Below are positions 1 through 40,610 of a stretch of 40,610 nt of DNA, one piece after another (position 1 is the stretch's first letter; every line of letters begins with the position of its first letter). Both the position numbers and the translations under genes were made by a program. The notes under the pieces were generated by a model, which saw only the letters and a program-made list of their open reading frames with translations, was not told the origin of the DNA and ran no database searches. The DNA comes from Clostridia bacterium (GTDB taxonomy: Bacteria > Bacillota > Clostridia > Oscillospirales > Acutalibacteraceae), in contig JAFQJH010000027.1 of the NCBI GenBank assembly GCA_017415025.1, forward strand, positions 1 to 40,610, in the 5' to 3' direction.

Positions 1-145
1 ATTCTCCTTTCTTTTTCAATAAGACCTGAACACCCTTATTCTACTAGATTGGAGAATTTTTGTATAACTTTTATTCCCCACCCGCATAGCGGGTGGTTGT
101 CTGTTTCGGTCGTTCCTCCCTCAACTGGCTAAAGCCATAAACCAA

Positions 146-177
146 AAGCCGTAGCACACGCTACGGCTTAATTTTTT
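146..177 (+). terminator. Rho-independent terminator of a gene left of the window
   Basis: A perfect 10-bp stem (146-155 with 160-169) with loop ACAC is followed by a run of T. It points rightward, so it would end transcription of a plus-strand gene lying left of the window. The rest of 1-306 holds no gene: there is a small hairpin at about 78-93, the palindromic repeat at 199-250 and a GC-rich hairpin at 283-302. Confidence 0.75.
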
Positions 178-198
178 GCAAATCTAAAGTTTTTACAG

Positions 199-250
199 CC
201 TCCCTTGCCCTAAAGGGAGGGGGACCACGAAGTGGTGGAGGGATTGTTTG
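199..250. repeat. Palindromic intergenic repeat, copy 1
   Basis: A CTCCCTT/AAGGGAG hairpin is followed by a second small palindrome (ACCACGAAGTGGT) and the tail GGAGGGATTG. The same layout (hairpin, small palindrome, GAGGGATTG-like tail) recurs near 1646, 9901, 26875, 26985, 27116 and 27181. It is a non-coding interspersed repeat. Confidence 0.75.
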
Positions 251-282
251 ATAACAGATGATATTGTAATTTTCGCGGTAGG

Positions 283-302
283 GCGGGGGCTTGCTCCCGC
301 CG
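283..302. terminator. GC-rich hairpin just after the YkvI-like gene
   Basis: GGCGGGGGC and GCTCCCGCC form a tight hairpin four bases beyond the stop codon of the minus-strand transporter gene. It has no good T run on the minus strand, so it may be a weak terminator or simply another interspersed palindrome. Confidence 0.4.
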
Positions 303-306
303 GATT

Positions 307-1365
307 TTATTTATCTTTTCTGATTCTCACAAAATTCACAACTATCAGCACCAATGCGGCAACACCGAGGTAACCGCAAACGGGATAAACAACACCAATC
401 AGCTTATCAAAACCGAAAATACTGCCGATAAAAGCGAGGATGGAAATAACAAAAATAATTATAACCGAAACCTTTCTGCCCACATTATACCGCGCTTTCA
501 CAAACTCATCAATTGCGAAAACGCTCGAAACCGACGTCCCGAACATACCGCCGAAAAGAAGTAATGCAAAAATAAAGGTGAAAACGGGGCTGATGCTCTG
601 TGCCGCCGCAAGCATCGGTAGCTGTGCGGTAACCGAATCGGGATTCATCGCCATAGTCAGCATTATTCCCAATGCTATGAGCAGAAGCAAGGCTCCTCCG
701 CCGATAATTCCCGCGTAAAGTGTGCGTTTGGTTTTCACCTCTTTGCCTATGGGCGTCAGTATGCCGATTGAAGCGAAAAGATTATACGAAACAAAAACAA
801 CCGCCGATATGAGCCAATTCTGCAACAGCGGATTTTCGTTTGTGCTCACGCTGAAATCAATGCTCGAAAAGCCTTTTTTTACACCCGAAACCGCAAAAAT
901 TACCGCTGACATAATCACAAGCAACGGAACTGTAACTGAAAAAGCCGTCACCATACCGCTCATTCCGAAAACTGCCACAAGCCCCACAAGCACGGCAAAA
1001 ACAGCCGAGCCGACAAGCGGATTTATTCCGAAAACCTGTTCAAGCATTGCGCCGACACCGGCGGTCATAATCACGAACACACCGAAGAGGAAAAACACCT
1101 CGAGCAGTACGAAAATAAAGCGCAATGCCTTGATATCCTTTTTTATAACGACCTTGTCCATATCGCTGATGCCCGTAAGCTGTACGTATCGTGTCAGCAC
1201 AATCCCAAACGCGGAAAGAAGCACCGCGGCAACCGCCATTCCGACAAGTCCGATTTTTCCGAACGAGCCGAAGAATTGCCACAGCTCCTGACCCGAAACG
1301 TATCCTGCGCCGAGAAAGCACCCCGCAAAGGTGAACATCAGCCTTATTGAGTTTATTTTTTTCAT
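307..1365 (-). CDS. YkvI-family integral membrane transporter
   Basis: The 352-residue protein is almost entirely hydrophobic, with about ten membrane segments. Its first segment carries GCFLGAGYVSGQE, the glycine-rich opening typical of the YkvI family, which is distantly related to amino-acid carriers of the APC/LeuT-fold group. The substrate is unknown, though distant relatives carry branched-chain amino acids or cofactor precursors. The ATG start has a GGAAGTG ribosome site seven bases upstream. It is a single gene with repeat-rich DNA on both sides. Family placement is by recognition of the protein; the substrate is not inferable. Confidence 0.8.
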   Translation of the reverse strand: MKKINSIRLMFTFAGCFLGAGYVSGQELWQFFGSFGKIGLVGMAVAAVLLSAFGIVLTRYVQLTGISDMDKVVIKKDIKALRFIFVLLEVFFLFGVFVIMTAGVGAMLEQVFGINPLVGSAVFAVLVGLVAVFGMSGMVTAFSVTVPLLVIMSAVIFAVSGVKKGFSSIDFSVSTNENPLLQNWLISAVVFVSYNLFASIGILTPIGKEVKTKRTLYAGIIGGGALLLLIALGIMLTMAMNPDSVTAQLPMLAAAQSISPVFTFIFALLLFGGMFGTSVSSVFAIDEFVKARYNVGRKVSVIIIFVISILAFIGSIFGFDKLIGVVYPVCGYLGVAALVLIVVNFVRIRKDK

Positions 1366-1548
1366 TTTTTCACTTCCGAAAGAAATTGATATAAACAGTT
1401 TTTAATTCATTTGTATCTTTGAAAATGACACTTGTTTTGTCCCGAATGTTAATTCATTTCGTCGGGGACTGCGCCTCGACGTCCCTTTAAATCAGTACAA
1501 AATTTAATTTGTCGGGGTGTAGATGTAGCACAAACTATCTCAGTGTGT

Positions 1549-1620
1549 GTAGGGATGGGCCTCCCGGACCATCCGTGGATTCTGTTTTTTTTCAGGACGG
1601 TCGAGGACGCCCGTCCCTAC
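1549..1620. repeat. 26-bp imperfect inverted repeat
   Basis: Arms 1549-1574 and 1595-1620 are complementary at about 21 of 26 positions, starting GTAGGGATGGGC and ending GCCCGTCCCTAC, and are separated by 20 bases. It could fold into a long hairpin. It looks like one of the small interspersed palindromic elements of Clostridia, with no coding capacity. Confidence 0.7.
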
Positions 1621-1645
1621 GCGATCAACTGTAATTCTTGCCTTG

Positions 1646-1697
1646 CCCTCCTTGCCTAAAGGAGGGTGGCGCGGCGTAGCCGTGACGGGAGGATTTT
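1646..1697. repeat. Palindromic intergenic repeat, copy 2
   Basis: A CCCTCCTT/AAGGAGGG hairpin is followed by the small palindrome GGCGCGGCGTAGCCGTGAC and the tail GGGAGGATT. It shares GGCGCGGCGTAGCCGTGAC exactly with the copy at 26875 and is nearly the inverse of the copy at 27181. Confidence 0.75.
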
Positions 1698-1721
1698 ATA
1701 AAAAGCGGCGCAGCCCCTTAA

Positions 1722-1811
1722 TGTTTGCAACGCAAACACATCATTCGCGAAGCGAACATCATTCATCATATCCGCATTGCGGATATATCATTGCAAAGTC
1801 AAAGACTTTGC
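1722..1811. repeat. Array of four perfect triloop hairpins
   Basis: Four perfect hairpins, each with a three-base loop, follow one another: TGTTTGC/GCAAACA (1722-1738), TTCGC/GCGAA (1744-1756), ATATCCGC/GCGGATAT (1768-1786) and GCAAAGTC/GACTTTGC (1793-1811). They are joined by short CATCATT-like linkers. The stems differ in sequence but the geometry is constant. The array is non-coding and its function is unknown. Confidence 0.8.
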
Positions 1812-1894
1812 ACGACAAACCCCAATTTCCCGGACTATTTAAAAATCAGTCCAAAGAACCGAGATTGATAATAACATCTACAAACTTAATTACA

Positions 1895-1929
1895 AAACCC
1901 CTGTTCAATACAGAATTGAACAAGGGTTT
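1895..1929 (-). terminator. Terminator of the ireB operon
   Basis: The arms AAACCC-TGTTCAAT and ATTGAACA-GGGTTT (one bulge on each side) form a long hairpin about 70 bases downstream of the last minus-strand gene of the ireB pair. The T run on the minus strand is short (TTTT), so efficiency is uncertain. Confidence 0.5.
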
Positions 1930-1998
1930 GGATAATTAGTGGTTTTTACTGTCTACTTTTACTTGACATGTTCATTGAATTCCGGTGGTTTGTCTTGT

Positions 1999-2301
1999 TT
2001 ATGCCGTTCCTTTTTCAAGTGCTCTTTCGAGCCAGATTGTGCCGATGTCCATCGCGTTGTAAAGACCCTTTTTCTCGCTCTTCTTAACAATGCGGTCACG
2101 CGGTCTGCAATCGGGGTCAGTATTGAGAAGCTGAATGAGAACTCTGTCAGCAATCTCCATATCGTTAAAAGTCTTTGTGCTTGTAATCTGGAGCATAATC
2201 ACGTACGGGTCATTCATATTGCCGTAGTAGATTGTGTTGCCGCAGCGTACAAGAGGCTTGCCTCGATATTCAAGGAACTTGTTAGCGTTTTTCTTTGCCA
2301 T
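1999..2301 (-). CDS. Conserved small protein of unknown function
   Basis: A 100-residue soluble, charged protein with no signal peptide or membrane segment. Its N-terminal part (YRGKPLVRCGNTIYYGNM) resembles small conserved proteins common in Clostridia, but no function is known to me. It starts 15 bases after the IreB-family gene and has its own GAGAGG ribosome site, so the two are almost certainly cotranscribed. The pairing hints at a link with IreB-type signalling or cell-envelope control, but this is inference from position only. Confidence 0.75.
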   Translation of the reverse strand: MAKKNANKFLEYRGKPLVRCGNTIYYGNMNDPYVIMLQITSTKTFNDMEIADRVLIQLLNTDPDCRPRDRIVKKSEKKGLYNAMDIGTIWLERALEKGTA

Positions 2302-2316
2302 TGTATAATACCTCTC

Positions 2317-2562
2317 TTAATCCTTAAGATAGTTCTTGACCAGGGACTGCAACAACTCGTCTCTGTCGATTCGTCTGATAAGACTTCTTGCGTTGTTGTG
2401 CGTTGTGATATAAGTCGGGTCTTCGGAAAGAATATAGCCGACGATCTGACTGATAGGGTTGTAGCCCTTTTCTTTCAGAGCGTTATACACAGTATTCAGC
2501 GTGGCTTTCATTTCACGCTCGTGGTCTTCCTTGATTGTGAACTGAATGGTTTTATCTGTCAT
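2317..2562 (-). CDS. ireB: IreB-family regulatory phosphoprotein (UPF0297)
   Basis: An 81-residue protein with the family core [20 protein letters not shown], then [14 protein letters not shown] and a C-terminal helix of type [15 protein letters not shown]. In Enterococcus faecalis IreB is a substrate of the IreK Ser/Thr kinase and affects cephalosporin resistance; the threonines phosphorylated there are N-terminal, and threonines are also present here near the start. An in-frame GTG nine bases upstream overlaps the GGAGGTG ribosome site, so the ATG at 2562 (eight-base spacing) is taken as the start. It has its own promoter at 2591-2619. The usual partners ruvX and a DUF1292 gene are not adjacent. 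Confidence 0.88.
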
Positions 2563-2590
2563 TGTGAACACCTCCGATATATTAATCCCT

Positions 2591-2619
2591 ATTATATACT
2601 ATCTTTAACAGGATAACAA
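2591..2619 (-). promoter_or_regulatory. Sigma-A promoter for ireB
   Basis: On the minus strand TTGTTA (2614-2619) and TATAAT (2591-2596) are 17 bases apart, in the gap after pheT. The ireB pair can therefore be transcribed apart from pheST. Confidence 0.65.
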
Positions 2620-2648
2620 GTGGAAAATTTAAAGTAAATGTAAAATTT

Positions 2649-5030
2649 TTAGTTTCTGAGCGTAATTCCGAGCTCCTTGAGTGCATCGATTGCACGGTTA
2701 ACGGCGGAATCAGCCTCTTCGTCGTTGAGAGTATGATCCTTTGCGCGGAGCTTGAGGTTGAAGGCAACGCTCTTCATACCCTCGGGAATCTGTGAGCCCT
2801 CGTAGATATCAAAGAGAGTGATGTCCTCAAGAATTGCGCCGACAGCCTTCTTGATTGCCTTTTCAAGTGTAAGAACGGTGAGTGCCTTTTCGCAAACGAA
2901 AGCAAGGTCGCGTGTTGATGCGGGGAACTTCGGAAGCGGAGTGTACGTCTTGTTAGCGTTGCGGAATTCAGCGATGACCTCCATACTTACGCTTGCAACG
3001 TAAACTCTTGTGCCGAAGCCGTAGCTTTCGTTGACAATCGGGTGAATTTCACCGAGAACTGCAAGCTCCTTGTCACCGACAGTGAGCTTTGCACAGCGTC
3101 CGGGGTGGAAGGTCGGGTTGTCATTCACGGGAACAACGTCGTAGTCGGTAAGACCAACCTTTTCAAGAAGCTCCTCAACAGTACCCTTAAGGGTATAGAA
3201 GTCGGCGTTCTTGCCGTACATACCGATAACAGCAGACTGCTTCTCAACGGGAAGCTCCTCTGTACCGCGGCTGATGTATTCCGTTGAGATCTCGTAGAGA
3301 TATGCCTCAAGGTTGCGGTTGTTGTAGTTTCTTGCAAGCACCTCAAGCATTGAGGGGATTGAAGTTGTACGCATAACGCTTGTCTCTTCGCCGAGCGGAT
3401 TTGAAATTACAACAAGCTTGCGGAGCTCGCTGTCCTCAGGAATGCGGATTTTGTCAAGTGTCTTCGGGCTTACGAAGGAATATGTGCAGATTTCGGTAAG
3501 ACCGCAGGAAAGAAGTGTTGAGTCAACAAGCTTTGTAAGCACCTGTGCAGGTGTAAGCTTTGCCTTTGCTTCACCGCGGAGAGGGCTGTTGGGGATGTTA
3601 GCATAGCCATAGAAGCGTGCAATTTCCTCTGCAACGTCAGCCTTGTGCTCAATATCGTTTCTGAAATAAGGAACGTAGATTTTGCCGTCCTTAACCTCAA
3701 AGTCGATAGCCTCGAGCATCTTCTTCTGCTCGTCTGCGGAAACGTCAATGCCGATAAATTCATTAACCCAATCGGGCTCAAAATCAAGAACAGTCTGTTC
3801 TTTAGTAACCTTATTACAGTCAACAACACCGTTTACGACATCACCTGCATCAAGAAGCTGGATAAGCTCGAGTGCTCTGTTAAGGCAGGTGTCGCAGGAG
3901 TGCGGATTGAGCTCCTTCTCGTATCTTGAAGAAGCCTCGGTTCTCATACCGAGAGCCTTTGCCGTTCTTCTTACGGATGCGCCGTTGAAGCAAGCAGACT
4001 CAAAAACGATAGTTGTTGTGTCGTCCATAATACCGCTGTATTCACCGCCCATAACACCTGCAACGGCAACGGGCTTGTTAGCATCGGCGATGACGAGCAT
4101 TTCTTCCGTGAGTGCTCTTTCCTCGCCGTCAAGAGTTGTGATTGTTTCGCCTGCCTTTGCGTTTCTGACGATAACCTGATTACCGTCGAGGTAGCGAAGG
4201 TCAAAAGCGTGCATCGGCTGACCGTATTCGAGCATAACGTAGTTTGTGATGTCAACGATATTGTTAATTGCACGAACACCGCTTGCGCGGAGTCTCTCTC
4301 TCATCCAGAGGGGAGAGGGCTTGACTCTTACGTTTTCAACAACTGCACCGACATAACGGTAGCACTTTGACGGCTCGTCAATCTGCACCTTGAGCATATC
4401 GTTTACGTCGCCGTGACCTTCCTTAACAACAGGCTCGTTTACCTTAAGCTCTGTCTTGAAGGTAGCTGCAGCCTCTCTTGCAAGACCGATAACTGAAAGA
4501 CAGTCGGGACGGTTTGATGTGATTTCAAATTCCGTAACTGTATCGTTAAGACCGATTGCCTCGCGGATATCCATACCGACTTCCTTTTTGCAATCGTCGC
4601 CGAGAACGAAAATGCCGTCCTCAATAGCGTAGGGGAAGTCGTGAACTGTAAGTCCGAGCTCTGCAACGGAGCACATCATACCGTGGCTTGCAACACCGCG
4701 GAGCTTGCCCTTTTCAATCTTGTGACCGCCTGCAACAACAGACTTGTGAAGAGCGGCGGGAACGTAGTCGCCGACCTTGAGATTCTGTGCGCTTGTAACG
4801 ATCTGAATGTTCTCTTCCTTGCCTACGTCAAGCTGACAGACCCAGAGTGTATCAGCATCGGGATGATGCTCGATTGCTTCGATGTGACCTACAACAATAT
4901 TCTTAAGCTCTGCGCCCTCGACCTCGAAGCCCTCAACCTTGGAGCCCGAAAGAGTCATTTCATCGGCGAATTCTTTGTCAGTAGCATTAAAGTCAACGTA
5001 ATCCTTGACCCATTTCTTTGATAAAATCAT
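2649..5030 (-). CDS. pheT: Phenylalanine-tRNA ligase beta subunit
   Basis: This 793-residue subunit joins PheS in the cytoplasmic alpha2beta2 enzyme that charges tRNA-Phe. Domains in order are an OB-fold tRNA-binding domain (about 40-150, with HPDADTLWVCQLDVG), the B3/B4 editing domain (about 210-380, RAINNIVDITNYVMLEYGQPMHAFD), B5 (about 405-475, ending in a DVAEEIARFYGY-type motif), a catalytic-like domain and a C-terminal ferredoxin-fold anticodon-binding domain (about 700-793, PLPKFPASTRDLAFV). Length matches the bacterial family. AGGAGGTG precedes the ATG. It lies 15 bases after pheS and shares its T-box control. Confidence 0.97.
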   Translation of the reverse strand: MILSKKWVKDYVDFNATDKEFADEMTLSGSKVEGFEVEGAELKNIVVGHIEAIEHHPDADTLWVCQLDVGKEENIQIVTSAQNLKVGDYVPAALHKSVVAGGHKIEKGKLRGVASHGMMCSVAELGLTVHDFPYAIEDGIFVLGDDCKKEVGMDIREAIGLNDTVTEFEITSNRPDCLSVIGLAREAAATFKTELKVNEPVVKEGHGDVNDMLKVQIDEPSKCYRYVGAVVENVRVKPSPLWMRERLRASGVRAINNIVDITNYVMLEYGQPMHAFDLRYLDGNQVIVRNAKAGETITTLDGEERALTEEMLVIADANKPVAVAGVMGGEYSGIMDDTTTIVFESACFNGASVRRTAKALGMRTEASSRYEKELNPHSCDTCLNRALELIQLLDAGDVVNGVVDCNKVTKEQTVLDFEPDWVNEFIGIDVSADEQKKMLEAIDFEVKDGKIYVPYFRNDIEHKADVAEEIARFYGYANIPNSPLRGEAKAKLTPAQVLTKLVDSTLLSCGLTEICTYSFVSPKTLDKIRIPEDSELRKLVVISNPLGEETSVMRTTSIPSMLEVLARNYNNRNLEAYLYEISTEYISRGTEELPVEKQSAVIGMYGKNADFYTLKGTVEELLEKVGLTDYDVVPVNDNPTFHPGRCAKLTVGDKELAVLGEIHPIVNESYGFGTRVYVASVSMEVIAEFRNANKTYTPLPKFPASTRDLAFVCEKALTVLTLEKAIKKAVGAILEDITLFDIYEGSQIPEGMKSVAFNLKLRAKDHTLNDEEADSAVNRAIDALKELGITLRN

Positions 5031-5045
5031 CTTTAAAGCACCTCC

Positions 5046-6065
5046 TTAAAACTGGCTGAGAAATCTTACGTCATTTTCATATAAAAGACGCATATCATCA
5101 ATGTTGAATCTGAACATAACAAGTCTTTCAAGACCCATACCGAAAGCAAAACCGCTGTAAACCTCGGGGTCGATACCGCCCGTCTTGAGTACCTTCGGGT
5201 GTACCATACCGCCGCCGAGGATTTCAATCCAGCCCTCGCCCTTACACATCGGGCATCCCTTGCCGCCGCAGCGGAAGCAGGAAACGTCGATTTCGCATGA
5301 AGGCTCTGTGAACGGGAAGTGGTGAGGACGGAGTCTGATTTTAGTGTTCTCACCGTAAAGCTGTTTAGCAAATGTTTCAAGACAACCCTTGAGGTCGCCC
5401 ATTGTGATGCCCTTGTCAACTACAAGACCCTCGATCTGGTGGAAGAGGGGAGAGTGGGTTGCGTCAACTGCATCCGAACGGAAAACACGGCCGGGTGCGA
5501 TGATGCGGATGGGCGGCTGCTCCTTTTCCATAACACGGATCTGCATCGGAGATGTCTGTGTACGAAGAAGCATATTTTCTGTGATGTAGAAAGTGTCCTG
5601 CGTATCTCTTGCAGGATGATCCTTCGGAATGTTGAGTGCTTCAAAGTTGTAGTAATCCCACTCAACCTCGGGTCCTGTTGCAATGTTGAAGCCCATACCG
5701 AAGAAGATATCCTTAACCTCGTCAAGAACGATTGAAAGCGGATGCTTGTGACCGATTCTGTTCGGAGTGCCGGGGATTGTAACGTCAAGAGTCTCTTTTG
5801 CAAGAGCCTTTTCCATTTCGATTTTCTTAACCTTTTCTGTTGCATCAGCGATAAGAGCCTCAATTTCGCTTCTTACCTCGTTAGCAAGCTGACCCATAAC
5901 GGGTCTTTCTTCAGGGGAAAGCTTACCCATCTGCTTGAGGATAGCAGTAAGCTCACCTTTTTTACCGAGGAACTTAACACGGATAGCGTCAAGCTCGGCA
6001 CGGTCCTGAGCGCCGGCAACCATTTCGACTGCCTGAGCCTTGATGTTTTCAAGCTGCTGTTTCAT
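5046..6065 (-). CDS. pheS: Phenylalanine-tRNA ligase alpha subunit
   Basis: A 339-residue class II synthetase subunit. It has an N-terminal coiled coil, motif 2 ([19 protein letters not shown]), a zinc-knuckle-like stretch [17 protein letters not shown] in the C-terminal part, and motif 3 ([20 protein letters not shown]). It holds the active site for Phe activation. A GTG nine bases upstream is in frame but lies inside the AAAGGTG ribosome site, so ATG at 6065 is preferred. About 200 untranslated bases separate it from the T-box terminator. It is first in the pheS-pheT operon. Confidence 0.96.
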
Positions 6066-6280
6066 TGTTTTCACCTTTCTTGTATTTTAATCACATTATT
6101 AAACTTGGGACTCAAGTAATCACCGATTAAATTGAGTTGCGATTATCAGCGTGATAGTTTTTTGCCGGAAGTGTCAAAAAACGCAGGCAATACTTTGTGT
6201 ATTAACGAGTATTTTTGGCGCTTATGGCGGAAAAATAGCCGCTGAGGATCGTGACAGAAATTTAATCGGGGGTTACAAAT

Positions 6281-6520
6281 AAAAAAGACTCCGTCCCACA
6301 GAAGGGACGAAGTCGAAAACTCCGCGGTACCACCCTTATTTTTGCCTGAGCAAACACTCTTGCACCCTTTAACGGAGGTGACCCGTCACAGCCTACTGCT
6401 TTCAACTGTGCTGCTCCAAAGTGAACTTCCGCAACCTTACGCATAAATGACCTTTCAGCAAATGGTCATTCTCTCTGAATGTATCGGGATGCGTACTCTC
6501 TTTTTCATCGCATTAACTCC
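6281..6520 (-). promoter_or_regulatory. T-box riboswitch, Phe-specific (UUC specifier)
   Basis: The minus strand carries the hallmark antiterminator sequence AGGGTGGTACCGCGG (about 6321-6336), which pairs with the uncharged tRNA end. Upstream is a stem I with an AGTA motif, and in its 3' side GCGGAAG-TTC-ACTTTGGAG places the codon TTC (6423-6425) in the specifier position, as expected for phenylalanine. The competing terminator hairpin GACTTCGTCCC/GGGACGGAGTC with six T lies at 6281-6314. Uncharged tRNA-Phe should allow readthrough into pheST. The transcript start is near 6518. Confidence 0.95.
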
Positions 6521-6524
6521 TGCT

Positions 6525-6553
6525 ATTCTATCATATACAATTAAATAATGCAA
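6525..6553 (-). promoter_or_regulatory. Sigma-A promoter of the T-box/pheST operon
   Basis: TTGCAT (6548-6553) and TAGAAT (6525-6530) are separated by 17 bases on the minus strand, just upstream of the T-box. The promoter sits only about 20 bases beyond the end of the upstream MFS gene, with no clear terminator between them. Confidence 0.75.
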
Positions 6554-6572
6554 GAGTTTTTGTTGTAATTTT

Positions 6573-7796
6573 TTACGGTTTCTTTATCGAAAAGTTAAGT
6601 CCGAGTGCACAAACTGCAAGCACGAGAAGCATAATGAACGGTGTCGTGTAGCCTCCGCTTGAAGAAAGCAGACTGTTTGAGAAATTTGCAATAAAAGCCG
6701 CTGCGATAAGATTAAAATTCGTAAGGCTGTAATTTGTTGAAAAATACTTCTGACCGTAGAAGGAAGCAGTAAAAGCCGATGTCATCGTCGGGCACGAGCC
6801 GTAGGAAAGACCTGTAAGGCAAAGACCGATGATGCACACGGGAAGGGAATGCATTACGACAGCAATAAGTGTAATTCCTGCCGCAACGATTGTCAGGATG
6901 TTTGCCGAAATCATTGTCGTGCGTCTGCCGAGTGCATCATAAACGGCACCCGTAAGGATTCTGCCGAGACCGTTGCATACGGAAAGCACACCGACGAGCG
7001 TTGTCGCAAGTGCGGGCGCGGCATCAACGGAAATTACAAGGTCTCTTGCAAAGCTGATAACCGAATTGCCGACAGCCGTGATGAAAGCCATACATACGAA
7101 TGCGCGCCAGAAGGTAAAGCTTTTAAGCATCTGAGCAGTTGAAAAATCTCTTACCTCAAAAGCTTCCTTACCGACAGACTTTTTCTTTGCGGGGGAGGGG
7201 AAGGTAACGTCAGCCGTCGGCAGACGAAGGATAATTCCGGCAACAATCAGCACAGCCGCAATAACTGCACCGAGCAATATGTAAGTTTTACTCCAACCGA
7301 AGTCAGGATTTTCAAAAAGCACGCTTATAGTGTTTCCGAGGAGCAGAGTGCTTACACCGAAGCCCATCATCAGACAGCCTGAACAGAATCCCTTTTTATC
7401 GGGAAACCACGAGCACACGGTTGAAACCACAACGTTGTAAGAAATACCGATGCCCGTACCTGCAAGAATCGCATAAGTCAGGTAGATAAGATACGGCATA
7501 TTACTGCCGAGCATACCCGTCCAAACAAAGCCGATGCCCACAAGCACACCTGCGATAATGAGTGTTACCTTCGGGCCGATTTTCTTGCAGATAAGACTGC
7601 CGAAAAACGCACCCAGGCAGAAAAAGCACATCGTCAGCGTAAAGTTGAAGGCAAGGACGGAATCATTCCAACCGAAAGATTCTTTGAAAGGTATTTTTAG
7701 AATTGACCACGCATACAGAACGCCCGAAAAAAGCATCGCAAAAACGCCTGTTGCGAGGTAAAACCACCTTTTGTTTAAATTTTTAGCAGTTGTCAT
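6573..7796 (-). CDS. MFS transporter, oxalate/formate antiporter-like (OFA) family
   Basis: A 407-residue inner-membrane carrier with about 12 membrane segments. The first carries FAMLFSGVLYAWSILKIPF, characteristic of the OFA branch of the major facilitator superfamily, whose members move small carboxylates such as oxalate, formate or lactate. The cytoplasmic loop after segment 6 holds the basic stretch PAKKKSVGKEAF. AGGAGGGG precedes the ATG. It is monocistronic and the substrate cannot be fixed from sequence. Confidence 0.85.
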   Translation of the reverse strand: MTTAKNLNKRWFYLATGVFAMLFSGVLYAWSILKIPFKESFGWNDSVLAFNFTLTMCFFCLGAFFGSLICKKIGPKVTLIIAGVLVGIGFVWTGMLGSNMPYLIYLTYAILAGTGIGISYNVVVSTVCSWFPDKKGFCSGCLMMGFGVSTLLLGNTISVLFENPDFGWSKTYILLGAVIAAVLIVAGIILRLPTADVTFPSPAKKKSVGKEAFEVRDFSTAQMLKSFTFWRAFVCMAFITAVGNSVISFARDLVISVDAAPALATTLVGVLSVCNGLGRILTGAVYDALGRRTTMISANILTIVAAGITLIAVVMHSLPVCIIGLCLTGLSYGSCPTMTSAFTASFYGQKYFSTNYSLTNFNLIAAAFIANFSNSLLSSSGGYTTPFIMLLVLAVCALGLNFSIKKP

Positions 7797-7873
7797 AAGG
7801 CAACCCCTCCTGATAAAATCCGTTGTAGTATATCACGAAAAAAGAAATAAGTAAAGCATAATACAGATAATAA

Positions 7874-7902
7874 TTGACAAATCCTCCTGCTTGTTATATA
7901 AT
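7874..7902 (+). promoter_or_regulatory. Consensus sigma-A promoter for the YebC-family gene
   Basis: TTGACA (7874-7879), a 17-base spacer and TATAAT (7897-7902) match the full consensus, 35 bases upstream of the start codon. This suggests strong constitutive expression. Confidence 0.88.
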
Positions 7903-7937
7903 CTTTGAGTTGAAATTTATTTAGAAATGGTGATAAT

Positions 7938-8669
7938 ATGTCAGGACATTCAAAATGGAGTACCATTAAGCGCAAAAAGGAAAAAACAGACGGCGCAAGA
8001 GCAAAAATCTTCACAAAAATCGGTCGTGAAATTGCTGTTGCTGTTAAGAACGGCGGCCCCGACCCGTCAGTTAATACAAAGCTCAAGGACGTAATCGCAA
8101 AGGCAAAGTCAAACAACGTGCCTAACGATAACATCGAGCGTATCATCAAGAAGGCAGCAGGCGAAGGTAACGCAGACAACTACGAAGAGATTATGTACGA
8201 AGGCTACGGCCCGTCAGGTATCGCAGTTATCGTTGAAGCTCTTACGGATAACCGTAACCGTACAGCAGGCGATGTCCGTCACTACTTTGACAAGTACGGC
8301 GGAAATATGGGTCAGAGCGGATGCGTTTCGTTTATGTTCACACGTTGCGGTGTAATTATGATTGAGGCAGAGGACGTTGACGAAGAGAAGCTTATGGAGG
8401 ATGCACTCGAGTCAGGCGCAACAGACTTCATTACAGACGAAGAGGGCGTATTCGAAATCCGCACAGAGCCGAACGACCTCGGCGCTGTCCGTGACGAGCT
8501 CGAAGCAAAGGGCTACTCATTCCTTCAGGCAGAGGTTGAGTATGTACCCTCAACTTATACCAAGCTTACAAGCGAAGACGACATCACAAATATGACCAAG
8601 ATGCTCGATATGTTCGAGGACAACGACGACGTCCAGAACGTATGGCACAACTGGGAAATGGAAGACTAA
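7938..8669 (+). CDS. YebC/PmpR family protein (transcription/translation factor)
   Basis: A 243-residue protein with the family signature opening [23 protein letters not shown] split by normal variation, followed by FTKIGREI and [16 protein letters not shown]. It also has the middle-domain motif [19 protein letters not shown] and the C-terminal region containing DVQNVWHN. YebC-family proteins were described as transcriptional regulators and more recently as ribosome factors that relieve stalling at proline runs. Length is normal. It has its own promoter and a terminator at 8677. Codon use matches highly expressed neighbours. Confidence 0.95.
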
Positions 8670-8676
8670 AAAATCG

Positions 8677-8706
8677 ACGGCAGGGAAGTTATCCTTGCCG
8701 TTTTTG
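8677..8706 (+). terminator. Terminator after the YebC-family gene
   Basis: ACGGCAGGGA (8677-8686) pairs with TCCTTGCCGT (8692-8701), followed by a T run. Confidence 0.85.
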
Positions 8707-8711
8707 CTTTG

Positions 8712-8740
8712 TTGACAGTGAAAATATACTGTGATATAAT
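8712..8740 (+). promoter_or_regulatory. Consensus sigma-A promoter for the LRR gene
   Basis: TTGACA (8712-8717), 17 bases, TATAAT (8735-8740). The transcript would have an AT-rich leader of about 80 bases before the ATG at 8827. Confidence 0.85.
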
Positions 8741-8826
8741 TCAAATGATTAGTAGATATGTAGCAAGTTAAGCTAATATATAGAACGTACCAATATATTT
8801 TATTCAAAGAAAAAGGAAGTGTATTT

Positions 8827-9786
8827 ATGCCGTTGATACCTCTTGATTGTCCGTCTTGCGGAGCAAATTTGACTGTCGACAGCAACAAAGATGCTGCTAT
8901 TTGTGAATATTGTGGTAAGCCATATGTTGTGAAAGATGCCATTGTGCATAACTATATAAATAATGTTACAAATATAACTGCTGATACTGTGAATGTATAC
9001 TCACAGAAAGATTTTGAAATTAGGGGAGGCGTTCTTGAAAAATATAATGGAGAGTCTGTTGATGTTATTATACCTGACAATGTCAAGGATATTGGTGGGG
9101 AGGCTTTTAAAGGACTATCTATTGAATCCGTTAAAATGCCTAGTAGTGTAACGAGTATTGGTTCTTCTGCGTTTGCATATTGTAGATACTTGAAAAATAT
9201 AGAATTTTCTAGTGGTTTAAAAAAGATATATGGCGAAGCTTTTATTGGTTGTGTCAGTTTGAAAACTTTAAGAATACCTAATGGAGTAACGACAATCCAA
9301 TATCAAGCTTTTGCGGATTGCTCAGACTTGGAATTTGTTACAATCCCAGTTAGTTTACAAAGTATTGGTCAAGGGACTTTCAATAATTGTATAAAGCTTA
9401 AAGATATTACTATCCCAGAAGGTGTAGTTTGTATTGAACAAAGTGCGTTTTTTAATTGCCGAAGCCTTACAAGTGTGACTTTCCCGAGAAGTTTGAAACG
9501 TATTGAAGAAAGTGCATTTATGGGTTGCGATAATTTGACAAAAATAGCTAGATCCGGAGGTACGATTGAAATCGGTTCAAATGCGTTTTATCCTTGTTCC
9601 AAACAAATAACACTAGTTACTTCGGAGGGCTCTTTTGAGGTATATCAACACGAATTGGGAAGACCTATAGAAGAAATCAAAAAGGAATATTTTATGAAGG
9701 AAAATAAGTGCACTTCATGTGGCGGTGACTTTACAGGTTTGATTATGAAAAAATGTTCAAAGTGTGGAAAATCTAAAGATTATTGA
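8827..9786 (+). CDS. Cytoplasmic BspA-like leucine-rich-repeat protein with two zinc ribbons
   Basis: The 319-residue protein starts with a zinc-ribbon-like CPSCGANL...CEYCGKPY (Cys 8, 11, 27, 30). About seven 23-residue repeats of the BspA/TpLRR type follow (pattern VTIPxSLQSIGQGTFNNCIKL). A second zinc ribbon, CTSCGGDF...CSKCGKSK, closes the C-terminus. There is no signal peptide or anchor, unlike surface BspA proteins, so an intracellular binding role is inferred. It has its own consensus promoter. The gene is clearly more AT-rich than the flanking genes, suggesting separate ancestry. Ligand unknown. Confidence 0.85.
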   Translation: MPLIPLDCPSCGANLTVDSNKDAAICEYCGKPYVVKDAIVHNYINNVTNITADTVNVYSQKDFEIRGGVLEKYNGESVDVIIPDNVKDIGGEAFKGLSIESVKMPSSVTSIGSSAFAYCRYLKNIEFSSGLKKIYGEAFIGCVSLKTLRIPNGVTTIQYQAFADCSDLEFVTIPVSLQSIGQGTFNNCIKLKDITIPEGVVCIEQSAFFNCRSLTSVTFPRSLKRIEESAFMGCDNLTKIARSGGTIEIGSNAFYPCSKQITLVTSEGSFEVYQHELGRPIEEIKKEYFMKENKCTSCGGDFTGLIMKKCSKCGKSKDY

Positions 9787-9843
9787 TTAGGGAATGCACG
9801 AAAACATAGATGTGTGCTAACCCTTCAAAAACAGAACATTTAA

Positions 9844-9883
9844 CAAAAAACCGTAGCAAGATTTATATCCTGCTACGGTTTTT
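9844..9883. terminator. Bidirectional terminator between LRR gene and phosphoesterase
   Basis: CCGTAGCA (9851-9858) pairs with TGCTACGG (9871-9878). Six A precede and five T follow, so it can serve the LRR gene and the convergent phosphoesterase gene. Confidence 0.75.
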
Positions 9884-9900
9884 GCTGTATTTACTTATTT

Positions 9901-9945
9901 CAGGCTCCTTTGGAAAGGAGCTGTCCGAAGGACTGAGGATTGATA
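9901..9945. repeat. Palindromic intergenic repeat, copy 3
   Basis: GCTCCTTTGGAAAGGAGC hairpin, then small palindrome TCCGAAGGA and tail CTGAGGATTG. It has the same architecture as the copy at 27116 (hairpin, small palindrome, GACTGAGGGATTG). Confidence 0.75.
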
Positions 9946-9955
9946 ATATAAAATC

Positions 9956-11293
9956 TTATATCATCGAAAACAACGTCCTGAACATCGAAACAATCACCGA
10001 AAAAACAGGAAGTCTGAACTCTGTTGTATTGTCCTCAACCTCAAAGGTGTCAATTATTTCATCGCTGTCCGTGCGGTAGGTTGTGCCGATAATCGCGTCA
10101 TCGGTAAACTCAAAAGCGGTGTATGTCGGCACTCTCACGTCAAAGGCGGAGACGATAAACGAAGCGGTCTCCTCGGGAAGCGGGTCGTAGTTACTGCCCG
10201 AAGCAGATGAGGATTGCACGTAAACCGTGCCCTCGCCGTCACTCGCTTTTCCGCCGAACATAACCTCGGTGCGTGAATACAAATGGTCGTGACCGCTTAA
10301 AACAAGGTCAATGTCATATCGGTCATAAAGTGATGAGAAAAGGAATCTTTCATCAGAAAAATCATCATCGCTTAAAGATGCGGAATAAGGATTGTGGTGC
10401 ATCGTAACAACGCGCCACTTTGCATCGGGATAAGCCTTTGTTGCCTTGCGCAGAACCCTTGCCGTGTCTCCGAGTGAAGTGTTGTTCGAATTGATTGTGA
10501 TGAAAAGAGCATCGCCGTAAGAGTAGTAATAGCCTGTGCCCGCATCGCTTGCAAAAAGCTCAAAAACCTCGTTCGGATTGTTGAATATGTCGCCGTAAAG
10601 CGTCGAATCGTCATCGTGGTTACCGATTGTATTAGCAACGGGCAGGGAACGGAGCTTTTCGGGGGAAAGGTAAGCCTTCATCTGTGTAATGCTGTCGGGA
10701 GACTGGAATTGGTCGCCGCCCGAAATCGCAAAAGCCGCATCGGGATATTGCTTGAGCATCTTTTCAACAGTGTAATTCCAACCGCAGGTGTCACGGATAA
10801 GCACCTCGGTGAGCGTTTCGTCACCCGAACGACCTATCTGCGCATCGGAAACAAAAAGCACGGTAAATTCATCGTCAGGCTGAACGGTGAAAGCCGCCGC
10901 CTCACTCCATACACCGTTTTCGGTGTATGAATAATAATATGTTTTGCCCTCTTCAAGTCCCGTAACGGTCACCTTGTTTGAATTGTAGCTGTCAATCGCA
11001 TCTGTTACTTTAACTTCAACTTCTTTTGCGCCTGTCATATCGGTATTTTCAGAAATCTTAAATGCAACGTCTGTATCATTCTCTGCCGAAAGCCACGCAA
11101 AGCGCATCTCACCGATCTCACCGCCGGGGGTGATTGAAATAACAGTTTCGTCCGCCTGAATTTTCTCCCATTCAGGTGCAAAAGCGGCAAGCGTGCCTTC
11201 GTCATAGACATAGCCCGATTCCGCAAAAGCAGTAATGCCTGTTATAATTGATATAACGAGAATTATTGAAATTACTCTGAAAGCTTTTTTCAT
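9956..11293 (-). CDS. Secreted calcineurin-like metallophosphoesterase with fibronectin-like N-domain
   Basis: The 445-residue protein has a signal peptide (MKKAFRVISIILVISIITG, cleavage probably after AFA). A fibronectin III/purple-acid-phosphatase-like domain (about 40-140, with GLEEGKTYYYSY) precedes a dimetal phosphoesterase domain. The metal motifs are FVSDAQIG, ISGGDQF, GNHDDDS, HHNPY and SGHDHLYSR. The first motif has DAQ where many relatives have DxH. A hydrophobic C-terminal stretch (VFSVIVSMFRTLF) may help anchoring. It likely hydrolyses phosphate esters outside the cell. AGGAGG precedes the start. Confidence 0.88.
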   Translation of the reverse strand: MKKAFRVISIILVISIITGITAFAESGYVYDEGTLAAFAPEWEKIQADETVISITPGGEIGEMRFAWLSAENDTDVAFKISENTDMTGAKEVEVKVTDAIDSYNSNKVTVTGLEEGKTYYYSYTENGVWSEAAAFTVQPDDEFTVLFVSDAQIGRSGDETLTEVLIRDTCGWNYTVEKMLKQYPDAAFAISGGDQFQSPDSITQMKAYLSPEKLRSLPVANTIGNHDDDSTLYGDIFNNPNEVFELFASDAGTGYYYSYGDALFITINSNNTSLGDTARVLRKATKAYPDAKWRVVTMHHNPYSASLSDDDFSDERFLFSSLYDRYDIDLVLSGHDHLYSRTEVMFGGKASDGEGTVYVQSSSASGSNYDPLPEETASFIVSAFDVRVPTYTAFEFTDDAIIGTTYRTDSDEIIDTFEVEDNTTEFRLPVFSVIVSMFRTLFSMI

Positions 11294-11324
11294 AAAGAAA
11301 ACCTCCTGATAAACTTACATAACT

Positions 11325-11354
11325 ATTTTAATATAATTTTTAAAATCTTGTCAA
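11325..11354 (-). promoter_or_regulatory. Promoter for the phosphoesterase gene
   Basis: TTGACA (11349-11354) and TAAAAT (11325-11330) with an 18-base spacer on the minus strand. The -35 box lies immediately downstream of the pnuC stop codon. Confidence 0.65.
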
Positions 11355-11358
11355 TAAA

Positions 11359-12051
11359 TCAAGAGCAAATTTCCTGTCTTTTCTCCATCTTTTTCCAGCA
11401 GATAAAGCCGTACATATCGTTGACAAAAAATACCGCAAAGCACATAACCATCGGCAGGTAAGAAAAATCCTCAATTGCCGCGAGCACCCAAAGCACAATC
11501 AGTACAAGGTCGTTGCAGGCGTAGCCGAGCGCAAAATACGGACTGCGGAAGGCTGTCAGAGTTGCGGCAATATAGCTTGTTAGCACAGAAACGGTACTCG
11601 GCAGAAGGTTTGCGGTGTTAAAAGCTTTGAGAATATAATAAAATGCAACGGTAACGGCAACGGACGAAATAACAATAAAAGCGATTTTCTTTTTGTTAAG
11701 CCTGCTAACTTCAACCTCGGCACTTTTCTTGTAAGGATGCCTTATCCAAGAAACGAGCGACACGACAGCCATCGGCAAGGTCATCCCGATGTAGGTCAGC
11801 ATCTCGCCGTAATAGCTGAAGCGAAAGGAAATTATACCGTAAACCGTGCTGAAAATAATCATCAGAATCTGCCCGAATGCAAAGCCTCTTGCGAGGAAAA
11901 TAAGCGATGTAACTCCGATGAGCGATGCGATGAACGACAGCACGTCACCGCCCTTTGAAAGGAAAAAGGAAACCGTAATTACCGCAACGGACACCGCCCA
12001 GAGGCATATCTCGAATTTTGTCAGACTTTTTAATGCTTTTAGAATATTCAT
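11359..12051 (-). CDS. pnuC: PnuC-family vitamin-precursor transporter
   Basis: A 230-residue membrane protein with about seven segments. The C-terminal part (NDLVLIVLWVLAAIEDFSYL, then NDMYGFICWKKM) and the GYACND motif fit the PnuC family, which takes up nicotinamide riboside or, in relatives, other phosphorylatable vitamins by facilitated diffusion. An upstream GTG is in frame, but the ATG at 12051 has GGAG seven bases before it and is preferred. No NadR-type kinase gene is nearby. A structured leader (12070-12145) and a clear promoter lie upstream. Confidence 0.82.
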   Translation of the reverse strand: MNILKALKSLTKFEICLWAVSVAVITVSFFLSKGGDVLSFIASLIGVTSLIFLARGFAFGQILMIIFSTVYGIISFRFSYYGEMLTYIGMTLPMAVVSLVSWIRHPYKKSAEVEVSRLNKKKIAFIVISSVAVTVAFYYILKAFNTANLLPSTVSVLTSYIAATLTAFRSPYFALGYACNDLVLIVLWVLAAIEDFSYLPMVMCFAVFFVNDMYGFICWKKMEKRQEICS

Positions 12052-12069
12052 AAAACCACTCCAAAAAAA

Positions 12070-12145
12070 TAACACCCGCCTTGCATTTCTTCAAAGACCT
12101 AACGAAATGCAAACGGATGCAAAGCATCACACTACCCGGTGGCAG
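12070..12145 (-). promoter_or_regulatory. Structured leader RNA of pnuC, candidate riboswitch
   Basis: Between the promoter and pnuC the transcript can form a closing stem CACC/GGTG (12138-12141 with 12073-12076). It encloses a short hairpin GATGC-TTT-GCATC (12116-12128) and a perfect 9-bp hairpin TTGCATTTC/GAAATGCAA (12081-12112). A run of seven T and then the ribosome site of pnuC follow directly, so either attenuation or ribosome-site control is possible. I do not recognise it as a TPP, preQ1 or other known class with confidence. The ligand is unknown; an NAD precursor would suit the gene. Confidence 0.5.
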
Positions 12146-12163
12146 TTAATTTTTGTTTTTTAT

Positions 12164-12192
12164 ATTATACCAAAAAATATTGGTTTTTGCAA
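12164..12192 (-). promoter_or_regulatory. Sigma-A promoter for pnuC
   Basis: TTGCAA (12187-12192), 17 bases, TATAAT (12164-12169) on the minus strand. It implies a leader of about 105 bases before the pnuC start. Confidence 0.8.
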
Positions 12193-12205
12193 TAGTTTTG
12201 CGGTA

Positions 12206-12234
12206 TTGATTTTCACAACGACAGTTGATATAAT
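12206..12234 (+). promoter_or_regulatory. Sigma-A promoter for the GPH-GH92 operon
   Basis: TTGATT (12206-12211), 17 bases, TATAAT (12229-12234), only 28 bases before the GTG start. It is divergent from the pnuC promoter. No obvious operator palindrome was seen. Confidence 0.75.
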
Positions 12235-12262
12235 TAATGTATCAAACAAAAGGAGAGGTACT

Positions 12263-13705
12263 GTGGATTTAATAAGAAAAGTATTCAAAGAAACTCCTTC
12301 AGGATGGGCTACAAATCCGATTGAGAGAAAGAGCTATTATGCATTTTTCCTCGGTCAGAATGCGATTTATGCGCTCGTCACTTCGTATCTTACTACATAT
12401 TTTATGTTAATCGGTGTTGACCTTACCAAAGCAACGGGAATAATGCTTGCCATTAAAATCTGGGATGCTGTCAATGACTGCCTCTTTGGTGTCATCTTTG
12501 ATATGGTCAAGTTTAAAAGCGGAAAGAAATATCTTCCGTGGCTTCGTATGTCGCTTGTGCTCATAACCGTTACCACCGTGCTGATGTTTGCCGCACCGTT
12601 CAGGTCGAGCAGTACTACGAAGCTTGTCTGGTTCGCGATCAGCTATCTTATATGGGATTCTGTTTATACCTTGTGCGATGTGCCCATTTACGGTATTATC
12701 ACGTCTATGACAAAGAATATCGCAGAGCGTAATGCAATGATGAGCTACAAGAGCATCTGGGGCGGCGCGGGAAGCACGGTTACAACGGTCGTCGTAACGG
12801 TTCTCATCTCCGAAAAGGTAGGCAGTAATTATACCGTTGTTGCTCTCGTTGTTGCAATTATTGCATTTATAACTATGCTTCCGTCCTGCCTGAAGCTCGA
12901 GGAACGCTACACTCCGCCGCAGGAGGATGAAAGCTTTACCGTAAGAGGTATGTTCTCTTATCTTTTTAAAAATAAATATCTCCTCATCTTCTACATCGGC
13001 TTTTTCTTCTATTCGAGCGTGAATATCGCAGGAGCTCTTAATCTTTGGGTATCGTTCTACCTCTTCAACAATACATTGTTTTCACTTGTTGTCGGCGCAC
13101 TCGGCGTTGCACCGTCAATTATCCTTTCACTTCTCACACCGAAGATTCTTACAAAAATCGACAAAATGAAGCTCTTTAAGCTCAGCACACTTCTTACAAT
13201 TATTTTAAGTGTGATTATGTGGCTTGTCGGCTATAAGAGCATCGCGGCATTTGCAATTCTTTCCACTCTGCGCTCAATTCCGCAGGCAATTTTCGGCGTT
13301 GTCCTGTTTATGTTCACTCCCGACTGTGCCGAATACGGCAGATACAAAACAGGCATTGATGCAAAGGGCATCACCTTCGCAATCCAGACCTTTATGTGTA
13401 AGCTTACGGGTGCGATTTCGGGCTCGGTCAGCCTGCTGTGGATGGGACTTGAGTATACGGGCTGGATTACCGTTGAGGCTGAAAACTTCGAGCAGCTTCA
13501 GGAGCTCAACGTTCAGCAGTCACCCCACGCACTTAATGTTCTGTGGTTCGTTTATGTAATGGTTCCCGCAATCGGTTATCTGTGCTCGTACCTTGTGTGG
13601 ATGCTCTATAAGCTCAACGACAAGGATGTGCAGATTATGGCTGACTGCAACGCAGGCAAGATTACAAGAGAAGAAGCTGAAAATCAGCTTTCAAGAAAAT
13701 ATTAA
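12263..13705 (+). CDS. GPH-family sugar:cation symporter
   Basis: A 480-residue carrier with about 12 membrane segments, of the glycoside-pentoside-hexuronide (MelB/XynP-like) family. Family features include KIWDAVNDCLFGVIFDMVKFKSGKKYLPWL near segment 2-3 (split here: the AVND and KSGKKYLPW elements) and DVPIYGIITSMTK after segment 4. The start is GTG at 12263, seven bases after GGAG; longer in-frame readings run into the divergent promoter region. The GH92 mannosidase gene begins 13 bases downstream, so the transporter probably imports mannose-containing oligosaccharides or glycosides for it. Confidence 0.88.
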   Translation: MDLIRKVFKETPSGWATNPIERKSYYAFFLGQNAIYALVTSYLTTYFMLIGVDLTKATGIMLAIKIWDAVNDCLFGVIFDMVKFKSGKKYLPWLRMSLVLITVTTVLMFAAPFRSSSTTKLVWFAISYLIWDSVYTLCDVPIYGIITSMTKNIAERNAMMSYKSIWGGAGSTVTTVVVTVLISEKVGSNYTVVALVVAIIAFITMLPSCLKLEERYTPPQEDESFTVRGMFSYLFKNKYLLIFYIGFFFYSSVNIAGALNLWVSFYLFNNTLFSLVVGALGVAPSIILSLLTPKILTKIDKMKLFKLSTLLTIILSVIMWLVGYKSIAAFAILSTLRSIPQAIFGVVLFMFTPDCAEYGRYKTGIDAKGITFAIQTFMCKLTGAISGSVSLLWMGLEYTGWITVEAENFEQLQELNVQQSPHALNVLWFVYVMVPAIGYLCSYLVWMLYKLNDKDVQIMADCNAGKITREEAENQLSRKY

Positions 13706-13718
13706 AGGGATAAAAACG

Positions 13719-15911
13719 ATGCAACTTACAAAATATATTGACCCGACAATAGGAAATGTCGGTGACGAGGATTCTGATTATTCTCACGGCGGAGGAAAAA
13801 CACATCCGGGTGCGTGTCTGCCCGGCGGATGTGTTCAGCTTTGCGCAGATACCGTAACGGGCGGCGATAACGGTACGGGCTACAACTACTGTCAGAATAC
13901 GATTGAAGGCTTCAGCTTTAACCGTATGAGCGGCATCGGCTGGTACGGCGACCTCGGCAATCTTCAGGTAATGCCCGTAACGGGAGAAACTGACCTCCGC
14001 AGCGGAACGAACGAATTTTTTCCGCTCAAAAAAGGAAAAGAGGGCTGGAAATCAGGCTTTACTCACGAAAAGGAAAAGGTAACTGCAGGCTGTTACAGCG
14101 TGTTTCTCGACAGATATTCAGTTTTTGCAAGGGCAACGGTAACTCCTCATTGCGGTGTGCTTGAATTTACATATCCCGATACCGATGAAAAAAAGCTTAT
14201 TTTTAATTTTTCACGCCGAATCGGCGGTAAAGCTGACAATGTCAAGGTGAAAATCATTGATGCAACTCATCTCGAGGGTGTGCTTGAGTTTTCTCCCAAG
14301 GGCGGCGGCTTCGGTCACGGTCACGGTAAAATTGAGTATAAGCTCCATTTTTGCTGTGAGCTTTCCGTTCCTTACAAAAAAGCAGAATTTTTCTCGGAAG
14401 AAGAATTTATTGAATTTGAAAACGAAAAAGAGTGCGAGGATTTAGGACTTATTCTGACATTCGATACTGACGAAAAGGTAACCCTCAAAACCGCAATTTC
14501 TTATGTTGATCCTGACGGAGCGAGGAAAAATTTTGCGGAGGTAAGCGGCAAAGCCTTTGATGAAATCTATGCTCAGGCGGTTGAAGCTTGGGAAAAGGCA
14601 CTTTCCTGCGTGGCTATTGATACCGACAACGAAACAGATAAAATACTCTTCTATACCTGTCTTTACCATACTCTGCTTGACCCGAGAATATGTGCCGATG
14701 TTGACCGCAGATATACGGCGGCAGACGGAACAATCAAAAAGGATACGGATTATATCCAACGAACTGTTTTCAGCGGTTGGGATGTTTTTCGCAGTGAATT
14801 TCCGCTCCTTACTCTTATTGACCCTGAAACGGTGAATGATGAGATTAACTCGCTTTTAAGCATTGCCCTTGCTAAAAACGAATCTTTTCCGCGCTGGGAG
14901 CTCCTCGGCATTGCTTCTAACTGTATGGTAGGTGACCCTGCTATTAATATCATTGCCGATGCTTACATAAAGGGAATCCGCAATTATGATATTGAAAAGG
15001 TATATGAAATCGCAAAAGCAGGCTCTGTCGGAGCGAAGGAGCTTTTCGGCAAGCCCTTCAAATGTCTGCGTGAGGATTGCGAATTCTTTAATGAAAAAGG
15101 CTTCAAACCCGAGCATTTGAGTGTAACTCTTGAGGAGCTTTTGAGCAATTTCACTCTTGCTGTGCTTGCAAAGGCTCTTGGTAAGGATGAAGATGCAGAA
15201 TTTTTCTATAATGTTGCAAAAAAATATCCCGTCAATTATAATCCCGAAACGGGCTTTATGGGACCGAGATACAGGGACGGCAGATTTATGCCTCTTGACG
15301 AGTTTGAATATGATACGGACGGCTGTGTGGAAAGCAATATCTACCAGCAGTCGTGGTTTGTGCCTTATGATATTGCCGGTCTTGCGGAGCTTTTCGGCAG
15401 AGAGCGTTTTATTGATTTGCTCGAAAAGTTTTTTGAAAAAGCAGATTTTTCTGCACTCTGGAATGATGACTATAACCATTCAAACGAGCCGTGCCATAAT
15501 CTTACACACTATTTCAACTGTCTCGGTATGCCCGAGCGTACACAGTATTGGACACGCCGTGTTCAAAAGGAAGCCTACCGTTTGGGAGCTTTCGGCTTCT
15601 GCGGTAACGAGGATGTCGGTCAGCTTTCCGCGTGGTATGTGCTGTCCGCTATGGGCCTTGCACAGGTTTGTTCGAGCGTGCCCGTTTACGAAATTAACTC
15701 ACCGCTGTTTAAATCATACGAGTTTAAGCTCAATGAAAAATATCACACCTGCAGGGTATCCGATACCTTCAGCGTGAAATGCGACAAAGACCCGCTTGAA
15801 TATCCATATATTAAAGAAATCTATCTTAACGGTGAAAAGCTTGAGGGTACAAGCATCACTTATGATGAAATTACGGCAGGCGGCAAGCTTGAATTTATTA
15901 TGAAAAAGTAG
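13719..15911 (+). CDS. Cytoplasmic GH92 family alpha-mannosidase
   Basis: This 730-residue enzyme fits GH92, calcium-dependent exo-alpha-mannosidases (mostly alpha-1,2) that invert the anomeric centre. It shows the N-terminal opening YIDPTIGNVG, a GGKTHPGACLPGG substrate-site stretch, VESNIYQQSWFVPYD containing the proposed general-acid Glu (about residue 538), SNEPCHN (about 587) and GNEDVGQLSAWYV (about 628) with the proposed base Asp. There is no signal peptide, so it acts on imported substrate. The ATG at 13719 is chosen because upstream in-frame codons overlap the transporter gene. A strong terminator follows. Confidence 0.92.
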   Translation: MQLTKYIDPTIGNVGDEDSDYSHGGGKTHPGACLPGGCVQLCADTVTGGDNGTGYNYCQNTIEGFSFNRMSGIGWYGDLGNLQVMPVTGETDLRSGTNEFFPLKKGKEGWKSGFTHEKEKVTAGCYSVFLDRYSVFARATVTPHCGVLEFTYPDTDEKKLIFNFSRRIGGKADNVKVKIIDATHLEGVLEFSPKGGGFGHGHGKIEYKLHFCCELSVPYKKAEFFSEEEFIEFENEKECEDLGLILTFDTDEKVTLKTAISYVDPDGARKNFAEVSGKAFDEIYAQAVEAWEKALSCVAIDTDNETDKILFYTCLYHTLLDPRICADVDRRYTAADGTIKKDTDYIQRTVFSGWDVFRSEFPLLTLIDPETVNDEINSLLSIALAKNESFPRWELLGIASNCMVGDPAINIIADAYIKGIRNYDIEKVYEIAKAGSVGAKELFGKPFKCLREDCEFFNEKGFKPEHLSVTLEELLSNFTLAVLAKALGKDEDAEFFYNVAKKYPVNYNPETGFMGPRYRDGRFMPLDEFEYDTDGCVESNIYQQSWFVPYDIAGLAELFGRERFIDLLEKFFEKADFSALWNDDYNHSNEPCHNLTHYFNCLGMPERTQYWTRRVQKEAYRLGAFGFCGNEDVGQLSAWYVLSAMGLAQVCSSVPVYEINSPLFKSYEFKLNEKYHTCRVSDTFSVKCDKDPLEYPYIKEIYLNGEKLEGTSITYDEITAGGKLEFIMKK

Positions 15912-15921
15912 TGCTAAAAAA

Positions 15922-15951
15922 ACAGACTTGTGTTTCGTTTCACAAGTCTGT
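15922..15951. terminator. Bidirectional terminator between GH92 and the ABC ATPase gene
   Basis: ACAGACTTGTG (15922-15932) pairs perfectly with CACAAGTCTGT (15941-15951). A-rich sequence lies before it and AAATTTTAT after it, and it sits between convergent genes. Confidence 0.8.
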
Positions 15952-15956
15952 AAATT

Positions 15957-16664
15957 TTATCTGATATCAGGCTCTATATCCTCGTTAGAATAATCCTCTA
16001 TAATCTTGCCGTCGCTGATTCTGATAACTCTGTGAGCCTTTGACGCAATCTTATCATCGTGGGTGATGAGGATAACCGTCCTGCCCTCTGACCACAGCTC
16101 GTTGATAATGCGCATAACCTCTTTACCCGAAGCTGAGTCGAGGTTACCTGTCGGCTCGTCGGCAAGAATAACGGGTGGCTTTGCCGCAACGGCACGCGCG
16201 ATTGCAACTCTCTGCTGCTGACCGCCCGACATTTCGTTCGGCAGGTGATTCATTCTTTTCTCAAGACCTACACGCGTGAGTGCTTCCGTGGAAAGTCTGT
16301 CTCTTTCCTCCTGCTTCATACCGCGGTAAATCAGCGGAAGCTCAACGTTGCCCTTTGCCGTAAGGCTGGGGATGAGGTTGAAGCCCTGGAAAATAAATCC
16401 GATTTCCTGATTGCGGATGGCGCTCAGCTCATCGTCATCCATATCGTTAATGTCCGTACCGTCAAGGATGTACGTTCCGCTGGTAACAACGTCAAGCAGA
16501 CCGAGCATATTCATCAGCGTTGATTTGCCCGAGCCCGACTGACCGACAATCGCAACAAATTCGCCCCTGTCAATGCAAAGGTCAACGCCGTCGAGTGCGC
16601 GGACCTCGTTTTCACCGGGGTTATAGATTTTATAAGCATCTTTAAGTTCAATAAGATGTGACAT
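15957..16664 (-). CDS. ABC transporter ATP-binding protein, MacB/LolD type
   Basis: A 235-residue nucleotide-binding subunit with Walker A GQSGSGKST, Q-loop IFQGFNLIPSL, signature MSGGQQQRVAIARA, Walker B VILADEPTGNLD and the switch histidine in LITHDD. It belongs to the lipoprotein/antimicrobial-peptide type of ABC proteins that work with FtsX/MacB-fold permeases. No such permease is encoded next to it: downstream is the convergent GH92 gene and upstream is divergent xpt. It must act with a permease elsewhere, or is left over from a broken operon. It has its own promoter. Confidence 0.9.
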   Translation of the reverse strand: MSHLIELKDAYKIYNPGENEVRALDGVDLCIDRGEFVAIVGQSGSGKSTLMNMLGLLDVVTSGTYILDGTDINDMDDDELSAIRNQEIGFIFQGFNLIPSLTAKGNVELPLIYRGMKQEERDRLSTEALTRVGLEKRMNHLPNEMSGGQQQRVAIARAVAAKPPVILADEPTGNLDSASGKEVMRIINELWSEGRTVILITHDDKIASKAHRVIRISDGKIIEDYSNEDIEPDIR

Positions 16665-16694
16665 AACCGAATCACTCCAAATCTTCAGGAGGTA

Positions 16695-16723
16695 ATTTTA
16701 ACATAAAAATTCCAATAAATCAA
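16695..16723 (-). promoter_or_regulatory. Promoter for the MacB-type ATPase gene
   Basis: TTGATT (16718-16723), 17 bases, TAAAAT (16695-16700) on the minus strand, 31 bases before the start codon. This shows the ATPase gene is transcribed alone. Confidence 0.65.
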
Positions 16724-16838
16724 TTACCATTATTTTAAACTACCCATATTAATATTCTGTGAACAAAAAGGAAAAAATTGTTGTTAATTTCAAACAAATT
16801 CAGGTTTACATATTTGTGCTCTATTTACTTCTATTTTG

Positions 16839-16866
16839 TTGACAAAAGTCGATAATGTGATAAAAT
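16839..16866 (+). promoter_or_regulatory. Promoter for xpt and the purine uptake cluster
   Basis: TTGACA (16839-16844), 16 bases, TAAAAT (16861-16866). The leader of about 60 bases can form a weak hairpin (16892-16899 with 16910-16917), but I see no canonical purine-riboswitch core. Confidence 0.7.
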
Positions 16867-16935
16867 AAATATATACATTTCAAAATATGGCGTAGTGTTC
16901 CCAAAGTGTAACATTATGTAGTGTGGAGAGTTTTT

Positions 16936-17511
16936 ATGAAATTACTTGAAGAGCGAATTTTAAAGGACGGCAAGGTTTTTCCCGGTAATGTCCTCAAGGT
17001 TGACCGTTTTCTCAATCATCAGGTTGATGTCAAGCTTCTTAACGAAATCGGTAAGGAGTTTTACCGCCTTTTTAAGGACGAGCAGGTCAATAAGATTTTT
17101 ACAATTGAGGCTTCGGGTATAGGAATAGCCTGTATCGTTGCGCAGTACTTTGACGTTCCCGTTGTTTTTGCAAAGAAAACTCTCGGCAAAAACATTTCAT
17201 CGGACGTTTATTCAACTCCGATAACCTCGTTCACTCACGGCAGAACTTACGATGTCATCGTCTCGCAGGAGTTCCTCAACGAGGATGACCGTATTCTCAT
17301 CATTGACGATTTCCTTGCACAGGGCTGTGCTCTGCAGGGGCTTATCAGCCTTATCAATTCCGCAGGTGCGCATATTGTCGGCGCAGGCATCGTTATTGAA
17401 AAAGCATTTCAGCAGGGTGGCGAGCTCATCCGCTCGCAGGGTATCCGCGTCGAGTCTCTTGCAAGAGTCGAGTCTATGACAGACGACGGAAAAATTACCT
17501 TCTGCGAATAA
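16936..17511 (+). CDS. xpt: Xanthine phosphoribosyltransferase
   Basis: A 191-residue type I phosphoribosyltransferase converting xanthine (and more weakly guanine) plus PRPP to the nucleotide. The opening MKLLEERILKDGKV and VLKVDRFLNHQVDV match the Xpt family. The PRPP loop is RILIIDDFLAQGCA, and the C-terminus has the family's GGELIRSQG region. An upstream in-frame GTG lies in the ribosome-site region (GGAGAG), so ATG at 16936 is preferred; length then fits the family. It heads a cluster with a BMP-type nucleoside importer, which would bring in the base or nucleoside that Xpt salvages. Confidence 0.94.
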   Translation: MKLLEERILKDGKVFPGNVLKVDRFLNHQVDVKLLNEIGKEFYRLFKDEQVNKIFTIEASGIGIACIVAQYFDVPVVFAKKTLGKNISSDVYSTPITSFTHGRTYDVIVSQEFLNEDDRILIIDDFLAQGCALQGLISLINSAGAHIVGAGIVIEKAFQQGGELIRSQGIRVESLARVESMTDDGKITFCE

Positions 17512-17570
17512 TTTATTTCAGGTAGCAATTTTTTAGCTATAAATTTAAATTAAAACGGAGGAAAAACATT

Positions 17571-18833
17571 ATGAAAAAGATTATTGCACTGCTTCTTGCT
17601 GCAGTAATGGTTTTCGCACTTGCAGCTTGCGGCGGCAACGGCGATGACGAGAAGACCAAGGGCATGAGCGAATCACCGATCGCAGAGGTTGCTCTCAATG
17701 TTGATTACGAAGTTCCCGCTGACTTCAAAATCGGCTTCATCTGTCTTCACGATGAAAACTCAACCTATGACCTTAACTTCCTCAACGCAGTTGATAAGAT
17801 TAAGGAAGCTCTCAAGCTTACTGACGAGCAGGTTATCGTAAGAGTAAACATTCCCGAAGGTAATGAATGCTACGTTGCAGCTAAGGACCTCGTATCAGAG
17901 GGCTGTAAGATTGTTTTCGCTAACTCATTCGGCCACGAGAACTTTATGATTCAGGCTGCAAAGGAGTTCCCGAACGTTCAGTTCTGCCATGCAACAGGTA
18001 CAAAGGCTCACACAGAGGGTCTTGACAACTACCACAACGCTTTCGCATCAATCTACGAGGGTCGTTTCCTTGCAGGTGTTGCAGCAGGTCTCAAGCTCAA
18101 CGAAATGATCGAAGCAGGTCAGTTCACTGCTGAAGAAGCAAAGATGGGCTATGTAGGTGCTTTCACTTATGCTGAAGTTATCTCAGGCTATACATCATTC
18201 TACCTCGGCGCAAAGAGCGTATGCCCGACAGTTACAATGGACGTTCAGTTCACAGGCTCATGGTATGATGCAACAGAAGAGAAGAATGCTGCTGAAGCTC
18301 TCATCGCACGTAATTGTAAGCTTATCAGCCAGCACGCTGACTCAATGGGTGCTCCCGGTGCTTGCGAGGCTAAGGGTATTCCCAACGTTTCATATAACGG
18401 TTCAACTTATGAGTCCTGCTACGAGACATTCATCATCTCTTCTGCAATCAACTGGGCTCCGTACTACAACTACATCATCGGCCAGGTTGTTAAGGGCGAG
18501 AAGATTGACGCTGACTGGTGCGGCGGTATCGCTGAAGGTTCAGTAGTTCTCACAGGCATCAATCAGGATGTTGCTGCTGAAGGCACATTCGAGAAGATTC
18601 AGGCTCTTGTAGAGGATATCAAGGCAGGCAAGCTCAACATCTTTGATACAGCAAACTTCACAGTTGGCGGCAAGGCTGTTGAAAATTACAAGGCTGACGT
18701 TGATACAGACGATGCTTTCCAGCCCGATACAGAGGTTGTTGCTGACGGCTTCTTCCACGAGTCAGAGTACCGTTCAGCTCCTTACTTCGATCTCAGAATC
18801 GACGGCATCACTCTTCTTAACGAGAAGTTCTGA
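17571..18833 (+). CDS. BMP-family substrate-binding lipoprotein of a nucleoside ABC importer
   Basis: The 420-residue protein begins with a lipoprotein signal MKKIIALLLAAVMVFALAAC, with the lipid-modified Cys at residue 20. The mature part is a BMP/PnrA-like binding protein (KIGFICLHDENSTYDLNF; FANSFGHENFM; KMGYVGAFTYAEVISGYTSFYLGA; QHADSMG), a family known to bind purine nucleosides. It lies 59 bases after xpt, with CGGAGG before the ATG, and ahead of the ATPase and permease genes. Its codon use is markedly biased to frequent codons, which suggests high expression. Confidence 0.92.
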   Translation: MKKIIALLLAAVMVFALAACGGNGDDEKTKGMSESPIAEVALNVDYEVPADFKIGFICLHDENSTYDLNFLNAVDKIKEALKLTDEQVIVRVNIPEGNECYVAAKDLVSEGCKIVFANSFGHENFMIQAAKEFPNVQFCHATGTKAHTEGLDNYHNAFASIYEGRFLAGVAAGLKLNEMIEAGQFTAEEAKMGYVGAFTYAEVISGYTSFYLGAKSVCPTVTMDVQFTGSWYDATEEKNAAEALIARNCKLISQHADSMGAPGACEAKGIPNVSYNGSTYESCYETFIISSAINWAPYYNYIIGQVVKGEKIDADWCGGIAEGSVVLTGINQDVAAEGTFEKIQALVEDIKAGKLNIFDTANFTVGGKAVENYKADVDTDDAFQPDTEVVADGFFHESEYRSAPYFDLRIDGITLLNEKF

Positions 18834-18868
18834 TTCCTGCCGTAAACGGTTAAACAGTTAAATTGAAT

Positions 18869-18950
18869 AAGCGGGACAGCTTTGTCCCGCTTACTCTTGT
18901 TTTAACGTTGAAAAAACAACCTTTACGAAGGTTGCTTTTTCAGCGTTAAA
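18869..18950 (+). terminator. Two strong hairpins after the binding-protein gene
   Basis: AAGCGGGAC/GTCCCGCTT (18869-18892) is followed by a long hairpin spanning 18901-18950 (TTTAACG...CAACCTT-TACG-AAGGTTG...CGTTAAA). They lie between the binding-protein gene and the ATPase gene. Such structures often give partial termination or protect the 3' end, so the binding protein is made in excess over the membrane parts. The role is inferred. Confidence 0.65.
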
Positions 18951-18970
18951 AAGCAAAGGAGGAGTACATT

Positions 18971-20509
18971 TTGGCAGAAACTGCAGCTATTGAGCTTAAG
19001 AATATAAGCAAATATTTTGGCGGTAAGGCAGCTAACAAAAATGTCAACCTGTCAATTAATACAGGTGAAATTCTGTCAATTCTCGGCGAAAACGGAAGCG
19101 GCAAAACCACGCTTATGAATATGATTGCCGGCATCTATTTCCCCGATGAGGGACAGATTTTTATTGACGGCAAGGAGGTTGTCATCCGCTCTCCGAGAGA
19201 TGCATTCAAATACAAAATAGGTATGATACATCAGCATTTCAAGCTTGTTGATGTTTTTTCCGCCACGGAAAATATAATTCTCGGCATTGAAAACAAGGAA
19301 AAATTCGACCTTAAAGCAGCGGCAAACAGGGTTAAAGAAATCAGTGAGCGCTATGGCTTTGATGTTGACCCGATGAAGAAAATTCACGAGATGTCAGTTT
19401 CAGAAAAGCAGACGGTAGAAATTATCAAGGTGCTTTACAGAGGTGCGGATATTCTTATCCTTGACGAGCCGACGGCTGTTCTCACTCCGCAGGAGACACA
19501 AAAGCTGTTCAGCGTTCTTCGTAAAATGAAGGATGACGGCAAGTCAATTATTATCATTACTCACAAGCTTCACGAGGTTCTTTCACTGTCTGATAGGGTT
19601 GCTGTTTTGCGTAAGGGCGAATATGTCGGTACAGTCAGAACGGCTGAGGCTGACGAGGCAATTCTTACGGAAATGATGGTAGGCAAGAAGGTTAGCCTTA
19701 ACATCGAAAGAAGTGAGCCGAAAAACTGCGAGGAAAGACTCATAATCAAAAACCTTAATTGCGTTGACCGTGAGGGTGTCAAAATTCTCAACAACGTTTC
19801 ATTCACCGCTCATTCGGGAGAAATTCTCGGTATTGCAGGTATTGCAGGCTCGGGTCAGCGTGAGCTTCTCGAAGCGATTGCAGGACTTCAGAAGGTGAAC
19901 GAGGGCGAAATTCTTTACAACAATCCCAAGACGGGAGAGTGCGATAACCTTCGCGATAAAACACCTATGCAGATTCGCGACCTCGGCGTTCGTCTTTCAT
20001 TCGTTCCCGAGGACAGACTCGGTATGGGACTTGTAGGTAATATGGATATCATTGACAATATGATGCTTCGTTCCTACCGTAAAGGACATTCAATGTTCCT
20101 TGAAAGAAAAGGTCCGAGAGACCTTGCAGAAAAGATTATCAAGGATCTCGAGGTTGTTACTCCCGACGCTAAAACTCCCGTCAGAAGACTTTCGGGCGGT
20201 AATATACAAAAAATTCTTGTCGGCCGTGAGATTGCGGCAGCACCCACGGTGCTTATGGCAGCTTACCCCGTAAGAGGTCTTGATATCGGCGCATCCTACA
20301 CAATCTACAATCTTCTCAACAAGCAGAAGGAAAAGGGCGTTGCTGTTATTTTCGTCGGTGAGGATCTCGACGTGCTTATTGAGCTTTGTGACAGAATTAT
20401 CGTCATCGGCTCGGGCAGTATCACGGGCACGGTTGATGCCAGAACGGCAACAAAGGAAGAGATCGGTCTTCTTATGACAAAGAGTACCGCACACGGAGGT
20501 GAAGCATAA
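18971..20509 (+). CDS. Nucleoside ABC importer, tandem ATPase subunit
   Basis: A 512-residue protein with two fused nucleotide-binding domains, of the type found in BMP-linked nucleoside and ribose importers. Domain 1 has Walker A LGENGSGKTT, a VSEKQTVEI signature region and ILILDEPTAVLT. Domain 2 has the degenerate Walker A GIAGSGQRE, signature LSGGNIQK and AAYPVRGLDIGA in place of a standard Walker B, all usual for this class. The start is TTG at 18971, six bases after AAAGGAGGAG. Its stop codon overlaps the next start (TAATG). Confidence 0.93.
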   Translation: MAETAAIELKNISKYFGGKAANKNVNLSINTGEILSILGENGSGKTTLMNMIAGIYFPDEGQIFIDGKEVVIRSPRDAFKYKIGMIHQHFKLVDVFSATENIILGIENKEKFDLKAAANRVKEISERYGFDVDPMKKIHEMSVSEKQTVEIIKVLYRGADILILDEPTAVLTPQETQKLFSVLRKMKDDGKSIIIITHKLHEVLSLSDRVAVLRKGEYVGTVRTAEADEAILTEMMVGKKVSLNIERSEPKNCEERLIIKNLNCVDREGVKILNNVSFTAHSGEILGIAGIAGSGQRELLEAIAGLQKVNEGEILYNNPKTGECDNLRDKTPMQIRDLGVRLSFVPEDRLGMGLVGNMDIIDNMMLRSYRKGHSMFLERKGPRDLAEKIIKDLEVVTPDAKTPVRRLSGGNIQKILVGREIAAAPTVLMAAYPVRGLDIGASYTIYNLLNKQKEKGVAVIFVGEDLDVLIELCDRIIVIGSGSITGTVDARTATKEEIGLLMTKSTAHGGEA

Positions 20510-21582
20510 TGAAAAAATTGAATTTCCATATTGTTAAGCGTGAGCCTATGGTGTGGTATAAGAGCGTTCTAGTACGTGCGGCGGCAATTGTTGCTGCGCT
20601 TCTTGTATCGGCTGTGGTAATCACCTTATTAACGGGTAAAAATCCCTTGCAGATTTATGCTTCAATGATTTCAGGTGCGTTCGGCTCATCACTCCGTATC
20701 TGGAGTCTTTTGCAGAATATAGCAATTCTTCTCTGCATTTCGCTTGCGGTTACACCGGCATTCAAAATGAAATTCTGGAACTGCGGTGCAGAGGGTCAGG
20801 TGCTTATCAGCGGTCTTGCCACCACGGCGGTTATGATGTTCCTCGGTGACAGCCTGCCTTATCCCGTGCTCCTTCTTGTAATGCTTGCCGCTTCGGTGCT
20901 TGCAGGCGTTGTGTGGGCGGTTATTCCTGCCTTCTTCAAGGCAATGTGGAATACCAACGAAACGCTGTTCACTCTTATGATGAACTACGTGGCAATTCAG
21001 TTTGTTGCCTTCTTCCTCAAGTATTTTGTTAAAAGCGGTTCAGGTGTTCTTGCACCTATGCCCGAGCACGGACTTCCCGTGCTTGCAGGACAGTCGTATT
21101 TGCTCAACATCATAATTGTTGCGGTACTCACCCTGATTGTTTATATCTACCTTAAAAAGACAAAGCACGGCTATGAGATTTCCGTTGTAGGTGAGAGTGA
21201 AAATACTGCAAAGTATATCGGCATCAACGTGCGCAAGGTTGTTGTCCGTACTCTCGTTGTTTCGGGTGCTCTTTGCGGTATTGCAGGTCTTCTTCTTGTC
21301 GGCGGAACAAACCATACAATCAGCACAACGACCGTTGACGGCAGAGGCTTTACTGCGATTATGGTTTCCTGGCTCGGTAAGTTCAATCCTGTTTATATGG
21401 TGCTTACCTCCTTCCTTATCGTTTTCCTTCAGAGAGGTGCAGGTCAGGTTTCAACGGATTTCCGCCTCCCGAGTGCTATTTCAGATATCGTAACGGGTAT
21501 TATTCTGTTCTTTATCATCGGTTGTGAATTTTTCCTTCAGTATAAAATTCTTTCAGCAAAAAACAGAAAGGAGAATGATTAA
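20509..21582 (+). CDS. Nucleoside ABC importer permease 1
   Basis: A 357-residue permease with about ten membrane segments. FKMKFWNCGAEGQVLISG and NETLFTLMMNYVAIQ are typical of the larger permease of BMP-dependent nucleoside importers. It overlaps the ATPase gene by one base, and its own stop overlaps the next start (TTAATG), which implies translational coupling. Confidence 0.92.
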   Translation: MKKLNFHIVKREPMVWYKSVLVRAAAIVAALLVSAVVITLLTGKNPLQIYASMISGAFGSSLRIWSLLQNIAILLCISLAVTPAFKMKFWNCGAEGQVLISGLATTAVMMFLGDSLPYPVLLLVMLAASVLAGVVWAVIPAFFKAMWNTNETLFTLMMNYVAIQFVAFFLKYFVKSGSGVLAPMPEHGLPVLAGQSYLLNIIIVAVLTLIVYIYLKKTKHGYEISVVGESENTAKYIGINVRKVVVRTLVVSGALCGIAGLLLVGGTNHTISTTTVDGRGFTAIMVSWLGKFNPVYMVLTSFLIVFLQRGAGQVSTDFRLPSAISDIVTGIILFFIIGCEFFLQYKILSAKNRKEND

Positions 21583-22529
21583 TGTTAGCCTTTCTTGTCA
21601 GCTCAATCAGACTCGGTATGGCGTTCCTTTTCGGCTCAACAGGTGAGACGATTACGGAAAAGTCAGGCCACCTCAATCTCGGTATTCCCGGTGTTATGTG
21701 CGTGGGTGCATCCTGCGGATGCTTTGCCGAGTACCTTTACCTTTCGGCTGCAGGCCCCGATGCAAACTATTTTCTTGCCGTGTTTATTCCCATTATAGCA
21801 ACAATGCTCGGCGGTGCGGTTATGGGACTCATTTTCAGCTTCCTCACCGTTACTTTGAGAGCTAATCAGAATGTAACGGGTCTCGCACTTACAACCTTCG
21901 GTGTCGGTGTATCGGACTATATGATTGCGGAAACAGGTGCAGTTTACAGTAAGGGCAGCCGTTTCTTCACGTCGTCCTTTCCTTTTGCAGAGGACCTCGG
22001 TTGGTTCGGCGAACTCTTCTTATCTCACGGTATTCTTATCTATCTTGCAATCATCATTGCTCTTGTCTCTTCCTTCGTGCTTACAAAAACTAGGGTCGGA
22101 CTCAACCTCAGATCAGTAGGTGAAAATCCTGCAACTGCTGACGCCGCAGGTATCAATGTTTCACGTTACAGATATGCGGCAACCTGCATCGGCTGTGCCA
22201 TAGCAGGTCTCGGCGGACTTTCGTTTATTATGGACTACCTTAACGGTAACTGGGAATACTGTATTGATGCTATCGGCTGGCTTGCGATTGCACTTGTAAT
22301 TTTCACCGTATGGAAGCCGAGCATTGCGATTATCGGCTCGATTATTTTCGGTGCTCTTTACATTGCAAGCAGCTACATCACAGGTGTAAGCTTTGCAAGT
22401 AAAGAAATTTTCAAGATGCTGCCTTACGTTGTTACGATAGTTGTTCTTGTGTTTACAAGCATACGTAATAAGCGTGACAACCAGCCTCCGCAGAGTCTCG
22501 GTCTCTCATATTTCCGCGAGGAAAGATAA
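21582..22529 (+). CDS. Nucleoside ABC importer permease 2
   Basis: A 315-residue permease with about eight to ten segments. It contains GSTGETITEKSGHLNLGIPGVM split around the conserved ITEKSGHLNLGIPG core, and GLNLRSVGENPATADAAGI, the coupling-helix motif of the smaller permease in this class. It is the last gene of the xpt-BMP-ATPase-permease-permease cluster. A strong terminator follows at 22540. Confidence 0.93.
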   Translation: MLAFLVSSIRLGMAFLFGSTGETITEKSGHLNLGIPGVMCVGASCGCFAEYLYLSAAGPDANYFLAVFIPIIATMLGGAVMGLIFSFLTVTLRANQNVTGLALTTFGVGVSDYMIAETGAVYSKGSRFFTSSFPFAEDLGWFGELFLSHGILIYLAIIIALVSSFVLTKTRVGLNLRSVGENPATADAAGINVSRYRYAATCIGCAIAGLGGLSFIMDYLNGNWEYCIDAIGWLAIALVIFTVWKPSIAIIGSIIFGALYIASSYITGVSFASKEIFKMLPYVVTIVVLVFTSIRNKRDNQPPQSLGLSYFREER

Positions 22530-22539
22530 AAAAATCAAA

Positions 22540-22566
22540 AGGAGTAGCTTCGGCTGCTCCTTTTTG
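22540..22566 (+). terminator. Terminator of the purine uptake cluster
   Basis: AGGAGTAGC-TTCG-GCTGCTCCT stem (22540-22561) followed by TTTT. The hairpin has a TTCG tetraloop and one G-T pair. Confidence 0.88.
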
Positions 22567-22594
22567 TTGATTTATCCGTCGGATATGGTATAAT
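22567..22594 (+). promoter_or_regulatory. Promoter for the potassium uptake operon
   Basis: TTGATT (22567-22572), 16 bases, TATAAT (22589-22594), 30 bases before the ktrB start. Confidence 0.75.
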
Positions 22595-22624
22595 AATACA
22601 AAAATATATAAGCAGGGGAAGACT

Positions 22625-23968
22625 ATGCTTCGTAAAATAATTAAGAAAATCTCCCGAACCCGATTGATTGCAATCGGCTTTTTCGCGGTAATCTTCATCG
22701 GGTCAATCCTCCTGATGCTGCCCTTCGCAACAAAGGACGGGCAGACAACATCATACATTGATGCACTTTTCACCGCAACGAGCGCAACCTGTGTAACGGG
22801 ACTTGTCCCGTTTGATACCTTTACCCATTGGACACTCTTCGGTCAGCTCGTCATACTTTTTATGATTCAGCTCGGCGGTATCGGATTTATGACCGTTATC
22901 ACAATGGCAACGCTGTTTATGCGCCATAAAATCGGCTTGCAGAACCGTATGCTGATTATGGAATCGGCAGGAACAATCTCACTTTCGGGTATAGGTGAGC
23001 TTGTCCGACGGATTGTTTTCGGTACGGCAGTTTTTGAAACGCTCGGTGCGCTTATACTTGCAACCCGATTTATTCCGAAATTCGGTTTGCTTCAGGGTAT
23101 TTACTTTTCAATCTTCCATTCGATTTCAGCCTTCTGTAACGCAGGCTTTGATCTTATGGGAACGCTTGAGCCGGGCTCGTCAATGATACTTTTTAACGGC
23201 GATGCAGTTGTAATGCTGACACTGACAATGCTTATTCTGACAGGCGGTATCGGCTTTTTTGTATGGAACGATATCCTCGTTTGTAAGGCAAGGTTCAAGA
23301 AATATCAGATGCATACAAAGCTCGTGCTTACCGCAACTGCAATTATTACCGTAGCTTCAACCGCTATGTTCTTCATTTTTGAATATGACGGTGCGTTTGA
23401 GGGAATGAACTTTTTTGATATGGTGATAAACTCGCTGTTCCAGTCCGTCACGCCCCGAACGGCAGGCTTTTCGGGTATTGATATGACAACACTCTCCGAG
23501 CCGGGAAGCATCCTGACAATGGTGCTTATGTTCATCGGCGGCAGTCCGGGCTCAACAGCAGGCGGTGTCAAGACAACAACAGTTGCCGTAATTCTTATTT
23601 CAACGCTCGCTTATCTTCAGGAGGATAACAACGTTACAATCTTCAAAAAACGCATTGAAGAAAAAATGGTACGCCGTGCTTGCTCAATCGCGTTCATTTA
23701 TTTTTCAATGATTTTCATCTGCTCTATGGTAATCAGCTTTGCTGAACCCGTGCAGATGAAAGAGGTGCTTTTCGAGGTCATATCCGCGGTTGCGACCGTC
23801 GGACTTTCGATGAATCTTACCGCAACGCTTTCCTTCGCGTCAAAGGCAATTTTAATCGTGCTTATGTACGCGGGCAGACTCGGCGCACTGACCTTTATTA
23901 TGATGCTTTCAAAGCGCGATACAACCGCAATATTAAAACGCCCCGTGGGCAAAATTATGATAGGATGA
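22625..23968 (+). CDS. ktrB: KtrB/TrkH-family potassium channel-like subunit
   Basis: A 447-residue membrane protein built from four membrane-pore-membrane repeats. The four selectivity-filter segments are visible: ATCVTGL, AFCNAGFD, PRTAGFSG and ATVGLSMN, each with the key glycine. The conserved GGSPGSTAGGVKTTT loop lies between repeats 3 and 4. The length fits KtrB rather than the longer TrkH. It imports K+ together with the regulatory subunit encoded seven bases downstream. Confidence 0.93.
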   Translation: MLRKIIKKISRTRLIAIGFFAVIFIGSILLMLPFATKDGQTTSYIDALFTATSATCVTGLVPFDTFTHWTLFGQLVILFMIQLGGIGFMTVITMATLFMRHKIGLQNRMLIMESAGTISLSGIGELVRRIVFGTAVFETLGALILATRFIPKFGLLQGIYFSIFHSISAFCNAGFDLMGTLEPGSSMILFNGDAVVMLTLTMLILTGGIGFFVWNDILVCKARFKKYQMHTKLVLTATAIITVASTAMFFIFEYDGAFEGMNFFDMVINSLFQSVTPRTAGFSGIDMTTLSEPGSILTMVLMFIGGSPGSTAGGVKTTTVAVILISTLAYLQEDNNVTIFKKRIEEKMVRRACSIAFIYFSMIFICSMVISFAEPVQMKEVLFEVISAVATVGLSMNLTATLSFASKAILIVLMYAGRLGALTFIMMLSKRDTTAILKRPVGKIMIG

Positions 23969-23975
23969 TGTTAAT

Positions 23976-24626
23976 ATGAAATCAATTCTTGTAATCGGTA
24001 TGGGCAGACTCGGCAGACACCTTGCGTCAACAATGATAGACCTCGGCAATGAGGTTATGGTTATCGACAAGGATCCCGAGGTTATTGAAAGTCTTTCACC
24101 CGTGCACGGCGATGCCAACATCGGCGACTGCACAAACGAAAATGTAATCAAGGCGCTTGGTGTCGATAATTTTGACATCTGCTTTGTCACGATTGACTCC
24201 GACTTCCAGTCGTCACTCGTTGTTACTTCGCTTCTCAAAACCTACGGTGCAAACCTTGTTGTTTCAACAGCAAAGCGCGATATTCAGGCGGATTTGCTCA
24301 AGAAAATCGGCGCTGATGAGGTTGTTTATCCCGAGCGCGAAATTGCCGAAAAGCTTGCTGTCAGATATAATTCAAGCAATATTTTCGATTTTATCAAGCT
24401 CACTCCCGAATATGCAATTTACGAAATTCCCGCACCCGCTGTCTGGACGGGAAAAACAATCTCAAATCTTGGTGTCCGCCAGCATTATAAGGTCAATATA
24501 ATCGCAATCAAGCAGGGCAATACACTCAATACGATGCCGGGTCCCGATTATACCTTTAAGGCTGATGACCACGTGATCGTTATCGGCAAAGCAGGGGACG
24601 TATTCAAGCTTTCGTCCGAGAAATAA
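23976..24626 (+). CDS. ktrA: KtrA/TrkA-family regulatory subunit of K+ uptake
   Basis: A 216-residue cytoplasmic protein with an RCK-N Rossmann domain (VIGMGRLGRHLA, then VMVIDKDPEVIE) and a C-terminal RCK-C domain (about 135-216). KtrA rings gate KtrB in response to ATP/ADP and sometimes cyclic-di-AMP, which binds RCK-C in Firmicutes. It is translationally close to ktrB and to the downstream esterase gene (12 bases). Confidence 0.94.
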   Translation: MKSILVIGMGRLGRHLASTMIDLGNEVMVIDKDPEVIESLSPVHGDANIGDCTNENVIKALGVDNFDICFVTIDSDFQSSLVVTSLLKTYGANLVVSTAKRDIQADLLKKIGADEVVYPEREIAEKLAVRYNSSNIFDFIKLTPEYAIYEIPAPAVWTGKTISNLGVRQHYKVNIIAIKQGNTLNTMPGPDYTFKADDHVIVIGKAGDVFKLSSEK

Positions 24627-24638
24627 AGGAGTATTTTT

Positions 24639-25730
24639 ATGATAGTTAAAGAACGCCTTGAGGCTTTAAAAATTCCGTCACCGCTCGAAATCACGGGCGA
24701 GCGTGCAACAACCGCCGAGGAGTGGGAGAAAATCAGACCTCTTGTCAGAGAGATGATGTACAAATGCGAATACGGCTATATCCCCGAAAAGCCCGAAAGT
24801 ATATCATTTAAGGTTGTTGAAACCGACGACCGCTTCTGTGCAGGTAAGGGTATAAGAGAGGATATTGAAATCACTTCTCACATAAACGGTGAGGATTTCA
24901 CCTTCCCGATAACCTATGTCTATCCCGCAAACGGCAAGAAAAATAAAGCGTTTGTATGCATTAACTTCCGTCCCGATGTGCCCGACAAGTATATCCCGAC
25001 AGAGGAAATTATTGATAACGGCTTCGCAATTGCTTCGTTCTGCTATCAGAACGTCACGACCGACGACGGCGATTTTACAAACGGACTTGCAGGTGTGATT
25101 TATAAGAATAAGGAGCGCACCCTTTATTCACCCGGTAAAATCGCAATGTGGGCGTGGGCGGCGATGCGCGTTATGGATTTTCTCGAAACGAGAGAAGAGG
25201 TTGACCTTGATTGCGTGACCGTCTGCGGTCATTCAAGACTCGGCAAGACGGCGCTTTTAACAGGCATTTCCGATGAACGCTTTGCCTGTGTCCATTCCAA
25301 TTGCGCAGGCTGCAGCGGAGATTCACTTAACCGCGGTAAAAAGGAAGGGACGGAAAAAATCGGAGATATAATCCGCAATTTTGAATTCTGGTTCTGTGAA
25401 AACTACAAAAATTATATCGGTAAGGATGAAGAAACCGAATTTGAACAGCATTTTATGCACGCGTTAATTGCACCCCGTCCCGTACATATTGCATCTGCCG
25501 AGCTTGATAAGTGGGCTGGCCCCGAAGCACAGTTCCTTTGCTGTGCCGCCGCTTCCGAGGTCTACGAGCTTTACGGCAAAAAAGGCTTTGTTTATGAAGA
25601 GGAAGACTATCTCAACTGCGGCAAAATGCTCCACGACGGCAATATCGGACTTTACTTCCGCCACGGCAGACATTATTTTGCCCGCGACGATTGGCACGGA
25701 CTTATCGATTTTATCAATAAAAAATGGTGA
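24639..25730 (+). CDS. Alpha/beta hydrolase, CE15 glucuronoyl-esterase-like
   Basis: A 363-residue alpha/beta hydrolase. The nucleophile Ser is in VCGHSRLGKTALL (about residue 199), the motif seen in CE15-type glucuronoyl and related xylan-side-chain esterases. The rest of the family pattern includes IAPRPVHIASAELDKWAGPEA and RHGRHYFARDDWHGLIDF (likely His region near 345-355). There is no signal peptide, so it would act inside the cell on imported oligosaccharides. It is 12 bases after ktrA and four bases before a sialidase-like gene, all in one apparent operon. The substrate is not certain. Confidence 0.78.
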   Translation: MIVKERLEALKIPSPLEITGERATTAEEWEKIRPLVREMMYKCEYGYIPEKPESISFKVVETDDRFCAGKGIREDIEITSHINGEDFTFPITYVYPANGKKNKAFVCINFRPDVPDKYIPTEEIIDNGFAIASFCYQNVTTDDGDFTNGLAGVIYKNKERTLYSPGKIAMWAWAAMRVMDFLETREEVDLDCVTVCGHSRLGKTALLTGISDERFACVHSNCAGCSGDSLNRGKKEGTEKIGDIIRNFEFWFCENYKNYIGKDEETEFEQHFMHALIAPRPVHIASAELDKWAGPEAQFLCCAAASEVYELYGKKGFVYEEEDYLNCGKMLHDGNIGLYFRHGRHYFARDDWHGLIDFINKKW

Positions 25731-25734
25731 TGTT

Positions 25735-26817
25735 ATGAAAAAGATAGGCAGAGAGGTGCTGTTTTTAGCAACAAATGATAATATTCCCCGTAACGGCGAA
25801 GGCTCCTTTATCCGACTTAATGACGGCAGAATAATGTTCGGCTATACCGAATTTTACGGCAACGATTGGGAGGATGATGCAACCGCCAACATCTGCGCGG
25901 TTTATTCTTCCGATGAGGGTGAAACCTGGACAAAGCCCGAAATTCTTTTCAAAAAGCCCGAGGACGCGTGGAATATTATGAGCTTTTCCTTCCTTCGTAT
26001 GGGCAACGGCGATATCGGCGCATTCTATATCGTCAAAAATGCCGACCGCACGGATAAAATTGTCCTCACTCGCTCATCGGATGAGGGCAAAAACTGGACA
26101 GAGCCGATAAACTGCCTTGATTGTCTTGAGGAAGCGGACTATTATGTAATAAATAACGACCGCGTATACCGCCTTAAAAACGGCAGAATTATTCTTGCAA
26201 CCGCAAGACATACGGTAATAAACGCACCGCGTGACTTTATGCCGGGTGTAATCTGTTTCTTTATTTCCGATGATGACGGCTTTACGTGGAAGAAAACAGA
26301 AACACAATTGCAGTGCCCTTTTCCGTCAAACCCCGACGGATACGAAGAGCCCGGACTTTACGAATTGCCTGACGGCAGACTGTGGTGTTATATCCGAACA
26401 AGCCTCGGTTTTCAGTTCGAATGTTTTTCAGAAGATAAGGGTATAACGTGGACAACCCCCGAACCTAATCTCTTTTTTTCGTCAGCCTGCTCACCGATGC
26501 ACGTCAGGGATTGCGGTGACTTAACGGCAGCGATTTTCAATCCCGTACCCGAGCATCTTCTGCGTGACGATTCCGAGCCGTGGGGCAGAACTCCTTTTGT
26601 TATGGCGTTCAGCACGGACAGAGGAGCGAGCTTCAAAAAAGAAAATGTATTTTATATCGAGGATGACCTGACGAACGGATATTGCTATCCCGCGATAATC
26701 GAGTGTGCCGACGGCTTCCTCGTTGCCTACTACCACTCTAACGGCACCGACGTCTGCCTCAACAGTACACGGATAACCAAAGTAACCTACGACGAAATCC
26801 TGACATTATTATCCTGA
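25735..26817 (+). CDS. Sialidase-like BNR-repeat glycosidase
   Basis: A 360-residue beta-propeller protein with five Asp-boxes: SSDEGETW (about 58), SSDEGKNW (about 114), SDDDGFTW (about 177), SEDKGITW (about 232) and a degenerate STDRGASF (about 292). These mark the sialidase (GH33-like) superfamily. The usual FRIP motif appears only as FIRL near residue 21, so true sialidase activity is doubtful and another sugar acid may be the substrate. There is no signal peptide. The ATG at 25735 follows the esterase stop by four bases; longer readings overlap the esterase. Confidence 0.75.
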   Translation: MKKIGREVLFLATNDNIPRNGEGSFIRLNDGRIMFGYTEFYGNDWEDDATANICAVYSSDEGETWTKPEILFKKPEDAWNIMSFSFLRMGNGDIGAFYIVKNADRTDKIVLTRSSDEGKNWTEPINCLDCLEEADYYVINNDRVYRLKNGRIILATARHTVINAPRDFMPGVICFFISDDDGFTWKKTETQLQCPFPSNPDGYEEPGLYELPDGRLWCYIRTSLGFQFECFSEDKGITWTTPEPNLFFSSACSPMHVRDCGDLTAAIFNPVPEHLLRDDSEPWGRTPFVMAFSTDRGASFKKENVFYIEDDLTNGYCYPAIIECADGFLVAYYHSNGTDVCLNSTRITKVTYDEILTLLS

Positions 26818-26874
26818 ACAAATTTTAATTTGTCGAGCTCTTTGTTTTTGATGTAAACTTAATTTGAGCGTAAG

Positions 26875-26923
26875 CGCCCCTGAAAGGGGAGCTGGCGCGG
26901 CGTAGCCGTGACTGAGGGGTTCG
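26875..26923. repeat. Palindromic intergenic repeat, copy 4
   Basis: CCCCTGAAAGGGG hairpin, GGCGCGGCGTAGCCGTGAC small palindrome shared exactly with the copy at 1646, and tail TGAGGGGTTCG. Confidence 0.75.
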
Positions 26924-26984
26924 TTGCGAAGAAATGAGGAAAACAAGATAAATCAAAGAACTTTTTTGTCGCTTACGCTCCACC

Positions 26985-27024
26985 CATCCGCCCTGTCGGG
27001 CACCTTCCCTTTCAGAGAAGGTTG
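26985..27024. repeat. Palindromic intergenic repeat, copy 5 (inverse orientation)
   Basis: CATCCGCCCTGTCGGGCACC followed by an imperfect CTTCCCTTT/AGAGAAGG hairpin. Read on the minus strand it has the same order as the other copies: hairpin, small palindrome, tail. Confidence 0.65.
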
Positions 27025-27115
27025 CTTGTCTTTAGATTGTTTCAAATTTGAAAAGACCCCCACAAACCCCAATTTGTCGGTATGTTTTAAAGTCAGATTC
27101 AGCTTGGATAGAGCT

Positions 27116-27172
27116 GGCTCCCTTGTGTAAAGGGAGCTGGATTTTGCGAAGCAAAAGACTGAGGGATTGTTG
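27116..27172. repeat. Palindromic intergenic repeat, copy 6
   Basis: GGCTCCCTT/AAGGGAGC hairpin, then TTTTGCGAAGCAAAA palindrome and the tail GACTGAGGGATTGTTG. Confidence 0.78.
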
Positions 27173-27180
27173 AAAAACAA

Positions 27181-27230
27181 TCCTCCCGTCACGGCTTGCA
27201 CCGTGCCACCCTCCTTTACTCAAGGAGGGC
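27181..27230. repeat. Palindromic intergenic repeat, copy 7 (inverse orientation)
   Basis: TCCTCCCGTCACGGCTTGCACCGTGCC-type head is followed by a CCCTCCTT/AAGGAGGG hairpin (bases 27210-27229). It is close to the reverse complement of the copy at 1646, and lies head-to-head with copy 6. Confidence 0.75.
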
Positions 27231-27292
27231 TAGGAAACAGCAAATATTTAAACATCCCCACAAACTTACAATTTTCCCCAAAAGGTGATTCT

Positions 27293-28222
27293 TTGAAAAA
27301 AACAATCAAAACAATTGTAGAAAAGCAAATGAATACCAAGGTAAAATACGTCCGAGAATGCGGAAAAGGCGCAAGCGGCAGTGTATACCGTGTAAGGATT
27401 TCGAGCGAGCCGTATATTCTTGCCGTCAAGCACAGTAAATTCTATGACAATATGATCAAAGAAAAGGCTATGCTTGACTTTCTTTCTGCACGTGTCTCCT
27501 ATAAAGTTCCGAAAACATATTTTCTTTATGAGGAAAACGGCACTGCGTTTCTCGCAATGGATTTTATTAAAGGAATAAGCGGAAAGAGCAAGCTTATAAA
27601 ATTTATTCCGAACAGAAACCGTCTTAAAAACAGTATAATTGATGCTTTGATGAATGCACAGAGTGTGCAGAACGACAAATTCGGCAAGTATGATAATCCT
27701 GTTTATGACACGTGGCATTACTACTACCGCAATTATTTTGAAGAAATCTACGGCTTCACAAAATCAAAATACGTTAAAAACGAAATTGAAGCTGAAATAA
27801 TGCAGGCTGTCGAAATTATTGATAATAATTTTGATAAAATATTCCTTAACACGTCAGGAAAAGCCTGTCTGTGCCACGGCGATTTCTGGATGCCGAACCT
27901 GATAATTGATTTTTGGAAATCAGAGCTTGCAGGAGCGGTCGATCCGTTTGATATGCTGTGGGCTGAGCCTGAATATGAATTGTTCTGTCTGACTCTCGGC
28001 TTCGGCGAAACGCTCGGACTTTATGAGGAGTACAAAAAGCGCAACCAAACGTCAGTATACTGCGATTTGAAGGTTGAAATATATGCACTTTGCAACGAAC
28101 TGAATTGGTACATACTCCTTGGTGAAATGGGACACGACTATCTTTTGTTCCGAGCTAAAAGACTTATTGAAAAGGCAGAAAGGATAGGTGTTAATATTGA
28201 AAATCAAAGTAATGATTGCTGA
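27293..28222 (+). CDS. APH/fructosamine-kinase-like phosphotransferase
   Basis: A 309-residue small-molecule kinase of the protein-kinase-like APH/fructosamine-3-kinase group. It shows a glycine-rich loop (CGKGASGSVYRV), the ATP-site lysine in ILAVKHSK, the catalytic loop LCHGDFWMPNLIID (about residue 195) and the metal motif VDPFDMLWAEPEYELFCL, which is closest to fructosamine kinases. The start is TTG at 27293, four bases after AAAGGTGA; upstream in-frame sequence is only intergenic repeat. The next gene overlaps its end by 26 bases. It is first of three modifying-enzyme genes; substrate unknown. Confidence 0.8.
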   Translation: MKKTIKTIVEKQMNTKVKYVRECGKGASGSVYRVRISSEPYILAVKHSKFYDNMIKEKAMLDFLSARVSYKVPKTYFLYEENGTAFLAMDFIKGISGKSKLIKFIPNRNRLKNSIIDALMNAQSVQNDKFGKYDNPVYDTWHYYYRNYFEEIYGFTKSKYVKNEIEAEIMQAVEIIDNNFDKIFLNTSGKACLCHGDFWMPNLIIDFWKSELAGAVDPFDMLWAEPEYELFCLTLGFGETLGLYEEYKKRNQTSVYCDLKVEIYALCNELNWYILLGEMGHDYLLFRAKRLIEKAERIGVNIENQSNDC

Positions 28223-28616
28223 TGATTATGATTCCGTAGCAAAGCTATGGACAAATTCAAACGGAGTAGGAGTAAATCCTGACGATTCAAAAGAGAATAT
28301 TTCAAAGTATCTTCAAAGAAACCCGAACACAAGCTTTGTTGCTGTTGAAAATGGCGAAATCGTCGGAGCTATTTTAGCGGGTCACGACGGTTACAGAGGC
28401 TTCATTCATCATACCGCCGTTTCATCCTTACACAGAGGAAAGGGAATCGGAACAAAATTAGTAAATGCTGCTGTTAATGCAATCAGAAACGAAGGTATAA
28501 ATAAGGTTGTATTAGTTGCGTTTAAAACAAATACACTCGGCAATAGCTTTTGGGAGAAACAGGGCTTTAAAGTAAGAGAAGATTTATATTACAGGGATTT
28601 GAGAATTAATAGGTGA
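28197..28616 (+). CDS. GNAT-family N-acetyltransferase
   Basis: A 139-residue acetyltransferase with the acetyl-CoA loop LHRGKGIGTKLVNAA, the beta4 strand GFIHHTAVSS, and a C-terminal NSFWEKQGFKVREDLYYRDL typical of the RimI-like/YpeA-type fold. The start is taken as TTG at 28197 (MKIKVMIADDYD, as in relatives), with ATAGGTG six bases upstream; GTG at 28188 is an alternative. It overlaps the kinase gene upstream, so the two are translationally coupled. Substrate unknown; could be a small molecule or protein N-terminus. Confidence 0.88.
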   Translation: MKIKVMIADDYDSVAKLWTNSNGVGVNPDDSKENISKYLQRNPNTSFVAVENGEIVGAILAGHDGYRGFIHHTAVSSLHRGKGIGTKLVNAAVNAIRNEGINKVVLVAFKTNTLGNSFWEKQGFKVREDLYYRDLRINR

Positions 28617-28622
28617 AACGAT

Positions 28623-29960
28623 ATGGATTTTACATCAAAAACACCCATAAACAAAGGTTGGTCGGGCGACAAGAAGTACTGTGTCACTACCGCTGACGGA
28701 GCCAAATACCTTTTGCGCGTCACACCCTTTGAAAAAAGTGCAAACCGAGAGAATATGTATCTTATGCAAAAAGAGGTTGAGAAGCTCGGTGTTCCTATGT
28801 GCAAGCCCGTTGATTTCGGCAAGTGTGACGAGGGCGTTTATACATTACAGACCTGGATTGACGGCAAGGACGCAGAGGAAGTTGTACCTTATCTTGCAGA
28901 CTCCGAGCAGTATGCACTTGGTCTTGAAGCAGGCAGAATTTTAAAAATAATTCATTCAATTCCCGCACCCGATGACCAACCCGATTGGGAAGAACGTTTT
29001 AACAAGAAAATGGATAGGAAAATACAGATGTATAACGACTGTCCGATAAAATTTGACGGTGCTGAACATATCATTGATTACATAGAAGCCAACCGACATT
29101 TACTTAAAAACAGACCGCAATCTTATCAGCACGGAGATTATCATATAGGTAATATGATGCTTGAAAACGGCAGAATCGTTATTATAGACTTTGACCGATA
29201 CGATTTCGGCGACCCGTGGGAAGAGTTCAACCGTATTGTGTGGTGCGCTCAATCAGCTCCGCTTTTTGCTTCGGGTATTGTCAACGGCTATTTTGATGAT
29301 AATGTGCCTCTTGATTTTTGGAAGCTTCTTGCTCTTTACATCAGCAGTAATATGCTTTCGTCAATCCCTTGGGCAATCCCGTTCGGTGAAGGTGAAGTTC
29401 AGACAATGCTGAGGCAGGCAAAGGATGTTCTCGAATGGTATGACAATATGAAAAATTCCGTGCCGAAGTGGTATATACAAACCATAAACCAATATGCTGA
29501 AACCTATTCCGACCCTCCCGAAAGGGTACGCATTGCAGGCAGGGGAATCGTCGTGCGCGACGGAAAAATCCTGCTGTCGCACGAGCTGAATACGGGCGTA
29601 TATATGACACCCGGCGGAGGGCTGGAAGAGGGCGAAACGCTTGAAGAATGTTGCATCCGGGAGCTTCTTGAGGAGACGGGATATGAGGTAAAACCCATAC
29701 GCCGTTTTCTTACAATCAACGAATACAGCTTCGAGACAAAATATGTCAGCAATTATTTTATCTGCGAGGTAACAGGCGAGGGGAGTCAGACCCTGACCGA
29801 TATCGAGGTCGAACACGGAATTGTCCCCGAGTGGGTGAAAATTGAGGATGCCCTGGCGATTTTCGGCGCATTTGATACCAAAACCCCCGACGTCCGCAGT
29901 CTTTATATAAGAGAATTGACAACGATAAATAAATATCTGAAAATAACAAAACGACCGTAG
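28623..29960 (+). CDS. APH-type phosphotransferase fused to a NUDIX hydrolase
   Basis: A 445-residue two-domain protein. Residues 1-290 are an APH-type kinase, with catalytic loop YQHGDYHIGNMML (about 170) and metal motif IIDFDRYDFGDPWEEF. Residues about 300-445 are a NUDIX domain with an intact Nudix box, GGLEEGE...RELLEETGY, near 327-349, preceded by VRDGKILLSHE. The reading frame is continuous across the junction, so this is a real fusion rather than two genes. It follows the GNAT gene by six bases. The two activities might phosphorylate a substrate and clean up a nucleotide-linked product; substrate unknown. Confidence 0.85.
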   Translation: MDFTSKTPINKGWSGDKKYCVTTADGAKYLLRVTPFEKSANRENMYLMQKEVEKLGVPMCKPVDFGKCDEGVYTLQTWIDGKDAEEVVPYLADSEQYALGLEAGRILKIIHSIPAPDDQPDWEERFNKKMDRKIQMYNDCPIKFDGAEHIIDYIEANRHLLKNRPQSYQHGDYHIGNMMLENGRIVIIDFDRYDFGDPWEEFNRIVWCAQSAPLFASGIVNGYFDDNVPLDFWKLLALYISSNMLSSIPWAIPFGEGEVQTMLRQAKDVLEWYDNMKNSVPKWYIQTINQYAETYSDPPERVRIAGRGIVVRDGKILLSHELNTGVYMTPGGGLEEGETLEECCIRELLEETGYEVKPIRRFLTINEYSFETKYVSNYFICEVTGEGSQTLTDIEVEHGIVPEWVKIEDALAIFGAFDTKTPDVRSLYIRELTTINKYLKITKRP

Positions 29961-29977
29961 TAAAAAACGGTCGTTTT
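29948..29977 (+). terminator. Terminator overlapping the end of the APH-NUDIX gene
   Basis: AAAACGACCGT (29948-29958) pairs with ACGGTCGTTTT (29967-29977). The 5' arm lies in the last codons, so the stop codon sits at the start of the loop. Confidence 0.85.
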
Positions 29978-30047
29978 ATTCATACTTTATTCATATTTAC
30001 ACCTTATAATATGCTATTATAGAAAAACATTCAGAGGAGAGGTTGAT

Positions 30048-31631
30048 ATGAAAAAAACTCTTTGCCTGATTCTCACACTTGTGATTACCTTAACCTGTTT
30101 ATGTCTGCCTTTGTCAGGAATAACCGCATCGGCAGCAGACTTCGAAACCGAAAACGGTGTTCAGGTTGAAATGGCTCCTTTTCTTTATAAATCGACTCTT
30201 TATCAAATGGAATTCCCGAGCCGACACTCTTACGAAATCAAGGAGAAGAGTAATGTCGGTGATTATGCAATTTCCCGTGAGCTCAATGACCTTTCTTATA
30301 CCTTCGTTTTTCCTGCAGGAACAACGAAGATTGACTGTATGCTCTCTCTTGACGGCGAAACTGAGTGGCGCGGCTTTAACGTTAATTCAACGGATAATCC
30401 GTCCTATTGGGTAAAGGATGAGGCGGGCAATATTGATTACAGTCAGCCCCTGACCTTCAGACGTAACGAAATAACCGCAGAGCGCGATGAATACGGTGTT
30501 TTATACAGGGATTATCTGCTGGATAAGGAGGTTGAGGGCTTCAGAGATTACGACAAAATCTATTGGCGGCTCCGATATATCTGCAACGGAGAGGCATTCA
30601 CGGAATACTTTGACATAAAGCTCTATGATTATGACAAAGCGGAAAAACACAGCATCAAAACGGTCAATTTCAATGTAGCAGGGCTTCCTTTCGGCATTTT
30701 ACAGGGTGAAAACGTCCGTGCAAATCAAAGGGAAGCGGGCAGATATCTTTCCGAAAACGGATTTGATATCGTTGCTGTTCAGGAGGATTTCGGCTTTCAC
30801 AAGCAGCTTATCAAAAATCTGAACGGCTTCAATTATATAACAAATCATACGGGCGGCATCCCGGGCGGCGACGGACTTAATATTTTTACAAAAAATATGC
30901 CCGTCTATAACGAAACGCGTGTGAGTTGGAATGTAGAGAGCGGTATTCTTTCCGACGGCTCCGATGCCCTTACACCGAAAGGCTTTACATATACGGTTAT
31001 AGATGTCGGCAACGGCATTTACGTGGATTTTTATAATCTGCACGCGGATGCTTACGGCGGCGAGGGCTCAATCAAAGCGAGAACGAGCCAGTACAAGCAG
31101 CTTGCCGAGTTTATCAAAGCACGCTCTGCCGAGAATGACAGACCTGTCATTGTTACGGGCGACTTCAACAACTATATGCATACCCACGAGGACGACGGCG
31201 CACTCTATAAAACGCTTTATCTCGATTGCGGCCTCAAGGATGCGTGGATAGAATACCACAATAACGGCGACTACTTTAACCTGCACAAGTGGCATATCTC
31301 GGGACTTCCCGCGTGGGGTAATTGGGACTCTGTCGAAAGATTTATGTATAAGTCGGGCGGCGGTGTTGATATCGTTGTCAGCGATTTCCGCTTTGTCGAG
31401 GTTTGTAACGATAAAGGAAAAGCAATATCCGACCACTCTGCGGCAGAATGTGATTTTACGTTTATCAAAACAGAGGACTTTGCAGAAAACACTCAGGAGC
31501 TTGAGATTGTTAAAAACAGCCGAAGCAATTTTATGAATCTCATCAAATGGATTTTCAAGGATTTGATAGCAGTTTTATCTGATCTCAAAAATCTCCCCGA
31601 GCTGATAAAGGAGTTATTCATAACACAATAA
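30048..31631 (+). CDS. Secreted endonuclease/exonuclease/phosphatase-fold protein
   Basis: A 527-residue protein with a signal peptide (hydrophobic 1-25, cleavage near ASAAD). An N-terminal all-beta-looking domain (about 30-200) is followed by an EEP domain (about 205-480) with the catalytic motifs TVNFNVAGLPFG, VAVQEDFGFH, YNLHADAYGG, VTGDFNNYM and the terminal SDHSAAECDF. The family includes DNase I, sphingomyelinases and inositol phosphatases; the LHADA motif leans towards the sphingomyelinase/phosphatase side. The C-terminal amphipathic tail (LIKWIFKDLIAVL) may bind membrane. GGAGAGG precedes the ATG. Single gene. Confidence 0.85.
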   Translation: MKKTLCLILTLVITLTCLCLPLSGITASAADFETENGVQVEMAPFLYKSTLYQMEFPSRHSYEIKEKSNVGDYAISRELNDLSYTFVFPAGTTKIDCMLSLDGETEWRGFNVNSTDNPSYWVKDEAGNIDYSQPLTFRRNEITAERDEYGVLYRDYLLDKEVEGFRDYDKIYWRLRYICNGEAFTEYFDIKLYDYDKAEKHSIKTVNFNVAGLPFGILQGENVRANQREAGRYLSENGFDIVAVQEDFGFHKQLIKNLNGFNYITNHTGGIPGGDGLNIFTKNMPVYNETRVSWNVESGILSDGSDALTPKGFTYTVIDVGNGIYVDFYNLHADAYGGEGSIKARTSQYKQLAEFIKARSAENDRPVIVTGDFNNYMHTHEDDGALYKTLYLDCGLKDAWIEYHNNGDYFNLHKWHISGLPAWGNWDSVERFMYKSGGGVDIVVSDFRFVEVCNDKGKAISDHSAAECDFTFIKTEDFAENTQELEIVKNSRSNFMNLIKWIFKDLIAVLSDLKNLPELIKELFITQ

Positions 31632-31641
31632 CTGAAAAAGT

Positions 31642-31680
31642 AACCCCGACAGATTTCGCAAGAAATCCGTCGGGGTTTGG
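31642..31680 (+). terminator. Terminator after the EEP gene
   Basis: AACCCCGAC-a-GATTT and AAATC-c-GTCGGGGTT form a long stem (31642-31677), followed by a T-rich stretch. Confidence 0.85.
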
Positions 31681-31758
31681 TTTGTCAGTGACAAAACAAA
31701 ATCACCGCGCCTATTATAAGTAGACGCGGCAATTGATAAATTATTGTGAACGGTCTGC

Positions 31759-31786
31759 ATACACTTATTGTATGTAGACTTATTGT
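31759..31786 (+). promoter_or_regulatory. Putative controller-protein operator
   Basis: A perfect inverted repeat ATACA-CTTAT-TGTAT (31760-31774 approximately) contains ACTTATTGT, which is repeated 15 bases on (31778-31786). Paired sites just upstream of a restriction-system XRE gene are the usual arrangement of C-boxes, to which the controller binds cooperatively. The match to a named C-box consensus is not claimed. Confidence 0.5.
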
Positions 31787-31832
31787 GTTCTATTGGCTAA
31801 AATATATGTAGTAATATGTCGAGGTGTAGCCA

Positions 31833-32045
31833 ATGGATATTATAAAAGTTTTTGGAACTAATGTGCGCAAGTACCGCACACAAAAGAAAGTGTCTCAAGA
31901 AAAGTTTGCCGAGCTTTGCGGATTGCACAGAACATATATCAGTGATATTGAATGTTTTCGCCGGAGCATTTCTCTTGATAACATTCAGAAAATTGCTGAT
32001 GCTCTTGATATTGACACCTATAAATTGTTTGTGGAGGAAAAATAA
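31833..32045 (+). CDS. XRE-type controller (C) protein of the restriction system
   Basis: A 70-residue single-domain helix-turn-helix protein: GTNVRKYRTQKKVSQEKFAEL, then GLHRTYISDIECFRR as recognition helix region, ending at residue 70. Size and sequence fit restriction-modification controller proteins, which bind as dimers upstream of their own gene and delay nuclease expression. ATG at 31833 follows CGAGGTG by six bases. The nuclease gene begins immediately after its stop codon. It is distinctly AT-rich. Confidence 0.85.
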   Translation: MDIIKVFGTNVRKYRTQKKVSQEKFAELCGLHRTYISDIECFRRSISLDNIQKIADALDIDTYKLFVEEK

Positions 32046-32855
32046 ATGCTGTATATTCACGAAAACAACATTAATGGAAAGATCAACCAAACAAGAGACA
32101 GTTCGGGCAGAAGAGTTAACGGCTATAAAAATCTAAGGGTCGAACTTGAAACTTTTAAGGCACAATATTATTTGCCTTTTCGTGACAGAATAGAGTCTTT
32201 GATTTTTGATGAAGATCACATTGAATCTTTTGAAACAGCTGCTCAAGAATTTAATACATACTATCAAAACTTGGTCGATTTTTCTGATCGACATGGAGTG
32301 AGATCTCAATCAAAATTCGAGTCGACTTTTCTTGAGGAAATTAGTTCCTATTTATTTAAAAATCTTCCACAGATTCAAAACGAAACTTTTGGTATTTTCA
32401 ATAAGGGTATTTATGCCGGATTAAAAATTGATAGCAATAACCATATAGCGGTTATTAAGAAAGACGTAGATTTTTGTATTGGAAAGAAAGCAAATATTAC
32501 TATTGATAACCAACCGTCAACTGAACTGATTTTGCCTGTTGTTGCAGTTGAAGTAAAAACTTATCTTGATGCGACGATGTTCGGGGAAATAAAATCTTCG
32601 AGCAAATCTATAAGAAGTGCATCGCCAAATTCTAGGACGTATGTCCTAATGGGATATCGAGATTTAGCAGATGAACATATAATTGCAGCAAGACAAGATT
32701 CGGCATTGACAGAAATGTTTGCTCTGCGCCAAGGCTTTAACTCTCCGATTCTTTCCACAGTTTTGTTGGAATACTGGAAAGAAATTAAAAATGCTGTTGA
32801 ATCTGTATCGGTTGACGATTTAGTTCCTTCGACAGGCCGTTTATTAAATCCTTAA
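32046..32855 (+). CDS. Type II restriction endonuclease, probably Bpu10I family
   Basis: A 269-residue protein with a PD-(D/E)XK-type core: KKDVDFCIGKK (Asp about residue 142), then PVVAVEVKTYLDATM (Glu-x-Lys about 169-171). Further on is TYVLMGYRDLADEHI. The sequence resembles proteins annotated as Bpu10I-family nucleases, a family that cuts sites such as CCTNAGC; the recognition site here cannot be told. Only one subunit gene is present. It directly follows the controller gene with no gap and converges on the cognate methyltransferase. AT-rich, consistent with transfer. Confidence 0.78.
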   Translation: MLYIHENNINGKINQTRDSSGRRVNGYKNLRVELETFKAQYYLPFRDRIESLIFDEDHIESFETAAQEFNTYYQNLVDFSDRHGVRSQSKFESTFLEEISSYLFKNLPQIQNETFGIFNKGIYAGLKIDSNNHIAVIKKDVDFCIGKKANITIDNQPSTELILPVVAVEVKTYLDATMFGEIKSSSKSIRSASPNSRTYVLMGYRDLADEHIIAARQDSALTEMFALRQGFNSPILSTVLLEYWKEIKNAVESVSVDDLVPSTGRLLNP

Positions 32856-32857
32856 GT

Positions 32858-32898
32858 AAAAGCATCGTGGATTATGCGAAATAATCCACGATGCTTTT
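32858..32898. terminator. Bidirectional terminator shared by nuclease and methyltransferase genes
   Basis: A perfect 18-bp stem (32858-32875 with 32881-32898, loop GCGAA) has A4 on the left and T5 on the right. The stem covers the last codons and stop codon of the methyltransferase gene and starts three bases after the nuclease stop. Confidence 0.9.
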
Positions 32899-33993
32899 TG
32901 CTATTGCTTTTGCGAGTAACGGCGGGACAGCATTCCCGATTTGCTGATATTGCGAAAGATTCTTTTCCCAAGACATTGTTGTGCGTTTGCCACAGAAAAT
33001 ATAAGTATCTGGGAAGGATTGAAGTCTTGCACCTTCTCTAGCAGTATAGTTCCTATTCAAATACGGGTGTACAAAATTGCTTTGAAAACTTGCGGGAATA
33101 GTTGGGGATGGTTTATCGGGATAGGGGCGCATATTATTTTGCGAATATACTTTTCCACTGATTTTATCAGCTTCTCCACGCTTCCTTTGCTGATATTCTT
33201 CGGCAACGTCAGCTACAGATTGACCATATTTTATCTGTGCGAAACGTTCAACTAATCTTGCGGTATGGCGCATAGCAACGTGATTATGAATAACAGTACT
33301 GTTTTGTCTTGCCCACTCTTGATATTTAGTGAATGGACGCATTGAGTATTCCATAGTGTCCGAACCTTCCCCAGCAGCAATTTGGGGCAAATCCATTATT
33401 GCATCCGTTATAGTGCGTTGCTCATTTCCAAAAAGGAATCCTTTTGGTTCAATTCTGTCTTTGTCATATGGAATGTCATTTCTCAAGCCAATAAAGAAAA
33501 CTCTTAAACGGCTTTGAGGAACACCAAATTCAGCGGCGTTTAAAGTGAAGGTTTCTAGAGTATATCCTGCTGAATTAAATTCAGCTTTTATCAAATCTTT
33601 TACATTGTCACCGCTTTTGGTTTTCATAGAAAGAATGCCAGTAACATTCTCCATTACAAAAAAACGAGGTTTAAAATGCTTGACAAATCTAACAAACTCC
33701 ATAAACAAACTGTTGCGAGGGTCGTTTTTATCTCTGTTTCCGCTCAAGGAAAAGCCTTGGCATGGCGGCCCCCCTATAATGCCATCTATAGATTTAATGC
33801 CATCGGGTAAGATTGAGGATAAATCCAAAATTTGAGTAATGTCTTCTGTGATTACTTTTGTTGTTGGGTGATTCTTTTTATATGTTTCGGATGCCCAATC
33901 ATCTTTTTCAATTGCAACGGGAATATTAAACCCTGCCATTTCAAAGCCGAGACTTAATCCTCCACAACCTGCAAATAAATCAATTATATTCAT
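32872..33993 (-). CDS. DNA cytosine-5 methyltransferase
   Basis: A 373-residue m5C methyltransferase with all main motifs in order: I (DLFAGCGGLSLGFEMAGF), IV with the catalytic Cys 78 (GGPPCQGFSLSG), VI (FVMENVTGI), VIII (QSRLRVFFIGL), IX (YTAREGARLQSFPDTYIF) and X (QIGNAVPPLLAKAI). The variable target-recognition region is about 225-295. It protects host sites from the convergent nuclease. It lies 11 bases downstream of an XRE gene on the same strand. Base composition is AT-rich like the nuclease. Confidence 0.95.
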   Translation of the reverse strand: MNIIDLFAGCGGLSLGFEMAGFNIPVAIEKDDWASETYKKNHPTTKVITEDITQILDLSSILPDGIKSIDGIIGGPPCQGFSLSGNRDKNDPRNSLFMEFVRFVKHFKPRFFVMENVTGILSMKTKSGDNVKDLIKAEFNSAGYTLETFTLNAAEFGVPQSRLRVFFIGLRNDIPYDKDRIEPKGFLFGNEQRTITDAIMDLPQIAAGEGSDTMEYSMRPFTKYQEWARQNSTVIHNHVAMRHTARLVERFAQIKYGQSVADVAEEYQQRKRGEADKISGKVYSQNNMRPYPDKPSPTIPASFQSNFVHPYLNRNYTAREGARLQSFPDTYIFCGKRTTMSWEKNLSQYQQIGNAVPPLLAKAIAKSIVDYFA

Positions 33994-34004
33994 TGTAGTT
34001 CCCC

Positions 34005-34211
34005 TTAATCAAGATTGCTTCTAATATCAAAATCAATGCTATTTTTTTGACAAAATTGGTCTATGAGTTTCATGGTTTTGTAAGTTGGTTTTGCCTTACC
34101 GGTTTCCCATCTGTTAACGGTGGTGAAGGCAACACCTAACTCTTTTGCAAACGCTTCTTGACTTAAAAAACAATCCTGTCGAATTTTTTTGATTGCTTCA
34201 GAAAATGTCAT
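34005..34211 (-). CDS. Second XRE-type regulator, upstream of the methyltransferase
   Basis: A 68-residue helix-turn-helix protein (DCFLSQEAFAKELGVAFTTVNRWETGKAKPTYKTM contains the motif). It is cotranscribed with the methyltransferase gene (11-base gap), so it probably controls methyltransferase level or its own promoter. It differs clearly from the controller beside the nuclease. A plant-like or phage-like role cannot be excluded. Its promoter overlaps direct repeats of GCTATAAT that may be its operator. Confidence 0.85.
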   Translation of the reverse strand: MTFSEAIKKIRQDCFLSQEAFAKELGVAFTTVNRWETGKAKPTYKTMKLIDQFCQKNSIDFDIRSNLD

Positions 34212-34227
34212 AACAGTACACCTCGCA

Positions 34228-34269
34228 ACATTATAGCGTTATTATAGCACGATCATAGCGAAAATGCAA
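34228..34269 (-). promoter_or_regulatory. Promoter of the XRE-methyltransferase operon with repeated box
   Basis: On the minus strand TTGCAT (34264-34269), 17 bases, TATAAT (34241-34246). The octamer GCTATAAT occurs at the -10 and again eleven bases downstream, forming a direct repeat across the transcription start, a plausible self-control site. Confidence 0.65.
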
Positions 34270-34278
34270 TAGTAAAGT

Positions 34279-34356
34279 TGTTCGTTGACGGCAAAAGTGT
34301 TCGTTAACGGCAGAACTGTTCGTTGACGGGAGCAAATATTCATTGGCGGGGAGAGG
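34279..34356. repeat. Four tandem 19-20 bp repeats
   Basis: TGTTCGTTGACGGCAAAAG-like units start at 34279, 34298, 34317 and 34337. Units 1-3 share TGTTCGTT-ACGG; unit 4 is degenerate (TATTCATTGGCGG). They are contiguous, just upstream of the XRE-methyltransferase promoter and 130 bases from the tRNA fragment. They could be an iteron-like or operator array; they lack the spacers needed for CRISPR. Confidence 0.75.
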
Positions 34357-34485
34357 GTGAAAATGCCGATTTTAGGTATTTTTCGGTAATGCGGTAACCT
34401 TATATCTCCGCCATAATTTTAGTACAAAGCTTCATTTTTACAGCGTCTTATACAAATAAAAGCGCTGATAGCAGGCGAAAAAGCA

Positions 34486-34524
34486 CAAAAAATTAAGGCT
34501 GATTCGTTTTGAATCAACCTTAAT
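34486..34524 (-). terminator. Terminator of the (disrupted) tRNA-Pro gene
   Basis: On the minus strand ATTAAGGTTGATTC pairs with GAATCAGCCTTAAT and is followed by six T. It stands six bases downstream of the tRNA-Pro 3' fragment in the tRNA's orientation, so it is the natural terminator of the original tRNA gene. Confidence 0.8.
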
Positions 34525-34530
34525 GAGTAT

Positions 34531-34575
34531 TGGTCGAGGCGACAGGACTTGAACCTGCGGCATCCTGCTCCCAAA
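34531..34575 (-). mobile_element. 3' fragment of a tRNA-Pro gene (attachment-site remnant)
   Basis: On the minus strand the 45 bases run from the anticodon loop TTTGGGA (anticodon TGG) through the T arm (GCAGG-TTCAAGT-CCTGT) to the acceptor end and CCA. The 5' half of the tRNA is missing: the adjacent bases do not pair with the anticodon stem. This is the pattern left when a tyrosine-recombinase element integrates in the anticodon loop and restores the full tRNA at its other end, which should lie to the right. Confidence 0.85.
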
Positions 34576-34715
34576 TGATAGGAAAGCCCTACTTTATAGA
34601 CATTTCCGGTTATTTCTAACCCTTTCTGCTCAAAAGCACATCCTCTTTGATGCTTTTATCTCCTTTATATCCGTGTGTTCCGGTCACAGAAGTGGGATAA
34701 ACTGTGGTCAAAAAA
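34569..34715. repeat. Element-end repeat, copy A
   Basis: From TTTGGGA of the tRNA fragment to the A run after GTGGGATAAACTGTGGTCA, this 147-base segment aligns without any gap to 37104-37250. Blocks of identity (ATTTCCGGT, TTATCTCC, TCCGTGT, GTGGGATAAACTGTGGTC) alternate with divergence. It is the likely left arm of an integrated element. A hairpin terminator-like sequence follows at about 34709-34757. Confidence 0.75.
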
Positions 34716-34786
34716 CAACCTCGCAGTGTTGGGATTTTCAGACGATGCAAGGGTGTTTTTATTTACAGCCATTCTCTATATCAAAA

Positions 34787-34813
34787 TTTGATCCGCAGTA
34801 GACAAAGAATAAG
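34787..34813. repeat. TAGACAAAG repeat, copy 1
   Basis: GATCCGCAGTAGACAAAGAA is closely matched by copies at 38123 and 40556. Here it lies between the element-end repeat and the ATPase promoter. Confidence 0.7.
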
Positions 34814-34867
34814 TTCCAGTTGAAACAGAGGTTGCACATAAACAGCAAGAAAGGGTAGGGTAACAAT

Positions 34868-34981
34868 GCGAAAAAAGTGTAGAAATACGCAAAATGCCCG
34901 GAAGCGCATATTGACTTATAATATTGGCTATGATATAATAGTTTCCGAAAAAAGTGAGTAAATACGCAAAATTTCCGAAAG
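34868..34981 (+). repeat. Pair of 35-base direct repeats flanking the ATPase promoter
   Basis: GAAAAAAGTG...AAATACGCAAAAT...CCG.AAG occurs at 34870-34904 and again at 34947-34981, exactly 77 bases apart, with about six differences. One copy ends just before the -35 box; the other covers the whole leader down to the ribosome site. They bracket the promoter as operator half-sites would. Confidence 0.8.
34911..34939 (+). promoter_or_regulatory. Promoter of the DUF4143-type ATPase gene
   Basis: TTGACT (34911-34916), 17 bases, TATAAT (34934-34939), lying between the two 35-base direct repeats. Confidence 0.82.
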
Positions 34982-34991
34982 AGGTTTGGCT

Positions 34992-36290
34992 ATGATTGAA
35001 AGAAAAAAGTATCTTGAAAGACTCATCGCTAAGAAAGAAAACGGCTTGGTAAAGGTTATTACCGGTATTAGAAGATGTGGAAAATCGTACTTGTTGTTCA
35101 ACATTTATAAAGACTATCTTAAGTCCATCGGCATAGAAGATGAGTGTATCATCTGCCTTGCACTCGATGATGACGAGAATATCAAGTACCGTAACCCTCT
35201 TGAACTTGGCAAGTATATCCGCAGCTTAACTGTAGATGAAAGCAAAACGTATTATGTGTTTCTCGATGAGATTCAAAAGGTTGTTACCATTCAAAACCCC
35301 TATGTGGAAGGTGTCGAGGATAAGATCGGCTTTGTGGACGTTGTGCTTGGTCTTATGAAGCACGATAACATTGACGTATATGTAACCGGAAGCAACTCAA
35401 AAATGTTATCCTCTGATATTCTTACTGAATTCCGCGGGCGCGGTGACGAGATCCGTGTGAATCCTCTTTCTTTTGAAGAGTTCTATCATGCGTACAAAGG
35501 CGATAAGCGTGATGCTTGGCAAGAGTATTATACCTACGGCGGACTGCCTCTTGTAATAAAGAAAAAAGGACACGAGGAAAAAGCAAAGTATCTGGAATCT
35601 TTGTTTGGTAAGATTTATATCGGGGATATCATAGATCGAAACAGGATATTACACGATAAATCCGTTCTTGACGACCTTTTGAATATCATTTCTTCTTCGG
35701 TAGGATCACTTACTAACGCAAGCAAGATATCCAAAACATTTAAAAGCGAAAGACAAGTAAGCATAAGCGATGAAACCGTCAGCAGATATCTGGACTTCTT
35801 CATTGATGCATTTATGATATATAAAGCCGAACGGTATGATGTTAAAGGCAGAAAATATATTGGATCTCCGCTTAAATATTATTTCAGCGACGTAGGCCTG
35901 CGCAACGCGAGACTTAATTTCCGTCAGCAAGAAGAGAATCATATTATGGAAAACATCATTTATAACGAGCTTTGTAATCGCGAGTTTAGTGTAGACGTCG
36001 GCGTGGTTGAGTACTGTTATAAAGATGAAAATAAAAAGAGCAAACGCTCACAGTTGGAAATAGACTTTGTGGCTAACAAAGGTAGTAGAAAGTATTATAT
36101 CCAGTCTGCACTTACCGTGAGCGAAGAAGAAAAACGTCAGCAGGAAGTCAGATCTCTCAACCGTGTCGGCGATTCCTTTAAGAAGATAGTTGTAGTTAAA
36201 GACAATATTATTCCGTGGCACGATGACAACGGTATTCTCTATATCGGTATTGAACAATTTCTTCTTGATGAAACCGCTATGGATATGTAA
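34992..36290 (+). CDS. AAA_14/DUF4143-type ATPase
   Basis: A 432-residue protein with an N-terminal P-loop ATPase (Walker A GIRRCGKS, residues 25-32; Walker B YYVFLDEIQ, about 90; sensor GSNSKML) and a C-terminal DUF4143-type domain. The latter includes IGSPLKYYFSDVGLRNARLN and an IDFVANKG stretch that resembles a nuclease-fold core. The family is abundant in gut bacteria and archaea and has no settled function. ATG at 34992 is chosen over TTG at 34986, because AAAGAGG is then seven bases away. It is cargo of the tRNA-linked island; the next gene is 47 bases on. Confidence 0.9.
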   Translation: MIERKKYLERLIAKKENGLVKVITGIRRCGKSYLLFNIYKDYLKSIGIEDECIICLALDDDENIKYRNPLELGKYIRSLTVDESKTYYVFLDEIQKVVTIQNPYVEGVEDKIGFVDVVLGLMKHDNIDVYVTGSNSKMLSSDILTEFRGRGDEIRVNPLSFEEFYHAYKGDKRDAWQEYYTYGGLPLVIKKKGHEEKAKYLESLFGKIYIGDIIDRNRILHDKSVLDDLLNIISSSVGSLTNASKISKTFKSERQVSISDETVSRYLDFFIDAFMIYKAERYDVKGRKYIGSPLKYYFSDVGLRNARLNFRQQEENHIMENIIYNELCNREFSVDVGVVEYCYKDENKKSKRSQLEIDFVANKGSRKYYIQSALTVSEEEKRQQEVRSLNRVGDSFKKIVVVKDNIIPWHDDNGILYIGIEQFLLDETAMDM

Positions 36291-36337
36291 CGAAGCCGTG
36301 TTAAAGCGTAAAACAAAAAAGTGGGTGGAGTTTACGA

Positions 36338-36916
36338 ATGATTTATTATGCCACAAAAGAAACGTTACAACGCTATAAGCTGAAGACTCCGGAACAATTT
36401 GAATCAGAGATGGCGCCGTTCGTTCGCGCAGTCGTAAGTCGGGAACGTGGAAATAGATTGTTTGAATGGGGCTGTAAGCTATTTTACTTCGATAGAAGAA
36501 AATGCTTGCAAATTATGCACTTTGAAACGAAACTGGTCATTTTTCTGGTGGATTTGAAAGTAAAGGATCTTGAATGTGTGGGGGATGCGGTTGCGCATTA
36601 CCTACTGGATCTGTATGCCGGGGATTCGAGTATGGAGCAAGCATTAAAGAACTACTTTGCTACCGCTCCCCTGGTGTGCTTTGACCGGATAACGGATAAA
36701 AGCATTATTGCCAGCTTGAACGGAGTACAGTCGCGTTGGGCATGGGATGGGTACCGTTTTTATGATTATATTAAGGACGGCGTTTTACATACCAGACAAA
36801 TCAACCGGGACGTCAATGAAATGCCTCAAATGAGAAAGACAAACGGCAAAGAGGAGTGGATAGTTCCTAATGAGCTGTTTGCACAAACCATCAAGAAACA
36901 TTTTGGGGAATTATAA
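36338..36916 (+). CDS. Uncharacterised protein, resembling DUF6933-type proteins
   Basis: A 192-residue soluble protein with no signal peptide. It opens IYYATKETLQRYK and contains FEWGCKLFYFDRRKCLQIMHFETKLVIFLVDLKVKD, an alternating pattern suggesting a beta-sheet core (the stretch is one block in the gene, split in function unknown). It resembles small gut Firmicute proteins I recall under DUF6933, but this is from memory. GGTGGAG precedes the ATG. It lies 47 bases after the ATPase gene without a visible promoter or terminator between, so it is probably cotranscribed. Confidence 0.7.
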   Translation: MIYYATKETLQRYKLKTPEQFESEMAPFVRAVVSRERGNRLFEWGCKLFYFDRRKCLQIMHFETKLVIFLVDLKVKDLECVGDAVAHYLLDLYAGDSSMEQALKNYFATAPLVCFDRITDKSIIASLNGVQSRWAWDGYRFYDYIKDGVLHTRQINRDVNEMPQMRKTNGKEEWIVPNELFAQTIKKHFGEL

Positions 36917-36975
36917 GGGACTTAATTAAACAATGGGTTGAATGTATTTTGTGGTTGTTCAAGTTAAGCAATGAA

Positions 36976-36994
36976 GTGGACTAACTGTGGTCAA
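36976..36994. repeat. GTGGTCA motif, second of three
   Basis: GTGGACTAACTGTGGTCAA matches GTGGGATAAACTGTGGTCA at 34692-34710 and 37227-37245 with one deletion and few changes, in the same orientation. It may be an arm-type binding site for a recombinase. Confidence 0.6.
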
Positions 36995-37060
36995 GTGCCA
37001 AAATGGTGATAGGTTCGAATAAAGTTCAAATGCCGAAATATCGCATAAAGTAAGGGTTTT

Positions 37061-37110
37061 TCCTGGATTTGAACCTGTCAAAATACGACGTTTTTCGACA
37101 CTGTCCCAAA
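37061..37110 (-). mobile_element. Degenerate tRNA 3'-end-like sequence at second element boundary
   Basis: On the minus strand TTTGGGA (37104-37110) is followed 28 bases later by CAGGTTCAAATCC (37065-37077), the anticodon-loop and T-arm signatures found in the tRNA-Pro fragment at 34531. There the spacing is 11 bases. The middle part has diverged or been expanded. It probably marks an older or second integration boundary. Confidence 0.5.
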
Positions 37111-37250
37111 GAAATCCGGAGTACCTGTTTCCGCTTATTTCCGGTCGTTTCCGCCCCTTTCCGCTCGAAAACAGATGCTTTCCGGCACTCTTATCTCCAC
37201 TGTTTCCGTGTACTCCGAGCGTGTCTGTGGGATAAACTGTGGTCAAAAAA
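37104..37250. repeat. Element-end repeat, copy B
   Basis: Gap-free partner of 34569-34715 at an offset of 2,535 bases. On the minus strand both copies also share a similar reading (LTTVYPT...HG..GDKS), but copy A has a stop codon, so a decayed coding remnant is possible. Confidence 0.75.
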
Positions 37251-37293
37251 TACTCCCCGAATACGGTATCTGCCGTACTCAGGGAGTTTTTTT
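37245..37293. terminator. Bidirectional terminator at the end of the nucleotidyltransferase gene
   Basis: ACTCCC (37252-37257) pairs with GGGAGT (37282-37287), and ACGG with CCGT inside. A6 precedes and T7 follows. On the minus strand it ends the nucleotidyltransferase transcript. Confidence 0.8.
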
Positions 37294-37341
37294 CGTCTGT
37301 ATGGTAACTCTTGTTCCGCCAAAAGTCAAGGCCTTTCGGAA

Positions 37342-37980
37342 CTATTTTCGATAACCGTTTTTCTGGCACATTTCGTTTATGGACTCAGCAAAAATAGAAC
37401 GGGAATGCTTGTCGGGATTATCATTTGTGTTTTTCTTGTAAAGGTAGTAATCGAGTAGTTCGCCCCATAAATCTTCTTTTTTCAGCCAGTCAATTTTCTT
37501 CTCTAAGCCAACAAATCCTTTGCCTTGGTATTCCCACGAATAATAATTGTTGTCTTTGTTGAACCGAATGTACTGTTGCCTGCCGTCTTTACAATTATAA
37601 ACTATTGCAAAATCGCAACTATGAATAATGCGACAGGTGAAAGTATTTACTTTCTTGACAGTAAGTACTCGAGTTGAATCCTCGCAGGTTTTATAACCAT
37701 AACGTGGTGCCACGCGGTTGATGGCATTTCGGATTTTTTCTCTTATTTCTTTCGGCTCGAAATTTTCTTCGTCATCATTCACCTCAATGTTGATATCAAA
37801 GTCAAAACCGATATTTGACTTCGTGTCGTAAGTAATCATATTGCGACTTGAACTGCCAACCGTTGTGAAGCTGAAGGTAAAATGATCTCTCACAAGGTCT
37901 TGAACTTCATAAAGGATTTGATACAATTCTTCCTTTATCGGCTTTGCTTCGTTTCTTGTTACGTACCTAAAATCGTGCAT
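37342..37980 (-). CDS. Minimal polymerase-beta-type nucleotidyltransferase
   Basis: A 212-residue protein with the nucleotidyltransferase pattern: VGSSSRN (Gly 42, Ser 43), FDFDINIEV (Asp 60 and 62) and a third acidic strand SCDFAIV (Asp 123). The catalytic triad thus appears complete. It is shorter than typical CD-NTases of CBASS systems (usually near 300 or more), and no effector gene sits beside it. TAGGAG lies seven bases before the ATG. It is monocistronic with its own promoter and terminator, within the island. It could be an antiphage, toxin-type or tRNA-modifying enzyme; the substrate is unknown. Confidence 0.7.
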   Translation of the reverse strand: MHDFRYVTRNEAKPIKEELYQILYEVQDLVRDHFTFSFTTVGSSSRNMITYDTKSNIGFDFDINIEVNDDEENFEPKEIREKIRNAINRVAPRYGYKTCEDSTRVLTVKKVNTFTCRIIHSCDFAIVYNCKDGRQQYIRFNKDNNYYSWEYQGKGFVGLEKKIDWLKKEDLWGELLDYYLYKKNTNDNPDKHSRSIFAESINEMCQKNGYRK

Positions 37981-38040
37981 TTGTTTAACTCCTAAAAATG
38001 TTCTCCCTAACCGACCATCTAACCTTCGTTAAATCGTTAC

Positions 38041-38068
38041 AGTATACTACGAAATTTTCATTTGTCAA
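38041..38068 (-). promoter_or_regulatory. Promoter of the nucleotidyltransferase gene
   Basis: On the minus strand TTGACA (38063-38068), 16 bases, TATACT (38041-38046). The leader is about 55 bases. Confidence 0.72.
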
Positions 38069-38122
38069 GTGATCTTTTTATAATTATATCAAAAATGAAT
38101 TTGGATCTCAAGGCGAAACAAA

Positions 38123-38161
38123 TTTTGCACCGCAGTAGACAAAGAAAAAGGGGATTGAGAA
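38123..38161. repeat. TAGACAAAG repeat, copy 2
   Basis: TTGCACCGCAGTAGACAAAG then AAAAAGGGGATTGAGAA. It extends the match with the copy at 40556 to nearly 40 bases. It lies between the divergent nucleotidyltransferase and peroxidase promoters. Confidence 0.78.
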
Positions 38162-38195
38162 TTTCTACATAAAATCGAAATCACATCCGATACTA

Positions 38196-38224
38196 TTGAC
38201 AGAGAATGTGGGCTATGCTATAAT
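38196..38224 (+). promoter_or_regulatory. Consensus promoter of the redox operon
   Basis: TTGACA (38196-38201), 17 bases, TATAAT (38219-38224): a perfect consensus pair, which suits a promoter kept off by a repressor. Confidence 0.88.
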
Positions 38225-38232
38225 TGATTGAG

Positions 38233-38247
38233 TTCAATTAAATTGAT
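38233..38247 (+). promoter_or_regulatory. Predicted MarR operator
   Basis: TCAATT-A-AATTGA (38234-38246) is a perfect 13-base palindrome starting nine bases after the -10 box, so it overlaps the first transcribed bases. AT-rich palindromes of this kind are typical MarR sites, and a marR gene is in the same operon. Repression with release by oxidants is inferred. Confidence 0.65.
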
Positions 38248-38267
38248 ATAAATCAAGGAGGCGTAAT

Positions 38268-38807
38268 ATGAACGCATACGATTTTAAGGTTAAGAAAACG
38301 GACGGCAGCGAAGTATCTCTTGATGAGTACAAGGGAAAGGTGTTGCTGATCGTCAACACTGCAACGGGATGCGGATTCACGCCGCAGTATAAGGAGCTCC
38401 AGGAACTGTATGAGGAGTTTTCGGCGCAGGGATTTGAAATTCTTGATTTTCCCTGCAATCAGTTTGGTGAGCAAGCACCCGGAAGCGATGAGGAGATCCA
38501 CACCTTCTGCACGGGCCGCTTTGGCATCACGTTCCCTCAATTTGCAAAGGTGGACGTAAACGGCGAGAACGCCATTGCGCTTTATAAGTGGTTGACCGAG
38601 AACACTACTTTTAACGGTTTCGGCAAATCTCCCATGGCACTTATGATGTCTGGAATAGCAAAAAAGATGGACAAGGATTATAAGAACAACGGCAACGTAA
38701 AATGGAATTTTACAAAGTTCCTCATCAACCGTAACGGCGAGATTGTTGCTCGCTTTGAACCTACCGATATGAAGAAACTGAAAGAAACGATAAAGGAGTG
38801 CCTGTAA
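38268..38807 (+). CDS. Glutathione peroxidase family protein (thiol peroxidase)
   Basis: A 179-residue peroxidase. The catalytic Cys 35 in NTATGCGFTPQ replaces selenocysteine, with Gln 65 in DFPCNQFGEQ and Trp near 147 in VKWNFTKFLI completing the active site; Cys 63 in FPCNQ is also usual. Bacterial Cys-type members generally use thioredoxin rather than glutathione. It reduces peroxides in the cytoplasm. GGAGG precedes the ATG. First of four tightly packed genes. Confidence 0.95.
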   Translation: MNAYDFKVKKTDGSEVSLDEYKGKVLLIVNTATGCGFTPQYKELQELYEEFSAQGFEILDFPCNQFGEQAPGSDEEIHTFCTGRFGITFPQFAKVDVNGENAIALYKWLTENTTFNGFGKSPMALMMSGIAKKMDKDYKNNGNVKWNFTKFLINRNGEIVARFEPTDMKKLKETIKECL

Positions 38808-38808
38808 C

Positions 38809-39213
38809 ATGAAGATAGCAGTTCGTTACTATACCCGTTCGGGAAATACAAAGAAGTTAGCAGAGGTAGTTGCCGAGGCGGTCGCAGTCGAGGCAAAGGA
38901 CGTGTCCGTACCGCTTGAAGACAAGGCAGACGTTCTGTTCCTTGGTTGCTCCTATTACGCATTCGACATTGATCCGGCGGTAAAGGATTTTATCGTCAGC
39001 AATAAAGATAACATTGGCAAGATCGTCTGCTTCGGCACGTCTGCGATGATGAAATCTATGAAAAAGCCTGTGAGAAAGGTTGCAGATACCGTAGGTGTTG
39101 CCGTTGCAGAGGAAGAATTCCATTGCCGTGGCGAGTTTGCGAAGATCCATAAAGGCAGACCGAACGAAGCGGATCTGGCACGTGCTGCGGAGTTTGCAAG
39201 AGGTATTCTATGA
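38809..39213 (+). CDS. Flavodoxin-like protein
   Basis: A 134-residue protein with the FMN phosphate loop YYTRSGNTKKLAEVV and a second flavin loop near FLGCSYYAFDID. It is short for a flavodoxin but otherwise complete, with KIVCFGTSAMMKSM corresponding to the next strand and loop. It probably passes electrons to a reductase encoded nearby. It starts one base after the peroxidase stop and overlaps marR by four bases. Confidence 0.88.
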   Translation: MKIAVRYYTRSGNTKKLAEVVAEAVAVEAKDVSVPLEDKADVLFLGCSYYAFDIDPAVKDFIVSNKDNIGKIVCFGTSAMMKSMKKPVRKVADTVGVAVAEEEFHCRGEFAKIHKGRPNEADLARAAEFARGIL

Positions 39214-39653
39214 GTAATTCGAAATACGACGTACTAAAGCTTGAAAATCAGCTTTGCTTTCCGCTGTACGCCGCCGCACGAGAGGTGGTCAAACAATACC
39301 GCCCGTACCTTGATGCCATCGACCTTACCTATACGCAGTACATCACCATGATGGTTATGTGGGAGGAGAAGGAGATCACCGTCAAGGCGCTCGGCGAAAA
39401 ACTCTTTCTCGATTCGGGAACGATGACTCCCGTGCTCAAAAGCCTTGAAACCAAGGGCTACGTTACCCGTAAAAGAAGCACGACGGACGAGCGCTCTGTG
39501 AGCGTTTTCCTTACCGACAGCGGCGAGGCTCTAAAAGAAAAAGCGGTGGACATTCCCGCAAAGGTTGCCGGTTGCGTAGGCCTCACTGCTGAGGAAGGTT
39601 TGCAGCTATATAAAATTCTTTATAAGATACTTTCGAAAGAAGGCGAAGAATGA
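39210..39653 (+). CDS. MarR-family regulator, OhrR-like
   Basis: A 147-residue winged-helix repressor: LENQLCFPLYAAAREVVKQYRPYL at the N-terminus with Cys 15 in the position used by OhrR for peroxide sensing, TYTQYITMMVMWE, and wing GYVTRKRSTTDERSVSVFLT. The LENQLCF start strongly resembles OhrR-type sensors. It probably represses its own operon through the palindrome at 38234. It overlaps the neighbouring genes by four bases on each side (ATGA), indicating translational coupling. Confidence 0.92.
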   Translation: MSNSKYDVLKLENQLCFPLYAAAREVVKQYRPYLDAIDLTYTQYITMMVMWEEKEITVKALGEKLFLDSGTMTPVLKSLETKGYVTRKRSTTDERSVSVFLTDSGEALKEKAVDIPAKVAGCVGLTAEEGLQLYKILYKILSKEGEE

Positions 39654-40465
39654 ACAAGATTACAGAACTGATAAACAAAAGAAGAAGCGTTCGCACCTAT
39701 GACGGCAGAGCGCTTGATGAAAATATAAAGGAACAACTCCTGTCGTATGCGAATGCAATTCAAAACCCTTTCAACATTCCGGTTCAGTTCAAGTTCCTCG
39801 ACGCTAAGAAAGACGGTCTGACCTGTCCTGTTGTAAGCGGTACAGAGCTGTATGTCGGCGGAAAAATTGAAAACGTACCGCAAGCAAGCGTTGCCTTTGG
39901 ATATTCCTATGAGGAATTTGTTCTGTATGCGCAGTTGCTGGGCCTTGGCACCGTCTGGCTTGGCGGTACGATGAATCGCTCCGCTTTTGAACAGGCAATG
40001 GATCTTGGCGAAAACGAGATGATGCCCTGCGCCACACCCATCGGCTATACGGCAAAGAAAATGTCCATCAGGGAAACTATGATGCGAAAGGCGATCAAAG
40101 CGGATGAGCGACTGCCATTTGAGGAACTGTTCTTTGACGGCTCGTTTGATACGCCGCTGACAAAAGAAAAGGCAGGCGAATTTGCCGAACCTCTGGAAAT
40201 GGTAAGACTTGCCCCTTCGGCAGTCAATAAACAGCCTTGGCGCGTTGTTGTTGCGGATCATACTGCTCACTTTTATCTCAAGCGCAGTAAAGGCTTCGGT
40301 CACGAAGGAAAGCTCGATATGCAGATGATCGATATGGGCATAGTGCTCTGCCATTTTGCACTTACCGCAAAAGAAAACGATCTGAACGTTAACTTCGTGC
40401 AGGAAGATCCAAAGTTAATATCGGATGACGGTGTTGAATATATTGCATCTTACAAGAGAAAATAA
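39650..40465 (+). CDS. Nitroreductase family protein
   Basis: A 271-residue FMN-dependent reductase-like protein. It opens ITELINKRRSVRTYDGRALD with the typical RRSVR flavin-binding stretch; QLLGLGTVWLGGTMNR and MVRLAPSAVNKQPWRVVV follow. The duplicated nitroreductase-like halves match the TM-nitroreductase subgroup. It likely reduces quinones or nitro compounds under oxidative stress, perhaps with the flavodoxin. Last gene of the operon, followed by a terminator. Confidence 0.9.
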   Translation: MNKITELINKRRSVRTYDGRALDENIKEQLLSYANAIQNPFNIPVQFKFLDAKKDGLTCPVVSGTELYVGGKIENVPQASVAFGYSYEEFVLYAQLLGLGTVWLGGTMNRSAFEQAMDLGENEMMPCATPIGYTAKKMSIRETMMRKAIKADERLPFEELFFDGSFDTPLTKEKAGEFAEPLEMVRLAPSAVNKQPWRVVVADHTAHFYLKRSKGFGHEGKLDMQMIDMGIVLCHFALTAKENDLNVNFVQEDPKLISDDGVEYIASYKRK

Positions 40466-40477
40466 GAGGATAAAATT

Positions 40478-40514
40478 GCCGATGAAGAAACAAATAATTC
40501 TTCATCGGCTTTTC
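40478..40514 (+). terminator. Terminator of the redox operon
   Basis: GCCGATGAAGAA (40478-40489) pairs perfectly with TTCTTCATCGGC (40498-40509), followed by TTTT. Confidence 0.9.
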
Positions 40515-40555
40515 TCATTTCCAAATGCGCGAACATATCGGCACATATATCAGTG

Positions 40556-40596
40556 ATTGCACCACTGTAGACAAAGAAAAAGGGATTGAGAAAAGG
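40556..40596. repeat. TAGACAAAG repeat, copy 3
   Basis: TTGCACCACTGTAGACAAAG then AAAAAGGGATTGAGAAAAGG. It matches the copy at 38123 closely. It lies after the redox operon terminator and so may open another module; an ATG at 40598 is too close to the window end to judge. Confidence 0.75.
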
Positions 40597-40610
40597 CATG
40601 AAAAATGGTA

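Follow-up and report, generated by a model that had tools for sequence, protein, structure and literature searches.

The 147-bp segment that occurs twice in the window, a stretch of 40,610 nucleotides which is the whole contig C20 of the Clostridia genome G000 (28 contigs, 84% complete), is in our opinion, with a probability of roughly 0.8, the right arm of cassettes that would insert head to tail by site-specific recombination at the core TCCCAAA of a tRNA-Pro(TGG) gene. The original prediction that two related elements stand in tandem at one attachment site is borne out by the anatomy of the window and by comparison with other genomes, and the sequences support tandem accretion at tRNA-Pro well. 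The original reading of the repeat as a whole holds only in part.

Two elements in tandem

Positions 34569-34715 and 37104-37250 can indeed be aligned at an offset of 2,535 without a single gap. The copies are identical at 97 of the 147 bases, and their last 24 bp (GTGGGATAAACTGTGGTCAAAAAA) do not differ at all. When the whole G000 genome was searched with the first copy, the second was matched over 114 bp (73%, E 1.9e-12), and the only other match, which lies on contig C16, was 24 bp long (96%, E 2.6e-4). Since the search gives just these two, the pair is not due to chance. Both copies start with TCCCAAA, which agrees with the claim that they begin at a tRNA loop sequence: the 3' half of a tRNA-Pro lies on the minus strand at 34531-34568, and at 34531-34575 if it is followed as far as the anticodon loop TTTGGGA. 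We considered and rejected the possibility that the shared 24 bp are coding (W-D-K-L-W-S-K), given that the arms are intergenic and that the sequence after the 24 bp differs between the copies.

Element 1 (34569-37103) consists of a right arm, two cargo genes and a left arm, with a core at either end (34569-34575 and 37104-37110). Its right arm (34569-34715, plus strand), of the kind that we call type B, is identified by the repeat pair, the genome search and the junction survey described below, and carries the arm motif GTGGGATAAACTGTGGTCAA at 34692-34711, 123 bp from the core. Next on the plus strand are a first copy of a directional repeat, rep (34780-34812; identified from its consensus and orientation count), and a cassette promoter-like site, a consensus match of 11/12 (34911-34939). 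The cargo is, as had been read from the sequence, an ATPase and one more gene, namely an AAA_14/DUF4143 ATPase (34986-36290) and a DUF6933 protein (36338-36916). Both are on the plus strand, they match the PADLOC candidate defence models PDC-S01 and PDC-S63, respectively, and neither is a recombinase. The left arm (36976-37103, plus strand) has a copy of the motif at 36983-36994 and terminates in TTTTTCGACACTG, to the left of 37104. The sequence AACTGTGGTCAA is found on both sides of 37104, its left copy 121 bp from the core.

Element 2 opens with the second type B right arm (37104-37250, plus strand; motif at 37227-37246). The gene that follows on the minus strand (37342-37980) has no Pfam match, and its product, judged by eye, is presumably nucleotidyltransferase-like. 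The other cargo of element 2 is a redox module of glutathione peroxidase, flavodoxin-like, MarR and nitroreductase genes (38268-40465, plus strand), which is also present in L106 (76-90%). A search for rep places copies on the plus strand on either side of it, at 38117-38149 and, with two mismatches, at the contig end (40549-40581).

We disagree with the original prediction on one point, namely that a tRNA-like part of the inner copy is decaying. What lies to the left of 37104 is a left arm with the arm motif, and it is seen in relatives: the same layout occurs in G096, and similar ends are found in G035, L042, L089 and L141. By eye, the T-loop-like string at this place is separated from the core by some 17 bp more than its counterpart in the tRNA half, and it is not conserved among the relatives. 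Because the left arm of element 1, conserved elsewhere, precedes it, 37104 can be regarded as an attP-like junction of left arm, core and right arm between elements 1 and 2. In G096, which belongs to another family, element 1 recurs (88% over 2,728 bp), again on a tRNA-Pro 3' half, and is followed by a second, non-identical right arm.

The split host tRNA gene

ARAGORN detects no intact tRNA in the window. A tRNA-Pro 5' half that matches the half on C20 begins at a core on C16 (C16:25965), and if 34531-34568 is joined to C16:25972 onward, the result is a tRNA-Pro(tgg) of 77 nt with paired stems. The target tRNA gene is split. The joined sequence has a match in 14 of 18 genomes of the same genus, and a tRNA-Pro of the host kind without any interruption is present in G010, G002, G004 and G011. 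These four are likely, rather than proven, to be empty sites, because the match extends over the promoter region and the tRNA in G010, G002 and G004 and over the tRNA alone in G011, and leaves out the downstream flank. Given that the halves rejoin and that these relatives are uninterrupted, C20 and C16, which are separate contigs in the draft assembly, most likely represent opposite ends of a single island.

The tRNA halves of G044 and G096 likewise rejoin to a tRNA-Pro, and so do those of SVPV01000002.1, where both lie on a single contig, 15.4 kb apart. This rejoining is not a strict test, since halves swapped between genomes still gave tRNA-Pro(tgg) in 2 of 6 control cases. A wider pattern for the 3' half (the initial one was too narrow), applied to 14 genomes, finds only two in G000.

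Just inside the island there is a complete tRNA-Pro (C16:25728-25803), which is put together from element-borne parts and not from one host half, so that the island has a restored target gene. The cargo on C16 includes SspB-, SspC-, DndA/SspA-, PbeA-, PbeC- and DndB-like genes and AbiEi.

The arm family

A scan with the motif GTGGGAYAAACTGTGGTCAAA, taking one genome per species, returned at least 118 stretches. The genomes used are mostly MAGs. Among the matches listed, the source labels are Clostridia, Oscillospiraceae or Eubacteriales MAGs, with one Ruminiclostridium and one 'bacterium', and gut samples of goat, sheep, deer or buffalo are named for many. Within the order the motif is present in 31 of 394 genomes and 20 of 169 genera; the reversed control is present in 0 of 394. 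Viral contigs have 0 matches to the arm motif, and phage and plasmid records have none to the arm. The left-arm pattern gave two matches in viral contigs; the DNA there is phage-like and lacks the arm motif, and both seem to be chance matches.

From 113 of 120 sequences, among the matches listed, we kept 126 junctions. We combined two loci into a single sequence and omitted four whose contigs were already represented by other stretches. We also set aside six matches with odd distances and one false match of the mini-cassette type inside the L055 arm. For another seven motif matches, most of them degenerate or at the end of a contig, no core was within range. Ten type B and three short type A junctions were classed as tRNA halves by eye.

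The core is exactly TCCCAAA in 125 of the 126 junctions. Among the matches listed, 78 junctions adjoin a tRNA-Pro 3' half and 48 adjoin other sequence, mostly the ends of other cassettes, and the same arm families come with many cargos in at least nine families of one order. It had been proposed to look for the segment as an element arm beside tRNAs with varied cargo, and this is how it occurs, at halves of tRNA-Pro. Two arm types share the motif. In type B, the type of the window (43 junctions), the core is 122-134 bp upstream of the motif, and its neighbour is a tRNA-Pro 3' half in 24 cases (4 of them degenerate) and the left arm of another cassette in 18, the remaining one, in L145, having a neighbour of unclear type. 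In type A (83 junctions) the core is 62-84 bp upstream of the motif and the arm contains a tRNA-Pro 5' half.

The distance from core to motif is restricted to a few classes: 62 bp (9 junctions), 70-74 (66), 83-84 (8), 122-124 (42) and 134 (1). These fit a period near 10.2 bp, and five random distances fit equally well in 0.8% of trials, where the five classes were chosen by the analyst. A left-side motif is found in 20 of the 36 non-tRNA junctions with enough sequence, at 108-122 bp in 19 of them and at 130 bp in L051. Such quantised spacing would be expected of a putative recombinase arm site that is helically phased, on one face of the helix.

Recombinases and a possible mechanism

Two adjacent genes on C16, 3-5 kb from the spare tRNA, encode the tyrosine recombinases Int1 (388 aa) and Int2 (485 aa), each of which has matches to PF00589 and PF14659. 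R219, K257, H322, R325, H348 and Y358, which we take to be the catalytic residues, are invariant in 12 aligned sequences. Of the loci with a type A arm at a tRNA, twelve have 4.5 kb of flank or more: ten of them contain int2 or a piece of it, and eight contain both genes. Neither int1 nor int2 was found near the tRNA of L097, and the SVPV island has no recombinase. In a structural model of Int2 (mean pLDDT 76, pTM 0.43), each end forms a beta-beta-beta-alpha unit. When the two ends are aligned with each other, with no correction for composition, they share 35% identity over 54 residues (E 4e-6). Among solved structures, Tn1549 Int comes closest to Int2, and the integron integrase IntI4 ranks lower.

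We propose that Int1 and/or Int2 would bind AACTGTGGTCAA as arm sites and that strand exchange would take place at the borders of the anticodon loop, circular cassettes being inserted at a core. The recombinase would act in trans on cassettes that have none of their own. The spare tRNA would keep proline decoding intact, with a transcript that starts from the original promoter and reads across both the displaced 5' half and the mini-cassette.

Mini-cassettes and the spare tRNA-Pro

The mini-cassette on C16 is 199 bp long and supplies the 5' half of the complete tRNA-Pro. Beyond the type A arm the next core follows after 186-243 bp in 78 of 83 cases, most commonly after 198 bp (38 of the 78); four of the other arms have no core within 300 bp, and one stretch is too short. 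Of these mini-cassette units, 72 of 83 belong to a single cluster. Downstream of the mini-cassette there is mostly a 5' half that varies between genomes and is sometimes degenerate.

In 11 of the 14 genomes with an array, the only intact tRNA-Pro(TGG) found by our pattern is built with the mini-cassette unit (G000, G044, G096, G379, G367, G211, G171, G243 and G440, plus G311 and G185, whose motif is divergent), with the reservation that these are draft genomes and that unusual tRNAs may escape the pattern. G035 and G092 possess another intact copy, and G081 has no match to the pattern. In G092 the 3' half to which the unit is joined is unpaired in the anticodon stem, and a normal tRNA-Pro is adjacent. 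The displaced 5' half on C16 is preceded by a 12/12 promoter match. From this match to the tRNA we see neither a promoter-like site on the tRNA strand nor a terminator-like site, which makes read-through from the original promoter into the spare tRNA-Pro plausible. According to a passage of an earlier report, most recombined tRNAs keep their original promoter (PMC8371274).

Alternative explanations

It may be argued that the mini-cassette is not independently mobile, but is the fixed right end of a larger island, bounded in reality by the outer cores, which has the complete tRNA-Pro as part of its cargo. We consider this the less probable reading, although it has a real chance of being correct: type A arms stand on a tRNA-Pro 3' half in 54 of 83 cases (49 intact by ARAGORN), and recombinase genes lie on the mini-cassette side in 10 of the 12 such loci with enough flank. 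However, the remaining 29 arms come after other sequence, mostly left arms; a further arm motif directly follows the mini-cassette at 7 of 78 type A arms, which are thus tandem copies; and several kinds of 3' half are joined to one cluster of mini-type 5' halves.

Ordinary duplication or homologous recombination of the island end, rather than site-specific insertion, might also have produced the second copy in the window, but in our opinion this is improbable. It is true that the arms, at 73% over 114 bp, are similar enough for recombination. Moreover, homology blocks between genomes show no preference for ending at cores (4 of 656, with 3.5 expected), a result that we count against cassette insertion. 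On the other hand, the starts of such blocks are strongly enriched there (85 of 541, with 3.3 expected), and the 7-bp core is constant while both flanks differ among the junctions. One cluster of right arms is combined with 7 clusters of left flanks and another with 15, and the copies in the window, being only 66% identical, are too divergent for a recent duplication.

Finally, it is very unlikely that the shared segment is no arm at all but a conserved element, either an RNA leader or a regulatory sequence, that belongs to tRNA-Pro or to the cargo genes. The mini-type segment would indeed be on the presumed tRNA precursor transcript, and the motif there is flanked, by eye, by an inverted repeat. 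However, the segment matches no Rfam family at the gathering threshold, its spacing from the core is phased by helix turns, and it stands beside tRNA halves that are broken as well as between one cassette and the next, positions in which it can be of no service to a tRNA. Insertion of cassettes through recombinase arms is the explanation that we prefer.

A second, directional repeat

The repeat rep (ATCAAAATTTGATCC-GCAGTARACAAAGAA-AAA, about 33 bp) has 71 distinct copies. When up to one mismatch is allowed, 72 are oriented along the array and 0 against it, and all five copies in G000 are on C16 and C20. Outside the arm regions, 24 of 541 starting points of homology blocks lie near rep (2.7 expected; maximum of 12 in 500 shuffles), as do 34 of 656 end points (3.3 expected; maximum 12). 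A block of 942 bp flanked by two rep copies is common to G100 and L123, and a one-gene block that ends at rep occurs in C16, L067 and G092. By these comparisons rep is a module boundary within cassettes, and we infer that it may serve as a recombination site. Eleven rep matches in viral contigs are without the left half and look like chance. A reading of rep as a Xer/dif site was weighed by eye only and set aside. We see no attC boxes, again by eye, in the rep consensus.

Relation to known systems

Integrons hold arrays of gene cassettes as modules separated by repeats that point the same way. The arrays described here resemble them in the uniform direction of rep and in single-gene modules common to several genomes. 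They differ in that the genes point either way, that rep is a repeat of about 33 bp in which attC boxes are not apparent by eye, and that Int2 resembles Tn1549 Int in structure more than it does IntI4.

Islands that target tRNA genes and accrete in tandem are an already known kind. As far as excerpts of the Islander paper describe it, 2083 of its 3919 listed islands are anticodon-centred, the tRNA fragment is a 5' one in 159 islands and a 3' one in 3760, and there are 4 tandems of three or more; candidates below 2 kb or without an integrase were rejected, and integron integrases were excluded (PMC4383910). The island of G000 has in common with these, as they are portrayed there, tyrosine recombinases, a split in the anticodon loop and a tRNA fragment that marks the island end. 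In contrast to those islands, both host tRNA halves appear to be displaced here, with a complete replacement inside; cassettes need not carry a recombinase, and their length can go down to about 199 bp (PMC4383910).

CIMEs and the accretion of ICEs and IMEs, in the part of a review that concerns them, are similar in lacking their own integration genes, in keeping attachment sites and in standing in tandem, whereas the mini-cassettes here are about 199 bp long and contain a tRNA half (PMC5704250). Because the arm families recur with many cargos in at least nine families, there seems to be more than the occasional decay seen with CIMEs. Tycheposons also carry cargo at tRNA genes together with a tyrosine recombinase (PMC10872708). 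Comparing descriptions only, the sections of that account which bear on this contain no mention of short cassettes without recombinase or of a swapped tRNA 5' half (PMC10872708). In the openly licensed literature we recognised no paper that describes this cassette system.

It is tempting to see in all this an integron-like capture platform with two levels, although we put this forward tentatively and would not be surprised if it proved wrong. Paired tyrosine recombinases would stack cassettes at the anticodon loop of the essential tRNA-Pro gene, a cassette of about 199 bp would swap the 5' half so that the only tRNA-Pro(TGG) of the host is made by the element, and within the cassettes single-gene modules would be exchanged at the one-way rep.

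Implications

The quantised arm spacing gives a binding rule that is directly testable, and rep is possibly a second system of cassette exchange outside classical integrons. For the bacteria, our analysis suggests a way in which gut Clostridia may collect genes for defence and stress in a single essential locus. An array that takes over the proline tRNA of its host would be hard to lose, and would thus be retained without a toxin.

Genes and tRNA-Pro variants in and beside the island

Immediately outside the island of tandem cassettes, and adjoining the tRNA half, lie genes for a Bpu10I-like restriction enzyme and a C5 DNA methylase (window 32046-33993), and within the island, on contig C16 of the same genome, there are Ssp/Pbe/Dnd-like defence genes of the phosphorothioate type (C16:1731-15273). 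Elsewhere in the window, a T-box leader occupies 6300-6517 on the minus strand, upstream of a gene that we take to be pheS-like.

Two related genomes carry variants at tRNA-Pro. At G092:C33:13576-13837 (stretches L040 and L214), a mini-cassette is joined to a 3' half that leaves the anticodon stem unpaired, and a normal tRNA-Pro adjoins it. In stretch L165 (G012:C39 about 9117-9672), a repeat of about 120 bp, distinct from that of the window, lies in the variable-loop region of tRNA-Pro, its two copies enclosing a complete tRNA-Pro.

Directional repeats at module boundaries

The directional repeat of about 33 bp called rep is found at module boundaries at window 34780, 38117 and 40549 and at C16:1313, 18034 and 25021, and without exception its orientation is that of the array. 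In three stretches from related genomes, two reps stand just 65-67 bp apart (L052:2051 and 2118; L119:216 and 281; L153:109 and 176; positions counted in array orientation). If rep is a cassette site, such a pair would be an empty module.
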